Assembly: GCF_002723975.1 (NCBI RefSeq)
Contig: NZ_BEWO01000005.1
Location: 62,001-126,000 of the forward strand
Length of the DNA: 64,000 bases
Direction: 5' to 3'
From: Gluconobacter japonicus
Lineage (GTDB): Bacteria; Pseudomonadota; Alphaproteobacteria; Acetobacterales; Acetobacteraceae
The notes under the pieces were generated by a model, which saw only the letters and a list, made by a program, of their open reading frames with translations, did not search any database and was not told where the DNA came from. The translations under genes and the position numbers were made by a program. Below are positions 1 through 64,000 of this stretch, one piece after another (the stretch's first letter is position 1; each line of letters starts with the position of its first letter).

Positions 1-1120
1 GAACGCCCTGAAACATCATCATTCCAACCATCAGGAGGGAGGGGGCGGTGGCCTGTGGCGGAATAATCATGAACAGTGGCCACAGAAACAGGGCTGCCAG
101 AAACCCACCCGCGATCACCAGAGCGGTCAGGCCGGTTCGGCCCCCGGCATGCACCCCCGTGATGGACTCTGAATAGACCGTCACGATGGACGTCCCCAGT
201 AATGGCGCCAGAATACTCCCTGCCGCGTCCGTAATGAACGCCTCCCGGGCACGGGGAATACGACCGCTTTTCGAAACCATCCCGGCAGCCGTTACGACGC
301 CCAGCAGATTGGCCAGAGTGCCGAAAAGCTCCGTGCACAGGAAGAAAAACAGCATCGGAAGCACATAAAGAATGTGCTGCACGAGGTAGAACGGCTGTAG
401 CTGGAAGGCAGTAGCGCGCGGCCACTGTGGCAGGGCAAAAACATGTTCCGGCCAGCGCGTGACGGTGCCGCCTTTTCCATCCGGCAGGAAAAGACCCACA
501 ATCGTCAGAGCGATAATGGACAGGATCAGAGCGCCAGGCACACGCCGTGCAACCAGAACAGGTGTTAGAATGAACCCGGCCAGCGTCATCAGGACTTTTG
601 GGCTGGTGATCGGCCCCATGGTTACAAAGGTCGAAGGGCTCGGAACGACAAAACCGGAATTTCGCATTCCAATGAACATGATGACCAGCCCAACCGCGAC
701 CTGAATCCCGATCCGGAGTGTATCGGGGATATCGTGCGCAATCCTCTCGCGAAGGCGCGTCAGGCTCATGACCATGAAGATCACACCCGTCAGACACACC
801 AGCGCCAGTGCAGATTGCCAGGGAACGCCCATCTGTTTGACGAGAATGATCGCAAAAACGACATTGGAGCCCATGGCGGGCGCAACACCGAGGGGGAGAT
901 TGGCAAGCAGCCCCATCAACGTCGTACTGAAAATTGCGATGAAGCATGTCGCACTCAGCACACTGGCACGATCCATCCCGGCTTCTGCCATGATCATCGG
1001 ATTGACCGCCACGCAATAAACCATTGCGGCAAAGGTCGTCAGGCCCGCAACAACCTCACGGCCAGCAGTCGTCCCGCTAGCCGTGAGCCCGAAAAACCGA
1101 TCCAGATGCTGTCGCAACAT
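1..1120 (-). CDS. AzgA-type NCS2 nucleobase permease (3' end cut by window edge)
   Basis: This is an inner-membrane purine (hypoxanthine/guanine/adenine) permease of the AzgA branch of NCS2. I translated the minus strand by hand from ATG 1118-1120; the frame stays open for about 373 residues to the window edge, so the C-terminus is missing. Family landmarks are VNPMIMAEAGM in the first membrane segment, PAMGSNVVF in the TM3 region, and TVYSESITGVHAGGRTGLTA near the TM10 region. The TM8 region reads CTELFGTLAN, where the family usually has an Asp-rich DLFDT-type motif, so substrate choice may differ from classical AzgA. It starts 5 bp after the receptor stop, so the two are probably co-transcribed. 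Family assignment is strong; the substrate is inferred. Confidence 0.88.
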   Translation of the reverse strand, partial: MLRQHLDRFFGLTASGTTAGREVVAGLTTFAAMVYCVAVNPMIMAEAGMDRASVLSATCFIAIFSTTLMGLLANLPLGVAPAMGSNVVFAIILVKQMGVPWQSALALVCLTGVIFMVMSLTRLRERIAHDIPDTLRIGIQVAVGLVIMFIGMRNSGFVVPSPSTFVTMGPITSPKVLMTLAGFILTPVLVARRVPGALILSIIALTIVGLFLPDGKGGTVTRWPEHVFALPQWPRATAFQLQPFYLVQHILYVLPMLFFFLCTELFGTLANLLGVVTAAGMVSKSGRIPRAREAFITDAAGSILAPLLGTSIVTVYSESITGVHAGGRTGLTALVIAGGFLAALFLWPLFMIIPPQATAPSLLMVGMMMFQGV

Positions 1121-1125
1121 ACTAA

Positions 1126-3477
1126 TCAGAGATCAATCTTGGCGGTTACAAGCGCCGCAAAGCTGCCAGCAACATAATAAGTCGGGGAGCCCTGAGCCGC
1201 GATGGTGCTACCATAGACGCCCTGCGATGCCCGTGAAGACGCAGCCACGCCCGCTACACCGGAAAGGTACTTGTTGTTACCAACATTCATGAGGTTCAGC
1301 CTGATTTCCGGATGCGTATGGAAGATCTTTGGCGCACGATACCCGAAATTCATGTCGGCGTTCACATACCCCGGCATGGCCTGATCGTTCATGAACGTCG
1401 AGAACTGGCGGCCGACATACTTGACGGCAAAACCCGCGAAATAGGTTCCGTCGTCATAATCCAGGCCAACGGAGGCCTGAACATTCGGGCTACGAACAGC
1501 AGTCTTGCCGGCAGTTCGCAGGTAATCTGAGCCGACCTGATAGTTATTATCTATCGTCGCATGCAGGTATTCAGCGGAGACGTAAGGACGCAAATGATGC
1601 CAGGGGCGAAGACCCAGCTCTACATCAACACCCCGAGACGTCTGACCACCTGCATTGATGTTCTGGGTAATCTGCGCGTTGTTGATCGTGACCTGCGTGG
1701 AGACCTGACGGTTCGTGAAGTTGTAATTGAAGAACGTGATGGAACCGTTCAGGACATCGCCCTGATAGCGATAACCCAACTCTTCGGAAATGGAATACTC
1801 CGTCTTCTGGGACGGATTGGCCAGCGTTGCTACTTTGCCCGTGGAAGCACTGTATGTGTTGTAAAGCGCATTCAGGGTCGGGGTTCGGAAATTGGTTGCC
1901 ACATCGGCGAAGACCTGATTGTGGCTGTCGATCCGATAACGTGCTCCCAGATTGGGGGTCGCAACGGCTGCATTCATGCTCGTGCGATACTGTGCGCCCG
2001 GCAGATAGTTATAGCCGATACGCGTCACCATGGATTCCTTGATTCCGGCTTCCACACACAGACGGTTATGCAGCGCATTAAATGTATCGCCGAAGAACAG
2101 GGTATTAACACGCGTGATCGTCAGATTGTCATAGCTGGCCAGCCGCGTTCCGTCTGATAGCTTAACATTCCCCAGATAGCCCCACACATTCGCAGGGCCA
2201 CCATTTTCTCCCACAGTGCTGTAAGGATTGACCATCCGTTGACGGGACCAATCGAACCAGTAACCAAAAACAAGCGTGTGACGCCCCACGGTATAATGAA
2301 CCTTGGAGACAAGTCCTGGGCGATACACGTACGGCGTTCCAAATGGCGTATACATCATGACCTTGTCGGTCGTGGTGCCATTTCCATTCAGATCGATGCT
2401 GTATTTCTGCGTTCCTGAATAAATGGAATTTTCAGAAAGCAGAGATGCGGAGGCAATCGTACCCGAGTTCCAATAGAAATATGGTGTGAAATCAAACCCT
2501 AACTTTTCATTCACAACAATATTCTGAGGCGCACTCAGGATAAGAACGCGATACGGACTTTGATGAAGCTTCCAGTATTTAGTGTCCGTCGGGGAGAAAG
2601 CCTCTGTGTAATTGGCTCCACGTCCATATTTCTGCCAGGCTGAGAGGCTTGGATTGAGATAGGCGACCTTCATGGAATCGTCGAACGTTACGGCGACTGT
2701 GCTGCGGCTGCCATTCGTCCAGTCTTTTACCAGTTTGGCATCGACATGCTGCTTATGGTCGTCGCCTGCACCACGGAAATGCGGTTCTTCCAGATGGGAC
2801 CAGGCTACAAAGGCACGCATCCCCGTATTTCCAATGTCACCACTCTGAAGGCGGACATATTCACGATGGGTGTTGTATGAACCGAATGATCCGGCGATAG
2901 TCGCACCCATTTTATGGGAGGGATCGATCAGGTTCATTGTCACGATGCCCCCTGATGCGCCAATCACTGGCGAATCAAGATTAGCGGAACCCTGCTGCAT
3001 CGTCACTTCGTTGAGGTTTTCAGAATCTACCCATTCCGTTGGGAATGCCATGTACGAACCAATGTCGTTCAGGGGAGCGCCCTCAACCGTGAAGCCGATC
3101 TGATCGCTGTTCATGCCCCGGATCGTCATATTGCCGCTCACCATCCCGAATGGATCGGCGCTCGCAACATTGGCTCCCGGAAGATTACCAAGAAGCTTGA
3201 AGACGTTCGGGGTAGGGGCCTGTTTAGCGATATACGCCTGAGTAATTTCGCTACGGGATTTGGTGCCATTCTGCGGGACCATACGGCCGCCGGCTACTGA
3301 TTCCGCCGCGACACGGATAACCTCCGGTCGTGACTGTGCAGCTTTTATACTCTTGCGAGGGGAGGGAGAATGCCGTTTCTCCGCAGCGTGTTTTGTATCT
3401 GCAACAGGAGCGGCGTAGGCTACCACACAAAACAGATTGCCGATAACGGCTGTACTCAGGAAGGTCGAAGCGCGCAT
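1126..3477 (-). CDS. TonB-dependent outer-membrane receptor
   Basis: This is an outer-membrane, energy-coupled transporter with an N-terminal plug and a C-terminal 22-strand barrel, 783 residues from ATG 3477. I chose that start because it begins a clean signal peptide (MRASTFLSTAVIG...AYAAP); the longer frame to 3564 opens with TTG and has no signal-like start. After the signal comes a basic linker with a TonB-box-like stretch (PEVIRVAAES), then a plug domain with the NMTIRGMNSDQIGFTVEGAPLND and GASGGIVTMNL regions. The barrel is rich in aromatic residues. The ligand is not evident. The downstream purine-type permease and divergent GntR/HutC regulator suggest a nucleobase or related small molecule rather than a siderophore, but this is inference. 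Confidence 0.92.
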   Translation of the reverse strand: MRASTFLSTAVIGNLFCVVAYAAPVADTKHAAEKRHSPSPRKSIKAAQSRPEVIRVAAESVAGGRMVPQNGTKSRSEITQAYIAKQAPTPNVFKLLGNLPGANVASADPFGMVSGNMTIRGMNSDQIGFTVEGAPLNDIGSYMAFPTEWVDSENLNEVTMQQGSANLDSPVIGASGGIVTMNLIDPSHKMGATIAGSFGSYNTHREYVRLQSGDIGNTGMRAFVAWSHLEEPHFRGAGDDHKQHVDAKLVKDWTNGSRSTVAVTFDDSMKVAYLNPSLSAWQKYGRGANYTEAFSPTDTKYWKLHQSPYRVLILSAPQNIVVNEKLGFDFTPYFYWNSGTIASASLLSENSIYSGTQKYSIDLNGNGTTTDKVMMYTPFGTPYVYRPGLVSKVHYTVGRHTLVFGYWFDWSRQRMVNPYSTVGENGGPANVWGYLGNVKLSDGTRLASYDNLTITRVNTLFFGDTFNALHNRLCVEAGIKESMVTRIGYNYLPGAQYRTSMNAAVATPNLGARYRIDSHNQVFADVATNFRTPTLNALYNTYSASTGKVATLANPSQKTEYSISEELGYRYQGDVLNGSITFFNYNFTNRQVSTQVTINNAQITQNINAGGQTSRGVDVELGLRPWHHLRPYVSAEYLHATIDNNYQVGSDYLRTAGKTAVRSPNVQASVGLDYDDGTYFAGFAVKYVGRQFSTFMNDQAMPGYVNADMNFGYRAPKIFHTHPEIRLNLMNVGNNKYLSGVAGVAASSRASQGVYGSTIAAQGSPTYYVAGSFAALVTAKIDL

Positions 3478-3627
3478 GGAAGAAGCTCTCAAACGATACG
3501 GAGACGCCCGAAGTGACACAGATGCCTCATGGGTCAGACAAGGAGACGACACATGAATCGGCAAAGACGTATTAAGTTGTTATAAGACGTCCTACTACCG
3601 CCTCAGCGATCTTCGTTCAATCCAAAA

Positions 3628-4419
3628 GTGAAACGTTCCCCGGATTTTTTCTTTATGCCTCATGCTGTCTTTTCGTCAGATCTGGATCCGAATGGTCCAA
3701 CCCCTCTCTATCTTCAGGTGGGGCACCATATTTCCGGGCTGATCGGAAAGGACAGTCGCTTCATGGATCGCCTGCCTTCAGAGGCAGAGCTGTGCCAGAT
3801 GTATGGGGTGAGCCGTATTACCGTTCGGCAGGCCCTTTCCTACCTTGCGGAACGGGATGTCGTTGTTCGCCAGCACGGGCGAGGCACATTTGTCGGAGCA
3901 CTGCATCGACCAGGCCGACAGCAGACCATTCATTCCTTTTTTGAAATCCTGGCGGGCAAGGGTTTAAGCCCTGAAATGACGCTGCTTGATTACAGGATGA
4001 GACAACCACCCGAAGAAGTTGCAAAGGCATTGTCCCTGAAGGACGACGCTCTTTTCATCCGGCGCGGTTATCGTTCCGAGCAGGGGCCTCTGGGTGTGAC
4101 GGAAGTTTTCTATCCGGCGTCACTTGTCAGAATGGTCACACCGGAACTGGCGGGCCGCACAACGTCCACCTCAATCCTTCAGGACATATTCAAGTTTCGA
4201 ATCAGTCACGCCGATGTTTCCATTGGCCTTTCCCGAGCTTCTCAGAATGTTGCCGAGTGGCTCAAGGTGGATCCGGGTACAGCATTGATGCGGATAAAGC
4301 GGGTAACCACCTGCGTGGGACAGGGCGCATGCGAATACAGCCGCCTCCTGGTCACTGAAGGCACGGCAGATTTCCGCATCACAGCAGAAGGAGAAATGCT
4401 CAGCGAAGGAGCCCTTTAA
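3628..4419 (+). CDS. GntR/HutC-family transcriptional regulator
   Basis: This is a cytoplasmic DNA-binding repressor or activator, 263 residues from GTG 3628. An ATG at 3655 (254 residues) is an equally plausible start, and neither has a clear ribosome binding site. The N-terminal winged helix is typical of GntR (PLYLQVGHHISGLI...LPSEAELCQMYGVSRITVRQALSYL...QHGRGTFVG). The C-terminal part fits a UTRA ligand-binding domain (HSFFEILAGKGL, then VTEVFYPASL). It is divergent from the TonB receptor/permease pair, with about 150-180 bp between them, so it most likely controls that pair. The effector is unknown; the HutC branch binds small metabolites. Confidence 0.9.
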   Translation: MKRSPDFFFMPHAVFSSDLDPNGPTPLYLQVGHHISGLIGKDSRFMDRLPSEAELCQMYGVSRITVRQALSYLAERDVVVRQHGRGTFVGALHRPGRQQTIHSFFEILAGKGLSPEMTLLDYRMRQPPEEVAKALSLKDDALFIRRGYRSEQGPLGVTEVFYPASLVRMVTPELAGRTTSTSILQDIFKFRISHADVSIGLSRASQNVAEWLKVDPGTALMRIKRVTTCVGQGACEYSRLLVTEGTADFRITAEGEMLSEGAL

Positions 4420-4553
4420 TCCCTCTGCATGATGGAAAAAAACTGCCTGATCCATTCAGGATAAATTAAGAAACTGTCTCTAGATTTCTTCCGGGTTCTG
4501 GAAGTCGTGCTGACCCATATACGGCTGCCATTATATTTTCGGGAGACCTTCCC

Positions 4554-5930
4554 TTGCTCCGTTGGATTGAAACGAAAGCTCCGATCCGACAGAAACTTCG
4601 GGTCATCATCACGGCCCTTCTCGTCGTTTCTGCCGTGCAGTTTGTTGTCGATGAAGTGTGCAAGAGATTTCTTGCACACTACGGAGGGGCCCAGATTATC
4701 GCACAGCTTTGCGGTGTCCTGCTTCAGATCATCCTGACATTGGTGATCGGCAGTTTCGCAATTCGCATTATTGCCGTTCCCTTTGAGAGAATTACCGACG
4801 CAACTGAAAAGGTTGCAGATGGGGACTTTGAGTCCCGTGTTCCTTACGGTGATCGGTTCGACGATGCAGGTCGGCTCGCCAAATCCCTTCTCAAGTTCAT
4901 AAACAGCAGTCAGCACCGTATCAAAGCGCAGGAAAACGCAGCAAGAGAAGCTCGTGAAGCCGCTCAGGCCCAAATGCGTCTCTCAGAAGAAAGCAACCGA
5001 ATTCGCCAGATTCAAAGTGACACAATCGAACAGATCTGTGCAGGCATGGAGATTGTCAAAACCGGCGACCTGACATTCTCGTTTCCTGAACCATTTCAAG
5101 AAAAATTTGAGGATTTCCGGTTCAACTTCAACGCTCTGATTACCAATTACCGTTCGTCTGTAGAACAGATTGCAGATGGAGCTTCGGTCATTGCCAGTGG
5201 GACAGCAGAAATATCGTCCGCTGCCGATGATCTGGCCGCACGAACAGAACAACAGGCTGCCAATCTTGCTGAGACCGCTACGGCTGTCAGTTCGATAACG
5301 ACCAAAGTTCAGGAAACGGCTCAGGCCGTACATGATGTCAGACTTGCCGCATCGGGCGCACGCGACGAAGCTATAGCTGTCGCGGAAGTCATGCTACTGG
5401 CCAATAATGCCATGGAAGGCATCAAAGCATCTTCAGGAAAGGTGGCGGCAACAATTGGTCTGATGGAGGAAATGGCATTTCAGACAAACCTTCTTGCCCT
5501 TAATGCCGGAATCGAAGCAGCACGCGCAGGGGAAGCTGGGGCGGGATTTTCAGTAGTCGCCACTGAAATCCGCAATCTTGCCCATCGCTCCGCTACATCT
5601 GCAAAAGAAATTCGTGCCCTTATTTCCGTTTCTGGCACCAAGGTCGCTGAAGGCGTAGGGCTAGTAGCCCAGGCCAATCAGGCAATTAGCGCCATCACGA
5701 CCAATGTTGGTCGTATTACGTCTCTGGTTGAAAGTATTTCCTCGGCAGCCACCGATCAGGCCGCAAGCCTCTCCGGTATCAATAGCCGGATCGGTGCCAT
5801 GGATCAGGCAACACAGCACAATGCCGCAATGGTTGAGGAAACCACAACAGCCAGCCACAACCTCAAGCATGAGGCACAGCAGCTTCATAAGGTTGTGGGA
5901 CACTTTACATACCGCTCCGCTCATCCCTGA
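4554..5930 (+). CDS. methyl-accepting chemotaxis protein
   Basis: This is an inner-membrane signalling protein that would talk to CheA/CheW, 458 residues. It starts at TTG 4554, supported by a GGGAGA about 7 bases upstream. Two hydrophobic segments (about residues 17-36 and 48-75) are separated by only about a dozen residues, so there is no real periplasmic sensor. A HAMP-like region follows ([21 protein letters not shown]), then a helical linker rich in Ala/Glu/Arg. The conserved signalling tip is near residue 305 ([20 protein letters not shown]). It probably senses membrane state, redox or cytoplasmic cues. No other chemotaxis genes are nearby. Confidence 0.92.
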
Positions 5931-6025
5931 AATTTCCCCTGTCATGGACGCTTGCACTTCATCTCAGGCCAGTTACTCTCCTCCTTCTTTCGAAATCGTA
6001 AGAATTAAACGCTGGAGAAACGGCC

Positions 6026-7201
6026 ATGATGATGTTGCCTCAAGAAGGTTTAGGCAGGAGAGCTTTCCTGACCAGCAGCATGGCACTTACCTGCTCGATG
6101 CTTACAGCGTGTGCTCGGCCGCGACAGGCTCAGTTCGCGGACGTTGATCAATTGGTCAGAACAGCCATACGAGATGGTCAAGCCCCAGGGGCAGTTGTCG
6201 CCATCGGTCACGAGGGACAGATTGTTCATAGATATGTCTACGGCAACCGAGCATTGGTTCCCCAGCAGGAACCAATGACGTGGGAGACGCATTTTGATAT
6301 GGCGTCCCTGACCAAGCCGACAATGACAGCTCTGGCTGTCATGCAATTAGTAGAACAAGGGGACCTGCATCTTGATGACCCTGTTACCTGCTATCTCCCT
6401 GCGTTTGGGATCAATGGTAAACGCAGCATCACCCTCCGCCTTCTTCTGACACATTATTCCGGCTTGCCTGCGGACCTCCCGCTGGAAGACGCTTGGAGTG
6501 GAAAGCCGGAGGCAGTCCGTCGCGCCATGACGTCCCCTCTGGCTAATCCTCCTGCTGAAAAATTCGTTTACAGTGATATCAATTTCATCACCCTTGGCCT
6601 GATTGTTGAAAAGGTCAGCGGCCTTGCTCTCAACGATTATGTCAGCAGAAATATTCTGACCCCAATTGGAATGACACAGTCTGGCTATCTTCCAGATACA
6701 TCCTTGAAGCCAGTGATTGCTCCTACGCAATACGACGAGAAAAATGTTCTTTTACGTGGAGTTGTTCACGATCCAACAGCCCGAAGAATGGGAGGCGTGG
6801 CAGGTCATGCAGGCCTATTTTCAGACGCCCATGACATGTGCCTCTATGCGCAGGCATTGCTTGATCGGCTGGCAGGGCGCCCCAGTACATTTCCACTAAA
6901 GCGCGAGACTCTCCTGCTCATGGCTACCCCTCAACAACCTGCAGGAAAGGTTGATTTACGCGGTTTGGGTTGGGACATTTCAACGCATTATTCGACACCC
7001 AGAGGCGATATTTTCTCGCATCACTCCTTTGGCCACACGGGTTTTACAGGAACGTCTCTCTGGATTGATCCAGACAGTGACAGCTACGTACTGATCCTCA
7101 CCAACCGTGTGCATCCATCCGGAGGGCACAGCGTGGTCAAGCTTCGCCATGATATCGCAACGGAAGCAGCCCGCGATTTGGGGCTGACATCGCACACCTA
7201 A
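6026..7201 (+). CDS. Tat-exported serine hydrolase, beta-lactamase/esterase (class C-like) family
   Basis: This is a predicted periplasmic, membrane-anchored serine hydrolase of 391 residues, with GGAGA about 7 bases before ATG 6026. The N-terminus carries a twin-arginine motif (R11-R12, GRRAFLT) and ends in a lipobox (L26-T-A-C29), so it should be a Tat-exported lipoprotein. The catalytic motifs of the class C beta-lactamase/DD-peptidase fold are visible: S94-L-T-K97, Y182-S-D and H337-T-G. The HTG in place of KTG is usual for esterase-like members. The substrate is unknown (peptide, ester or beta-lactam). It precedes a second Tat-exported hydrolase, the acylase at 7400. Confidence 0.9.
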   Translation: MMMLPQEGLGRRAFLTSSMALTCSMLTACARPRQAQFADVDQLVRTAIRDGQAPGAVVAIGHEGQIVHRYVYGNRALVPQQEPMTWETHFDMASLTKPTMTALAVMQLVEQGDLHLDDPVTCYLPAFGINGKRSITLRLLLTHYSGLPADLPLEDAWSGKPEAVRRAMTSPLANPPAEKFVYSDINFITLGLIVEKVSGLALNDYVSRNILTPIGMTQSGYLPDTSLKPVIAPTQYDEKNVLLRGVVHDPTARRMGGVAGHAGLFSDAHDMCLYAQALLDRLAGRPSTFPLKRETLLLMATPQQPAGKVDLRGLGWDISTHYSTPRGDIFSHHSFGHTGFTGTSLWIDPDSDSYVLILTNRVHPSGGHSVVKLRHDIATEAARDLGLTSHT

Positions 7202-7211
7202 GTGCAGATTT

Positions 7212-7238
7212 GCGATCAGAAGCATTGCTTCTGATCGC
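7212..7238. terminator. perfect 12-bp inverted repeat after the serine hydrolase gene
   Basis: Arms GCGATCAGAAGC and GCTTCTGATCGC flank a 3-base loop, 10 bases past the stop codon. No T-run follows, so it may be a weak or Rho-assisted terminator, or an mRNA-stabilising hairpin between the two hydrolase genes. Confidence 0.6.
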
Positions 7239-7399
7239 CATAACCTAAGGTTAACAGAAACAAAATTCTCATTAATAGATCTTGCTGGCCACTGATTTTA
7301 CAACAGAAACAATTCTACTTCGCATGCTTCATTCATCGCGAAAGCTTTTGTCTGCGATAAAAACAAGCCTGCGACATCAAAAATGATCAGGATCCATCA

Positions 7400-9802
7400 A
7401 TGTCCGTTCCTCATCCGACACTGAACCGTCGATCATTTCTAATGGCGAGTGCAGCTGTTGCGGTTACGATATTTGATCGACCAGAAAGAGCGCAGGCGCA
7501 GAGTATTCAAGGATTGGAGGGTCTGAATGCCCCCTTCGAGGTTCTGGAAGACAAGTGGGGTATTCCTCATGTTAAAGCTGGCTCTATTGCAGATGCCTAT
7601 TTCGCAAACGGCTATCTCGTTGCAAAAGATCGTCTTTGGCAAATGGATTTCAGCCATCGCCAATCTCTGGGTCGACTGGCAGAGGTTTTTGGAGAAGCCT
7701 TTGTTGCAAGTGACGTAGCCAACAGACTTTTCCTGTTTCGTGGCGATGCTGATGCAGAACTGGCGGCCTATCACTCAACCGTACAAGATGCGGCTCACGC
7801 CTATGTAGCCGGAATCAATGCCTATATCCGGAGCGTAAAAGACAATCCTGAGCATCTTCCAGCAGAATTTTCGATCTTTGAATACGAACCACTGGAATGG
7901 AGCGTCTACGATCTTGTCCGGATCAGGGCTGAAGTGACCGGCAACACAGACCTGGAAATTCGTCGTGCGCGTCTCGCCGCTCGGGGCGCACTCTCCTATG
8001 ATGATTTCGTCACACCTCTTCAACCAGCCTATACGCCTCAGCCCTTACCTGGATTGGATGTCCACAGCTTTTCGGAGCAAGATCTGGGCCATCTCGGCGT
8101 ACTACAACAGCGGCTCCCATTAGGAGAAATCCGCGCAGCTACCCTTCAAGGCGATCCTTCTCATCGGAAGAATAATGAAGGAAGCAACTCATGGGTGGTT
8201 GCGTCTGACAGAACTGCGACAGGTCGACCAATTCTGGCCAATGACCCACATCTTGCTTTTGGCGCTCCCGGGCCACGACATGTCATTCACCTGACAGCTC
8301 CCGGCCTGGATGTTATCGGAGCAGGCTCTCCGGGTATGCCAGGTGTCATGCAGGGGCATAATGACCATATTGCATTTGGCCGAACCAACTTCCACATCGA
8401 TCAGGAAGATCTTTTCATCCTTAGAACACACACGGATGATCCGAGCCGATACTGGCATCGTGGCCAATGGTGCAAGATGCAGGAAGAAATCGTCCGTATC
8501 GCTGTGCGGAATTCAGAAGACCAGTCTGTTACGGTACGCTTTGCAGCACAAGGTCCTGTTATTTCCGAAGATCCAGAGCGCTCTCGTGCCGTTGCCGTCT
8601 CCGCAACATGGCTCTATCCGGGCGCCAACGGACTACTGGCCAATATTGGCATCAATCTTGCTCACGACTGGACGTCTTTTCGTGAGGCTTTACGTGCACA
8701 CACCAGCCCGACGAACTTCACCTATGCAGACGGGCAGGGAAATATTGGCTGGCACGCAGCTGGTGGACTTCCACAGAGAGCCGAGCACCATGACGGCATG
8801 ATGCCCGCACCGGGCGATGGCCTCTATGACTGGGAAGGCCTGCAACCGATGGATAATCTTCCATCTAGCTTCAACCCTGCAAATGGATGGTTTGGAACAT
8901 CTAACCAAATGAACCTGCCGCCGGGTTATTCACAAAAAAACCGCAAGGTCAGTTACGAATGGAGTGAGCCGTTCCGCTATGAAAGAGTCGCTCAGGTTCT
9001 TGATGCGACCAGTCATGGAACAGTGCAGGAGAGTGCTGACTTGCAGCATGATACAGTTTCGCAACTGGCCCTTCAGGTCATAAAACTCCTGCCCGAACAA
9101 AGTGAGGGAACAAAATTTGCTTACCAGCTTCTGAAAAACTGGAATGGAAAGATAGATCACGACAGTCCGGCAGCAGCACTTTATGAAGTCTGGTGGACGC
9201 ATCTCTGCGTGGCTATTCATGCTGCTATCATCCCCTCAGAACTACACGATCTGCTTCCGGCGCCTTTGAGTCCGTCGGTCCAGCTTGCGTTGCTCCGGTC
9301 TCCGGAAAAACATTTCGGGAATAACGCTCAAAGTGTCAGGGATGAGATACTCTCAAGATGCCTTCAAAAGGCAGTCAGTGAACTGACATCACGCCTTGGC
9401 GCATTACCCGCATCCTGGAAATGGGGAGCGCTTCACACCGTTACTCTGGGGCATGTTCTGGGCAACCTGACCTCTATCCAAAATGCATTTCCAAACATTG
9501 GCGGGGAAAATTATGGGAGTGGTGGCGATCCATATACGATCATGGCTCGGTGGTATAATCCATACCATACAAGTCAAAATCCCTATGCCACGACGGGTGG
9601 GGCAAGTTTTCTGATGGTTTGTGATGTAGGAAGCTGGGATAACTCTCTATTCCTGAATTTCCCTGGTCAGTCTGCTAATCCCATGACAGGGAATTATTCG
9701 GATTTCTTCGAGCCTTGGCTTAAGGGAGATATGCAGCCCCTGTATTTTTCTTGGTCGAACATTAAAAAACATACTGTCCGACACTATTTTTTCAGGCCGT
9801 AA
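7400..9802 (+). CDS. Tat-exported penicillin acylase family (Ntn) amidohydrolase
   Basis: This is a periplasmic N-terminal-nucleophile hydrolase that cleaves amide bonds, 800 residues, the normal precursor length. The N-terminus has a twin-arginine signal (R10-R11, NRRSFLMASAAVAV, then ERAQAQ). The alpha-chain region has the usual DKWGIPHVKA and KDRLWQMDF motifs. The autocatalytic junction is G261/S262 (EGSNSWVVA), so Ser262 becomes the beta-chain nucleophile. Downstream motifs AND-PHLAF and GVMQGHNDHIAFGRTN are also family-typical. Members include beta-lactam acylases and acyl-homoserine-lactone acylases; sequence alone does not separate these. It follows the Tat lipoprotein hydrolase by about 200 bp, and the pair probably act on related periplasmic substrates. 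Confidence 0.93.
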   Translation: MSVPHPTLNRRSFLMASAAVAVTIFDRPERAQAQSIQGLEGLNAPFEVLEDKWGIPHVKAGSIADAYFANGYLVAKDRLWQMDFSHRQSLGRLAEVFGEAFVASDVANRLFLFRGDADAELAAYHSTVQDAAHAYVAGINAYIRSVKDNPEHLPAEFSIFEYEPLEWSVYDLVRIRAEVTGNTDLEIRRARLAARGALSYDDFVTPLQPAYTPQPLPGLDVHSFSEQDLGHLGVLQQRLPLGEIRAATLQGDPSHRKNNEGSNSWVVASDRTATGRPILANDPHLAFGAPGPRHVIHLTAPGLDVIGAGSPGMPGVMQGHNDHIAFGRTNFHIDQEDLFILRTHTDDPSRYWHRGQWCKMQEEIVRIAVRNSEDQSVTVRFAAQGPVISEDPERSRAVAVSATWLYPGANGLLANIGINLAHDWTSFREALRAHTSPTNFTYADGQGNIGWHAAGGLPQRAEHHDGMMPAPGDGLYDWEGLQPMDNLPSSFNPANGWFGTSNQMNLPPGYSQKNRKVSYEWSEPFRYERVAQVLDATSHGTVQESADLQHDTVSQLALQVIKLLPEQSEGTKFAYQLLKNWNGKIDHDSPAAALYEVWWTHLCVAIHAAIIPSELHDLLPAPLSPSVQLALLRSPEKHFGNNAQSVRDEILSRCLQKAVSELTSRLGALPASWKWGALHTVTLGHVLGNLTSIQNAFPNIGGENYGSGGDPYTIMARWYNPYHTSQNPYATTGGASFLMVCDVGSWDNSLFLNFPGQSANPMTGNYSDFFEPWLKGDMQPLYFSWSNIKKHTVRHYFFRP

Positions 9803-9880
9803 CACCCCGAAGGATAAAGGGATCTATTAGGTGAGTATTTCGATAAAATTGCCCGCCAGCAGGCTCTTTTCGGGGGAAAC

Positions 9881-10162
9881 CTATGATCGAAAAGCTTCCC
9901 TGTAGCGAGAGAAAACAGCCCAGCCTATCGCTACAATTATGACACTAAATGAAAAAGATCCTGCCCACACAACAATAGCTGTTTTTGGTTCCGCCCATAA
10001 CGAACAGAGAAACGCAAGACAAAGAGACATAAAGCGTCCTATTCGAACGTGATATGAGGCCTTGTATTGGAACAGTTTAGCGAACCGGAGCATTTTTGGC
10101 TCACAGAGCGCCTGCATGACCAACCCTGCACTACAGAGCAGGATGCAAAGAACAATGATCAT
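9881..10162 (-). CDS. DUF3325-like small membrane protein
   Basis: This is a 93-residue protein with three hydrophobic segments. The central sequence (ALCEPKMLRFAKL...RIGRFMSLCLAFLCSL) resembles the DUF3325 family, whose genes accompany PepSY-domain membrane proteins in siderophore/iron-uptake loci. The start ATG (10162) overlaps the PepSY gene stop as ATGA, so translation is coupled. It is the last gene of a three-gene operon. Its molecular function is unknown. Confidence 0.75.
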   Translation of the reverse strand: MIIVLCILLCSAGLVMQALCEPKMLRFAKLFQYKASYHVRIGRFMSLCLAFLCSLWAEPKTAIVVWAGSFSFSVIIVAIGWAVFSRYREAFRS

Positions 10163-11619
10163 AGTCGACGAACCATCTGAAACGATATCAGCCCCAGAAG
10201 AAGGGCGCAGAGATCCGTCGTCGCAAAAACCGTTGGAGCATGGAAAACAGACACTCCAGATCGTGTCAGTAGATCAAGAGGCGTGAGGAGTATCGCCAAT
10301 ACCCCAAGCAGGCCCAACTGTAGTTTCCACCCAAGTGTCGATCTTCCCCACAGGCACAATAGAAGCCCGACTAAAGCACTAAAACACCACATAACAAAAA
10401 AGCTGTGAACTTCAGCAAGAGGACGAGACGTCAGGGAGACTGGCAACAAACGATTGGCCCAGAAAAATGTGAGTGTTGCCAGAAGGAAGCCTGGAAGCGC
10501 CCCGATCGTAAGCCCTTCGGCAATACGAAACATAATACGTTCCCCGGATTGTCTGCGACGCTTCATCAGGAAGATAACAGATCCGCTCCCGAACATGACT
10601 GCCCCCAGAACGCCGGATAGAAAATACATCCAGCGCAATCCAGAACCTGTCCAACGGGCAAAATGAAGACCTTCCATCAACTGCTGCGCATGCGTCACAG
10701 GGGTAGGAAGCAGAACATGGCGCAGAAAATGGCCATCTCTCGGACTGAAATCGACATGTTCGCGCGTCAGAAGCGGGCCAGACATATCAGTCCGCGTGAA
10801 CAGAATGCTATCACTCAGAAAAAGAATATGCCCGACCTGTCCGATGCCCAAGATCTGCTCAGATTGTGACAGCAACGGAGGCAGGGAAGGCAGCAGAGGA
10901 ATCTCTAGCCTTTCTTCTTTTGCAGGGACATCGGGGGAGGGATGGGTCGCAAAAAGCGCCTCAAACGACGCTATATAGGACACAGGCGGGAAAATCGTAC
11001 GGGCACGAATAAAGGTACCCGTGTAAGCCATCATGATGACAAAGGGCAGAAAGGGGACACTGGCAAGGATATGGACATCCAGCCAAGCTCTCAGTCTTGC
11101 AGCAAACGGCCGAAAGAGCAGAAGGTCCGGTATCAGCCCTTTCAGATGAATGATGATACCGGACCCTACTGTGACCAGAAGTGCTAGGCCAGCAAAGGCG
11201 ATGAGGGTTTCGCCATACAGCCCCGTCCGCATCGTGTAATGCAGGTCATAAAAAAATGTTCCCCCCGCAGTAGCACGCGCGTTAATCCGCTCACCTGTCT
11301 CAGGATTGAAGGGAACATTCAGAAATTCGTAGCCGTCATGGTGTTGGACACGCATGACGGGGTCACGCGCTGAAGGCAATGTTATAAAAGGCTTTTCCCC
11401 TTGTCTCAGCAGAGACTGGACATCAGGCAATGTGCGATCAAGAGCCTGAACAGAGAAGGGCGCTGCTTGCGGCGGAACTTCCGGCTGAAGCCATCGCGTT
11501 AGCTCGGTATCGAAGACTGCAAGACTGCCTGTCACGAAAACAAAAAAAAGAAGCAGTCCGGCTGAAAACCCAATCCATGCATGGAGCCATCCCATGCGCG
11601 TACGAAGAGTATCCTGCAT
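10159..11619 (-). CDS. PepSY-associated TM protein (PiuB/iron-uptake factor type)
   Basis: This is an inner-membrane protein of 486 residues with four main membrane helices. The start (RTRMGWLHAWIGFSAGLLLFFVFVTGSLAVFDTELTRWL) is the classic N-terminus of PepSY-associated TM proteins. Conserved blocks FFYDLHYTM and GIIIHLKGLIPDLLLFRPFAARLRAWLDVHI follow; a histidine-rich pattern of this kind has been linked to heme-binding or ferric-siderophore reduction in relatives. It is coupled at both ends (TGATG at 11617-11621, ATGA at 10159-10162) to the DUF3649-like and DUF3325-like genes. The likely role is reduction or processing of imported ferric siderophore, inferred from family context. Confidence 0.9.
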   Translation of the reverse strand: MQDTLRTRMGWLHAWIGFSAGLLLFFVFVTGSLAVFDTELTRWLQPEVPPQAAPFSVQALDRTLPDVQSLLRQGEKPFITLPSARDPVMRVQHHDGYEFLNVPFNPETGERINARATAGGTFFYDLHYTMRTGLYGETLIAFAGLALLVTVGSGIIIHLKGLIPDLLLFRPFAARLRAWLDVHILASVPFLPFVIMMAYTGTFIRARTIFPPVSYIASFEALFATHPSPDVPAKEERLEIPLLPSLPPLLSQSEQILGIGQVGHILFLSDSILFTRTDMSGPLLTREHVDFSPRDGHFLRHVLLPTPVTHAQQLMEGLHFARWTGSGLRWMYFLSGVLGAVMFGSGSVIFLMKRRRQSGERIMFRIAEGLTIGALPGFLLATLTFFWANRLLPVSLTSRPLAEVHSFFVMWCFSALVGLLLCLWGRSTLGWKLQLGLLGVLAILLTPLDLLTRSGVSVFHAPTVFATTDLCALLLGLISFQMVRRL

Positions 11620-11948
11620 CAGCGATTTATCATTAAGCCAGATGCTGCAATGAGGCAGGCGATCCCAACGACAATAGTGCCACGCAAAAAAATTTTCATC
11701 CCGAATGCAATCAGAAACAATATGGGAAACACACCCACTGCAATCATCTGTCCGAAAATCACGGCATCATGCCGAGTGCCAGGTCCCCAGAGTGGTGAAC
11801 CAAGCGTCACGAAATGGGCAAAAGTCCAAGCCAAAGCTAGACTGACAAGTCCTCTGCCAATCCATTGGGGGCCAGACGATGGCCTGCGTTTCAGAACGGT
11901 TTTTTGTTTAGAAGGCTCCCCAGAAGACATCAGCCCTCGCGACAACAT
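11619..11948 (-). CDS. DUF3649-like small membrane protein, first gene of iron-type operon
   Basis: This is a 109-residue protein read from ATG 11948, chosen because an AAGGA lies about 10 bases upstream; the frame runs open to 12188 but the added N-terminus looks non-coding. A hydrophilic lead (SSGEPSKQKTVLKRRPSS) is followed by three or four hydrophobic segments (GRGLVSLALAWTFAHFVTLG, AVIFGQMIAVGVFPILFLIAFG, TIVVGIACLIAASGLMI). Pattern and position (upstream of PepSY and DUF3325 genes) match DUF3649 iron-uptake accessory proteins, but similarity is weak. The stop overlaps the next start as TGATG. Confidence 0.65.
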   Translation of the reverse strand: MLSRGLMSSGEPSKQKTVLKRRPSSGPQWIGRGLVSLALAWTFAHFVTLGSPLWGPGTRHDAVIFGQMIAVGVFPILFLIAFGMKIFLRGTIVVGIACLIAASGLMINR

Positions 11949-12390
11949 GCAATTTTTTCCTTCAGCCGCAGTATGAACTGTATCATTCTCGCGCATACCA
12001 GTTGCTGCACCTTCAAAACTATCATGACCGATCAGGTGTTCGCTTCTCAAACTTATTGTTGAAAAACCATGTCTTACCACAAACGAACGATCAATTTGGT
12101 AACGAAAGATCGCTGAGTAGATATTCCAGACATAAGCACACCAACTGTGACAAGATCGATGGTGATCTTTACCAGACTCATTGAGCATTCATTGCGGTAT
12201 AAAAATTATTCAGGATGAAACAACCGACCTGGATGCACCACGATCACCCACCACTACACAGGTTTTTCTACAAAAGCCTTCACACTGAATAACATTTGAT
12301 AAGCCCAATGCCCTGAAACAGGGCGTTGCCATTCTTAACTGCAGCTTCTCACCACAAGCCGTAGATAACACCGTCGATTTGGAGTGAGTT
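11949..12390. other. non-coding stretch between iron-type operon and proline-rich gene
   Basis: This relatively A+T-rich region holds the divergent promoters for the minus-strand operon and the plus-strand proline-rich gene. The only clear structure is a GCCCTG-AAA-CAGGGC hairpin at 12310-12324. I saw no tRNA, no convincing small gene and no unambiguous Fur site; GCATTCATTGC near 12186-12196 is only a partial palindrome. Confidence 0.5.
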
Positions 12391-12756
12391 ATGCTAATTA
12401 GATACGGTGAATTTCTTCTGGCGGCAGGACTATTGCTTCCTGCGGCTACGCTTGCTCAGAGTTCCACTGTCTATAACGGACAGACTTATACAACCGTGAG
12501 TCAGGCGGCTCCATCTTATGGAAATGATGACAAAGAGTCGGGCAACGATAAAGCGCAAGATCATAGATGTGGCCCACCTCCTGATAGAGACAGAAGAGGG
12601 CCGCCGCCTGATAACAGTCAAATGGGAAACAGACCCCCGCCACCGCCAATGGATGATCAGGCCCACCGCCCACCTCCCCCAGATGGCTGTCGTCCTCCAC
12701 CCCCTCCAGAAAATGCATCCGGAACATTTGATCGGGACAACCAATATCCGAACTAG
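12391..12756 (+). CDS. small exported proline-rich protein
   Basis: This 121-residue protein matches no family I recognise. GGAG lies about 6 bases before ATG 12391. A signal peptide (about residues 1-22, LLAAGLLLPAATLAQ) is followed by a short polar stretch and then repeated proline clusters (PPPDR, PPPDN, PPPPPMDD, PPPPDG, PPPPPE) with two cysteines, each preceding a proline cluster. The composition suggests an extended, periplasmic or surface-exposed polypeptide. It is divergent from the iron-type membrane operon. A coding origin is supported by the signal peptide and ribosome binding site. Confidence 0.7.
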   Translation: MLIRYGEFLLAAGLLLPAATLAQSSTVYNGQTYTTVSQAAPSYGNDDKESGNDKAQDHRCGPPPDRDRRGPPPDNSQMGNRPPPPPMDDQAHRPPPPDGCRPPPPPENASGTFDRDNQYPN

Positions 12757-12780
12757 CCGTCCCAAAAGAACCACACAGTG

Positions 12781-12809
12781 AAGGTTGGCTGATCTCCATC
12801 ACCAACCTT
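12781..12809. terminator. hairpin downstream of proline-rich gene
   Basis: Arms AAGGTTGG and CCAACCTT flank a 13-base loop, about 25 bases after the stop. There is no T-run, so the terminator call is tentative. Confidence 0.4.
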
Positions 12810-12998
12810 GCCTGATCGGTACTGAAGTATGACACTCTGAGTACGGTTTCCGCACAGTTCCGTTTGTCAGAACCGACACCCCCATCAGCACTTTGTTTAT
12901 GATTTGTTCCGATCACTAGTGGACACAAACCAAGTTGAGGGAAGGGGCAGAAATTGCAGCCTTTGGTCAATAAGGGTCACTAATGGTGGGGGTATCGC

Positions 12999-13089
12999 TG
13001 GCGGAGAGAGTGGGATTCGAACCCACGGTACGCTATTAACGTACACACGCTTTCCAAGCGTGCGCCTTAAGCCGCTCGGCCATCTCTCC
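12999..13089 (-). tRNA. tRNA-Ser (anticodon GGA)
   Basis: The minus strand reads as a class II tRNA of 91 nt including an encoded CCA. The acceptor stem GGAGAGA/TCTCTCC has discriminator G. The anticodon loop is CTTGGAAAG with anticodon GGA (reads UCC/UCU). A long variable arm (GTACGTTAATAGCGTAC) and a T-arm GTTCGAATC are present. No integrase gene or duplicated attachment site is nearby. Confidence 0.96.
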
Positions 13090-13129
13090 TGTCGAGCGAG
13101 GTGGTATTTACGAAAAGCTCTTTCGGAGA

Positions 13130-13765
13130 TCAACCCCCAAAACGCGCCTTTTCGACAAATTTTTTGATTAAATCGTGAGACTTATGGCCAGGGCTATCTT
13201 CCACCCCCGAAGATACATCTACTGCAGGCGCTCCGCTGGCCTGCAATGCATTACCAACATTGGAAGGGTTCAGGCCTCCTGCCAGCATCCAGAACGCTGG
13301 GGCAGACCAGCTTTTGGTCAATGTCCAGTCAAATGTACGCCCTAAACCACCTGGACGGCCGTCTCCTTCCTGATGCGGAGCCTCAATCACATACCCATCA
13401 AGTTCAGAACGGGAAGGGAGGTCAGACGATGAAGCTACACCTCTCGCAAGCCATGTAGGGAGACCAAAACGTTCCCTTATGGCTTTCGCTCTTTCTTCAG
13501 TGTCGTAGATCTGCAGAACATCAAGCTTCACAGACTGAAGAGTTTGTTCGATTGCTTCGTCATCGGCCTTGACGAACAAGCCGACGCGCACAGGCCCGCC
13601 CATGGAACAGGAAGGCGCGCTATCATTCAAAATCTTAGCCTGCTCGCGTGTCACATAACGCGGAGAGGCCTGATAAAAGACGAAACCAACCCAATCGACC
13701 TGCAAACCGGCACAGAGCTGCATGGTTGAAACATCCCGCACACCGCAGATCTTGACACCGATCAT
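13130..13765 (-). CDS. trpF: phosphoribosylanthranilate isomerase
   Basis: This is step 3 of tryptophan synthesis in the cytoplasm, converting N-(5'-phosphoribosyl)anthranilate to CdRP; 211 residues, normal length. Family motifs are visible: KICGVRD at the start (catalytic Cys7-type position), DWVGFVFYQASPRYV, and near the C-terminus WMLAGGLNPSNVGNAL and AVDVSSGVEDSPGHKSHDLI. The start ATG overlaps the pyrF stop as ATGA, so the two are coupled. No other trp genes are present here. Confidence 0.97.
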   Translation of the reverse strand: MIGVKICGVRDVSTMQLCAGLQVDWVGFVFYQASPRYVTREQAKILNDSAPSCSMGGPVRVGLFVKADDEAIEQTLQSVKLDVLQIYDTEERAKAIRERFGLPTWLARGVASSSDLPSRSELDGYVIEAPHQEGDGRPGGLGRTFDWTLTKSWSAPAFWMLAGGLNPSNVGNALQASGAPAVDVSSGVEDSPGHKSHDLIKKFVEKARFGG

Positions 13766-14472
13766 GCGCTGGCAAGCTCAGCCATGATCTCCTGAGCTGC
13801 GAGAGCAGGGTTAGGAGCGCGTGTGATGGGACGCCCGACAACAATCCAGTCAGCGCCAGCCTGAGCCGCCTGTGTCGGTGTCATGATCCGTTTCTGATCG
13901 TTGGAGGCACTGCCAGCAGGGCGGATACCAGGCACAACCAGAACAGGTTTGTCGCCCAGAGCATCACGCAGAAGCGCAATTTCGTGAGCCGAGCAGACAA
14001 GTCCATCCGCTCCCGCTGAGATTGCCAGTTTTCCAAGCCGCAGCACCTGTTCCTGCGGCGTAGCATTCACGCCGGTTTCACGAAGGCCAGCGTCGTCCAT
14101 GCTCGTCAAAACAGTAACGGCAAGCAGGCGAGGACGATGCACTTCATCTGGGAATGCCTTTTCCAGCGCTTCGCGAGAGCGGGAAATCATCTCTGCTCCA
14201 CCACAGGCATGAATGGTCGTCAGGGCAGGTCGTAAAGGTGCGAGCGCTGAGAGGCCGGAAGCAACCGTGTTGGGAATATCGTGCAGCTTGAGGTCCAGGA
14301 AGAGTTGGTGACCTGTCGAGACCGCCCGAACCGCATCCAGACCACAGGCGTAAGTAAACTCAAGCCCAAGCTTGATGGCATCGACCGTCTTGCCGAGGGT
14401 CACGGACCACTCTTCTGCCTGTGACCGGCTATTCGTATCAAAAGCAGCAATCAGCTTGGTTCTCTTGGACAT
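13762..14472 (-). CDS. pyrF: orotidine 5'-phosphate decarboxylase
   Basis: This is the last step of UMP synthesis, decarboxylating OMP; 236 residues. The N-terminus IAAFDTNSRSQAEEW contains the active-site Asp. LFLDLKLHDIPNTV is the catalytic DxKxxDI block, and VPGIRPAGSASNDQKRIMTPTQAAQAGADWIVVGRPI is the C-terminal phosphate-binding block. It is upstream of, and overlaps, trpF. A LapA-like gene lies 8 bp before it on the same strand, so a three-gene transcript is likely. Confidence 0.97.
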   Translation of the reverse strand: MSKRTKLIAAFDTNSRSQAEEWSVTLGKTVDAIKLGLEFTYACGLDAVRAVSTGHQLFLDLKLHDIPNTVASGLSALAPLRPALTTIHACGGAEMISRSREALEKAFPDEVHRPRLLAVTVLTSMDDAGLRETGVNATPQEQVLRLGKLAISAGADGLVCSAHEIALLRDALGDKPVLVVPGIRPAGSASNDQKRIMTPTQAAQAGADWIVVGRPITRAPNPALAAQEIMAELASA

Positions 14473-14480
14473 GGTGATAA

Positions 14481-14813
14481 TCAGATCCGGTTTTCAGATG
14501 AGGGGACTGTCGTTGCTGTGGCAACAGGAGGAGTCTGAAGACGGTCAAGCCGCTGGTGCAGTTCCACCAACTGGCTTTCCAGCGTGCGAACATGTGCTTC
14601 AGACCGGCGAGCGCGCGAACGCTGCCGCAGTTCGCCAACCCAGCCAGTCAGGAAGCCAAAAATCAGGCCAGCAACACCGATGCCAAGTGCCAGGGTTCCC
14701 ACCGAAAGATGCCAGCCGAAAGAAATCAGCCAGATTGGTTCAAGATCAGTATTACTCAGAGCAAAAACGATCAGGGCAGCCAGAAAAATAACGATAAAAA
14801 GAAGTCTCAGCAT
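14481..14813 (-). CDS. LapA-domain (DUF1049) small membrane protein
   Basis: This is a 110-residue inner-membrane protein. Two membrane helices (about residues 4-19 and 35-60) with the ALSNTD...I...F pattern between them are typical of LapA/DUF1049 proteins. A basic coiled-coil tail follows (ELRQRSRARRSEAHVRTLESQLVELHQRLDRLQ). Relatives such as E. coli LapA work with LapB in lipopolysaccharide assembly control; no lapB is seen here. It is first in a likely lapA-pyrF-trpF transcript. The 5' leader contains an AGGGCG/CGCCCT hairpin at 14839-14856. Confidence 0.87.
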   Translation of the reverse strand: MLRLLFIVIFLAALIVFALSNTDLEPIWLISFGWHLSVGTLALGIGVAGLIFGFLTGWVGELRQRSRARRSEAHVRTLESQLVELHQRLDRLQTPPVATATTVPSSENRI

Positions 14814-14978
14814 GGGGAAGTCCTATCGTGCTGCCTGCAGGGCGGCAAGACGCCCTCAGGAGGATTGATTTCCTGTCAGCACTCATGGTGTGCTCTTGTC
14901 ACGGGACATAACCAAGCACCGATGCTGACGTTCCGTTAAGGCGATAACATTCCCAGTATTTTACTGAAAGGGACCGCC

Positions 14979-15269
14979 GTGCCTGAAGTCATACCACTCC
15001 GCCCGGCATTGCCAAAAGCCGACATTTTATGGGCCGTAATCGCATCACAGGGGAAACGCACGATCATTGCAGACATTTATGTCTCGCGCGAAGCCGCAGA
15101 GTCAGACTGCCAGTGGCGGACATCGCAGGTCCGGGCATACGCTTACTTCCTGATGGGTGAGCAACAGCCGCCACCCAGTTACCATATTCGTCGGATCGCC
15201 CGCGCAGAACTTCCAAGGCGGTGGACGCCACTTCCGGCACTCGGAATACTGCGTGGACGGTTAATATAG
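14979..15269 (+). CDS. hypothetical protein, 96 residues
   Basis: I do not recognise this protein. It starts at GTG 14979 with AAAGGGA about 7 bases upstream, which supports expression. It is soluble and basic, with no signal peptide or membrane segment. Notable stretches are IIADIYVSREAAESDCQWR and the arginine/proline-rich C-terminus (HIRRIARAELPRRWTPLPALGILRGRLI). It lies alone between divergent lapA and secB. Confidence 0.6.
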   Translation: MPEVIPLRPALPKADILWAVIASQGKRTIIADIYVSREAAESDCQWRTSQVRAYAYFLMGEQQPPPSYHIRRIARAELPRRWTPLPALGILRGRLI

Positions 15270-15395
15270 TCTGATTTAGAAAGCCATTGGGTAGCCAAAA
15301 TTCCCCCCTCATGACACAAGATAGGCTTATGTCATTGTCCTGCGTTTTCAAATGACAACGCAGACTGTGTTGTGCAGATTACAGGTAAGGTCAGG

Positions 15396-15917
15396 ATGAA
15401 CGATCACAATCATGCAGATACACTTCAGGGCGCGTCCGGAAGTTCTGTGCCCCGTGAATCCAGCCCTGGGCTGGTTGTTGGCTCCCAGTATCTTCGTACC
15501 CTGTCCATTGACGTTCAGAACACTCCTGACATCTATCGTGACATCCCGGCTCAACCTCATGTAGGCATGACCGTAGATGTGACGGCCCGGCAACTCCCCG
15601 GCGGCGGACAGCCAAGCTTCGAGGTTACTCTGGTCATCCGCGCTCAGGGTCTGGATGCCGCTCCGGTCCCGAATGCCCCTGCTCCTCGCGTGCTCTATGA
15701 AATCCATATTGCTTATGCGGGCCTTTTTGGTCTTTCAGGAGCAATGACGCAGGCTATTGCAGAGCCGCTTCTTCTCGTCGAAGCTCCGAAATATCTTTTC
15801 CCCTCGGCCCGGGCAGCAATGCTCAATGCCGTCCGGGAAGCTGGTTTTCCTGTTGGGAATATCCAGCCCATCAATTTCCATGACCTCTGGCAGAGCCGTC
15901 GGCTTCAGCAGGGCTGA
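15396..15917 (+). CDS. secB: protein-export chaperone SecB
   Basis: This is a cytoplasmic tetrameric chaperone that keeps preproteins unfolded for SecA; 173-174 residues from ATG 15396, which has AAGG about 5-6 bases upstream. The core is SecB-like: [22 protein letters not shown], the [11 protein letters not shown] strand, and the [37 protein letters not shown] block with the conserved P-x-x-L-F-P/R pattern. It lies 48 bp before the large glycosyltransferase gene. Confidence 0.95.
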
Positions 15918-15965
15918 TAACATTCAATCGTCAAAGACAAAGACGCGTGGGGGAACAAGGTCGTC

Positions 15966-18900
15966 ATGAGTTTGAAAGACTATATTCTTGCTTCTCCAGC
16001 CTTTTCCGGCAACAGACCTCCGGTCTGGGGCCGCTTTGATGCTGAATGGTATCGAACCCGCTACGCGCGTCTTCTTCGTGAGGAGCAGCTTCTCAAAAGT
16101 GACGGTTCAGTTCTGGATCTCAGCAATGAATCCATGGAGCAACACTGGCTGGAGCAGGGGGCAAGCCAAGGCCTGTCCCCCAATCGGTTTTTCGATGAAG
16201 AATGGTATCTGAGGCAGAACCCGGATGTGCGGGACGGAATCAGCTATGGCGTCTTCAGTTGTGGCTTTCTGCATTATTGCGAAAGCGGTTTTCGTAGCCG
16301 CTCACCACACTGGCTTTTCTCGGAAACTGAATATTTTACCCGCAATACAGACCTTAGTCTGCCAGTCCTGATTTCTCAGGGTTTCAGCAACGGGTATGAC
16401 CATTATCTGACAGACGGTGAACAGGAACAGAGACAGGCGCACGCTTTTTTCAAGTCCTCTGTTTTCCGGATGGCCAGCCTGACCCGAGGCATTTCATACG
16501 ATATCGGCAAAGGTGATTTTCGACAGTTCCTGATGTCATCAGAGGCAGGCTTGTGTCGGAGTTCATGGTATTTCGATCCAGAGTGGTATCTTGCTGCCTA
16601 TCCAGATGTTGAAAATGCCATCAAAGACGGCGTTTTCCTGAACGCCCTGCATCATTATCTGACAAATACCACTCCGCGGGCATACAACCCGAACCAGTGG
16701 TTCAGCGAAAGCCACTACGCCCATCTCTACCCGGATGTCGCACAGATCGTGACCGATGGCGGGTTCCGGAACGGGTATGATCATTTTGTGCGTTATGGCG
16801 CCCGTGAGATGCGGACCCCTCAGGTCGATGTAGATCTGAAGAGCTTTTCCGAAGAGCCAGGAATTCAGCGTAAGCTGAGAGAAGGTCAATTCGAAGACGT
16901 ATTTGCGCTCTGGGTCCAGTCCCAGGGAAAGATTGCTGTCACGCAGGACATTCCGGATGCTTCTGCGGAGCAATACAGGAATTTGGATTTGCAACGAGCG
17001 GGGACACTGATCCCGTCCATTGTTCGCTCTCCTCTGGACTTCCGCCTGATCCGCTCTCCGGAAATCAGCGTTGTCATCCCGGTAACAAACCAGTTTCTGG
17101 AGACACTCTCTACACTGGCCGCCTTGCATGCAAACGGAGCCGGGGCAATCGATATCATCATCGTAGATACTGGATCGAGCGATGAAACGACGCAGATCGA
17201 GCGTCTTGTAAGAGGGATCCGCGTTCTTCGTCCAACTGCCCGGACAACCACACCAGAGCAGATCCGTCATGCCGTAGAGCTTGCGCGTGCCGATATTGTT
17301 CTCCTGATGGAACCAGGTACACAACCGTTCCCCAATACGTTGTCTGCCGCTTTACGTGCCTTTGATTCCCCGGATGTCTGGGCTGTCGGGGGGCAATCTC
17401 TGGGCCTTGATGGCCGGGTTCTTGAAGCAGGCACGATTGTTTGGCGGGATGCTTCGACCCTCAGATTTGGCACAGGTCAGCGCGCAAACGAGCCAGAGAT
17501 CGGGTTCTGCCGTCAGGTAGATGCCATCTCTATTGGTATGTTGTTCTGTCGACGGGACAAGCTGGCTGCGTGTGGTGGTATCGACCAGGTTTGTATTGGG
17601 TCGGAAACCCGGCTTTTGTCTTTGTGTCTGGCTCTGCGTCAGGCGGGCGGTAAGATTGTCTATGATCCTTCCGTTCTGGATCGGACCCGGCCACCAACCG
17701 CTTTACCTGAAGACTTCCTGCGGAGGAATCAAACTTGGTTAAGACGTAGATTTTCAGCCATACTTTCCCGATACCCTATGGTCGGGACGTCTGTTTTCAG
17801 AGCGCGCTTTGCATCTGGCGTACCGACAGTGCTGGTGCTGTGTTCCACATTACCTCACCGCTTTCTCGGTTCGCCCCATCTTCGGACCCAGGAATTGATT
17901 CTGGCCCTGAGCCGGAAGGGGTACCACGTGACAGTCTTCCCGTTGGAAGGGGGCGTGACCGATCCTGTAACAGTCGCACTCGATTTCCCCTCGAACGTAG
18001 AAATCATGAACGAGAGCGATATTTCAGAGCTCCCGGAATTCCTTAATGATCGCGCTGCATCCTTCGATGTTCTCTGGGTCACGGGAGCCAACACACTCCA
18101 TCGCACAGGTGCCATACTGCGATCGCACTCTGCCATTCTTCCCAAATTGAATATGGTTCTGGATCTTGATGGAACCGCAGCGGAGGAAAATTATCTTCGA
18201 AGACGCGTTGGTGCGCATGATGATCGCGAGCAAATGCTCGATGATCTTGATCGCGAACTGGCAGACGCCTGGATGTGTCAGGCGCTTGCCTGTTCCCATG
18301 CCGAAGAAGCAGAAAATCTCCGTGCGCTCGGTTATGGTAACGTACTTGAACTCAACTATGCCCCGCGCGTCATTCCTACGACAGTTCCAGGCTTTCATGA
18401 TCGTACTGGAATTCTTTTTGCGCTACCCTGCGCCACTTCGGGCTGCGCGGCACATGATGGGCTGGATTGGTTTGTGCATCAGGTTTTGCATGAATTGTCC
18501 GGCCGTCTTCCGTCTGATGCGACAATCCTGTTTGCTGGACATCGAGGCAGCGATATTGACCTAACCCCTTACACACGGGCGGTAGGGATTGAGCCGCTTC
18601 CTGATAGCGTCGACATGAATGCACTCTACCGTTCCCGTAGAATCATGATCGATCCTTCCCGTGTCATGAGTGCTCCCTCACAAGAAATTCTAGATGCCGC
18701 TGCCGCCGGTCTTCCCTCCGTGCTGACAGAAACGACCATGCAACAGCTTGGCTGGTCAGAAGAATCCGGCGAATGCGTTGCAGGTGGTTTCTGCAACCCA
18801 GCTCTTTTCGCAGATGCTGTTATACGGTTGTATCAAGATGAAGACCTTTGGAATCGCGTCAGTCAAAACGCCAGACACTTCGTCACGTCCCTGTCTGGAT

Positions 18901-19172
18901 CGGAAGCTTTTGATCAGCAGGTAAAAGATATTCTGAACCTGGCTTCCGGACAGGCGCCTATTCTGCTCCCTGCTCAGGCGCCACGTTTGATCAGACAGGA
19001 CAGGCCTAATGGCCCGATTGCACCAGCACCCATTCGCCTGTCCCCTCGCAAAGCTGAGGAGCCTCTACCAGAAATCGAGGACTCTCATCTCTCTGAGGCA
19101 CAGGAAGAAGCACCGGTTCCCAGAACCCTGACTCCTCGTGTTGGCATCTCAATACCTCTTTCGGAACTTTGA
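15966..19172 (+). CDS. large repeat-containing bifunctional glycosyltransferase-like protein
   Basis: This 1068-residue cytoplasmic protein has no signal peptide. The first ~290 residues hold degenerate ~43-residue repeats built on a [WF]F-x-x-x-W/Y-Y-x-x-x-Y/N-P-D-V...G...HY/F...G pattern, anchored at W28, W80, Y123, W207 and Y251. A GT-A (GT2-like) domain begins near residue 365 (EISVVIPVTNQFLETLSTL, then IIIVDTGSSDETTQIERL). From about residue 620 a GT-B, GT4-like module follows (VLVLCSTLPHRFLGSPHLRTQELILALSRKGYHVTVFPLEGG, ending with DAAAAGLPSVLTETTMQQLGW). The tail is proline-rich. A role in cell-surface polysaccharide or protein glycosylation is likely, but no other polysaccharide genes are here. 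The M20 peptidase starts 4 bp downstream. Confidence 0.85.
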   Translation: MSLKDYILASPAFSGNRPPVWGRFDAEWYRTRYARLLREEQLLKSDGSVLDLSNESMEQHWLEQGASQGLSPNRFFDEEWYLRQNPDVRDGISYGVFSCGFLHYCESGFRSRSPHWLFSETEYFTRNTDLSLPVLISQGFSNGYDHYLTDGEQEQRQAHAFFKSSVFRMASLTRGISYDIGKGDFRQFLMSSEAGLCRSSWYFDPEWYLAAYPDVENAIKDGVFLNALHHYLTNTTPRAYNPNQWFSESHYAHLYPDVAQIVTDGGFRNGYDHFVRYGAREMRTPQVDVDLKSFSEEPGIQRKLREGQFEDVFALWVQSQGKIAVTQDIPDASAEQYRNLDLQRAGTLIPSIVRSPLDFRLIRSPEISVVIPVTNQFLETLSTLAALHANGAGAIDIIIVDTGSSDETTQIERLVRGIRVLRPTARTTTPEQIRHAVELARADIVLLMEPGTQPFPNTLSAALRAFDSPDVWAVGGQSLGLDGRVLEAGTIVWRDASTLRFGTGQRANEPEIGFCRQVDAISIGMLFCRRDKLAACGGIDQVCIGSETRLLSLCLALRQAGGKIVYDPSVLDRTRPPTALPEDFLRRNQTWLRRRFSAILSRYPMVGTSVFRARFASGVPTVLVLCSTLPHRFLGSPHLRTQELILALSRKGYHVTVFPLEGGVTDPVTVALDFPSNVEIMNESDISELPEFLNDRAASFDVLWVTGANTLHRTGAILRSHSAILPKLNMVLDLDGTAAEENYLRRRVGAHDDREQMLDDLDRELADAWMCQALACSHAEEAENLRALGYGNVLELNYAPRVIPTTVPGFHDRTGILFALPCATSGCAAHDGLDWFVHQVLHELSGRLPSDATILFAGHRGSDIDLTPYTRAVGIEPLPDSVDMNALYRSRRIMIDPSRVMSAPSQEILDAAAAGLPSVLTETTMQQLGWSEESGECVAGGFCNPALFADAVIRLYQDEDLWNRVSQNARHFVTSLSGSEAFDQQVKDILNLASGQAPILLPAQAPRLIRQDRPNGPIAPAPIRLSPRKAEEPLPEIEDSHLSEAQEEAPVPRTLTPRVGISIPLSEL

Positions 19173-19176
19173 CCCC

Positions 19177-20595
19177 ATGACGACTTCAACATCCCTTCCT
19201 CTTGATGCTGTTCTGTCACATGTTAACCAGTCTCTGGACAGCGCAGTTGAAAGGCTGTTCAGCCTGTTGCGCATTCCCAGTATTTCTACCCAACCCTCCC
19301 ACGCTGCGGACTGCCGCAAGGCCGCTGAATGGCTTCGGCAGGACCTGGCAGAAATGGGACTGTCAGTTGATGTCAGGGATGTTCAATGGGCTGCGCCTGG
19401 ACATCCGATGGTCGTGGCACACGATACACCTCAGGCAGACAAGCCTCATGTCCTGTTTTACGGACATTATGACGTCCAGCCGACCGACCCTGAAAATCTC
19501 TGGAAAGCGCCGCCTTTCGAACCGCGCCTTGTAGAGGATGGTGCCGGTCGAAAGGTCATTGTTGCGCGTGGAGCCAGTGATGACAAAGGACAGGTCATGA
19601 CCTTCCTTGAAGCGTGCCGTGCATGGAAAACAGTTCATGGATCCATTCCTGTTCAGGTCAGCGTCCTTCTCGAGGGGGAAGAGGAATGCGGGGGCGCCAA
19701 TCTGCTTCCCTTTCTCAGGGAAAATGCAGAAGAGCTGAAAGCCGACGTCGCGCTTGTGTGTGATACGTCCATGGCAGATCGAACCACGCCAGGCATCACG
19801 ACTTCGCTACGCGGAATGATGGCAGAAGAAATCGTCATTGAATGCGCATCGCATGATCTGCACTCGGGCATTTATGGCAATGCAGCAGCAAACCCGATCG
19901 CACTGCTCTGCCAGATCCTTGCAACATTGCGCGATGCTGACGGCCGGGTCACGCTTCCCGGCTTTTATGACGGCATTCAGGACCCGTCGCCAGAGACACG
20001 GGCACAGTGGAAAACCCTGTTCCCGAATGATGCGGCCCTTCTCGAAGAAGCTGGTCTCTCCATCGCAGCAGGTGAAAAGGGCTATACCGCCATTGAGCAG
20101 ACCTGGTGTCGTCCGAGCTGTGAAATCAACGGTATTTCCGGTGGCTATGAAGGGGAAGGGTTCAAGACCGTTCTGCCAGCAAAAGCCATGGCTAAAGTTT
20201 CCTTCCGGCTGGTTCCGGGGCAGGATCCTGAAAAAATCCGGGACACCTTCCGTGCCCATGTCAACGCGGCTCTTCCAGCGGATGCAAAAGTCACGTTTAC
20301 ACCACATGGCGGTTCACCGGGCTTTGAGGTTTCCCGGAACAGCCGGTTCCTTGCGCCAACACTCAAGGCTCTGACGGATGAGTGGAACGTGCCAGCAGCC
20401 ACCATCGGGTGTGGGGGCTCCATTCCTGTCGCTGGTGAAGTACGGGATGCGCTAGGACTGGATGCTCTGATGGTCGGTTTTGCACAGGCAGATGACCGCA
20501 TTCATTCCCCCAATGAGCAATATGGTCTCGAAGCCTTCCACAAGGGTATTCGCTCCTGGGTCCGCATCCTTGCCGCTCTGGCGAATGCCGGCTGA
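19177..20595 (+). CDS. M20-family metallopeptidase (dipeptidase/deacylase)
   Basis: This is a cytoplasmic di-zinc amidohydrolase, 472 residues from ATG 19177; an upstream in-frame TTG would overlap the glycosyltransferase. Metal ligands and catalytic residues are visible: FYGHYDVQP (His and Asp), RGASDDKGQ (bridging Asp), LLEGEEECG (general-base Glu), and VALVCDTSM. The insertion/dimer domain begins around [18 protein letters not shown]. It is most like the dipeptidase branch (CNDP/DapE-like) that acts on small peptides or N-acyl amino acids. It is tightly placed between the glycosyltransferase and pdxA. Confidence 0.92.
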
Positions 20596-20596
20596 T

Positions 20597-21592
20597 ATGA
20601 CAGCTCCGATCGCCCTGACTCTCGGTGACCCTGCCGGTATCGGGCCGGAGCTTGCCGTTGCCGCATGGCAGGCTCTCCGGAACACCGGGCCAGTTTTTTT
20701 CTGGCTGGGCGATCCCGTTCTACTGAACAACGCAGTTCCATTCCGGCTGATTGAAAAGCCAGAGGATGCAGAGCAGACTTTTTCTGACGCGCTACCCGTT
20801 CTCCCGATAACGTGCCCAATTCTTGTGACGCCGGGACAGCCAACGTCAGACAATGCGCCAGCCGTCATCGAAAGCATCGAACGCGCTGTTGGATTTGTTC
20901 TGGAGGGTAGGGCAGGCGGTGTCACGACCAATCCTATTGCCAAGCACATTCTGGCAGCATCAGGCTTCGCTTATCCGGGGCACACGGAATTTCTGGCGGC
21001 TCTCTGTCAGACGACAGGGCAAGAGGTCATGATGCTCGCATCCCCTCAGCTTAAAGTCGTTCCCGTCACCATTCATGTCTCACTGCGACGTGCCCTGGAA
21101 ACTCTCACGACAGACCGTATTATCGCCGTGGCACGGGCAACGCATAGTGCCTTGCAAAACGATTTTGGGCTTGTATCCCCTCGGCTGGCTATTGCCGGTC
21201 TGAACCCTCACGCAGGGGAAGAGGGGCTGATGGGGACCGAAGAACAGACGATTATCGGTCCGGCTATTGCTCAACTGAAAAACGAAGGGCTGTGCGTTTC
21301 CGGACCTTATCCGCCAGATACAATGTTCAGTGCCACGGCCCGCCCGAAATATGACGTCGCAATCTGCATGTACCACGATCAGGCCCTAATTCCGCTCAAA
21401 ACGCTCGATATGGCCGAGGGCGTCAATGTCACTCTGGGCTTACCCATTATTCGAACGTCCCCGGATCATGGGACAGCCTTTGACATTGCAGCCCCGGTTG
21501 GCAGTGCCAGCCGGGCAGATCCTTCCAGCCTTCTGGCAGCACTCAGACTGGCAGATTTCATGTCCCAGCACAGAAGGGGAAACAGCCAATGA
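20597..21592 (+). CDS. pdxA: 4-hydroxythreonine-4-phosphate dehydrogenase
   Basis: This cytoplasmic enzyme of the DXP-dependent vitamin B6 pathway oxidises 4-phosphohydroxy-L-threonine; 331 residues from ATG 20597, 1 bp after the M20 stop. An ATG at 20585 is an alternative. Motifs are [71 protein letters not shown] and [20 protein letters not shown]; these carry the metal-binding histidines. It overlaps pdxJ as ATGA, putting two consecutive B6 steps in one operon. Confidence 0.97.
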
Positions 21593-22290
21593 TCCGGCTC
21601 GGCGTTAATATTGATCACGTTGCCACATTACGAAACGCCCGTGGCGATGCTTACCCCGATCCCGTGGACGCTGCAAAACTGGCGATTCAATGGGGTGCAG
21701 ATGGAATTACAGCTCATCTCAGAGAAGATCGTCGACATATCCGGGACGCCGATATGCCACGCCTCAAGGCTCTGACGGCACCGCTGAACTTCGAAATGGC
21801 AGCGACTGCAGAGATGGTCCGTATCGCCTGCCTTCTTCGACCGCACGCATGCTGTCTTGTCCCGGAAAAGCGTGCTGAAGTCACAACAGAAGGAGGGCTA
21901 GATGTTGCCGGGCACAAAGAAATTCTGGCGCCCAAAATTGCTCGACTGAGAGATGCAGGGATTCGGGTCTCCCTGTTTATCGATCCTGATACAAAACAGA
22001 TCGAAACAGCAGCAGAACTCGGCGCACCTGTTGTCGAGTTGCATACCGGCGCTTATGCCCATGGCAAAGGTGGAGAGCTGGAACGCCTGCATCACGCGGC
22101 AGGCACTGTTGCCGATTGCGGCCTTGAACTCCATGCCGGTCATGGCCTGACTTATGACAATGTGCCGCCTATCGCCAAGCTGCCAGGGCTGGCGGAACTG
22201 AACATTGGACATTTTCTGATCAGTGAGGCAGTTTTTTCCGGGCTTGGACCAGCCGTCAGAAAAATGAAATATCTTATTAACTGCCCATAA
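21589..22290 (+). CDS. pdxJ: pyridoxine 5'-phosphate synthase
   Basis: This enzyme condenses the PdxA product (3-amino-1-hydroxyacetone phosphate) with DXP to make PNP; 233 residues, normal length. Motifs are [79 protein letters not shown] and [13 protein letters not shown]. The start is in the ATGA overlap with pdxA. A hairpin at 22301-22320 closes the transcript. Confidence 0.98.
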
Positions 22291-22300
22291 AGCCAAGAAA

Positions 22301-22320
22301 GCCGGGAGCTTCCTCCCGGC
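22301..22320. terminator. GC-rich hairpin between convergent pdxJ and lipoprotein gene
   Basis: A perfect 8-bp stem GCCGGGAG/CTCCCGGC has a 4-base CTTC loop. It lies 10 bases after the pdxJ stop and 9 bases before the convergent gene's stop. On the minus strand it is followed by a T-rich stretch (TTTCTTGGCTTT), so it may serve both genes. Confidence 0.75.
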
Positions 22321-22328
22321 CTGACCTC

Positions 22329-22928
22329 TTATTTAACAGGCTGGATAACAGCCTGTGTCTTGTCTTTACTGAACTGCGGTACATATTTTCCGGACTGGTC
22401 GGAATATGTTGCCGAGCTGCTCTGCGGCGGTGTCGCAGGCGGGTGGAAAGCAGAAACAGGACCAAATGGTCCAGCATTTACACGATGCATGGTCGATTCA
22501 CGCTGACGTGCGCAACCCCGCGTGATGATGGAGCAGATACCGTCCGTTCCGATATATTCGTCGTCGTTCCCAGTGTAATGCACTTCGGAAACGCGATCAT
22601 GATCAAGACGAAGCACCATGCGGCACGTCGTTCCGCCGCCGCCAAAAGCGGATTGATAGATGCTGATAATTGACTGTGCAGGGATGAGGCCGGAATCCGA
22701 CGAAATCGTCGGCGTGCTCTGGGTTCCATCGTACTGCCAGATTTCTGTCGTATCGTTCAGCTTCTTTGTGCTGCCCGGAAGACCAGCACAGGCCTGAACA
22801 TCGTAGCTGGTCATGCCGACCATCTCGAACTGGGCCTTGTGAGCATTACGGGAATCGAAATATCCGCATCCGGAAAGGGTAACGGTGGCTGCAAGTGCTC
22901 CAAAAACACGGAGGACGGAGGGGCGCAT
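22329..22928 (-). CDS. outer-membrane-type lipoprotein, BamE/SmpA-like N-terminal pattern
   Basis: This is a 199-residue lipoprotein from ATG 22928, with AAGGAG about 6 bases upstream. The signal ends in a lipobox (TVTLSGC). The stretch FEMVGMTSYDVQACAGLPGSTKKLNDTTEIWQYDG resembles the GMTxxDVxxxLGxP...W.Y pattern of BamE-like domains. Later parts have scattered cysteines (TTCRMVLRL, DGICSIITRGCARQ). The C-terminus is Ser/Pro/Gln-rich. A precise role is not assignable; it is likely envelope-associated. Confidence 0.75.
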   Translation of the reverse strand: MRPSVLRVFGALAATVTLSGCGYFDSRNAHKAQFEMVGMTSYDVQACAGLPGSTKKLNDTTEIWQYDGTQSTPTISSDSGLIPAQSIISIYQSAFGGGGTTCRMVLRLDHDRVSEVHYTGNDDEYIGTDGICSIITRGCARQRESTMHRVNAGPFGPVSAFHPPATPPQSSSATYSDQSGKYVPQFSKDKTQAVIQPVK

Positions 22929-23118
22929 TCTGTCTCCTTTGCGCAAGGTCAGGATGACCCGCCCTAAACCTCCGGGCACAGCCGGGGAACAGGGCGAAAG
23001 ATTGGAAGAGCCCGGTTTCTACAACAGGAATACCATTCAGGGTAGGGGAGATGGGTTCCTTTCAGGGTAACGATGAGCTACAGGGCAAGACCTTGCCAAA
23101 ACTCAGGAGTGCCACCCG

Positions 23119-23343
23119 ATGGCCGATATGACCCCTTCCGAAGTGACACGCCTTCAGACGACATTGCAGCGTCTTCTCGGCTCACAGAAACTGACAGTTA
23201 CCAAGCCAGCCCGTAAGGGAATGAGTGTTGAACTCGCCGTCGCAGGCGAAGTGATCGGCACGGTGCACCGTGACGAGGACGAGGGCGAGGTGTCCTACGC
23301 CATTCACATCACTGTTCTTGAGGAAGACCTTCCTCCGGCCTGA
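23119..23343 (+). CDS. DUF3126-family small protein
   Basis: This is a 74-residue soluble protein with CAGGAG about 10 bases before ATG 23119. The sequence (SEVTRLQTTLQRLLGSQKLTV, then EVIGTVHRDEDEGEVSYAIHITVLEEDL) fits the DUF3126 family of small alphaproteobacterial proteins of unknown function. It stands alone between divergent and convergent neighbours. Confidence 0.85.
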   Translation: MADMTPSEVTRLQTTLQRLLGSQKLTVTKPARKGMSVELAVAGEVIGTVHRDEDEGEVSYAIHITVLEEDLPPA

Positions 23344-23356
23344 ACGGTCCTTTAAC

Positions 23357-23887
23357 TCAGGGCCGCGGGGCAGACTGCGGCAGATCGAACCGCGTGATTT
23401 TCCAGCCCCAGTGCTCGAATTTCATATGCAGGACGAACGGTGTCTGTCCCGGTTGGTCCACCTGAGCCTCGAACTTGTTGAGGCTCACGAAATGGGCGTG
23501 CAGGCCACCCCACACAGGCCAGCCCCCTCCAGATGACATAGACGCATCTGCGGGCATCAACTGATGTGCGGTTGTCATCAGAGTGTTAGGGGACAGTTCC
23601 GTATCAATGGCGTTTGATATGGCATTTCCCGCAAAAGAACTTCCAAAATCCGGCAACTCATCGTCTGACGCGGGTGCGGGAGGTTTAAACTGTTCCTTGA
23701 GGGAATGGGTAAGAGACGTCCAGTCCACATGTGGAACAAGGCGCGCCGGGTTGTTTCCCTTCATGGCACGATCAATATCCCACAGTGCAAGATAGGGGGA
23801 GATGGCATAGGCAGCGAGCGTCGCTCCAAGGCCGACGCCGAGGCCCTGCCGTGTCCGGGAAGTTTTTTTCCAGAAAGAATTCTGCAT
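23357..23887 (-). CDS. DUF2939-domain protein
   Basis: This is a 176-residue protein from ATG 23887, with GGAGG about 7 bases upstream. A basic lead (QNSFWKKTSRTRQG) precedes an uncleaved membrane helix (about residues 16-33). The DUF2939 core follows (SPYLALWDIDRAMKGNNPARLVPHVDWTSLTHSLKEQF), then a region ending in an aromatic strand pattern (FEHWGWKITRFDLP). It is predicted membrane-anchored and facing the periplasm. Function unknown. Confidence 0.85.
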   Translation of the reverse strand: MQNSFWKKTSRTRQGLGVGLGATLAAYAISPYLALWDIDRAMKGNNPARLVPHVDWTSLTHSLKEQFKPPAPASDDELPDFGSSFAGNAISNAIDTELSPNTLMTTAHQLMPADASMSSGGGWPVWGGLHAHFVSLNKFEAQVDQPGQTPFVLHMKFEHWGWKITRFDLPQSAPRP

Positions 23888-23984
23888 GATCGCGCCTCCG
23901 CACAAACCCCGAAATCCGGTGAGATGTGGACAATGATGAATCTAACGTCTTTCCGTCTGAAAAGTCAGCAATTATCTTGAGACC

Positions 23985-24761
23985 ATGACTCTTGATTTTT
24001 CCGACGACGAACTTGAGCGATATTCCCGCCACATCCTGCTTCCCCAAGTCGGGGCCATCGGGCAGGCGCGGCTGAAAAATGCCTCCGTTCTGGTTATTGG
24101 AGCAGGCGGGTTGGGGGCGCCTTTATCCCAACAGCTTGCAGCCTCGGGAATTGGCCGGATTGGGCTGATGGATCATGATATTCTGGAACTCAGCAATCTT
24201 CAGAGACAGGTTCTGTACGGCACGAAAGATATCGGTCGCCTGAAAGTAGAGGCTGCCGCTGATCACCTCAGCGACATCAACCCTCTGATCACGGTGAACA
24301 CGCATGCTGTCAGGGCTACTGCTGACACGTTGAATGACGTCGTTCCAGAATATGATCTGGTTTGTGACGGAACTGATAATTTCGAAACACGCCTGGCCGT
24401 TTCGGACGCCTGTGTCCGGCATGGCAAAACGCTCGTCTCCGGCGCGGTTCAGGGCTTTGCAGGACAACTGGCTGTTTTTCGCCCTCAACATGGTGGGCCG
24501 TGTTATCGATGCCTTTTCCCCGAGGCGGCTGAAACCGAAGCTGCAACCTGCGGCCAATCCGGCGTTCTGGGCGCTGCGACAGGCGTCATGGGGAGCCTGA
24601 TGGCTGTGGAAGTCATGAGGGAAATCATGGAACTTGAGGGTAGGGAGGACACGCGTCTCATGATGTGGGATGCTCTTGCCGGTACTCTCAGAAGCTTTCC
24701 TCTGGCCAGAGATCCGGCGTGTCCGGTTCATCCTTCTACGCAATCGGATCAACACGCATGA
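23985..24761 (+). CDS. moeB: molybdopterin-synthase adenylyltransferase (MoeB/ThiF/HesA family)
   Basis: This enzyme adenylates the C-terminal glycine of a ubiquitin-like sulfur carrier (MoaD or ThiS); 258 residues, adenylation domain only, with no rhodanese extension. The features are RYSRHILLPQVGAIGQARL, the ATP-binding GAGGLGAPLSQQLAASG, DHDILELSNLQRQVLY, CDGTDNFETR and two CxxC-type zinc sites (CYRC and near DPACPVHP). MoeB versus ThiF cannot be fully separated from sequence. Its stop overlaps the DsrE-family start (ATGA). Confidence 0.9.
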   Translation: MTLDFSDDELERYSRHILLPQVGAIGQARLKNASVLVIGAGGLGAPLSQQLAASGIGRIGLMDHDILELSNLQRQVLYGTKDIGRLKVEAAADHLSDINPLITVNTHAVRATADTLNDVVPEYDLVCDGTDNFETRLAVSDACVRHGKTLVSGAVQGFAGQLAVFRPQHGGPCYRCLFPEAAETEAATCGQSGVLGAATGVMGSLMAVEVMREIMELEGREDTRLMMWDALAGTLRSFPLARDPACPVHPSTQSDQHA

Positions 24762-25135
24762 CAGCACCCATGTTCATCACGCTTGCAGATGATTCCTGGC
24801 AACGCGCACATTATGCGTTGATCGTCGCGGCTGGCGCATTGTCTCTGGGGCGTACGGTAACAATTTTTGCAGGTGGCAGAAGCGTTCATGCTCTCGCAAA
24901 AGACTGGTCAGGCCTAAAAAACATCACCTCCGATGCCGAGCTGGACAACAGAGGCGTCGCCAGCTTCCGGGATTTGCGTGAAGCTGTCATTGAACTCGGA
25001 GCAAACCTTATGGTCTGCGAAACGGGGCTTGCGCTCACAGGACTGACACCAGACACTCTGTGTAAAACAGTTTCCGTTCGGGGCATTGTCACTTTTCTGG
25101 AGCAGGCTGGAGACCGACCGATCCTTGCACTGTGA
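24758..25135 (+). CDS. DsrE-family protein
   Basis: This is a 125-residue soluble protein, coupled to moeB by an ATGA overlap. The fold pattern is DsrE-like: HYALIVAAGALSLGRTVTIFAGGRSVHAL and LGANLMVCETGLALTGL, with one conserved-position cysteine in MVCETG. DsrE/DsrF relatives move sulfur or bind persulfide groups. The coupling with a sulfur-carrier-activating enzyme fits a sulfur-relay role, but this is inference. Confidence 0.82.
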   Translation: MTAPMFITLADDSWQRAHYALIVAAGALSLGRTVTIFAGGRSVHALAKDWSGLKNITSDAELDNRGVASFRDLREAVIELGANLMVCETGLALTGLTPDTLCKTVSVRGIVTFLEQAGDRPILAL

Positions 25136-25214
25136 CCTGTTTCCCGCGTCCAAATCGCGATTTTCGTCATTTGGTGACTTGCCGAAACTCTCCACCCTTG
25201 GCAGGGATGCGCTC

Positions 25215-26150
25215 ATGAGAACGCTTGTCACTCCTCTGTCCCGAACCCTGCGCTGTCGTCAGCTTCTGCTATCTTTCGCAGCGGCAACGGCCTTGATGGT
25301 CATTTCTCCCGCAGAAGCGGCTCATCATAAGCATGACCACGCGATCAAGGCCGCTGCGAAAGCTGCCAAAGCCCCGCATGGGAAGAAAAAGCCTTCGAAG
25401 AATACGGGTGATACTGCCAGCCCTTCCAAAAAGATCCATCACGCCACACGACATACGACTGTCACGCGTCATGCCGCGCCTCTCGCTGCCGGAGTAGCAG
25501 CGGGAGCTGCCGGGGCTGCGGCTGCCAGCGCAACTCAGACGCCAGTGCCGTCCCCCGATGCTCCACCGGTTGACACACCAACCGACAAGGGAAGCAACAC
25601 GGGTCTGCCTCTGCCGCGCTACGCGGCATTAAGAGCCGACAAAGTGTACATGCGCCGTGGGCCCGGGGATCGGTATCCGATTGACTGGGTCTATCACCGC
25701 CGCGGTCTTCCCGTCGAAATCGAACGCGAGTTCGATGTCTGGCGCCTGGTTGAAGATTCTGATGGGCAGAAAGGCTGGGTACATCAAGCCACCCTTTATG
25801 GCAGCCGTACCTTTGTTATTCCGGGACTTCCACCGGAAGGTGTGAAAGCACAAACTGGTGAGGCCTCCGAAAAGGACGGAGACCATATCGGTCGCGCAGA
25901 TGCGCGCGTTCTGGGACATGTTGCGACTCAGGAAGAAGCCCGCGCGCATAAAAGTGATGTTCTCCTCATGAGCCATCCGGAGGAAGACAGCAGCGTGGTT
26001 GCGGTCCTTCAGCCGGGAACTGTGGGGAACATCAAAGCCTGCCCACAAAGTTCTCAATGGTGCCACGTGGTCGTCAAAGGCTACGAGGGATGGCTGCCAC
26101 GTCGTCTGTTCTGGGGACTGCTCCCTGGCGAGACGATTCAACCCAACTGA
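25215..26150 (+). CDS. exported SH3-domain protein
   Basis: This is a 311-residue periplasmic or envelope protein from ATG 25215. It has a signal-type N-terminus (RQLLLSFAAATALMVISPAEAA). A low-complexity His/Lys/Ala-rich segment of about 95 residues follows, including AAGVAAGAAGAAAAS. Two bacterial SH3-type repeats follow: one at YAALRADKVYMRRGPGDRYPIDWVYHRRGLPVEI...GWVHQATLYGSRTFVI, and one at ...SDVLLMSHPEEDSSVVAVLQPGTVGNIKAC...GYEGWLPRRLFWGLLPGE. Such domains usually bind peptidoglycan or protein partners. It precedes pyruvate kinase by 25 bp. Confidence 0.9.
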   Translation: MRTLVTPLSRTLRCRQLLLSFAAATALMVISPAEAAHHKHDHAIKAAAKAAKAPHGKKKPSKNTGDTASPSKKIHHATRHTTVTRHAAPLAAGVAAGAAGAAAASATQTPVPSPDAPPVDTPTDKGSNTGLPLPRYAALRADKVYMRRGPGDRYPIDWVYHRRGLPVEIEREFDVWRLVEDSDGQKGWVHQATLYGSRTFVIPGLPPEGVKAQTGEASEKDGDHIGRADARVLGHVATQEEARAHKSDVLLMSHPEEDSSVVAVLQPGTVGNIKACPQSSQWCHVVVKGYEGWLPRRLFWGLLPGETIQPN

Positions 26151-26175
26151 TTTTTCCTAGCGAGGACGCCACTCC

Positions 26176-27606
26176 ATGACATCCAGCTCCCATCATCGTC
26201 GTACGCGGATCGTCGCAACTCTTGGTCCGGCCTCATCCTCGCCCGAGATGATCCTGTCTCTGGCTGAGGCCGGGGTAAACGTTTTCCGCCTGAACTTCTC
26301 TCATGGTGCTCACGAAGATCATGGCGAACGTCATGCAGCGATCCGTGCGGCAGAAACGAAAGTGGGACGCCCTCTCGCTATTCTGGCTGATCTTCAGGGA
26401 CCGAAACTGCGTGTTGGCGTATTCGAGAACGGCCCGGTCATCCTTGAAGAAGGAAAGCCTTTCCGGCTTGATCTGGATAAAACCCCGGGCAATGTCGATC
26501 GTGTCTGCCTCCCACATCCGGAAATTATTTCGGCAGCAAAGCCCGGAAGCCATCTTCTCCTCGACGACGGCAAACTCAAGCTGCGTGTCGTTAATGTTCT
26601 CAATGGTGCGCTTGAAACGGAAGTTGTTATTGGTGGCAAGCTCTCCGAGCGCAAAGGCGTCAATGTTCCTGACGTCACGCTGCCAATTCCTGCGCTGACC
26701 GAAAAGGATCGCAAGGACTTCGACTTTGCGCTCTCGCTGGGTGTGGATTTCATAGCGCTTTCCTTCGTGCAGCGTCCTGAAGACGTCGAAGAAGCTCGCG
26801 AAATCGCCAAGGGTCGTGCAGCGATCGTCACGAAGCTTGAAAAACCGCAGGCGATGGAAGATCTAGAGCGCATCGTGCGCCTGTCTGATGCCATCATGGT
26901 GGCACGTGGTGATCTCGGTGTAGAACTCCCGCCAGAGGAAGTTCCCGTTGCCCAGAAGCGTGCGATTACCGAAGCACGCCGTCAGTGCCGTCCTGTGATC
27001 GTGGCAACGCAGATGCTTGAAAGCATGATCGAAAGCCCGACACCAACACGCGCTGAGGTTTCAGACGTTTCCAACGCGGTTTATGATGGGGCTGATGCTG
27101 TCATGCTTTCGGCTGAAAGCGCAGCGGGTAAATACCCGATTGAAGCCGTTTCCATCATGGCTCGCATCGCGTCTCGCGTGGAGCAGGACGTCGAGTGGCG
27201 CCTCCGTATGGACCGTGCCCGTCCAAAGCCCGAGGGGACCGTTCAGAACGCTATTGTTCAGGCGGCCTGGCAGGTCAGTACGGCTCTGAGCGCAAAGACC
27301 ATCGGTGTCCGGACACAGGGTGGCGGTGGCGCACTCCGCATGGCCCGCGAGCGGCCCCATTGCCCCATTCTGGCTGTCACACCTCATCAGGAAGTCGCAC
27401 GGCGGCTTTGCGTTGTTTGGGGTGTGTTTCCACGAGTTGTGGAGAAAGAGCATATCGCCCAGAGCATTGAAGAACTGGCAGAGCCTACTGCGGCCATGGC
27501 ATGTTCTATGCAGCTTTGCCGACCTGGCGATCATGTTATTGTTCTGGCTGGCCTGCCTTACGGCGTTGCCGGAAGCACAAATACGCTTCGCATCATAACA
27601 GCCTGA
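26176..27606 (+). CDS. pyk: pyruvate kinase
   Basis: This is the last step of lower glycolysis, phosphoenolpyruvate + ADP to pyruvate + ATP; 476 residues. Motifs are RIVATLGPASSSPEMI, FRLNFSHGAHEDH, ILADLQGPKLRVGVF, DFIALSFVQRPEDVEEAREI, IVTKLEKPQAMEDL, the signature MVARGDLGVELPPEEVPVAQKR, and ATQMLESMIESPTPTRAEVSDVSNAVYDGADAVMLSAESAAG. The length and C-domain are standard. Confidence 0.98.
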   Translation: MTSSSHHRRTRIVATLGPASSSPEMILSLAEAGVNVFRLNFSHGAHEDHGERHAAIRAAETKVGRPLAILADLQGPKLRVGVFENGPVILEEGKPFRLDLDKTPGNVDRVCLPHPEIISAAKPGSHLLLDDGKLKLRVVNVLNGALETEVVIGGKLSERKGVNVPDVTLPIPALTEKDRKDFDFALSLGVDFIALSFVQRPEDVEEAREIAKGRAAIVTKLEKPQAMEDLERIVRLSDAIMVARGDLGVELPPEEVPVAQKRAITEARRQCRPVIVATQMLESMIESPTPTRAEVSDVSNAVYDGADAVMLSAESAAGKYPIEAVSIMARIASRVEQDVEWRLRMDRARPKPEGTVQNAIVQAAWQVSTALSAKTIGVRTQGGGGALRMARERPHCPILAVTPHQEVARRLCVVWGVFPRVVEKEHIAQSIEELAEPTAAMACSMQLCRPGDHVIVLAGLPYGVAGSTNTLRIITA

Positions 27607-27617
27607 TTTTCAAATAT

Positions 27618-27650
27618 TTCTTCCATCCAGCCCGTTGCTGGATGGAAGAA
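27618..27650. terminator. 13-bp inverted repeat between convergent pyk and tyrA-type gene
   Basis: Arms TTCTTCCATCCAG and CTGGATGGAAGAA have a 7-base loop. It sits 12 bases after the pyk stop and 10 bases before the stop of the opposing gene. It lacks a strong T-run in either direction and may work as a shared terminator. Confidence 0.6.
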
Positions 27651-27660
27651 AATCCAACCA

Positions 27661-28539
27661 TCAGGCCTGACGATTCTCAATCAGTGTTCGTCTGATCCTG
27701 CGTCCCCGTTCAATACGGGTTGTAATAGCAGCTTCATCGCTTTCCCGGATTGCCTGCGCCATGCCTTGAGCATCTGCCACAAAGCGATCAAGGGTCTCCA
27801 AAAGAACATCCTTATTGGCGATGAAAATGTCCCGCCACATCACCGGGTCCGAGGCAGCAATACGTGTGAAATCCCGAAACCCTGAAGCTGCATAATCAAG
27901 AACAGCAGCACGGATTTCTTCGGAAAGATTATCGGCCGTGTCGCAAATGGTAAACGCCAGAAGGTGAGGCAGGTGGCTTACCATGGCGCAAATACGATCA
28001 TGCTTGTCGTCAGACAGGATTTTGGTTCTGGCGCCGCACAGCTCCCAAAGCTGCTGGACCTTCTGCACAGCTTTCTCATCTGCGCCATCTGGCGGTACGA
28101 GCAGGGACCAGCGGTTTTCAAACAGCGTCGAGAAACCTGCATCCGGTCCAGAGTGCTCGGTACCCGCCATTGGATGGCCGGGTACATATGCAACGCCTTC
28201 TGGCAGAAGGGCCTGAATCGTAGGGCCAAGCTGCCCCCGAACCGAGGCTACATCTGTTAAAATAGAACCCAGCTTCATGTAGGGAAGGATAGCACGCGCC
28301 GTCGCTTCAACCGCGCCAACCGGCACGCAGATCATGACGCATTCGGCCTGAGCCGCCACAGCCATGCTGTCTGTTACAACATCCGCTATCTTCAGGTCTC
28401 GGACACGCTCCAGCACTGCTGGGTTAATGTCCGCTGCAATCAACGTGTCTGCCAGAAGACCTGTTTCGCGCGCACGACGCAGGACAGAAGATCCAATCAG
28501 TCCGGGACCAACAACGGCAAGAGATCTGAAAAGGGCCAT
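27661..28539 (-). CDS. tyrA: prephenate/arogenate dehydrogenase family protein
   Basis: This is an NAD(P)-dependent oxidative decarboxylase of tyrosine synthesis; 292 residues from ATG 28539. Motifs are VVGPGLIGSSVLRRARE (Rossmann), CVPVGAVE, LTDVASVRGQL, YVPGHPMAGTEHSGPDAG and VSHLPHLLAFTI. The start overlaps the hpnL stop as TGATG, so it is translated with the hopanoid-associated gene. Whether it uses prephenate, arogenate or both cannot be read from sequence. Confidence 0.93.
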   Translation of the reverse strand: MALFRSLAVVGPGLIGSSVLRRARETGLLADTLIAADINPAVLERVRDLKIADVVTDSMAVAAQAECVMICVPVGAVEATARAILPYMKLGSILTDVASVRGQLGPTIQALLPEGVAYVPGHPMAGTEHSGPDAGFSTLFENRWSLLVPPDGADEKAVQKVQQLWELCGARTKILSDDKHDRICAMVSHLPHLLAFTICDTADNLSEEIRAAVLDYAASGFRDFTRIAASDPVMWRDIFIANKDVLLETLDRFVADAQGMAQAIRESDEAAITTRIERGRRIRRTLIENRQA

Positions 28540-29705
28540 CAAAGAATACGCGGCGACGTCGCAAATGCGGCGGCGTCCTTATCTTCGGCTTCACGAGGAG
28601 ACGAGCCGTCTTTCTTGCTACTTGCGGCCATGACGGATGTTGTTGTCTTCAAAACGGATGTCACAGTCTTCTCTGAAGAAGCGGTAGAAGTGCCGCTTTC
28701 CTTGCGGAGACGGCTCATTTCAACAAACTGCCAGCCGAGAAGGACAGGAATACCTATCAGAATATCCCTTCCACGACGCAGTAGAGACAGACTCAAAGAA
28801 ATCTGTGAATCAATTCCGAAGATCAGACCAAGAGCGACATAGGCTGCTTCCTGCACACCCAGGGCCGCAGGGACAAGAAATCCCGCTGACATGATCCCGC
28901 ACACGACGCCTTCAATAGCGAGCGCTGACAGGAATCCGACATGCGCTCCCAGAAGAATAAGCGCGATCCATGTCAGCAAAGCGCCTGCGATCCAGCAGAG
29001 GAAATGTGACAATGCTCCCAGCATGATCCGGTCCGGGCGGCTCCACAGAGCTTCCAGACGGGCCTGAAAAATATCGGTGTTTCCAATCAGGCTTTCGCGC
29101 CAGTCAGCCGCAATATGACGCCCGAAGAACATCGCAGCCTTACGAACCATCGACCCGCCACGATGCTGGGTCCAGATAAACCCTGCGATCCCGAGCGACA
29201 GAAGAACCATGCCACCCATCAGTGGCCAGATAAACCGCGCAGCTCCCTGATGACCGACAAGGCAGAGGATTGAAACCAGAATGAACGCAATCTGCCCAAG
29301 AACCTCGGTGGTGATATCTACCAGATTGGACGCCACGCCTTCAGGCCAGTGCAGATCTTCCCCATCCACCGCCTGAGCACGGCGCCCTGCGAGAGTGGCC
29401 CGAACACCGAGCACCATTCCACCAAGCTGGGAAAAGGGCAGGCAGGCCCCGGCTGCATCTCGCACCAGACGCGCGCCAATCAGTCTCAGGAGACCGATCT
29501 GGGGAACGGAAGCCTTCCAGGCGATACCGAGTCCAATGTCCACCACGAGTTGAGCCATGACCAGAAGGAAGAACCCTCCGATACCGACTTTTCCAAGAGC
29601 TTCCATAACAGGATGAACGCCTGCTTTGGCTGCAATGAATGTGAAGAGAGCCACGCCCAGAAGGGAGAGGATAATGGGGAGAGTTTTTTTCAACGTCTTC
29701 GTCAC
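28539..29705 (-). CDS. hpnL: HpnL-like hopanoid-associated membrane protein
   Basis: This is an inner-membrane protein of the lysylphosphatidylglycerol synthase TM-region superfamily; 388 residues, GTG start at 29705. Several long hydrophobic helices are visible. Blocks such as VVDIGLGIAWKASVP, LVRDAAGACLPFSQLGGMVLGVRAT, WPEGVASNLVDITTEVLGQIAFI and FLVPAALGVQEAAYVALGLIFG are typical of HpnL. Members are encoded with hopanoid genes; transport or transfer of hopanoids has been proposed. The C-terminal 50 residues are Ser/Thr-rich and hydrophilic. It is divergent from hpnA with 138 bp between them. Confidence 0.88.
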   Translation of the reverse strand: MTKTLKKTLPIILSLLGVALFTFIAAKAGVHPVMEALGKVGIGGFFLLVMAQLVVDIGLGIAWKASVPQIGLLRLIGARLVRDAAGACLPFSQLGGMVLGVRATLAGRRAQAVDGEDLHWPEGVASNLVDITTEVLGQIAFILVSILCLVGHQGAARFIWPLMGGMVLLSLGIAGFIWTQHRGGSMVRKAAMFFGRHIAADWRESLIGNTDIFQARLEALWSRPDRIMLGALSHFLCWIAGALLTWIALILLGAHVGFLSALAIEGVVCGIMSAGFLVPAALGVQEAAYVALGLIFGIDSQISLSLSLLRRGRDILIGIPVLLGWQFVEMSRLRKESGTSTASSEKTVTSVLKTTTSVMAASSKKDGSSPREAEDKDAAAFATSPRIL

Positions 29706-29843
29706 ATGCCGTTTGCAACACGCTCTAACCCACAGTTCTCCAATATTCCAGTCTTGCAGACGCTTTCCCCCGAAAGCCAGCAGCAGTAAGGTACGCGAAA
29801 AATTTCAACCTGTTGCTGATGAACCAAGGAGAAGATTGCCACC

Positions 29844-30839
29844 ATGAACGATGTCACACTCGTTACAGGGGCTACCGGGTTCGTCGGTTCTGCTGTTGCC
29901 CGCGTGCTCCGGGAACGTGGGCACCGCCTGCGTCTGTTTATTCGGGAAAACTCGGACCGATCCAACATTACAGAGCTCGACGCGGAACTTGCCATCGGAG
30001 ATCTTTCCGATCCCTCGACTCTTCCGGCAGCGCTTAAAGGCGTAAAAATTCTTTTCCACGTAGCGGCTGATTACCGACTCTGGGTTCCGGACCCCGCAGT
30101 GATGATGAAAGCCAATGTGGAGGGGACGCGGAACCTCATGCTGGCTGCCCTGGAGGCCGGCGTAGAGAAGATCGTGTACTGCTCTTCCGTTGCGGCCCTT
30201 GGGCTCAACAAGGACGGTACGCCGGCAGACGAAGAAACCTACGTCACGGAAAGCACCGTTATCGGGACCTACAAGCTTTCAAAGTACCGGGCAGAACAGG
30301 AAGTTCTGAAGCTGGTTCGTGAAAAGGGACTTCCTGCAATCATCGTCAATCCCTCGACGCCGATTGGTCCGCGCGACATTAAGCCAACACCCACAGGTCA
30401 GATGATCCTCGATTGTGCATCCGGTCGGATGCCAGCCTATGTGGAGACAGGCCTCAACATCGTGCATGTTGATGACGTTGCCGAAGGGCATGTTCTGGCG
30501 CTTGAACGCGGCAAGATCGGCGAGAAATATATTCTCGGCGGGGAGAACATGATGCTGGGGGATCTTTTCCGCCTCACGAGCGAGATTGCCTGCGTCAAAC
30601 CGCCCCGCATCAAGCTCAGGCAGTCGTGGCTTTATCCGGTGGCTGTCGTGTCCGAATGGTTGGCCCGTGGATTTGGCATTGAGCCGCGTGTCACCCGTGA
30701 AACACTCGCCATGTCTCGGAAGCTGATGTTTTTCTCTTCGCTGAAAGCACAGAGGGAACTTGGCTATGCCCCCCGGCCTGCAAGGGACGCCATAGCGGAC
30801 GCCATTTCGTGGTTCCGTCTGCATGGACGGATGAAATAA
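29844..30839 (+). CDS. hpnA: hopanoid-associated sugar epimerase HpnA
   Basis: This is a cytoplasmic extended-SDR (NAD-dependent epimerase/dehydratase); 331 residues, with AAGGAG about 12 bases upstream. VTGATGFVGSAVARVLRERGH is the dinucleotide site, YCSSVAALG and YKLSKYRAEQ supply the catalytic Ser and YxxxK, and VNPSTPIGPRDIKPTPTGQMI is family-specific. It is the first gene of the plus-strand hopanoid cluster. It probably handles a sugar for the hopanoid head group; the exact substrate is not established. It overlaps hpnB by one base (TAATG). Confidence 0.96.
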   Translation: MNDVTLVTGATGFVGSAVARVLRERGHRLRLFIRENSDRSNITELDAELAIGDLSDPSTLPAALKGVKILFHVAADYRLWVPDPAVMMKANVEGTRNLMLAALEAGVEKIVYCSSVAALGLNKDGTPADEETYVTESTVIGTYKLSKYRAEQEVLKLVREKGLPAIIVNPSTPIGPRDIKPTPTGQMILDCASGRMPAYVETGLNIVHVDDVAEGHVLALERGKIGEKYILGGENMMLGDLFRLTSEIACVKPPRIKLRQSWLYPVAVVSEWLARGFGIEPRVTRETLAMSRKLMFFSSLKAQRELGYAPRPARDAIADAISWFRLHGRMK

Positions 30840-31981
30840 TGCTCTATGGAAGTGCACTCACCAGCCTTGGCGCCTGGATCTACCTGACGCTCTTCCATGG
30901 AAAATTCTGGCAGGGCGGACCGGTTCTCAAACCTTCCACCGCTCCGCCCTGTGCCCCTGATGTCGCAATCGTCGTGCCCGCGCGCGATGAAGCCGCGTCG
31001 ATTGAAGCGTGCCTGACGTCGCTACTTGAACAGGATTATGACGGGAAACTGTCGGTCATCCTGGTAGATGATAACAGCACAGATGGAACAGGCGATCTGG
31101 CCCGCGCCCTGCCTAACCCACACAAACGTCTCACCGTCCTGACCGGTGCTTCGCGTCCTGCCGGGTGGAGTGGCAAGCTCTGGGCTGTCAATCAGGGCGC
31201 GCAGGAGGCATTGGACCACATTGGGCCTTACGGATACATCCTGCTAACCGACGCAGACATCATGCATGCGCCGAAGCATCTTTCGACGCTTCTCGCCAAG
31301 GCCCGTGCAGACGATCTGGATCTTGTTTCCGAAATGGTGGCTCTGAATTGTGAGAGTTCTGCAGAGCGCTTTCTGGTTCCGGCCTTCGTCTATTTCTTCG
31401 CCATGCTGTACCCTTTTGCATGGACGGCAAACGAGCGATCCAAAATCGCAGGCGCAGCAGGAGGGACCATTCTGCTTCGCCGGCGCGCACTGGAGCGGAT
31501 TGGTGGCATTGAGGCTATCCGGGGAGCACTCATCGACGATTGCACCCTTGCAGCGCATGTCAAACGCTCCGGCGGCCGCCTCTACCTGGGCCACAGCGCG
31601 CTCGCATGGTCGGTTCGACCATATCGTGGCGCGAAAGACATCTGGGAAATGATCGCCCGGACGGCTTACGTCCAACTCCGGCAGTCGCCGCTCCTGCTTC
31701 TTGTGACCATTTTCGGAATGACGCTGATCTGGCTCCTTCCGATCGGACTGACCGTTTTTGGGAAAGGGCGTACGAGAAAGGTTGCACTACTGACCTATCT
31801 CCTGTCCTGCGCTACATTTCTTCCAACCCTGCGACGGTTCGGACTTCCCTTATGGCGCGCGTTGCCGCTGCCGCTGATTGCCGCCTTCTATATGGCCGCA
31901 ACCATCGGCTCGGCGATCGACCATCACAGGGGCGTTGGCGTACGCTGGAAAAATCGCTCCTATACGGATGAGGCATCGTGA
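30839..31981 (+). CDS. hpnB: hopanoid-associated glycosyltransferase HpnB
   Basis: This is a GT2-family membrane glycosyltransferase; 380 residues from ATG 30839, which overlaps the hpnA stop (TAATG). Features are an N-terminal hydrophobic segment, VAIVVPARDEAASIEACLTSLLEQ, ILVDDNSTDGTGDLA, YILLTDADI (metal-binding DxD) and GALIDDCTLAAHVKRSGG. Three membrane helices lie at the C-terminus (LLLLVTIFGMTLIWLLPIGL and following). In the hopanoid pathway it is linked to head-group modification. It overlaps hpnC as GTGA. Confidence 0.96.
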   Translation: MLYGSALTSLGAWIYLTLFHGKFWQGGPVLKPSTAPPCAPDVAIVVPARDEAASIEACLTSLLEQDYDGKLSVILVDDNSTDGTGDLARALPNPHKRLTVLTGASRPAGWSGKLWAVNQGAQEALDHIGPYGYILLTDADIMHAPKHLSTLLAKARADDLDLVSEMVALNCESSAERFLVPAFVYFFAMLYPFAWTANERSKIAGAAGGTILLRRRALERIGGIEAIRGALIDDCTLAAHVKRSGGRLYLGHSALAWSVRPYRGAKDIWEMIARTAYVQLRQSPLLLLVTIFGMTLIWLLPIGLTVFGKGRTRKVALLTYLLSCATFLPTLRRFGLPLWRALPLPLIAAFYMAATIGSAIDHHRGVGVRWKNRSYTDEAS

Positions 31982-32838
31982 CAGAAGACATCTGGGGGAC
32001 GAAAGACGTCACCTCTGACAAAGGCAAAACCGACGAGAATTTCCCCGTTGGTTCTTTGCTGATTTCCCGCCATCTCCGCCCGTATGTTCATACCTATTAC
32101 AATTTCGCCCGCGTGGCGGATGACATGGTGGATACATCCGAGCTAACCCCGCAGCAGAAAATTGCCCGGCTGCGTGGGATGGCTGCCGTCATCAGGGGAG
32201 AACTACAGGCTCCGCAGCGAGCTGACGCTCAAACGGCGGTGAAGCTGAGAGAGGTTCTTATCAAGACGGGCGTCCCCCTGGAAACAGCGACAGATCTTCT
32301 TGAAGCGTTCTGCATGGATGCAGAAAAAACAAGATACGAAAGCTGGCAGGAACTCCTGCATTACTGCCGGTATTCCGCCAATCCTGTCGGTCGGTTCTTA
32401 TTGCTGCTTCACGCAGAAGGGCACGAAACGCTTGCACCTTCAGATGCTCTGTGTTCAGCGCTTCAGGTGATTAATCACCTGCAAGATGCAGCAAAAGATC
32501 TTCAGGTTCTGGACCGCTGCTACATTCCGCTGCCCTGGCTTAAGGAAGAAGGCGTTACCATTGATGACCTGAGGCTGGTGCGCAGCAAGCCCGGGCTGAG
32601 ACGGGTTTTCGACAGGATGCTTGATGGGGTGGATGCACTGAATCGCGAAGCACGCGGTCTTCCAATGCTGATCCGAGATCGACGGATGCGACTGGAGGCT
32701 GCTGTCATTGTGGAACTGTCGCATATTCTGGCAAAGCGACTGCGTCGTCAGGACCCTGTGGCCGAACGGGTTGCTCTTACAAAAGCTGACGGGGCAAAAG
32801 CCCTGCTTCTGGCAATGCGCTACTGGCCAACACACTGA
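31978..32838 (+). CDS. hpnC: hydroxysqualene synthase HpnC
   Basis: This converts presqualene diphosphate to hydroxysqualene, in the HpnC-D-E alternative to squalene synthase; 286 residues, GTG start 31978. It is a trans-isoprenyl synthase fold with DDMVDTSEL as the first Asp-rich motif. YCRYSANPVGRFLLLLH and NHLQDAAKDLQVLDRCYIPLPWL are conserved. The hpnA-B-C transcript ends at the strong hairpin just downstream, so hpnD and hpnE must be read from another promoter. Confidence 0.96.
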   Translation: MTEDIWGTKDVTSDKGKTDENFPVGSLLISRHLRPYVHTYYNFARVADDMVDTSELTPQQKIARLRGMAAVIRGELQAPQRADAQTAVKLREVLIKTGVPLETATDLLEAFCMDAEKTRYESWQELLHYCRYSANPVGRFLLLLHAEGHETLAPSDALCSALQVINHLQDAAKDLQVLDRCYIPLPWLKEEGVTIDDLRLVRSKPGLRRVFDRMLDGVDALNREARGLPMLIRDRRMRLEAAVIVELSHILAKRLRRQDPVAERVALTKADGAKALLLAMRYWPTH

Positions 32839-32843
32839 ATAAA

Positions 32844-32871
32844 AAACGGGAGGCCAGAGAGCCTCCCGTTT
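32844..32871 (-). terminator. strong bidirectional terminator between hpnC and the Tat aminotransferase gene
   Basis: A perfect 11-bp stem AAACGGGAGGC/GCCTCCCGTTT has a 6-base loop. On the minus strand it is followed by a T-run (TTTTTTATTC), giving a classic intrinsic terminator for the aminotransferase gene. It should also stop hpnABC transcripts. Confidence 0.88.
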
Positions 32872-32877
32872 GAACTA

Positions 32878-34053
32878 TCAGCCGATGATGCGGTCCAGTG
32901 CCGCACAGAACTTCTTCATTTCACTCATCGAGCCAACCGTGATGCGGGATGCGTTCGGCCAGATCGGCCAGGAGCGCCCGATAATGATGTTTTCCTTCAG
33001 GAATGCATCCTTGATCGGCCCGGCGGGCCGCTTCCAGTCAATAACGAACATATTCGCATCAGACGGGATAAAGCTGATTCCCTTCTTCTGAAGATGGTCG
33101 TAGGTCATGGCACGGGCCGCAATCATCTCACGGCGACGGGCATCAATATCGGCCTTCATGGTGAGGCTCTTCGTGCCACAGACAACCGCTGGAATCGGCA
33201 GCATATGCGTCTGGTTCACACCATCATAGCGCATCATTTTTTCATGAAGGGCAGGGGGAGCCATACTGAAGCCGAGGCGCAGGCCAGCCATTGCGAACAT
33301 TTTCGAGAATGTTCGCAGAACGACAACATCCCGCCCTTCGGCAACAAGCGCAACAGCGCTCGGAGCATTGGAGAAGTGGATATAAGCTTCATCGACAAGA
33401 ACGATGGAGTCTTTCGGCTTGTTCGCGACCAGCCAACGAATATCTTCCAGCGGCGTCAGTGTACCGGTCGGATTGTTGGGCGAACAGATATAATAAACGC
33501 CAGCGTTCGGATCCGCCTTCAGCATCGCCTTTACGTCGGTTTTATAACCGTTTGACGCATCCAGAGGCACTTTTTTAAGCGGAATCTTGAGCCATTCAGA
33601 CGCGACCCAGCCCGCTTCGTAGCTCGGATCAGCCGTCACAAGGCCACGGGTCGGAGAACAGAACGTCACAATCGTACGACAGAGTGGATCAGAAGACCCG
33701 CCCCAAGGCAAAATGCAGTTTTCTGGAATATTATCAATCTTGGCAGCCGTGCTGATCAGATCTTCGCGCGTATGACCCGTAGGGTCGTAGCGGTTTCCTT
33801 CGAAAACCGCAGCAGCACCAGCTTTGGCAGCAGCCGGGAAAGGGCCGGTCCAACACTCATTGCTGCCAATACGGACCATCTTGGTCACATCGCCAGGCGG
33901 CAGCGCCGTGAGAGGGGAGGCCTCAGCGCGCCCAACGATAGACCGTACCGCCATGCCTGCACTCAGAAGTGCAGCTACGCGGCCCAGACTACGACGGGAG
34001 TAACCGCGTGAAAGGAGATCATCTTTTGCTTCAGAGGACAGGCGGTCGGTCAT
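32878..34053 (-). CDS. Tat-exported HisC-like PLP aminotransferase
   Basis: This is a class I/II PLP-dependent aminotransferase closest to histidinol-phosphate aminotransferase; 391 residues. The first ~45 residues form a twin-arginine signal (S19-R20-R21-S, then GRVAALLSAGMAV and GRAEA before the mature start), which cytosolic HisC lacks. The catalytic core is intact: VRIGSNECWTGPFP, CSPNNPTGTLTPLEDI, VLVDEAYIHF, the PLP-lysine block RTFSKMFAMAGLRLGF, and C-terminal ASRITVGSMSEM. It should be exported folded with PLP bound. It sits antisense between hpnC and hpnD, so a periplasmic step on a hopanoid side chain or an amino acid is possible, but the substrate is unknown. Confidence 0.9.
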   Translation of the reverse strand: MTDRLSSEAKDDLLSRGYSRRSLGRVAALLSAGMAVRSIVGRAEASPLTALPPGDVTKMVRIGSNECWTGPFPAAAKAGAAAVFEGNRYDPTGHTREDLISTAAKIDNIPENCILPWGGSSDPLCRTIVTFCSPTRGLVTADPSYEAGWVASEWLKIPLKKVPLDASNGYKTDVKAMLKADPNAGVYYICSPNNPTGTLTPLEDIRWLVANKPKDSIVLVDEAYIHFSNAPSAVALVAEGRDVVVLRTFSKMFAMAGLRLGFSMAPPALHEKMMRYDGVNQTHMLPIPAVVCGTKSLTMKADIDARRREMIAARAMTYDHLQKKGISFIPSDANMFVIDWKRPAGPIKDAFLKENIIIGRSWPIWPNASRITVGSMSEMKKFCAALDRIIG

Positions 34054-34136
34054 GCTCGGTTCACGCTCCTAGAATGTCTGAAAACATATTAGAAACGAAA
34101 CGATCTTTCTGTCAAAGGGCCAATTGAGTTCCAGTT

Positions 34137-34580
34137 TCAATATTCAGGATTTTGTTTGTCCACCGGAACAGACGTAGGTTCTCCTTCTGCACCAGCATAC
34201 GTCAGCAGAAGAATGGTCGGTTCATTTCCTGACACGCCGCGATGAACATCATTCACGGATTCTGCGAAAGCTTCTCCCTGATGAAACGTCTGACTTTTCC
34301 CACTTTCCTTGTCCTGAATTGTCAGGGAGCCCTGCAGAACATATCCCGCATTCGGAAACGGATGCTTATGCCAGGGTAGGGCCGTATGGGCCGGGATCGT
34401 CAGGCGAATCATGCTGAGCTCCGGCTGGGACGTCGTATAGGGCGCGTAGGCTACGCCGTTCCATGAATGCGTGGCTTTCAGAAGATGATCGGCATGAGCT
34501 TTGGCTGACGACGATTCTGCTCGAGCCACAGAAAAACTCGAACAGGCAGCGATGATGGCAAGAAAGAGACTGAACTTCAT
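34137..34580 (-). CDS. small exported cupin-domain protein
   Basis: This is a 147-residue protein from ATG 34580, with AGGAGG 5 bases upstream. A Sec-type signal peptide (FSLFLAIIAACSSFSVARA) precedes a single cupin: motif 1 is PWHKHPFPNAGYVLQGSLTIQD and motif 2 lies around FHQGEAFAESVNDVHRGVSGN. The metal-ligand histidines of cupin motif 1 (HKH) are present. It lies just upstream of the Tat aminotransferase on the same strand (83 bp gap) and may be co-transcribed with it. The ligand is unknown. Confidence 0.85.
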   Translation of the reverse strand: MKFSLFLAIIAACSSFSVARAESSSAKAHADHLLKATHSWNGVAYAPYTTSQPELSMIRLTIPAHTALPWHKHPFPNAGYVLQGSLTIQDKESGKSQTFHQGEAFAESVNDVHRGVSGNEPTILLLTYAGAEGEPTSVPVDKQNPEY

Positions 34581-34715
34581 GGGACCTCCTGGTGGAAGGG
34601 TGTTGCCTTTTGGCATCATAGGAACGTATGGCATCCCATTCCGTTCGAGCCGACTTTGTGACAGGCCCGTTTGGCGTTAGAACGCAGCATTTCTGAAACA
34701 GGACAGGGGACAGAC

Positions 34716-35591
34716 ATGGTTTTCAGCAGGGCACGTGCTTCTTCCGGTCTTCCCTGCGCGCAGGCCGATCTTGACCATGTGGAGCATATCGTCACTGCAT
34801 CCGGCACGTCTTTTGCCCGTGGCATGAAGGTTCTGCCAGCAGCAAGACGTCAGGCCATGTTCGCAATCTATGCCTTTTGCCGCGAGGTAGACGATATTGC
34901 TGACGGCGATGCGGGCGTTGCAGATCCGCTGCAGGCTCTGCAGGAGTGGCATGACCGCATCGAGCGCCTTTATAAGGGTGAAACGCGCGATGCTTTGGAC
35001 CGCGTGCTTGTAGCGACCATCTTCCGTTTCGATCTGCGGGCTGAAGATTTCCACGCCATCATTGATGGAATGGCCATGGATTGCGGTGATCCCATCATCG
35101 CACCAGATGAAAAAACGCTTGATCTGTATTGTGATCGCGTTGCGTCAGCAGTTGGCCGGTTGTCCGTCCGGGCGTTCGGCGATTCTTCGCCAGCCGCTGA
35201 CCTTGTCTCGAAGCATTTGGGAAGAGCGCTTCAGCTCACGAACATCCTGCGAGATATTGCTGAAGATGCCGAACGCAGCCGTCTCTACCTGCCGTCAGAA
35301 CTGCTGGAACGCTTCAATGTTCCAAACGATCCGAAAGAAGCCCTGTACGCTCATGGTCTGGATGGCGTAGGCCACATCCTTGCCAAACGCGCCCATGACC
35401 ATTTCCGGGAGGCACGCCGTGCCATGAAGGACTGTGATCATAAGGCGATGCGTCCGGCGCGGATGATGGCAGCATCCTACGAGCCGGTTCTGAATGCTTT
35501 GGAAAAAAGAGGGTGGAAGAACCCTGAAGCAGTAGCAAAAGTCAGTAAAGGCTGGCGTGCGGTCCGCGCTCTGGCGGCATATGTGAAATAA
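34716..35591 (+). CDS. hpnD: presqualene diphosphate synthase HpnD
   Basis: This condenses two farnesyl diphosphates to presqualene diphosphate; 291 residues from ATG 34716, with AGGGGA about 6 bases upstream. The two Asp-rich motifs are FCREVDDIADGDAG and LTNILRDIAEDAERSRLYLP. SFARGMKVLPAARRQAMFAIYAFCREVDD is typical of HpnD. It starts a second plus-strand hopanoid block and is 4 bp ahead of hpnE. Confidence 0.97.
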   Translation: MVFSRARASSGLPCAQADLDHVEHIVTASGTSFARGMKVLPAARRQAMFAIYAFCREVDDIADGDAGVADPLQALQEWHDRIERLYKGETRDALDRVLVATIFRFDLRAEDFHAIIDGMAMDCGDPIIAPDEKTLDLYCDRVASAVGRLSVRAFGDSSPAADLVSKHLGRALQLTNILRDIAEDAERSRLYLPSELLERFNVPNDPKEALYAHGLDGVGHILAKRAHDHFREARRAMKDCDHKAMRPARMMAASYEPVLNALEKRGWKNPEAVAKVSKGWRAVRALAAYVK

Positions 35592-35595
35592 GCCC

Positions 35596-36891
35596 ATGAG
35601 CCACGTTCATATCATTGGTGGCGGCCTGGCGGGTCTTTCCGCGGCCGTCGAACTTGCCGCACAGGCCAAGGTCACGATTTACGAGGCGGGTCCGGCCTGT
35701 GGGGGACGAGCACGTTCATTTCATGACAAGACACTCGATGCCCTGATTGATAACGGCAATCATCTGATCCTGTCTGCAAATGGTCTGACCTTTCGTTATC
35801 TTGATATTCTTGGCGCCCGTCACACATTGAGTGGCCCGGGTATTCCAATTTTTCCCTACTATGATCTGCAGGACGATCTGGCGTGGACGCTGCGTTTATC
35901 CAAGGGAAAGATACCGTTCTGGGCACTTCCCGGTGGTCGCCGCGTGCCTGGCATGAAGCTCTCAGAACTTTCGTCTCTGGGACGCTTTCTGAAAGCCAAT
36001 GACAATACGGTCGTTGAAGACTGCCTCAAACCGGGTCAGTTCAGCCGCCGCCTTTTAGAACCCTTTGCAATTTCGGTTCTTAACACAGACCTGCACACAG
36101 GAAGCGCGCTGCTCCTGGGAAATGTGATCCGTAAGTCTCTGGCGCAAGGTGGGATGGCGTGCTGCCCCTGGTTCCCTGAAATCGGACTTTCCGAAACGCT
36201 GGTGGACCCGGCTCTTGCCTACCTGCGGCGCTATCATGGAGAAATCCGTACCGGTGTGCGGGTCAGCGCAATCGAGCGTGAAAAAGGGCGTGTTACAGCC
36301 ATCGAAAGCACAGAAGGGCGAATTGAGCTTGGCCCGGAAGATCATGTCATCGTGGCTGTACCCGGACCTGTGGCACAAAGCCTGCTTCCGGAAATTATTG
36401 CTCCTGATGCTTTCGAAAGCATCGCGAATGCGCATTTCAAGCTCTCAACTCCTGTCAAAGCACGGGGCGTCGTCGCGCAGGCACGATTTGTCGGGCTTGT
36501 CGGGGGTATTTCGGAATGGATCTTCCTGAAGGGTGACGTCCTGTCCGTAACTGTCAGCGCCGCCAATCGCTACGCCGACCGCGACAGCAACGAAATGCTG
36601 GCTACGATCTGGTCTGAAATCAGACGCGCGCTTGATCCCGTTCTGCCTCACCCCCTGCCTGTTGCGATGCCTCCAGCACGCCTGCTGCGTGAGAAGCGGG
36701 CTACGTTTGCCGCGACACCCGAGCAGAACCGCCGCCGTCCTACAGCCAAAACCGACACGGCAAACCTGGCACTTGCCGGAGACTGGACGAACACAGGCCT
36801 TCCTTCGACCATTGAAGGGGCAATCCAGTCAGGATTGGCAGCAGTCAGCGCTCTGGGATTCCGTTCAGCCATAAAACACACGGAATCGTGA
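35596..36891 (+). CDS. hpnE: hydroxysqualene dehydroxylase HpnE
   Basis: This FAD-dependent amine-oxidase-fold enzyme reduces hydroxysqualene to squalene; 431 residues. The N-terminal FAD site is HVHIIGGGLAGLSAAVELAAQAKVTIYEAGPACGGRARSF. NGNHLILSANGLTFRYLDILGA and the C-terminal FAD block LALAGDWTNTGLPSTIEGAIQSGLAAV are also conserved. HpnC, HpnD and HpnE together supply squalene to the cyclase encoded next. Confidence 0.96.
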   Translation: MSHVHIIGGGLAGLSAAVELAAQAKVTIYEAGPACGGRARSFHDKTLDALIDNGNHLILSANGLTFRYLDILGARHTLSGPGIPIFPYYDLQDDLAWTLRLSKGKIPFWALPGGRRVPGMKLSELSSLGRFLKANDNTVVEDCLKPGQFSRRLLEPFAISVLNTDLHTGSALLLGNVIRKSLAQGGMACCPWFPEIGLSETLVDPALAYLRRYHGEIRTGVRVSAIEREKGRVTAIESTEGRIELGPEDHVIVAVPGPVAQSLLPEIIAPDAFESIANAHFKLSTPVKARGVVAQARFVGLVGGISEWIFLKGDVLSVTVSAANRYADRDSNEMLATIWSEIRRALDPVLPHPLPVAMPPARLLREKRATFAATPEQNRRRPTAKTDTANLALAGDWTNTGLPSTIEGAIQSGLAAVSALGFRSAIKHTES

Positions 36892-36964
36892 GGCGCACTC
36901 ACGAAGCTATGCCTGTAACACCACTCCCCTTGATGAGGGCTGCATGTCCCGGAAGACCTGAATA

Positions 36965-38953
36965 ATGTTGATCTATCCAGACGAAAAAGAAGACCGCATG
37001 AGCGAGACCCTTTCCCACAAGCCCATTGAGGGAGACGACGTCACTCGTGCGATCGAGGGGGCTCATGCAGCCCTTGGCAAACGTCAGAAGGACGATGGGC
37101 ACTGGGTTTTCGAGCTTGAAGCCGATGCCACCATTCCTGCTGAATACGTTCTTCTGGAACACTATCTGGATCGGATCGATCAGGAAAAGCAGAACAAGAT
37201 TGGCGTTTATCTCCGTCGCATTCAGGGCGAGCATGGTGGTTGGCCCCTGTACTTCGGTGGCGGCTTTGATCTCTCCGCAACGGTAAAAGCTTATTTTGCC
37301 CTGAAGGCCATTGGTGACAGCATTGACGCGCCGCATATGCGTCGTGCACGTGAAGCCATTCTGGACCATGGTGGCGCAGCTCGCTCCAACGTCTTTACTC
37401 GTATTCAGCTTGCGCTGTTTGGGGAAGTTCCCTGGGACGCAACGCCTGTCATGCCGGTTGAGTTGATGCTGCTCCCGCGGACGGCGTTCTTCTCCGTATG
37501 GAACATGTCTTACTGGTCCCGCGCGGTGCTCGCTCCCATGCTGGCTGTGGGGGCTTTGAAGCCTCAGGCCGTCAACCCTCGCGGTATTCATATACAGGAA
37601 CTGTTCGTCAAACCGCCATCTGAGGTCAAAGACTGGATACGCGGGCCTTACCGCTCTATCTGGGGTCGCGCGTTCAAGCATCTGGATACGGCGTTACGAC
37701 CAGTTCTGCCACTCATCCCCAAGACAGTTCATGACAAAGCCCTCAAGGCGGCCATCAGCTTTATCGAGCCGCGCCTGAGCCGGGGCGGCCTCGGTGCAAT
37801 CTATCCTGCCATGGCTAATGTGGTCATGCTGTATCGTGCCCTGGGTGTGCCGGATAGTGATCCGCGTGTTGTGACGGCATGGGAGTCCATTCAGGATCTT
37901 CTGGTTCACAAGGACGACGAAATTTACTGCCAGCCCTGCGTGTCTCCTGTCTGGGATACAGGGCTGTCCGGTCTGGCCATGATGGAAGCTGCGTCCGGAG
38001 CACATCCGACAAAGCGTGATGAAACCCTCGCAAAGCTGAAGAAAAGTGCCGAGTGGCTGAGAGATCGTCAGATCCTCGACGTCAAGGGAGACTGGGCAGT
38101 CAACACGCCGGATTTGCGTCCAGGCGGATGGGCTTTTCAGTACGAAAACGATTACTACCCGGACGTGGATGACACAGCTGTTGTCGGCATGCTGCTTCAT
38201 CGTGTTGACCCTGAAGAAAACCGCGAAGCGATTGAACGCGCCCGTGAATGGATCATCGGGATGCAAAGCACAAATGGCGGCTGGGGCGCGTTCGACGTCG
38301 ATAATGACCTTGAGATGCTGAACCATATTCCGTTCTCGGATCATGGCGCACTCCTTGATCCTCCTACGGCAGACGTCTCGGCCCGGTGCATTTCCTTCCT
38401 ATGCCAGCTTGGCCATCCGGAAGATCGCCCGGTGATCGACAAGGCGCTGGAATACCTGCGCAAAGAGCAGGAAAAGGAAGGATGCTGGTTTGGACGCTGG
38501 GGGACGAATTATATCTACGGCACATGGTCTGTTCTGTGCGCGCTGAACATTGCGGGAATTGCGTACGATGACCCCATGGTGAAGCGCGCTGTGAACTGGC
38601 TGGAAGATATTCAACGTTCGGACGGCGGCTGGGGCGAGGATTGTGCGACCTACGAAGGTGCACCCCCGGGTATTTACAAGGAAAGCCTGCCATCCCAAAC
38701 GGCTTGGGCCGTTCTGGCCCTCATGGCTGTGGGTCGCAGGGACAGTGAGGCCGTCAAGCGCGGTATCAACTTCCTGATGTCCCAGCAGGATGAGAACGGC
38801 GAATGGCAGGAAGAAGCCTATAACGCCGTTGGCTTCCCGAAGGTCTTCTACCTTCGCTATCATGGCTACAAACAGTTCTTCCCGCTTCAGGCCCTGTCCC
38901 GATATCGCAATCTGGGCACCAGCAACACGGGTCGCGTGGAATACGGTTTCTGA
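36965..38953 (+). CDS. shc: squalene-hopene cyclase
   Basis: This monotopic membrane enzyme cyclises squalene to hopene/hopanol; 662 residues from ATG 36965. An ATG at 36998 (651 residues) is an alternative start. The protonating DVDD motif is at residues 400-403 (YYPDVDDTAVVG). Several QW repeats are visible (QGEHGGWPLYFGGGFDLS, MQSTNGGWGAFDVDND, IQRSDGGWGEDC, QDENGEWQEEAY). It overlaps hpnG by TGATG. This is the central step of hopanoid synthesis. Confidence 0.98.
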   Translation: MLIYPDEKEDRMSETLSHKPIEGDDVTRAIEGAHAALGKRQKDDGHWVFELEADATIPAEYVLLEHYLDRIDQEKQNKIGVYLRRIQGEHGGWPLYFGGGFDLSATVKAYFALKAIGDSIDAPHMRRAREAILDHGGAARSNVFTRIQLALFGEVPWDATPVMPVELMLLPRTAFFSVWNMSYWSRAVLAPMLAVGALKPQAVNPRGIHIQELFVKPPSEVKDWIRGPYRSIWGRAFKHLDTALRPVLPLIPKTVHDKALKAAISFIEPRLSRGGLGAIYPAMANVVMLYRALGVPDSDPRVVTAWESIQDLLVHKDDEIYCQPCVSPVWDTGLSGLAMMEAASGAHPTKRDETLAKLKKSAEWLRDRQILDVKGDWAVNTPDLRPGGWAFQYENDYYPDVDDTAVVGMLLHRVDPEENREAIERAREWIIGMQSTNGGWGAFDVDNDLEMLNHIPFSDHGALLDPPTADVSARCISFLCQLGHPEDRPVIDKALEYLRKEQEKEGCWFGRWGTNYIYGTWSVLCALNIAGIAYDDPMVKRAVNWLEDIQRSDGGWGEDCATYEGAPPGIYKESLPSQTAWAVLALMAVGRRDSEAVKRGINFLMSQQDENGEWQEEAYNAVGFPKVFYLRYHGYKQFFPLQALSRYRNLGTSNTGRVEYGF

Positions 38954-39585
38954 TGCTCGGTGTTCTGGTTGGAATGAAGCAGGAAGCCCGCATTATTCGC
39001 CGCTTCCTCCCTGATGCCCCCATTGCCTTGAGCAACGCGACAGCATCTGGCGCAGTAGAGGGAGCTGCACGGCTTGTTCAAGCAGGTGCAACCCGGCTGT
39101 TATCCTTTGGCTGTGCCGGGGGTCTATCGTCCAGCGTTGTGCCGGGAACGATCATCGTGGCAGACCGGGTCGTTGTTCAGGACAAATCCTACAACGCAGA
39201 CATTGCTTTGAGCAGATGCTTCGGGGCCGATCATGCGCGCCGTGGAGGTCTTCTGCACAGCAACAACCTTATCGAGACAGCAGAAGAAAAAAGCCTTCTA
39301 TACGGCCAAACCCGTTGCGTGGCGGTCGATATGGAAAGTGGCGCGGTTGCCCAGACAGGCAAGCCCTTTGCTGTGCTAAGGGTGGTCTGCGATGATTCGG
39401 ACCGGGATCTGCCGCCTGCTGCTCGTGATGGCTTGAAAGATGGTGCCATATATCTTCCCGGATTGCTTGGCTCTCTCGTGAGACATCCCAAGCAGATTCC
39501 AGCCCTGATGGGACTTGGAAGAGACGCAGCAGCGGCCCAGAAGGCCATTGCGTTATTTCTGGAAACCTATCCGCCGCAGTTTTGA
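38953..39585 (+). CDS. hpnG: hopanoid-associated phosphorylase/nucleosidase HpnG
   Basis: This is a cytoplasmic nucleoside-phosphorylase-fold enzyme that removes adenine from adenosylhopane on the way to bacteriohopanetetrol; 210 residues. Blocks are GVLVGMKQEARII, RLLSFGCAGGLSSSVVPGTIIVADRV and CVAVDMESGAVAQTGKPFAVLRVVCDDSDRDLPP (the MES ribose site). It is coupled to shc (TGATG). No radical-SAM hpnH is seen in this window. The 3' end overlaps the convergent transporter gene by 33 bp. Confidence 0.94.
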   Translation: MLGVLVGMKQEARIIRRFLPDAPIALSNATASGAVEGAARLVQAGATRLLSFGCAGGLSSSVVPGTIIVADRVVVQDKSYNADIALSRCFGADHARRGGLLHSNNLIETAEEKSLLYGQTRCVAVDMESGAVAQTGKPFAVLRVVCDDSDRDLPPAARDGLKDGAIYLPGLLGSLVRHPKQIPALMGLGRDAAAAQKAIALFLETYPPQF

Positions 39586-40914
39586 GAAAACGGTCGCGCC
39601 TACGAACGCAGCGATAACACCCGCTGGAACCAGCCATGGGAAGGCGATGGGGTGCCCATCAAGACGCACCATCGCCAACAGACCCAACACGGCAATAGAT
39701 ACCAGAAAACCAGCAATTCCGCTTGCTTCGTCCCGAGAATGCGCGAGCATGGCCAGCAGGAAAATGCCTAACGTCGCACCGTAGCTGTAAGATGCTATGG
39801 AGAGACCGAACACGACAGCAGAGCCGGTCGGGTGCGAGAACAGCAAAGCGGTTGCGACCAGCAAAACAGCCCAGAACGATGTCGCCGCCCGCAGGGAGAG
39901 CGTGTTTTTAGGAAAGAAGTCACTTCTGGTTGCCGCGGCCATGGAATTCATGGCGCTGGAAAGCGATCCCATTGTCGCGGCTAAGATACCCGCGATCAGC
40001 AATCCGCGCAGAATTGGCGGTAATGTCAGAATAAACTTCGGAAAAAGTGCATCTGGCGCGCCCTGATACTCCGGCCAGAGAACATGCAGTCCAACGCCTA
40101 TAAAAGAAAGCAATGCAAAAAGAAGCGCCACGACAAAAACGCTTCCGATCATCGCAGCACGCGCGCCTCCAAGAGTTCTGGCGGCAAGGCAACGCTGTAA
40201 CATCAACTGGTCCGTCCCGTGAGACGCCAGGGAGAGGATCGCTCCTCCTACCACTGCACCCGTTACCGAAAACGGGTTGGTGAAAGCGGGCAGACCGGAT
40301 GTGAAGAGTGGGGCAGCATGGAAAACCGCAGGACCAAGGCGGTAAAACAGCACAATGCCACAGGCAGCACTTCCGCCCAGATAAAGAACAAGCTGGAGCG
40401 TATCGGACCACACCACAGCCTTCAGACCACCCGCCAACGTGTAGGCCAATGTCAGCACGACGATGCCTATGAGCAAAACGAAGTCAGGGACGGGGTATCC
40501 GATACTCGCAAACAGGAGGGAGACAGGAAGCATGCCTGCATAGAGACGCACCCCCTCCGCCAGAAGACGTGTCAGGAGAAATGTGCCGGAGACAAGCTTC
40601 TGAAGACGATGTCCGAAACGCTGCCCGACATACCGATAAATGGATGTGGCGCCGCGCTCATGAAGCGGCAGAAACCATATCGCAACGGCAATGCGCCCAA
40701 ACAAATATCCCAGAGCCAGCCCCAAGAAGACATAGCCATGTAGAAAGGCAACGCCGGGAACACTAACGATTGTGAGTGTTGATGTTTCTGTGGCCACCAG
40801 TGACAGGCATATGGCCCAGGGCGGCAAATCCTTGTGAGGCTGCCGCGCCAGTGTAAGCGCGAAGACGGGCAGGGAGGCCAAGTACAGCAGGATTACGGTC
40901 AGGCTCTGGATCAT
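39553..40914 (-). CDS. sodium:solute symporter family transporter
   Basis: This is an inner-membrane secondary transporter of the SSS/SLC5 family; 453 residues from ATG 40914, with about 13 hydrophobic segments. Conserved parts are ERGATSIYRYVGQRFGHRLQKLVSGTFLLTRLLAEGVRLYAG, YTLAGGLKAVVWSDTLQLVLYLGGS, ILSLASHGTDQLMLQRCLAARTLGGARAA and ILAATMGSLSSAMNSMAAATRSDFF. The substrate is not evident. Its 3' end overlaps hpnG's 3' end by 33 bp in the opposite sense. Confidence 0.92.
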   Translation of the reverse strand: MIQSLTVILLYLASLPVFALTLARQPHKDLPPWAICLSLVATETSTLTIVSVPGVAFLHGYVFLGLALGYLFGRIAVAIWFLPLHERGATSIYRYVGQRFGHRLQKLVSGTFLLTRLLAEGVRLYAGMLPVSLLFASIGYPVPDFVLLIGIVVLTLAYTLAGGLKAVVWSDTLQLVLYLGGSAACGIVLFYRLGPAVFHAAPLFTSGLPAFTNPFSVTGAVVGGAILSLASHGTDQLMLQRCLAARTLGGARAAMIGSVFVVALLFALLSFIGVGLHVLWPEYQGAPDALFPKFILTLPPILRGLLIAGILAATMGSLSSAMNSMAAATRSDFFPKNTLSLRAATSFWAVLLVATALLFSHPTGSAVVFGLSIASYSYGATLGIFLLAMLAHSRDEASGIAGFLVSIAVLGLLAMVRLDGHPIAFPWLVPAGVIAAFVGATVFSKLRRIGFQK

Positions 40915-40959
40915 CCTGTCCGTTCTGTAGCCGCAACATGTTCCGGTCAAGCGCGCAAA

Positions 40960-40990
40960 CTGATGAGCGCTTCTGAAAAGCACTCATCAG
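40960..40990 (-). terminator. hairpin terminator for rlmE
   Basis: Arms CTGATGAG and CTCATCAG are extended by an inner GCT/AGC after one mismatch, and on the minus strand TTTGCG follows. It lies 8 bp beyond the rlmE stop and before the transporter's start. Confidence 0.65.
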
Positions 40991-40998
40991 AAGGGAGG

Positions 40999-41799
40999 TT
41001 AGTCTTCTTCGATCAGACGTTTGGGACGAAACCCGGTAGCGATGACGTACAACTCGCTTGATTCTTTTCTGGAAGCAGGCGGCTTGACGTGTTTGACGGA
41101 AGCGAAAGCCAGCTTCATGGAATCAAGCATCTGCTTTTCAGAGCCGCCCTGGAAAACCTTGGCAACAAAGCTGCCACCTTCGGCAAGAACCTGCATGGCA
41201 AAGTCGAGCGCACCTTCGGCAAGCCCCATGATGCGCATATGGTCGGTCGCTGCATGACCGGTTGTATTAGGAGCCATATCAGACATCACCAGATCAGCAG
41301 GGCCGCCAAGAATTTCCTTCAGGCGGTCCGGCATCTCAGAATCGGTGAAATCACCTTCAATGATCTCGGCTCCACTCACGGGATCGACGGGCAGGAGGTC
41401 AACGCCCGCAATATGCCCTGCACCACGCTTGACGGCCACCTGTGACCAACCACCTGGCGCTGCACCAAGGTCAATGACGCGCGCACCCGGCTTGATGATG
41501 TGAAAGCGGTCATCAATTTCGATCAGCTTAAAGGCGGCACGGGACCGCCAGCCCTGCTTTCGGGCAGCAGCCACATAAGGGTCATTCAACTGACGGTTCA
41601 GCCAGCGCTGCTGCGCAGTAGTACGGCCACGGGCAGTACGGAGCGTGACGACCTTGTTACGGGCTGTCTGGGATGTCGAGGCGTCCTGTGTGGCATCAGC
41701 TGCCCCAGGGGCAGCTGCGCTCTTGAGAGCTTTTCCAGGGATGCGCTTGGGTCCCGTATCCTTTTTAGAAGAACCGGAGCGGGATCTGGGCGGCTTCAT
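40999..41799 (-). CDS. rlmE: 23S rRNA (uridine-2552 2'-O) methyltransferase
   Basis: This SAM-dependent RrmJ/FtsJ enzyme methylates U2552 of 23S rRNA; 266 residues. A basic, Ala/Thr-rich N-terminal extension of about 60 residues precedes the core: RSRAAFKLIEIDDRFHII, VIDLGAAPGGWSQVA (SAM site), IIEGDFTDSEM, DLVMSDMAPNTTGHAATDHMR and SFVAKVFQGGSEKQML. The K-D-K-E catalytic set is consistent. It is coupled to the upstream Ppx/GppA gene by an ATGA overlap. Confidence 0.96.
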   Translation of the reverse strand: MKPPRSRSGSSKKDTGPKRIPGKALKSAAAPGAADATQDASTSQTARNKVVTLRTARGRTTAQQRWLNRQLNDPYVAAARKQGWRSRAAFKLIEIDDRFHIIKPGARVIDLGAAPGGWSQVAVKRGAGHIAGVDLLPVDPVSGAEIIEGDFTDSEMPDRLKEILGGPADLVMSDMAPNTTGHAATDHMRIMGLAEGALDFAMQVLAEGGSFVAKVFQGGSEKQMLDSMKLAFASVKHVKPPASRKESSELYVIATGFRPKRLIEED

Positions 41800-42920
41800 A
41801 TCGTGGCGTAATTCCCGAGAGGGCCCCTTGAACGGGGCGTGACATGACGATAGGGCCTACGGCGTTCCCGTGTGAAACGCTGGCCATAATCGCGGGCCAT
41901 ACGCAGCAGCATGCCGTCACGCAACCCCCGATCGGCAATCGTGACCTCTTCTATAGGCCATGCGCGATGAATTGCCTCGAAAATTGCACAACCCGGGAGA
42001 ACATATTTCACACGATCCTCTCCCACGCATGGATGGGCGGAAAGATGATTTCTCGAAAGCCCGCGCAACGTATTGATGGCTTCGCGCATGACGTTACCCG
42101 GCAAAGTAAGACCATCAATCGCTGCACGATTATAACGGGGCAGGGAAAGAGCCACACCAGCAAGGGTCGTCACTGTCCCGGATGTTCCCAGCAGGCAGGC
42201 ATTTCCCTGCGTGATTTCCCTTCGGATGCGATGAATATTCTCGAAATCGGCCAGATGGCTCTGAACGTAAGACACCATCTCCTCATAAGAAGACCCGTGG
42301 CCTTCGCCGAACATTTCCTGAAGGGTAATGACGCCGACAGGCATACTGGTCGTGCCGATCAGAGTCTGGGACTTACGAGCCTGATCCACCCGGACCCATG
42401 CTACTTCCGTTGAACCACCGCCAATATCGAACAGAACGCCACGCTCAGCCCGGGCAGGGGCATGAGACGGCACACGGAAAAGCGGAGAGCAGCTTTCAAG
42501 AGCCAGCTCGGCTTCTTCGCGGGCAGTAATGATATCGATCGTCAGGCCGATTTCGCTCTGAACACGTTCAAGGAACTCGCGACCATTCGCCGCCTTGCGG
42601 CAGGCCTCCGTTGCAACGGCCCGAACGTGGGAGAGGGGCCATTGCTTCATGCGTTCCACACAGATCCGCAGAGCATCCAGCGCGCGCGTCATGGACTCTT
42701 CCGCCAGACGGCCACTCAGACGCAGTCCTTCGCCAAGACGAACAGAGCGATTGAAGCTATCAACCACACGGAAACCATTGGCTGTTCCGGCAGCAATCAT
42801 GAGACGGCAATTATTTGTTCCAAGGTCGATGGCGCCAAAGAACGGTCCGGCCTGACGGGTACTAGACGTCCGTACTGACGCCTGACCTGATAGCCTGTGC
42901 TCCGTTCCTTGCCTCATCAT
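41796..42920 (-). CDS. Ppx/GppA exopolyphosphatase-family protein
   Basis: This hydrolyses polyphosphate and/or pppGpp; 374 residues from ATG 42920 (GGGAG about 10 bases upstream). Motifs are GAIDLGTNNCRLMIA (phosphate loop), EACRKAANGREFLERVQSEIGL, VLFDIGGGSTEVAWVR and LLGTSGTVTTLAG. It is short and lacks the C-terminal HD domain of E. coli Ppx, as is common in alphaproteobacteria. It overlaps rlmE. Confidence 0.92.
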   Translation of the reverse strand: MMRQGTEHRLSGQASVRTSSTRQAGPFFGAIDLGTNNCRLMIAAGTANGFRVVDSFNRSVRLGEGLRLSGRLAEESMTRALDALRICVERMKQWPLSHVRAVATEACRKAANGREFLERVQSEIGLTIDIITAREEAELALESCSPLFRVPSHAPARAERGVLFDIGGGSTEVAWVRVDQARKSQTLIGTTSMPVGVITLQEMFGEGHGSSYEEMVSYVQSHLADFENIHRIRREITQGNACLLGTSGTVTTLAGVALSLPRYNRAAIDGLTLPGNVMREAINTLRGLSRNHLSAHPCVGEDRVKYVLPGCAIFEAIHRAWPIEEVTIADRGLRDGMLLRMARDYGQRFTRERRRPYRHVTPRSRGPLGNYATI

Positions 42921-43077
42921 CTTGTTTAGGCTCCCGATTTGCCCGTTTTGGGACCTTGGATAAGCAGCATGAGACTGGAAAACGTCTGACCGCAAGAAAA
43001 ATATCAGTTTTTCTAAAAAAAATGAAAATGCCCCCTTGCGTCACCCAGCCGTGATGGGTAAACACCCACTCACCGCT

Positions 43078-43151
43078 TGGGAGATAGTTTAGCGGTAGAA
43101 CTACCGGCTCTGACCCGGTCAGCCCTGGTTCGAATCCAGGTCTCCCAGCCA
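43078..43151 (+). tRNA. tRNA-Gln (anticodon CTG)
   Basis: This is a 74-nt cloverleaf including encoded CCA. The acceptor TGGGAGA pairs with TCTCCCA (U1-A72, typical of tRNA-Gln), with discriminator G. The anticodon stem ACCGG/CCGGT has loop CTCTGAC giving anticodon CUG. The T-arm is CCTGGTTCGAATCCAGG. Confidence 0.96.
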
Positions 43152-43257
43152 AAAAATTCCTTAAAATCTACCGCAAAAAGAGACTTCCCCTTCAGGGGGA
43201 AATTAGTCTATGAGGACCCGCCAACGGCCGGTCGGGCCTTTTGGCTCCCGGTTCTGA

Positions 43258-44793
<1,536 letters not shown>

Positions 44794-44806
44794 CATTTCA
44801 TATGCA

Positions 44807-44831
44807 TTGGCCTCTCGCTTTGAGAGGCCAA
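44807..44831. terminator. 10-bp hairpin between guaB and rsmB-type gene
   Basis: Arms TTGGCCTCTC and GAGAGGCCAA have a 5-base loop, 13 bases after the guaB stop and 18 bases before the next start. No T-run follows, so read-through into the methyltransferase gene is possible. Confidence 0.6.
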
Positions 44832-44849
44832 ACCGGCTACGGGGGCGAT

Positions 44850-46178
44850 ATGACCCCCGCAGCTCGCCTTTCCGGCGCCATTGATCTGCTTTGTGCGATC
44901 CAGAATGCGCCCCGCCGTCCCGCAGACGCTACTGCCAACGCTTTCTTCCGTGAACGCCGCTATATTGGTGGTGGAGACAGACGCGCCATTTCCACACTGG
45001 CCTGGGATGTGCTTCGTGGCTGGAGACGGTTGCACTGGCATCTGGAAGGCAGCCAGGGCGACATTTCTCCACGCCTGCTCTGCGCAGCCTCCATGCTGCT
45101 GTCTGGCACGACGATGGATCAGGTCCGGATGATGTTCAGCGGCGAGCGCTATGCCCAGAACCCTCTGACGCCACGTGAAGATATCAACCTCAAGCATCTG
45201 GAAGGAAAAGAACTTTCCAGCCAGAAGCAACCAATCGCCATCCGCCTGGAATATCCGGACTGGATCGAGCCCGCGCTCCGCGAGACCTTTGGTTCCCGCA
45301 TGGCGGACGAGATGGAAGCCATGCTGGGCACACCCACGCTGGATCTGCGCGTGAACCTTCTGAAAGGCACGCGGGAAGACGCTCTACGCGCGTTGAAGCG
45401 GGAAGGACTTAACGCTGTTCCGACCAAGCTTTCCCCATGGGGTCTGCGCCTCGATGGGCGTCAGCCCGTCACGGCCGCACAGGCTTTCAAGGATGGTCTG
45501 GTCGAAATTCAGGATGAAGGATCGCAACTGGTTGTAGCAGCGGCTGATGCGCGCCCAGACAACCGCGTTCTGGATTACTGTGCAGGCGCAGGCGGCAAGA
45601 CGCTCGCCCTTGCCATGACCATGGAAAACAAGGGCCATATCGTTGCCTGCGATGTTCACGAGAAACGCCTTGAAGGTGCGGTAAAGCGTCTGCGTCGGGC
45701 AGGTGTTCACAACGTTGAACGTCACCTTCTGGTGACAGGCGATAAATGGGCCAAGCGTCGTGCTGCGAGCTTCGATCGTGTTCTGGTAGATGCGCCGTGT
45801 TCAGGGACGGGCACTTGGCGCCGCAACCCGGATGCACGCCTGCGCCTGACGCCGGAGGACATTCAGGAACTTGTTATCAAACAGTCCGAAATCCTTGATC
45901 GTGCAGCATCTTTGGTCAAACCGGGCGGGCGGATGATCTACGCAACGTGCTCTCTTCTGGCTGCTGAAAATGGCCAGCAGATTGATGCGTTCCTGAAGCG
46001 TCGGACGGACTTTGTTCGGGTTCCGACGGAAGATCTGCCTGACCTTCTTCCGGCTGAACTCCGCGAAAAGGCCCAGTTCTCCCTAACGCCGCTTCGGGAC
46101 GGAACAGACGGCTTCTTCGCCTGCGTCATGCAGCGTCTGGAGCCCGTTGCTCAGACGGAAGAAGCTCCTTCCACATAA
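44850..46178 (+). CDS. RsmB-type rRNA cytosine-C5 methyltransferase
   Basis: This is a SAM-dependent RNA m5C methyltransferase of the RsmB/NOP2/SUN family; 442 residues from ATG 44850, with GGGGG about 5 bases upstream. An earlier ATG at 44802 lies inside the upstream hairpin and is unlikely. The NusB-like N-terminal part is followed by the core QDEGSQLVVAAADARPDNRVLDYCAGAGGKTLALA. The catalytic pair is VDAPCSGTGTWRRNPDARLR (PC motif) and MIYATCSLLAAENGQQI (TC motif). The 3' end overlaps the convergent GNAT gene by 53 bp. Confidence 0.93.
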   Translation: MTPAARLSGAIDLLCAIQNAPRRPADATANAFFRERRYIGGGDRRAISTLAWDVLRGWRRLHWHLEGSQGDISPRLLCAASMLLSGTTMDQVRMMFSGERYAQNPLTPREDINLKHLEGKELSSQKQPIAIRLEYPDWIEPALRETFGSRMADEMEAMLGTPTLDLRVNLLKGTREDALRALKREGLNAVPTKLSPWGLRLDGRQPVTAAQAFKDGLVEIQDEGSQLVVAAADARPDNRVLDYCAGAGGKTLALAMTMENKGHIVACDVHEKRLEGAVKRLRRAGVHNVERHLLVTGDKWAKRRAASFDRVLVDAPCSGTGTWRRNPDARLRLTPEDIQELVIKQSEILDRAASLVKPGGRMIYATCSLLAAENGQQIDAFLKRRTDFVRVPTEDLPDLLPAELREKAQFSLTPLRDGTDGFFACVMQRLEPVAQTEEAPST

Positions 46179-46650
46179 CAAGAGCATCCACATAGCCGCG
46201 CTCGGGGTGGTTGAAGGCACCAGGAAGTGTTCCAACCACCCGGAAACCGAGACGCGTCCAGAGTGCGATGGCGCGGTTATTGGTGCTGACAACGAAATTG
46301 AACTGCATAGCCCGGTAGCCCAGGGCCTGCGCTTCTTTCAGGGCAAACTCACCCATTTGACGACCAGCACCATATCCGGGAGACGCGACGAAGGCCGCAT
46401 TCCCAACATGTCGACCACCACCTGACTGATTATCCTGAAGATAAAAAGTTCCGACGATCTCACCATCAGGACTTTCCGCTACAAACACGCGATGTTCGAC
46501 AGCCATCCAATATCCGAGGGCCTGCCGACGGCCCCATGTCCTCGGAAGGGCATAGGTTTCGCCAGCCTTGAGAACAGGCGCAAGAACACGCCAGATCCCC
46601 TCTCGATCCAGGGATTGCGCAGGGCGGATGACCAGTTTCGATTCTGACAC
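46126..46650 (-). CDS. GNAT-family N-acetyltransferase
   Basis: This is a cytoplasmic acetyl-CoA-dependent acyltransferase; 174 residues, GTG start 46650 with GGGAG about 9 bases upstream. The GNAT pattern is VGTFYLQDNQSGGGRHVGNAAFVASPGYGAGRQMGEFALKEAQALGYRAMQFNFVVSTNNRAIALWTRLGFRVVGTLPGAF. The substrate is unknown. Its 3' end overlaps the rRNA methyltransferase gene. Confidence 0.92.
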   Translation of the reverse strand: MSESKLVIRPAQSLDREGIWRVLAPVLKAGETYALPRTWGRRQALGYWMAVEHRVFVAESPDGEIVGTFYLQDNQSGGGRHVGNAAFVASPGYGAGRQMGEFALKEAQALGYRAMQFNFVVSTNNRAIALWTRLGFRVVGTLPGAFNHPERGYVDALVMWKELLPSEQRAPDAA

Positions 46651-46748
46651 GCAGATACTCCCTGCAAAGTGAGACGGTTAGGCCCGGACCATGATCCGGG
46701 TTATGATACCGGTTTCCAAGTCAGCACGGGACAGACGCGCTCTTACAC

Positions 46749-48572
46749 ATGCAGTATGATATCTTCCTTGGCATAGCCCTGACATTCGGGGCCGGAATGC
46801 TGGCCCAGTGGGTCGCCTGGCGCTTTCGCCTCCCAGCGATCGTCCTCCTCTTCACCATAGGACTGCTGTTCGGGCCTGGGCTGGGTATTCTCCATCCATC
46901 CGAAACGATGGGATGGGTCTTCCGTCCGCTTGTGTCGCTCCTGGTGGCGATCGTGGTGTTCGAAGGGGGAATGGCGCTGGACATTCGCCAGCTTCGGGAA
47001 GCCGGAGAAGGTGTCGCACGCCTGACGATGCTTGCGCTGCCCATCAACTGGGTCTTGGGATCACTCGCTGCGCATTATGTTGCCCATCTCGAATGGGGCA
47101 CATCCATGCTGTTTGGGGCCATTATCGTCGTGACAGGACCGACGGTGGTTCTCCCGCTTCTGCGCAGCGCGAAGCTACAACCTAAAGTGGCCGCATTTCT
47201 GCGATGGGAAGCCATCGTCAATGATCCGTTGGGAGCGATTCTTGCGGCTGTAGTTTTACAGCTCATGCTCCTGCATGTGGATCTGCATACCGGCGTTTTC
47301 TTTACCCACACGCTGCCAGACCTTCTAGCCGCCGCAACCGAGTCCATCTCGGCAGGCATCCTTCCGGCTTATCTGATCCGCTATCTCTTCACGCGCGACA
47401 TGATGCCGGAAATCCTCAAAACGCCGGTTCTCATTTCCATGGCGCTGGTCATCTTCACAGCCTGCAATCTGGAAATGGAGGGGGCAGGGCTGGTCGCGGT
47501 GACGATTTTTGGAATGGCGCTGACCAACCTTCATATTCCCGGCGTCGCAGAACTTCGCCGCATCAAGGAATCCATGGTGGTTCTGGTGGTGTCAGTTCTG
47601 TTTATCCTGCTGACGGCCGACCTGCATCGTGAGGTGCTCAAGCATCTTTCCATTCCGATTCTGATGCTGACATTGGTGGTGCTGTTTGTTGTCAGACCTG
47701 TGGGGATTTTCTTTTCCACGCTTGGAACGAGCATGCCGTGGAAAGAACGGCTTTTTGTCGGATGGATTGCGCCTCGCGGTATCGTGGCTGCCGCCGTTGC
47801 TGGGGCGGCAGGTATTCGCCTGAAGGAAACAGGATACCAGTCTGCCGATCTCATCATGCCAGCCGTGTTCGCTGTCATCGCTGTGACAATGATCCTGCAT
47901 GGCTTCTCGCTCCGACCCATTGCAAGAGCGCTGAAACTCACCCTTTCAAACGATCCAGCTATTGCCATTCTGGGTGCCAGCGGATGGTCTGTCGATCTTG
48001 CAGCGTGTCTGCACCGGGAAGGCATTCCAGTCCTTCTGGTGGACAACAGATCGAGCGCCCTGATGCCGGCAGCGCAGATGGATATTCCGGTTCTGCGCAC
48101 GGAACTCTTGTCTCAGCACGGGCAGGAGGCCCTTGAGGAGCGTCCTGCTGATTATCTGATCGCGACGACAGGTGATGGTATTTATAACGGCATGATCTGT
48201 GGCCATCTGGCTCCAGCCATGGGACGGGAACGCGTGTTCCAGATCAGCCCTGGCGTGGCGAGACTGGATTTCTATCACGGTCTGTCTCGTGACTCGCGTG
48301 GGAAGGTTCTTGGAGAACCTGCGTGGAACTACACCCTGTTCGATACTCTTTTCGAACAGGGGTGGCGCTTTACGTCCCGCGTTGCAACAGACGCAAATGC
48401 AGGCGGTTTCGGAACGGATGATAACCGACTGGATATCCTCGTCAGTCGACGGACAGCCATCCTTATTCGATCCGCCGAAGACCCGACAACGATCGTACCG
48501 ATGCCGGGAGATCTTATGATTTCCATGGTCCCACCTACCGATCAGGCCAAAGGAAATGGGGAAGCGTCTTAG
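46749..48572 (+). CDS. CPA1-type cation/proton antiporter
   Basis: This is an inner-membrane Na+(K+)/H+ exchanger; 607 residues with about 12 N-terminal helices. Blocks are RLPAIVLLFTIGLLFGPGLGIL, VFEGGMALDIRQLRE, ATSMLFGAIIVVTGPTVVLPLL, EAIVNDPLGAILA (the ND ion-binding pair) and GWIAPRGIVAAAVAGAAG. The C-terminal ~200 residues contain a TrkA-N-like nucleotide-binding fold (PAIAILGASGWSVDLAACLHREGIPVLLVDN). The stop codon overlaps that of the convergent L,D-transpeptidase gene. Confidence 0.93.
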   Translation: MQYDIFLGIALTFGAGMLAQWVAWRFRLPAIVLLFTIGLLFGPGLGILHPSETMGWVFRPLVSLLVAIVVFEGGMALDIRQLREAGEGVARLTMLALPINWVLGSLAAHYVAHLEWGTSMLFGAIIVVTGPTVVLPLLRSAKLQPKVAAFLRWEAIVNDPLGAILAAVVLQLMLLHVDLHTGVFFTHTLPDLLAAATESISAGILPAYLIRYLFTRDMMPEILKTPVLISMALVIFTACNLEMEGAGLVAVTIFGMALTNLHIPGVAELRRIKESMVVLVVSVLFILLTADLHREVLKHLSIPILMLTLVVLFVVRPVGIFFSTLGTSMPWKERLFVGWIAPRGIVAAAVAGAAGIRLKETGYQSADLIMPAVFAVIAVTMILHGFSLRPIARALKLTLSNDPAIAILGASGWSVDLAACLHREGIPVLLVDNRSSALMPAAQMDIPVLRTELLSQHGQEALEERPADYLIATTGDGIYNGMICGHLAPAMGRERVFQISPGVARLDFYHGLSRDSRGKVLGEPAWNYTLFDTLFEQGWRFTSRVATDANAGGFGTDDNRLDILVSRRTAILIRSAEDPTTIVPMPGDLMISMVPPTDQAKGNGEAS

Positions 48573-49078
48573 GGCGCTTCCACAATAATCGAGGTTAGCC
48601 CCTGTGCCAGGACGCGGCGAAGATCGCGTTCCTGTAAAGCAATGCACCCTTCCGTAAACCCCGTCACAGTCGGCAGATGCAGGAAAATTGCTGATCCACG
48701 CCCCGAATCGGGTTTGAGATCGTTCCATCCCATCACAATGCAGAGATCATAAGCATGGTCTTCCCTCCACATTTTTTCGCATGAGGCGGCGTGGGGAAGA
48801 GTAACCGGACGGTTGTAATCGCGAGAGCCCACGTCATCACACCATCCATCTGATGGAGCGATTGGCTCAATAGGCAAGCCGGCGCCGGAAACCGGCCTTT
48901 CCGTACGGTCAGCACGATAGAGAATACGGCGCAGCGGTAATTCTCCCACCGGCGTCGCGTGATCACCTTCGCGCTTGTCAAGGCGTATGCCGCCTGATCC
49001 AATCAAAGCCGGAATGATTTCATTTCGAAAGTAGAGAAAAGCGCGGTTTTCAGCGATTCTCAAATTAGCTTTAGTCAT
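48569..49078 (-). CDS. L,D-transpeptidase (YkuD) family protein without signal peptide
   Basis: This is a 169-residue protein with the YkuD catalytic fold. It has KREGDHATPVGELPLRRI in the first half and HLPTVTGFTEGCIALQERDL with catalytic Cys145 in the second. The classic SHGC sequence is replaced by TEGC, as in the COG3786 branch. No signal peptide or membrane segment is visible at the N-terminus (TKANLRIAENRAFLYF), so how it would reach peptidoglycan is unclear. Its stop overlaps the antiporter's stop. Confidence 0.87.
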   Translation of the reverse strand: MTKANLRIAENRAFLYFRNEIIPALIGSGGIRLDKREGDHATPVGELPLRRILYRADRTERPVSGAGLPIEPIAPSDGWCDDVGSRDYNRPVTLPHAASCEKMWREDHAYDLCIVMGWNDLKPDSGRGSAIFLHLPTVTGFTEGCIALQERDLRRVLAQGLTSIIVEAP

Positions 49079-49233
49079 CAGGCTGTTTTCTTTTCAATTT
49101 GCATTTGTCATACCTCATGTTGCAAGTTTGCTTCGCTTTCCAGCAATGGGGAGAGAAGAATTAGATGCGTGGCTTATCAACGCGAACCCACGCGGATGTG
49201 ACGCTTCCGCTCAGATAAAACGAGACAGGTATT

Positions 49234-49968
49234 ATGGCAGGTCCCCGCCCCATCCTCGTAGTTGATGACGACGACACACTCCGGCAGTTGCTGGCAGAAC
49301 AGCTCCAGCACGGTGGCGAACTTGAGACGATTGAAGCGACTTCTGTCGCGACTGCTCGGGAACTGCTGAAGAAGCCGGGGGCACGCTATGATGCGATGCT
49401 GCTGGACATCACCCTTCCAGATGGGGATGGACGTGACTTCTGCGCAGAACTGCGTCGTGAGGGCGTTCGCATGCCAATCATCATCCTGACCGGCTCAGAT
49501 GATGAAAGCGATATTGTTCGCGGCCTGGATGCCGGTGCCAATGATTACGTGGCCAAGCCTTTCCGGATTGGCGAACTTCTGGCCCGACTTCGCGCACAGC
49601 TCCGGATTTTTGAAAACAGCGAAGATGCCGTTTTTGAAATTGGGCCTTATGCGTTCCGTCCCTCCGCAAAACTCCTCGTCGAGACCGCGCGTAACCGCCG
49701 GATCCGTCTGACGGAAAAGGAAGCAGCGATCCTGAAGTATCTGTATCGTGCAAGGCATCGCCCTGTGGCACGTCAGGTTCTTCTGAACGAGGTTTGGGGC
49801 TACAACGCGGCCGTCACGACCCATACGCTCGAGACGCATATCTATCGTCTGCGTCAGAAGATCGAGCCGGATCCGACCAAGACATCCCTGCTCATCACGG
49901 AAGGGGGCGGTTATCGCCTTGATCCGGAAGGCAAAACAGTCGCTACAGCGGAATCACTCCCGGCCTGA
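49234..49968 (+). CDS. OmpR/PhoB-type response regulator
   Basis: This is a two-component transcriptional regulator; 244 residues. The receiver domain has VVDDDDTLRQLL, phospho-acceptor Asp58 (MLLDITLPDGDG), TGSD and KPF motifs. The C-terminal winged helix follows (RRIRLTEKEAAILKYLYRARHRPVARQVLLNEVWGYNAAVTTHTLETHIYRLRQKIE). No histidine kinase is adjacent, so the cognate partner is elsewhere. Confidence 0.95.
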   Translation: MAGPRPILVVDDDDTLRQLLAEQLQHGGELETIEATSVATARELLKKPGARYDAMLLDITLPDGDGRDFCAELRREGVRMPIIILTGSDDESDIVRGLDAGANDYVAKPFRIGELLARLRAQLRIFENSEDAVFEIGPYAFRPSAKLLVETARNRRIRLTEKEAAILKYLYRARHRPVARQVLLNEVWGYNAAVTTHTLETHIYRLRQKIEPDPTKTSLLITEGGGYRLDPEGKTVATAESLPA

Positions 49969-49977
49969 AGCCGGGAG
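49957..49977. terminator. hairpin spanning the response-regulator stop codon
   Basis: Arms CTCCCGGC and GCCGGGAG have a 5-base loop that includes the TGA stop. It also lies 8 bp beyond the stop of convergent xthA, so it may act on both transcripts. Confidence 0.6.
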
Positions 49978-49985
49978 CAAGCCGG

Positions 49986-50783
49986 TCAGGCTGGATCAAA
50001 ATCCAGCACGACCGGCACATGATCTGACGGGCTTTCCCAGTCCCGCACATCCCGACGAATACGGATATCCCGTAATCCCGGCATCAGGTCAGGCGTCATC
50101 CAGACATGGTCAAGACGACGCCCACGGTCAGACTTTTTCCAGTCCTTGTTTCGATAAGACCACCACGTATAGAGCTTGGTCGGTTCAGGCGTGATACGCC
50201 GCATGGCATCCTGGAAACCTGTCGCCATCCAGGCATTGAGCCGTTCTGTCTCCGGCGGTGTGTGGCTGACGATCTTCAAAAGCTGACGGTGGCTCCAGAC
50301 GTCATGCTCCAGTGGCGCAATGTTAAGGTCTCCGACCACGATGCTGCGAGCAGGAGGCGTTTCCGTAAACCAGGCGGTGGCTTCCTCCACAAAGGCCAGT
50401 TTGTGAGCGAATTTCTCGTTTTCTTCCGGATCAGGAATATCGCCGCCGGCCGGAACGTAGAAATCATGAAGCAGAACCGGGCCACCAGGAGTTTCGATGG
50501 AGGCCGCGATATGCCGGCAATCCTCGCGGCTACACCAGTTTGGAGTGTTCGCAACGGACGTCAGGGGCAGCCGCGAGAGAATCGCCACCCCATTATAGCC
50601 CTTCATGCCGCGATAAAGCTGATAGGGCAGTCCGAGCGCCGTTAGCGCTTCAGCCGGAAAGAGCGGATCGGGAACTTTCGTCTCCTGAAGGCAGACGATG
50701 TCCGGATTTTCCTCCTCGACCAGCTTCTGCAAAAGGGGCAGCCGAAGCCGGAGGGAGTTGATGTTCCATGTAATCAGACGCAT
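49986..50783 (-). CDS. xthA: exodeoxyribonuclease III
   Basis: This is an AP endonuclease/3'-5' exonuclease of base-excision repair; 265 residues from ATG 50783, giving the family's standard start MRLITWNINSLRLRLPLL. A GTG at 50846 would add 21 residues. Motifs are DIVCLQETKVPD, FYVPAGGDIPDPEEN, IVVGDLNIAPLEHDVW, YTWWSYR and the C-terminal GRRLDHVWMTP and SDHVPVVLDF (catalytic His). It is divergent from the M19 dipeptidase gene. Confidence 0.96.
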   Translation of the reverse strand: MRLITWNINSLRLRLPLLQKLVEEENPDIVCLQETKVPDPLFPAEALTALGLPYQLYRGMKGYNGVAILSRLPLTSVANTPNWCSREDCRHIAASIETPGGPVLLHDFYVPAGGDIPDPEENEKFAHKLAFVEEATAWFTETPPARSIVVGDLNIAPLEHDVWSHRQLLKIVSHTPPETERLNAWMATGFQDAMRRITPEPTKLYTWWSYRNKDWKKSDRGRRLDHVWMTPDLMPGLRDIRIRRDVRDWESPSDHVPVVLDFDPA

Positions 50784-50863
50784 CACCTCTGGATCGACTG
50801 AATTGCTCTCTTTGACAAGCACCTCTTGCGTCAAGAAAGCCTCCACCCGATCTAGGACGGATC

Positions 50864-51871
50864 ATGACTGACCTTCACGACACGCTTCTCACTTTCGATA
50901 CTCATATCGACATTCCCTGGCCCGACATGAACGATGCCTGGTCTTCGGATAACCCGCGAAAAGTGGATGTTCGGAAGTGCCACCAGGGCAAACTGCGATC
51001 CGTCTGCCTTGCAGCTTACATCCCACAAGGGCCACGCGATGAGGCGGGCCATGAAGAGGCCTGGGAGCGTGTGCAGGCCATGCTGAAGGTCATTAATTCT
51101 CTGGGAGGAGAGCAGGACGGGCTGGCGGCTCGTGTGTGCCGGACAGCTCAGGATGTTCGTTCAGCCTTCAAAAACAATGCTCTCGCCATCGTACCCGCCA
51201 TTGAGAATGGTCATGCTCTTGGTGGTGTCCCCGCCCGAATCGGCCAGTTGGCCCGGGACTATGGCGTTCGATACATGACGCTGACCCATAACGGGCATAA
51301 TGTGCTGGCGGATGCAGCCATTCCTCTCAAAAGCCTGAACGATGTCACCGCGCTTCATGGTGGCTTGTCAGAAATTGGCCGAGAGACAATTCGTGAAATG
51401 AACCGGCATGGCGTTCTGGTGGATGTGTCGCACACTGCGAAATCTACAATGATGCAGGCGTCCGAACTCTCCACGACACCTGTATTCGCCAGCCATTCCT
51501 GCGTCCGCAGTCTATGCGACCACCCCCGCAACCTTGATGACGAACAGCTGGATCGCCTTAAAGAGACTGATGGCCTGATCCAGATTACGGCTATGGGGTC
51601 TTTCCTCCGCAAAGGAGGCGCTGGAACCGTCGAAGATCTGGCCCGGCATGTGGCTTACGTTGCCGAGCGCATCGGTGTGAGGCACGTGGGCGTTTCGTCT
51701 GACTTCGATGGTGGCGGTGGCATTCCCGGCTGGGAAGACGCAACAGAAACGCGAAACGTGACCCGTGCTCTGGAAGCTGCTGGATTTGGACCGGACGATC
51801 TTTCTGCCATCTGGGGTGGTAACATGCTGCGGCTGATGGAAAAGGCCGAACAAGCATCAATTTCAGCCTGA
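50864..51871 (+). CDS. M19-family membrane dipeptidase
   Basis: This is a zinc dipeptidase of the renal-dipeptidase family; 335 residues. Metal ligands are in LLTFDTHIDIPW (HxD), IVPAIENGHALGG (Glu), DVSHTAKSTMM (His) and PVFASHSCVRSLCDHPRNL (His). GVSSDFDGGGGIPGWED is the C-terminal signature. It has no obvious signal peptide and is probably cytoplasmic. Confidence 0.95.
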   Translation: MTDLHDTLLTFDTHIDIPWPDMNDAWSSDNPRKVDVRKCHQGKLRSVCLAAYIPQGPRDEAGHEEAWERVQAMLKVINSLGGEQDGLAARVCRTAQDVRSAFKNNALAIVPAIENGHALGGVPARIGQLARDYGVRYMTLTHNGHNVLADAAIPLKSLNDVTALHGGLSEIGRETIREMNRHGVLVDVSHTAKSTMMQASELSTTPVFASHSCVRSLCDHPRNLDDEQLDRLKETDGLIQITAMGSFLRKGGAGTVEDLARHVAYVAERIGVRHVGVSSDFDGGGGIPGWEDATETRNVTRALEAAGFGPDDLSAIWGGNMLRLMEKAEQASISA

Positions 51872-52186
51872 AAATCGCCCTCAGCTCAGTAAAAAAGTTC
51901 TCTCAAACGGGAACAGAACGGGACCATGAAGACTTAAAGCGAAGTGCACTCGTCCACCATGCTTTTAAGAGTCAAGAGGTCCTGTTCAACCAAAGCCAAG
52001 AATGGGAAAAATTTCTCACCCATCCATGCAACGGAAAGAATTTATAAGTCTTTTCAATTATTTACGTTTAATGATTAAAAAATAGGCAATCTGACGGCAG
52101 GGCTTGCAAACCTTGGCCTTCATGATTCTGTCATGGAGCAACCCACAGACTTGTCCACAGGTTCAGTGGATGACTGAAGAACCGGC
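51872..52186. other. 315-bp intergenic region upstream of uvrC
   Basis: This is A+T-rich compared with its surroundings, especially 52025-52090. I see no gene with coding signals and no hairpin terminator. A single DnaA-box-like TTGTCCACA occurs near 52150. No GTTC-N7-GTTC SOS site was found before uvrC. It presumably holds the uvrC promoter, and an unrecognised small RNA cannot be excluded. Confidence 0.45.
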
Positions 52187-54106
52187 ATGAATGACCTCAC
52201 GCCCAAGGAGATGAAAACAAGAATGACGGCTGAGGAAGTCCCTGTTCCGACTGTTAAAAAGCAGGGCGTGGACGCAATTCGTGAGGCTTTGAAGACCATT
52301 CCCTACAGCTCTGGCGTGTATCGCATGCTGGGAGAGAAGGGGGAGGTTCTGTACGTCGGCAAGGCACTGAGCCTCAAGAAACGTGTGTCGTCCTATACGC
52401 GGATCAACCAGCTTCCTGAACGCCTTCGCCGGATGGTGTCCATGACGGTCTCAATGGAGATCGTCATTACCAGAACGGAAGCGGACGCGCTTCTTCTGGA
52501 AGCAAACTACATCAAGCGCATGAAGCCGCGCTTCAACATCCTGCTACGGGACGACAAGAGCTACCCCTGGCTGATGCTGACGGAAAATCACGAGTTCCCT
52601 CAGATCACCAAACAGCGTGGCAAACCGGTCAAGGGCGCAACCTATTGGGGGCCTTTTGCTTCGGCCTGGGCTGTGAACCAGACGCTGAACCTTGTGCAGA
52701 AAACCTTCCTTCTCCGCTCGTGTTCAGACTCTGTTCTTAACAGCAGGACCCGTCCGTGCCTGCTTTTTCAGATTAGACGCTGCTCCGCACCTTGTGTGGA
52801 TCGCATTTCCAAGCCTGACTACGCCGAACTGGTGATGCAGGCGAAGCAGTTCCTGTCAGGTAAAAATACAGAGCTGCAACAGGAGTTGGCGATCGAAATG
52901 GAGCGGGCTTCTGAAGCCATGGAATATGAGAAGGCTGCGGCGATCCGCGATCGTATCCGCGGTTTTGCAAGCATCCAGAACTCGGGAATTATCAATCCGG
53001 CGTCCATCAATGATGCCGATATCGTAGCGATCTGGCAGGATGCAGGTCAGACCTGCATTCAGGTTTTCTTCATCCGAGGCAGCCGAAATAATGGCAATAG
53101 GGCGTTCTATCCCGTCCATGCCGAAGAGGAGGCTCCTGCGGATGTCCTGTCAGCATTCCTGCTGCAGTTCTACGACAACAAACCTCCGCCACCGTCCATT
53201 CTGGTGAATCATGCCTTACCAGAACAGAAACTTATTGAGGAAGCCCTCAGCATCCGGCGTGAGCAAAAGGTTGAAATCTCGTTTCCGCAACGTGGCGAAA
53301 AAAAGAACGTCGTCGATCACGCCACCCTAAACGCGCGCGAAGCCTTGGAACGGAAGCTTGCGGAAAATACGGGCCAGAAAAAGCTTCTTGAAGGTGTAGC
53401 GAAGGTTTTCAACCTTCCAGAAACGCCCAAACGTATCGAAACCTATGACAACTCACACATCATGGGGCAGGCGCCTTATGGTGTCATGGTCGTGGGCGGC
53501 CCGGAAGGGTTTGAAAAACGATCCTACCGGAAATACGCCATTAAAGGGCCTGTCACTCCGGGAGATGATTTCGGCATGATGCGTGAAGTCATGGAACGCC
53601 GTTTTGGCAAGGACAGGGAAACCGACGAGAGACCCGAAGACTGGCCGGATCTTCTGCTGATTGATGGTGGTCTGGGACAATTCAATGCGGTCCGCGCGGT
53701 ACTGAATGATCTGGGCGTGACAGGCATTCCCATTGTGGCGATTGCCAAAGGGCCGGATCGGGATGCGGGCAGAGAATGGTTCTTTACGGAAACCCAGCCC
53801 CCATTCCAGCTTCCACCGCGAGACCCGGTTCTTTACTACCTCCAGCGCCTACGCGATGAGGCTCATCGCTTTGCCATCACAACACACAGGGCAGGGCGCT
53901 CCAAAGGATTGCGAAAATCAGAACTGGATGACGTTCCGGGAATCGGCGGTGCTCGCAAGAAAGCTCTTCTGAATCACTTTGGCTCTGCAAAAAGTGTGAG
54001 ACAGGCCAGCCTTGAAGAGCTTGAAACAGCGCCAGGAATCAGTTCAGGCATTGCCAGAGCCATATACGGACATTTTCATCCTGAATGGCTCCGGACGCAA
54101 AGCTGA
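52187..54106 (+). CDS. uvrC: excinuclease ABC subunit C
   Basis: This makes the dual incisions in nucleotide-excision repair with UvrAB; 639 residues. The GIY-YIG nuclease is at [30 protein letters not shown]. The UVR motif region is near [24 protein letters not shown]. The RNase H-like C-terminal nuclease has [14 protein letters not shown] and [14 protein letters not shown]. The tail carries tandem helix-hairpin-helix motifs ([39 protein letters not shown]). Length is normal. Confidence 0.97.
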
Positions 54107-54214
54107 CATTTCCGTGAGGATCGAGGCTCCATCTCCTTTTGGCACAAAAAATACACACATCCCGATCAGATTGGCGCATACCGGAACCAGCCAAACTGTT
54201 CTAGACTGCCTTCG

Positions 54215-54817
54215 ATGCTCACTGATCTGCCAAATGTCCTGACCCTGCTTCGCATAGCGGCCATTCCAGTTCTGGTCGCTCTGCTAGCCCTGCATTCCGC
54301 ACTGGGGAATGTAGCAGCCTGTGTTGTCTATACGGCGGCCTGCATCACGGATTATCTGGATGGCGCTCTGGCACGTCGGTGGCAGATGCTGTCCGAACTG
54401 GGGCGCATGATGGACCCTATCGCGGACAAGCTCCTGGTAGGAGCCCTGCTACTGGCTTTGGCTGGCCTGACGGTTCTTCCGGTATTCTCGCTCTACGCCG
54501 CGATCATCATTATGCTGCGCGAGATCCTTGTGAGCGGTCTGCGTGAATACATGGCTTCCCAGCGGGAAACCCTTCCTTCTACCCGTCTGGCAAAATGGAA
54601 GACCGGCATCCAGATGGTCGCCATTGGCTTCCTGATTGGTGGAGACAAGGCCGCTGCCGCTCTTCATCTGTCCTTTCTGCCCGCCACGCTGATTGGTGGT
54701 ATTCTGCTGTGGATCTCAGTTATTCCAACAGTTCTCAGTGGCTGGGGCTACCTTACAATTGGCTTTTCCAGAATGATGGCATCTGATCCGCGCAAGTCCT
54801 CGAAGATCGTATCCTGA
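54215..54817 (+). CDS. pgsA: CDP-diacylglycerol-glycerol-3-phosphate phosphatidyltransferase
   Basis: This is an inner-membrane enzyme making phosphatidylglycerol phosphate; 200 residues with about five to six helices. The CDP-alcohol phosphatidyltransferase signature D-x2-DG-x2-AR-x8-G-x3-D-x3-D is exact (DYLDGALARRWQMLSELGRMMDPIADK). The start LPNVLTLLRIAAIPVLVALLAL is family-typical. It lies 108 bp after uvrC; the uvrC-pgsA order is also common in other proteobacteria. Confidence 0.94.
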   Translation: MLTDLPNVLTLLRIAAIPVLVALLALHSALGNVAACVVYTAACITDYLDGALARRWQMLSELGRMMDPIADKLLVGALLLALAGLTVLPVFSLYAAIIIMLREILVSGLREYMASQRETLPSTRLAKWKTGIQMVAIGFLIGGDKAAAALHLSFLPATLIGGILLWISVIPTVLSGWGYLTIGFSRMMASDPRKSSKIVS

Positions 54818-54918
54818 TCTGGACTGTGCACGATTATTATTGCAGTTATCATCCCATCATCTGGCGCTTTCACGCAATGATCGCTAAAGGTCAATGATCG
54901 ACCTTATGGGAGTATGCA

Positions 54919-55524
54919 ATGCGTAAGGCCGCTCTACTGGCATTACCTCTCGCCCTGAGTGGCTGTTCGGGCATGGGCAAGTTTTTGAACGATACAGCTC
55001 TGTGGTCAGGCAGCAATCCTAACGCGCCACACGGGGATAGTGAAAACTTGCGTCGTGCTCGCGGGGAAACAGTTGCCTCCACGCCGATCCTTCCGGAAGG
55101 CGGGAATATGTGGCCTGGCTCTCCTCAGCCTCTGCCAACTCTGAAAGATGTTGAAAACCCCGATAGCGTGTTCAATCGCGCTCTGGGCGATCCTGCGACA
55201 TATTTCGGCGGCGCCTCAATCGACAAAACATTTATGGGGGGAATTGCCGGCTCTGGTGCTTTGGGGTCCATGGGACATCAGATGAAACCAGGAGAAAGCA
55301 TCTCGGCTGGAGAAAGTTCGGATACACGTCATGGTGTGTCTCAGGACCGGAGCAACCTCATCCCAGCACTTCCGACAAGCGTTCCAGATAACGCGCCCCA
55401 TTTCCTGTCAAAAAACCCCGACAAGACAATCATCATTCCAAACGGAGATGGCACAAGTACGCTCATCGCCCCTGACGGAAAGGTAAGGGTTGTCCGCGGC
55501 ATTCCAACTGCCCCGAAACATTAA
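54919..55524 (+). CDS. putative lipoprotein, 201 residues
   Basis: No characterised family was recognised. A short signal ends in a lipobox (LLALPLALSGC). The mature part is polar and Gly/Ser/Pro-rich with little predicted structure, and includes NPDSVFNRALGDPATYFGGASIDKTFMGGIAGSGALGSMGHQ. A C-terminal stretch of possible beta-strand character follows (KTIIIPNGDGTSTLIAPDGKVRVVRGIP). It is probably an envelope protein. Confidence 0.78.
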   Translation: MRKAALLALPLALSGCSGMGKFLNDTALWSGSNPNAPHGDSENLRRARGETVASTPILPEGGNMWPGSPQPLPTLKDVENPDSVFNRALGDPATYFGGASIDKTFMGGIAGSGALGSMGHQMKPGESISAGESSDTRHGVSQDRSNLIPALPTSVPDNAPHFLSKNPDKTIIIPNGDGTSTLIAPDGKVRVVRGIPTAPKH

Positions 55525-55532
55525 TCTGCATA

Positions 55533-55571
55533 ATGGTTCCTGAAAGGCCCTCGCGGACTTACAGGAACCAT
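55533..55571. terminator. 10-bp inverted repeat between lipoprotein gene and lexA
   Basis: Arms ATGGTTCCTG and CAGGAACCAT flank a 19-base loop that itself has some pairing. It lies in the 53-bp gap between convergent stops, so it is likely a shared terminator. Confidence 0.65.
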
Positions 55572-55577
55572 ACACGT

Positions 55578-56303
55578 TCAATACTGACGGAAGAGCGCTA
55601 CCAAACGCCCCTGAATGCGAACACGCGACGCCGGAAGAATGCGGGTTTCATAATCCCGGTTGGCAGCTTCAAGGGCGATTGTAGAACCGCGCCGACGCAG
55701 TTTCTTGAGGGTCACTTCCTGATCATCAATCAAAGCCACGACAATCTGGCCATTATCCGCGAGTTCGCCACGGCGAATGATCGCCATATCTCCGTCCAGA
55801 ATGCCCGCTTCAATCATGGAATCGCCTGCAACGGTCAGGGCATAATGTTCACCCGTGCCAAGCAGGGAAGAGGGTACCTGAATATGGGTGCTCTCATCCT
55901 GAAGAGCCTCAATCGGCAGACCTGCCGCGATACGCCCGTAGAGAGGAATCTGAACATTCACATCTTCGACGGGCGAGCGCGGCGCTTCCGAAAAAGCCCC
56001 CTCCATAGCCTGACGGCCACCTTCGACGACTGTCGGCACGAATGGAGCCTGCGCAACAGTGCTCTCAGCATGTGGCGCATCCATTCCCATATGAGGAAGA
56101 CGCAGAACCTCCAACGCTCGGGCACGATGATGATGCCGACGCAGGAAGCCCCGTTCCTCAAGAGCGGAAATCAAGCGATGGATACCTGATTTGGAGCGGA
56201 GCTCGAGCGCATCCTTCATTTCGTCGAAAGAGGGAGAATACCCGGTCCGGCGAAGGTGCTCGTCAATATATAGCAAAAGCTGGTGCTGCTTGCGCGTCAG
56301 CAT
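55578..56303 (-). CDS. lexA: SOS regulator LexA
   Basis: This self-cleaving repressor of the SOS response has 241 residues from ATG 56303; the frame runs open to 56423, but that part is leader. The N-terminal winged helix is [53 protein letters not shown]. The cleavage bond is A127-G128 (RIAAGLP). The catalytic dyad is Ser162 (AGDSMIEAG) and Lys200 (EVTLKKL). A GTTC-N7-GTTC operator lies 79 bp upstream, indicating autoregulation. Confidence 0.97.
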
Positions 56304-56381
56304 ACAGGCGCTCCTGTGCGCCTCGGTGGAGGCATAATCTGAAAACAGACAGAACACATGACCAACATGTATCTCCCTTTT

Positions 56382-56396
56382 GTTCTTTATAGGTTC
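56382..56396 (-). promoter_or_regulatory. LexA (SOS) box upstream of lexA
   Basis: A direct repeat GTTC-TTTATAG-GTTC matches the alphaproteobacterial LexA operator GTTC-N7-GTTC exactly. It is read on the plus strand, and the gene it controls (lexA) is on the minus strand with its start at 56303. It lies in the 307-bp gap between lexA and rpmG. Elsewhere that gap is A+T-rich and shows no other gene. Confidence 0.9.
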
Positions 56397-56610
56397 CTCT
56401 TTACCGGACCACAAGGACGTCAATGTCCTGAAAACATGAGTTTTAGCGGCTAAAATTGATTATTTTTCCGAAAAAAGACACGTTATCAGCGGATTTTCAC
56501 GAGAAAGCCTTGACCTGAGACAGACAAATCAGCATGGTGCGCCGAACTAGATCAACCTGCTGCTTTGACACTTGCGAGCGGCATCAGGACGGCGCAAGCC
56601 CGAGGGTATC

Positions 56611-56778
56611 ATGGCAAAAACCAACGTTATTCAGATCCGTCTCGTTTCGTCGGCTGACACCGGCTACTTCTATGTCACGAAGAAGAACGCACGTTCTGCT
56701 ACGGGCAAGATGGAAGTCCGTAAGTATGACCCGGTCGCTCGCAAGCATGTGACCTTCCGCGAAGCCAAGATCAAGTAA
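56611..56778 (+). CDS. rpmG: 50S ribosomal protein L33
   Basis: This is a 55-residue large-subunit ribosomal protein from ATG 56611, with GAGGG about 5 bases upstream. The sequence is [49 protein letters not shown], the usual alphaproteobacterial form lacking the zinc-binding cysteines. It is a single-gene transcript closed by an intrinsic terminator. Confidence 0.97.
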
Positions 56779-56803
56779 GACCTCGCGGATCATACGAGTT
56801 TAA

Positions 56804-56830
56804 AAAGGCGGCCTTACGGTCGCCTTTTTT
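56804..56830 (+). terminator. intrinsic terminator of rpmG
   Basis: Stem AAAGGCGGCC/GGTCGCCTTT has a TTAC loop region and is followed directly by a T-run (TTTTTTG). It lies 25 bases after the rpmG stop. Confidence 0.9.
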
Positions 56831-56844
56831 GTTGCCCCCACAAA

Positions 56845-56868
56845 AAAGAACCGATTAAGCGGTTCTTT
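56845..56868 (-). terminator. intrinsic terminator of ftsB-like gene
   Basis: A 9-bp stem AAAGAACCG/CGGTTCTTT has a 6-base loop. On the minus strand the stem runs into TTTTTTGTGG. It is 12 bases beyond the stop at 56881. Confidence 0.85.
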
Positions 56869-56880
56869 CAAAAACTGACC

Positions 56881-57210
56881 TCAGAAAAGCTTGTCGTGCG
56901 GACCATAGGGCACAACAATATCCCCATTCCGAGTCAGATTCAGCATAGCCCGTGACCGCTCATCGAGAATATCAGCATCAAGCGCCTTTTCTTTCAGAGC
57001 CAGCACCCGCCGATGCCAGACAGCCTGCTCATCCTTGGCATCCTGTTGCGCCTGAAGAGCCTGCTGCTGAAGAACAAGCTGATCCTGATAGGCGCGAATA
57101 CCATGCGCCCCATGGAGAGCATTCCAGCCGAAATAAGCCGTTAGGGAAAGAAACAGGACTGGCGGCGCAACCGTACGGATGGCGCGCTTGATGAGTCGAA
57201 GAGGTCTCAC
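56881..57210 (-). CDS. ftsB: FtsB/DivIC-family septum formation initiator
   Basis: This is a bitopic cell-division protein; 109 residues. A short basic cytoplasmic tail precedes one membrane helix (about residues 15-30, APPVLFLSLTAYFGWNALHG). The coiled coil that pairs with FtsL follows (YQDQLVLQQQALQAQQDAKDEQAVWHRRVLALKEKALDADILDERSRAMLN), then RNGDIVVPYGP. It lies downstream of eno on the same strand, the usual alphaproteobacterial arrangement. Confidence 0.9.
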   Translation of the reverse strand: MRPLRLIKRAIRTVAPPVLFLSLTAYFGWNALHGAHGIRAYQDQLVLQQQALQAQQDAKDEQAVWHRRVLALKEKALDADILDERSRAMLNLTRNGDIVVPYGPHDKLF

Positions 57211-57311
57211 GCGGGGTACAGTCTCCCTTGGCTTTCAAACGTCCTGATAGCCTACCTCAGAGAGACAGAGCGAAACAATCATTCATGTCAAAAGACACCT
57301 GATTATTTTCT

Positions 57312-57342
57312 AAAAAAACCGGCCCCTTTTGGGGCCGGCTTT
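57312..57342 (-). terminator. strong intrinsic terminator of eno
   Basis: Stem GCCGGCCCC/GGGGCCGG(T) has a 4-base AAAA loop read on the minus strand and is followed by TTTTTTTAG. It starts only 5 bp beyond the eno stop, so ftsB likely has its own promoter. Confidence 0.92.
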
Positions 57343-57346
57343 CTGG

Positions 57347-58684
<1,338 letters not shown>

Positions 58685-58728
58685 TCACCGTTTCGTCTCA
58701 AAATCAGAACATAAGGTCAATCGACGAC

Positions 58729-59201
58729 ATGCGTCTTCCTTTTCTCGCCCTGATCCTTGGTCTCGCGGGACTCATCCCGTTCGTGACGCTGGGAGGCTGG
58801 ATTTTTCTGGCAGGGCTCTTCTCCCCACTACCGCACCTGACCGTCATTCTTCTGGCGTACGGCGCATGTATCCTGTCCTTTTTGGGGGCCGTCCACTGGG
58901 GGCTGACCATGGAACGACCTGACATCATCACAGTTCAGGGAACGGCAGATCGTGATCGTCAGAGACTCCTTCTGGGAGTCTGCCCTGCGCTCTGGGCATG
59001 GCTTTCACTCTGCGTCGGACTATTGGGGGACCTGCGTGCCGGATACCTACTAGAGGTCATCGGCTTCATTTCCACATTTGCTGTGGAACGGGCGGCCTGG
59101 AAGCATGGCGCGCTGCCACCCGGTTACATGCCCTTACGGGGCGTGCTGACAGCGGGGGCCGTCATAAGTCTCCTTATGGCAGCCCTCGCACCATTGCAGA
59201 A

Positions 59202-59214
<13 letters not shown>
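58729..59214 (+). CDS. DUF3429-family membrane protein
   Basis: This is a 161-residue inner-membrane protein with four or five helices from ATG 58729. RLPFLALILGLAGLIPFVTLGGW, YGACILSFLGAVHWGLTME and the later ALWAWLSLCVGLLGDLRAGYLLEVIGF are typical of DUF3429 (TMEM69-like). Function unknown. The last 13 bp overlap the convergent kdsA gene. Confidence 0.88.
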
Positions 59215-61663
<2,449 letters not shown>

Positions 61664-61716
61664 TCATACACCGAAGGTGGGGGCGAGGGGAAGCGTCGAG
61701 ATGCTTCCCGACTCAG

Positions 61717-62067
61717 TTAGTGAGCAGGCGTCTCGGCAGGAGCCGGAGCGGCAGGGGTTGCTGGCGAAGCAGGAGCTGTTGTTGCGGCGGCTGGAGCCGG
61801 CGGATCAGCAAGAATGTCATGGCCTCCGACGCCAGAGGAGGCGCCACGATTCAGAAGGGCCAGAACGAGGCAAAGCAGCATGAAAACGCCGGCCAGAACG
61901 GAGGTCGCGCGCGTCAGAAGCGTTGCCGTTCCACGGCCGGTCATGAAAGAGCCCATGCCTTGGCTACTGCCGATACCAAGGCCGCCGCCTTCGCTGCGCT
62001 GGATCAGGATCGTACCGATCAGGGCCAGTGTGACCAGCAGATTGATGACAAGCAGAAAAGTGGTCAT
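61717..62067 (-). CDS. secG: preprotein translocase subunit SecG
   Basis: This is the small inner-membrane partner of SecYE; 116 residues. Two helices (about residues 3-20 and 54-72) flank the conserved IGTILIQRSEGGGLGIGSSQGMGSFMTGRGTATLLTRAT. The C-terminus is Ala/Pro-rich, common in alphaproteobacteria. The start overlaps the tpiA stop (ATGA), so tpiA-secG are coupled and pyrG follows 62 bp later. Confidence 0.95.
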   Translation of the reverse strand: MTTFLLVINLLVTLALIGTILIQRSEGGGLGIGSSQGMGSFMTGRGTATLLTRATSVLAGVFMLLCLVLALLNRGASSGVGGHDILADPPAPAAATTAPASPATPAAPAPAETPAH

Positions 62068-62864
62068 GAACGATAGGGTCCGGACAATGGTTGGGAGGAG
62101 AGGCGGAGCGATGCGGCTTCAGCAATGCGCAGGAAGCTTTTCGCGTCCAAGCTCGCACTGCCAACCAGCACTCCGCCCAGCACCCCGATGGAAAAAATGG
62201 TCGGCGCCTGGGCCGGTGTTACGGAGCCGCCATACAGGATTGGCACGCGAATGTCATCCATCTTGAGGCGGGACTGCAACAATCCGCGTAGAAGAAACAG
62301 CGTCCGCTCCAGTTCATCACGGGACGGCGTAACGCCACTCCCGATAGCCCAAATGGGCTCGTAAGCCAGAACGCCGTTGAAACTATCAGTCAGGGATCCA
62401 TCGATCTGGCTGGCCAGAACAGTCGCCGCACGCCCGTCCTGACGCTCGGCCATGGTTTCACCAATGCAGACAACCGGCACCAGCCCCGCCGCTTCGGCTG
62501 CCTGCACTTTGCGACGAATGAGAGCGTCCGTTTCCCCACAATTCTGGCGCCGCTCGGAATGTCCCAGCAAAACGTACTTAACACCAACATCAGCCAGCAT
62601 ATCCGCTGAAATCTCGCCGGTGTGCGCGCCTGACGAGGCGGTGTGGCAATCCTGCGCGCCTAACTGAAGCTTTGAATCAGTGCCAACTGTTTCAAGAATA
62701 TCAGACACGCGCTCCAGCTGGGTGAAGGGCGGACAGATAACCAGTTTGACGTCGTCAGGCAGGGAGCATGCGCCTTCGGCTACGGCAGTTGCAAGCTGTA
62801 CGGTCTGTTCCCGCAAGCCATTCATCTTCCAGTTACCGATTACGAGTTTCGGCGATACGTCCAT
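62064..62864 (-). CDS. tpiA: triosephosphate isomerase
   Basis: This interconverts dihydroxyacetone phosphate and glyceraldehyde-3-phosphate; 266 residues, with AGGAGG just upstream of ATG 62864. Catalytic residues are Lys13 (IGNWKMNG), His in LLGHSERRQ and Glu in LAYEPIWAIGSG. The C-terminus has YGGSVTPAQAPTIFSIGVLGGVLVGSASLDAKSF. It leads the tpiA-secG(-pyrG-kdsA) block. Confidence 0.98.
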   Translation of the reverse strand: MDVSPKLVIGNWKMNGLREQTVQLATAVAEGACSLPDDVKLVICPPFTQLERVSDILETVGTDSKLQLGAQDCHTASSGAHTGEISADMLADVGVKYVLLGHSERRQNCGETDALIRRKVQAAEAAGLVPVVCIGETMAERQDGRAATVLASQIDGSLTDSFNGVLAYEPIWAIGSGVTPSRDELERTLFLLRGLLQSRLKMDDIRVPILYGGSVTPAQAPTIFSIGVLGGVLVGSASLDAKSFLRIAEAASLRLSSQPLSGPYRS

Positions 62865-62987
62865 GCTTCCTCCTGAGGGTGAGCCGTCCGCTTACTGGTC
62901 AAGCGCGGCTCACGACATTATGGTGCCGCAAGTTTAGCGGGCCTTCCACGCCTGCACCATCCCGCCATCCGGATCCGTCCTGACCCT

Positions 62988-64000
62988 ATGATTACCACCC
63001 TACGCCATCTTCTCGTTGACTCCTGGGCCGGCCGTGCCGCCGCAATCCTGATCTTCCTGGCCTTTATCGGGTGGGGCGTAGGGGATGTTTACTCCAATAT
63101 GGGGACCAGTGGCTCCAACACGATTGTGCAGGTCGGTAGCCGCAGCATCACGCCAGACGATCTGGCACGGGCGCTCTCCACCCAACTGCCAGCCGCAGCG
63201 CAGCAGATGGGTCTGGCGGATGCTTCCCATCTTCCCGATGGCACCAAGCAGCAGATCGCCCGTCAGGTTCTTCACAATCTCGTGATCCAGAACGAAGTCC
63301 AGCTTGCTGGTGAGCGTGCAGGGATGAACGTACCCGATGAACTGATCCGCAAGGAAATCTTCGCGATCCCAGCCTTTCATAATGCTGCGGGCCAGTTCGA
63401 TCGCACGATGCTGAATGACCGCCTGACGCGCATCGGTATTACTGAAAAGCGTCTGATCCAGATGATTCGCGAAGACATCATTTCCCGCGGACTGCTTCAG
63501 GGCATGGGCGCATCTGTACAGGCACCGAAGTCCCTGATGGATCGTCTCTTTGCGTTTGATGCAGACCAGCGCGTTCTGGATGTTCTGCGCGTACCCTTCA
63601 CGGCTGGCACGGTTACTGCTGCACCAACAGACGAACAGCTTCACCGCTATTACGACAATCACCCGCAGGATTTCCGCACGACGGAATACCGTCATGCCAA
63701 GATGGTTGTGATGACGGCAGACAGTGTTGCCAAGACGATCGAAGTTCCGGATGACGTCCTGCACAAGCTGTATGATTTCCAGGCCCGTACCTACAATGTT
63801 CCTGAAACCCGGACGCTTCAGGTTCTGACCTTCCAGGACGAGGCGAAGGCCAACGCTGCAGCAACAGCATGGCGCAACACGAATGCGTGGGACGCTATCC
63901 AGAAGGCTTACCCGGACGCGGCAGCCGTAGCTCTTCCACATGTGCGCCAGAGTGACATCCCGAACCCGGAACTGGCCAAGCTCACATTCGCAGCGCAGGC
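62988..64000 (+). CDS. ppiD: PpiD-type periplasmic peptidyl-prolyl isomerase/chaperone (3' end cut by window edge)
   Basis: This is a membrane-anchored SurA-N/parvulin foldase; 337 residues are visible from ATG 62988 and the frame stays open to the edge. A short cytoplasmic start is followed by one membrane helix (about residues 15-33, AAAILIFLAFIGWGVGDVYS). The SurA-N-like region is VQVGSRSITPDDLARALSTQLPAAAQQ...LIQNEVQLAGERAGMNVPDELI. A parvulin-region start appears at YYDNHPQDFRTTEYRHAKMVVM. It is divergent from tpiA, a conserved alphaproteobacterial arrangement. Confidence 0.93.
   Translation, partial: MITTLRHLLVDSWAGRAAAILIFLAFIGWGVGDVYSNMGTSGSNTIVQVGSRSITPDDLARALSTQLPAAAQQMGLADASHLPDGTKQQIARQVLHNLVIQNEVQLAGERAGMNVPDELIRKEIFAIPAFHNAAGQFDRTMLNDRLTRIGITEKRLIQMIREDIISRGLLQGMGASVQAPKSLMDRLFAFDADQRVLDVLRVPFTAGTVTAAPTDEQLHRYYDNHPQDFRTTEYRHAKMVVMTADSVAKTIEVPDDVLHKLYDFQARTYNVPETRTLQVLTFQDEAKANAAATAWRNTNAWDAIQKAYPDAAAVALPHVRQSDIPNPELAKLTFAAQ

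What the first reader, a model, noticed from the sequence alone, without database searches (positions are those of the whole stretch)
32878..34580. Tat-exported HisC-like aminotransferase plus exported cupin nested inside the hopanoid cluster
Seen: a HisC-type PLP aminotransferase with intact SPNNPTG, DEAY and PLP-lysine motifs begins with a twin-arginine signal (R20-R21), and an exported cupin gene lies just upstream on the same strand. The two split hpnC from hpnD and are isolated by a strong terminator. Known: Tat exports folded, cofactor-loaded proteins, PvdN of Pseudomonas is a precedent for a Tat-exported PLP enzyme, and the known hopanoid aminotransferase HpnO is a different, cytosolic class. 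Inference: this could be an undescribed periplasmic step, such as amination of a hopanoid polyol head group or of an amino-sugar/keto substrate made by periplasmic dehydrogenases.
Basis: partly seen in the sequence, partly recalled or inferred. Interest (0 to 1): 0.72.

Follow-up and report, generated by a model that had tools for sequence, protein, structure and literature searches.

The report
Exported aminotransferase, probably not hopanoid-related
A vinegar-type bacterium carries a gene for an amino-group-transferring enzyme that looks exported to the cell's outer compartment; it sits inside the hopanoid-lipid gene cluster, but relatives suggest it is a lodger there and works on amino-acid-like compounds instead.

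Summary
In a Gluconobacter genome a 391-aa HisC-like PLP aminotransferase (32878-34053, minus strand) with a twin-arginine signal (R20-R21), and an exported-looking cupin (34137-34580), lie on the opposite strand between hpnC and hpnD. The enzyme belongs to NCBIfam NF006580 (487 bits, cut-off 444). The nearest characterised relative is PtaA, a Tat-exported transaminase of Pseudomonas, rather than PvdN. A hopanoid role is unlikely. The one Gluconobacter of 26 without the gene keeps the hpn block. Of 29 other carriers in the family, 19 have it away from hpn genes (11 of 21 above cut-off). Shc is missing in 12 of 13 above-cut-off carriers outside the family and 39 of 49 sphingomonad/caulobacter-type carriers. 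A published survey reports 35-aminotriol in no acetic acid bacterium. The gene has its own conserved promoter-like site and a terminator. Against: linkage is old in this lineage, and one Sphingomonas has the gene 2.5 kb from hpnL. Best reading: exported amino-acid/oxo-acid transaminase of PtaA type, substrate unknown; new member of a known kind.

The parts
32878..34053 (-). HisC-like class I/II PLP aminotransferase, NF006580/PRK09105 subfamily, with twin-arginine signal
33991..33996 (-). codons of the twin arginines R20-R21 of the Tat signal
   Evidence: invariant in the 18-sequence alignment; RR in 75 of 75 and 79 of 80 homologues
33301..33303 (-). codon of K251, the PLP-binding lysine (aligns with E. 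coli HisC K214)
   Evidence: alignment; invariant
34086..34115 (-). promoter-like site (TTGACA, 18 nt, TAATAT) of the aminotransferase, with a CGTTTCG element between the hexamers
   Evidence: 1 match in the window, 0.02 expected; TTGACA at this place in 20 of 24 Gluconobacter rows; motif counts
32844..32871 (-). intrinsic terminator of the aminotransferase
   Evidence: 12-pair stem with T-tail; z -5.45
34137..34580 (-). small cupin with a Sec-like signal peptide; optional companion
   Evidence: PF07883 29.5 bits, cut-off 27.2; distribution
31978..32838 (+). hpnC, flank (context)
   Evidence: TIGR03464 above cut-off
34671..35591 (+). hpnD, flank (context)
   Evidence: TIGR03465 above cut-off

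Best explanation
A Tat-exported, PLP-loaded transaminase of the HisC-like NF006580 subfamily that works like PtaA. It folds and binds PLP in the cytosol, is exported, and in the periplasm moves an amino group between an amino acid (or an amino-acid part of a larger compound) and an oxo acid. It is expressed from its own promoter and ends at its own terminator, and is not a step of hopanoid synthesis. Its place between hpnC and hpnD is a relocation in the Gluconobacter-Asaia lineage. Shown: family, conserved active site, conserved twin arginines, conserved promoter-like site, stem-loop terminator, distribution. Inferred: export, transaminase activity, amino-acid-type substrate, lack of a hopanoid role, direction of the relocation. 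The substrate is not determined.
For: NF006580 487 bits over cut-off 444; hisC 202 under 276.6; PtaA 299.6 under 500. The genome has its own HisC, 285.3 bits over 276.55. Nearest folds are HisC-type enzymes. HisC R322 and R335 align with R360 and R370, both invariant. 25 of 26 Gluconobacter genomes carry it. TTGACA at the promoter-like site in 20 of 24 Gluconobacter rows. G014 lacks the AT and keeps the hpn block. The 7 unlinked carriers of the family sample have 34-198 bases between hpnC and hpnD matches (read off by eye). No shc at E 1e-60 in 12 of 13 above-cut-off carriers outside the family and in 39 of 49 sphingomonad/caulobacter-type carrier genomes. Neighbours elsewhere: TauE/SafE in 18 of 80 named loci and TonB receptors in 14 of 80 (families), an arginine deiminase/dimethylargininase-type gene with an amino-acid ABC transporter, a Tat-signal DAO-family oxidase. 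PtaA is exported with its PLP by Tat and also occurs in species without pyoverdine (PMC6206403, passages).
Against: No experimental export or activity data. The hpn linkage is old: 7 genomes of other genera share hpnC-AT-hpnD and 3 more have the AT beside hpnD, so 10 of 21 above-cut-off carriers of other family genera are linked. An independent case of nearness: in Sphingomonas sp. BAUL-RG-20F-R05-02 the AT lies 2.5 kb from an HpnL gene (276 bits, cut-off 196) and 8.2 kb from hpnABCDE-shc-hpnG; of 10 such genomes with an shc match it is the only one. Neighbours differ between lineages, so no single substrate follows. The CGTTTCG motif was chosen after seeing the sequences. The signal's hydrophobic stretch is short and carries an arginine in this species.
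Confidence: 0.66

Rival explanations
1. Siderophore or peptide tailoring as by PtaA: the enzyme converts a glutamyl or similar residue of a secreted peptide or siderophore in the periplasm.
For: PtaA precedent; PtaA is the second-best NCBIfam model; TonB receptors near homologues in Acetobacter, Gluconacetobacter and sphingomonads.
Against: Score far below the PtaA cut-off (299.6 vs 500). None of the flanking genes that I scanned in the window is a TonB receptor or siderophore gene. The receptors elsewhere match siderophore models only below cut-off.
Confidence: 0.16
2. One reading: periplasmic amination of a hopanoid polyol head group.
For: Position between hpnC and hpnD in 25 of 25 AT-positive Gluconobacter and 7 other genomes; nearness to hpnL in one Sphingomonas; the enzyme making BHT from ribosylhopane is unassigned (PMC12583986, passages).
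Against: G014; unlinked carriers with hpnC-hpnD adjacent; carriers without shc; opposite strand, own promoter-like site and terminator. 35-aminotriol was found in no acetic acid bacterium in PMC12583986 section 21, although Asaia siamensis, of which strain CCM 7132 carries the arrangement (L187), was studied. A later-eluting aminotriol isomer was found in small amounts in Acidocella aminolytica, of the same family, and in Stakelama.
Confidence: 0.06
3. Exported enzyme for an amino-sugar or keto-sugar made by periplasmic dehydrogenases.
For: Acetic acid bacteria oxidise sugars in the periplasm (recalled); in L086 a quinoprotein-like dehydrogenase lies near (sequence seen, not scanned).
Against: HisC-type class I/II fold, whereas sugar aminotransferases are usually of other classes (recalled); the family is common in sphingomonads.
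Confidence: 0.07
4. A second cytosolic histidinol-phosphate transaminase with a spurious N-terminal extension.
For: HisC fold; hisC model 202 bits.
Against: Below the hisC cut-off; another gene in the genome passes it; twin arginines conserved in proteins 27-97% identical to it.
Confidence: 0.03

Closest known systems
PtaA, periplasmic transaminase A of Pseudomonas fluorescens (NF051461)
   Same: Tat-exported PLP transaminase of the HisC-like group; second-best family model; Tat export with PLP stated in the review PMC6206403 (passages)
   Different: Far under the PtaA cut-off (299.6 vs 500 bits); no pyoverdine context seen
NF006580 / PRK09105 PLP-dependent aminotransferase subfamily
   Same: Above cut-off (487 vs 444 bits)
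   Different: Nothing tested sets it apart from the subfamily, whose model names no substrate; only its place inside the hpn block is special
HisC histidinol-phosphate aminotransferase (E. coli, 1fg3/1gex)
   Same: Fold; equivalents of K214, D184, Y187, R322, R335
   Different: Twin-arginine signal; below hisC cut-off; the genome has another HisC
PvdN of Pseudomonas
   Same: Tat-exported PLP enzyme (PMC6206403, passages)
   Different: Different reaction (decarboxylation keeping the amino group) and, as recalled, another fold class
HpnO
   Same: Aminotransferase of hopanoid biosynthesis (PMC12583986, passages)
   Different: Restricted to Hyphomicrobiales in that paper; class III as recalled, and no class III Pfam model among hits up to E 1

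Membership tests
NF006580 / PRK09105 subfamily | Score above curated cut-off of 444 bits | tested here: met
   487 bits over residues 16-390
Class I/II PLP aminotransferase | PF00155 match and catalytic Lys/Asp/Tyr/Asn | tested here: met
   137 bits; K251, D221, Y224, N194 invariant and aligned with HisC
PtaA (NF051461) | Score above cut-off of 500 bits | tested here: not met
   299.6 bits
PtaA-like periplasmic transaminase (works like) | Twin-arginine signal on the precursor | tested here: met
   R20-R21; RR in 75 of 75 and 79 of 80 homologues; TatC in the genome
PtaA-like periplasmic transaminase (works like) | Export and transaminase activity shown | not testable with these tools
   needs fractionation and assay
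HisC (TIGR01141) | Score above cut-off of 276.55 bits | tested here: not met
   202.4 bits; the genome's own HisC scores 285.3
Hopanoid biosynthesis gene | Co-directional with hpn genes, no transcription signals of its own | tested here: not met
   opposite strand, own promoter-like site and terminator
Hopanoid biosynthesis gene | Co-occurs with shc across genomes | tested here: not met
   no shc in 12 of 13 above-cut-off carriers outside the family and 39 of 49 others; G014 has shc but no AT
Hopanoid biosynthesis gene | Linked to hpn genes across lineages | tested here: inconclusive
   linked in 10 of 21 above-cut-off carriers of other family genera and near hpnL in one Sphingomonas; otherwise not
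HpnO | Class III aminotransferase domain | tested here: not met
   no class III Pfam model among hits up to E 1; that HpnO is class III is recalled

The most novel reading that the evidence does not exclude
The NF006580 proteins are the exported enzyme of a widespread extracytoplasmic amino-acid pathway in acetic acid bacteria, sphingomonads and caulobacters: a TonB receptor brings an amino compound in, a Tat-exported transaminase (in some with a Tat-exported FAD amine oxidase) removes or adds the amino group in the periplasm, and a TauE/SafE transporter handles the acidic product.
Probability: 0.25. Interest if true: 0.55.

Novelty: new member of a known kind. Interest (0 to 1): 0.27.

Why it matters
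It shows that nesting inside a biosynthetic cluster is weak evidence of a pathway step, and G014 is a natural knockout that makes the point. It also points to a little-studied family of exported PLP enzymes, in which the open question of how the amine form of PLP is turned back outside the cytosol could be tested.

Tried and rejected
Hopanoid amination: judged unlikely on distribution, synteny, strand and published chemistry. Second HisC: rejected. Cupin as an obligate partner: rejected. In the 200-genome family sample 23 genomes have the cupin (E 1e-12), 10 of them without the AT (E 1e-60), and 6 of 19 AT carriers lack the cupin. Four Gluconobacter loci (L052-L055) lack it between AT and hpnD; two of these genomes (G003, G023) have it elsewhere.

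Two Sphingomonas loci (L221, L223) hold an hpnD-like gene near the AT; its best model is phytoene synthase CrtB, below cut-off, so I do not count it as hpn. Neighbours in L143-L147 (which I call Xanthomonas-like from memory) and in Sphingobium loci looked like housekeeping genes by eye (not scanned) and gave no function. My first gene caller chose antisense ORFs in GC-rich loci and was replaced; the replacement is home-made and misses genes (it missed the AT of L086-L088). The CGTTTCG-type motif is in 1 of 21 unlinked family loci and 0 of 20 outside, so it is no family-wide operator. The solved-structure search with the cupin gave nothing. PMC4545795 (passages) was irrelevant.

Not-in-print claim: searches showed no paper on this gene in hopanoid clusters. 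Of the papers listed there I opened four (PMC6206403, PMC4545795, PMC12583986, PMC8776678); the others I saw as listings only. PMC8776678 (passages) names accessory genes of acetic-acid-bacterial hopanoid clusters without it. The library holds only openly licensed papers.

Full report
What is there. The window lies on contig 5 of a 3.16-Mb genome. Between hpnC (31978-32838, +) and hpnD (34671-35591, +) lie two minus-strand genes: an aminotransferase (AT) at 32878-34053 and a small cupin at 34137-34580. The surrounding block is pyk, tyrA, hpnL, hpnA, hpnB, hpnC, [AT, cupin], hpnD, hpnE, shc, hpnG. The hpn genes and shc are (hpnG below its cut-off, 152 vs 187 bits); pyk, tyrA, rrmJ and ppx are my labels from reading, not scanned.

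The enzyme. NCBIfam puts it in NF006580/PRK09105 (487 bits, cut-off 444), with PtaA second (299.6, cut-off 500) and hisC third (202, cut-off 276.6). The AlphaFold model (mean pLDDT 84.7, pTM 0.87, 18-row alignment) matches HisC-type structures best, 3ly1 first. K251, D221 and Y224 align with E. coli HisC K214, D184 and Y187, and R360/R370 with R322/R335 (numbers counted on the alignment; the roles in HisC are recalled). All five are invariant in alignment A1. The genome has its own HisC on contig 1 (285.3 bits, cut-off 276.55).

The signal. R20-R21 are invariant. The genome has tatC. The signal is real by conservation; export is inferred.

Transcription. The terminator at 32844-32871 has its T-tract on the minus strand and so serves the AT. 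A promoter-like TTGACA-18-TAATAT lies just upstream of the AT, inside the cupin-AT gap (one match in the window, 0.02 expected). Of 24 Gluconobacter rows, window included, 20 have TTGACA at this place; the 4 without (L052-L055) are those without the cupin there. A CGTTTCG-type motif, chosen after seeing the sequences, is in 20 of 23 Gluconobacter loci (0.8 expected), 6 of 10 other hpn-linked loci (0.5), 1 of 21 unlinked family loci (0.8) and 0 of 20 outside (0.6). The gene is thus very likely its own transcription unit.

Distribution. 25 of 26 Gluconobacter genomes carry it, all 25 between hpnC and hpnD (L049-L071 and L010, and the window); 21 of the 25 have the cupin there. In a 200-genome sample of the family 19 carry it. 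together give 29 carriers of other genera: 7 have hpnC-AT-hpnD (G033, G047, G109, G172, G214, G644, G645), 3 have it beside hpnD only (G050, G073, G103), and 19 have no hpn gene within the fetched 14-19 kb. Eight of the 19 (G622, G631, G636, G637, G647, G651, G660, G717) score below the NF006580 cut-off; among the 21 above it, 10 are linked and 11 not. Named relatives: linked in Gluconobacter, Asaia, Swaminathania and, partly, Tanticharoenia (13 of 80 named loci); not linked, within flanks of at most 6 kb, in Komagataeibacter, Novacetimonas, Gluconacetobacter, Acetobacter, and sphingomonads and caulobacters except L213. Synteny inside Gluconobacter is weak evidence, because the non-hpn genes around it are conserved too.

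Tests of a hopanoid role. (a) G014, the one Gluconobacter without the AT (none at E 1e-60 genome-wide), keeps pyk-tyrA-hpnL-A-B-C-D-E-shc-G with 57 bases between the hpnC and hpnD matches and no AT or cupin match in the 17-kb stretch. In a five-protein tree it falls inside the genus (SH-aLRT 87, not starred), which suggests loss. (b) The 7 unlinked carriers of the family sample (G067, G084, G097, G165, G197, G203, G211) have 34-198 bases between hpnC and hpnD matches (read off by eye). (c) Of 21 carriers outside the family given to, 20 have no shc match; of the 13 above the NF006580 cut-off, 12 have none. All 20 family genomes given to one search have shc. Of 49 genomes behind 50 named sphingomonad/caulobacter-type loci, 39 have no shc match at E 1e-60. 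(d) PMC12583986 (section 21 read, other passages) found 35-aminotriol in 15 species, all but three Hyphomicrobiales, the three being Limimonas, Tistlia and Sphingomonas formosensis; a later-eluting isomer was found in small amounts in Acidocella aminolytica, of the same family, and Stakelama. Gluconobacter oxydans and Asaia siamensis were in the study. Asaia siamensis CCM 7132 carries AT and cupin between hpnC and hpnD (L187); that it is the same type strain is recalled. I did not see the supplementary table, and could not check by name that G. oxydans carries the gene.

A result against me. In Sphingomonas sp. BAUL-RG-20F-R05-02 (L213, G736) hpnABCDE-shc-hpnG lie at 205.9-213.5 kb of the contig, an HpnL gene (276 bits, cut-off 196) at 218.2 kb and the AT at 221.7-222.9 kb. 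A second AT copy of this genome is on another contig, beside TauE (L214). Of the 10 genomes with an shc match (this one included), it is the only one with the two close; two others have them on one contig about 100 kb (G749) and 371 kb (G741) apart, the rest on different contigs (distances by eye). One in ten could be chance or a hint of a tie; I cannot tell.

Tree. In a quick tree of 94 rows the Acetobacteraceae proteins, apart from a divergent group (L087, L088, L163), form one group, with sphingomonad and caulobacter proteins outside it. Linked rows need 2-3 changes; holding all 34 linked rows together is not rejected (p-AU 0.512). A single relocation with later losses is possible, not shown.

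Where else it sits. TauE/SafE-like genes are in 18 of 80 named loci, all from sphingomonads, caulobacters or their MAGs, in two of them (L204, L243) divergent from the AT (family). TonB receptors occur in 14 of 80 and in 9 of 74 loci from G handles (cluster c20). An arginine deiminase/dimethylargininase-type gene with a LysR regulator and amino-acid ABC transporter, often with an M20 amidase and a hydroxyacid dehydrogenase, is in Acetobacter and Novacetimonas loci among others (representatives scanned). A DAO-family oxidase with a Tat-like N-terminus is beside it in Gluconacetobacter-type loci (L074, L173) and near it in G440 (L159) (only L074's was scanned). These recurring transport and amino-acid genes point to amino-acid chemistry but fix no substrate.

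Precedent. PMC6206403 (passages) states that PtaA is a normal PLP transaminase exported folded with its PLP by Tat, is present in species without pyoverdine, and may serve other periplasmic pathways. The present enzyme fits that in kind, though the model does not call it PtaA. The primary PtaA paper was not held.

Verdict. Observation confirmed; exported transaminase likely; hopanoid role unlikely but not closed; substrate open. Ordinary to mildly interesting.

Noticed in passing
L271 (G014:C1:2026000-2043000): A Gluconobacter with a 2.2-Mb genome has no aminotransferase and no cupin in an otherwise intact hpn block: a natural knockout of the AT.
   Followed up: yes
L213 / L277-L278 (G736:C1:205900-222900): In one Sphingomonas the AT lies 2.5 kb from an HpnL gene and 8.2 kb from hpnABCDE-shc-hpnG, an independent nearness to hopanoid genes.
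   Followed up: partly
L207, L220, L227, L230, L231, L233, L235, L254: TonB receptor, TauE/SafE exporter and Tat aminotransferase lie together on one strand (order differs in L231) in several sphingomonads; possible uptake-and-transamination operon.
   Followed up: partly
L181:6001-7173 (Komagataeibacter melomenusus): The only homologue seen without twin arginines (RW in place of RR); perhaps a decaying signal.
   Followed up: no
L217, L224, L229, L237 and other Sphingobium loci: Two aminotransferase copies in tandem.
   Followed up: no
window 34086-34115 and upstream of AT in L059-L071: CGTTTCG-type element between -35 and -10 of the aminotransferase promoter, seen mainly in the hpn-linked lineage; looks like an operator.
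   Followed up: partly
L162 and L247 (Acetobacter): Two aminotransferase copies flank a TonB receptor gene.
   Followed up: no
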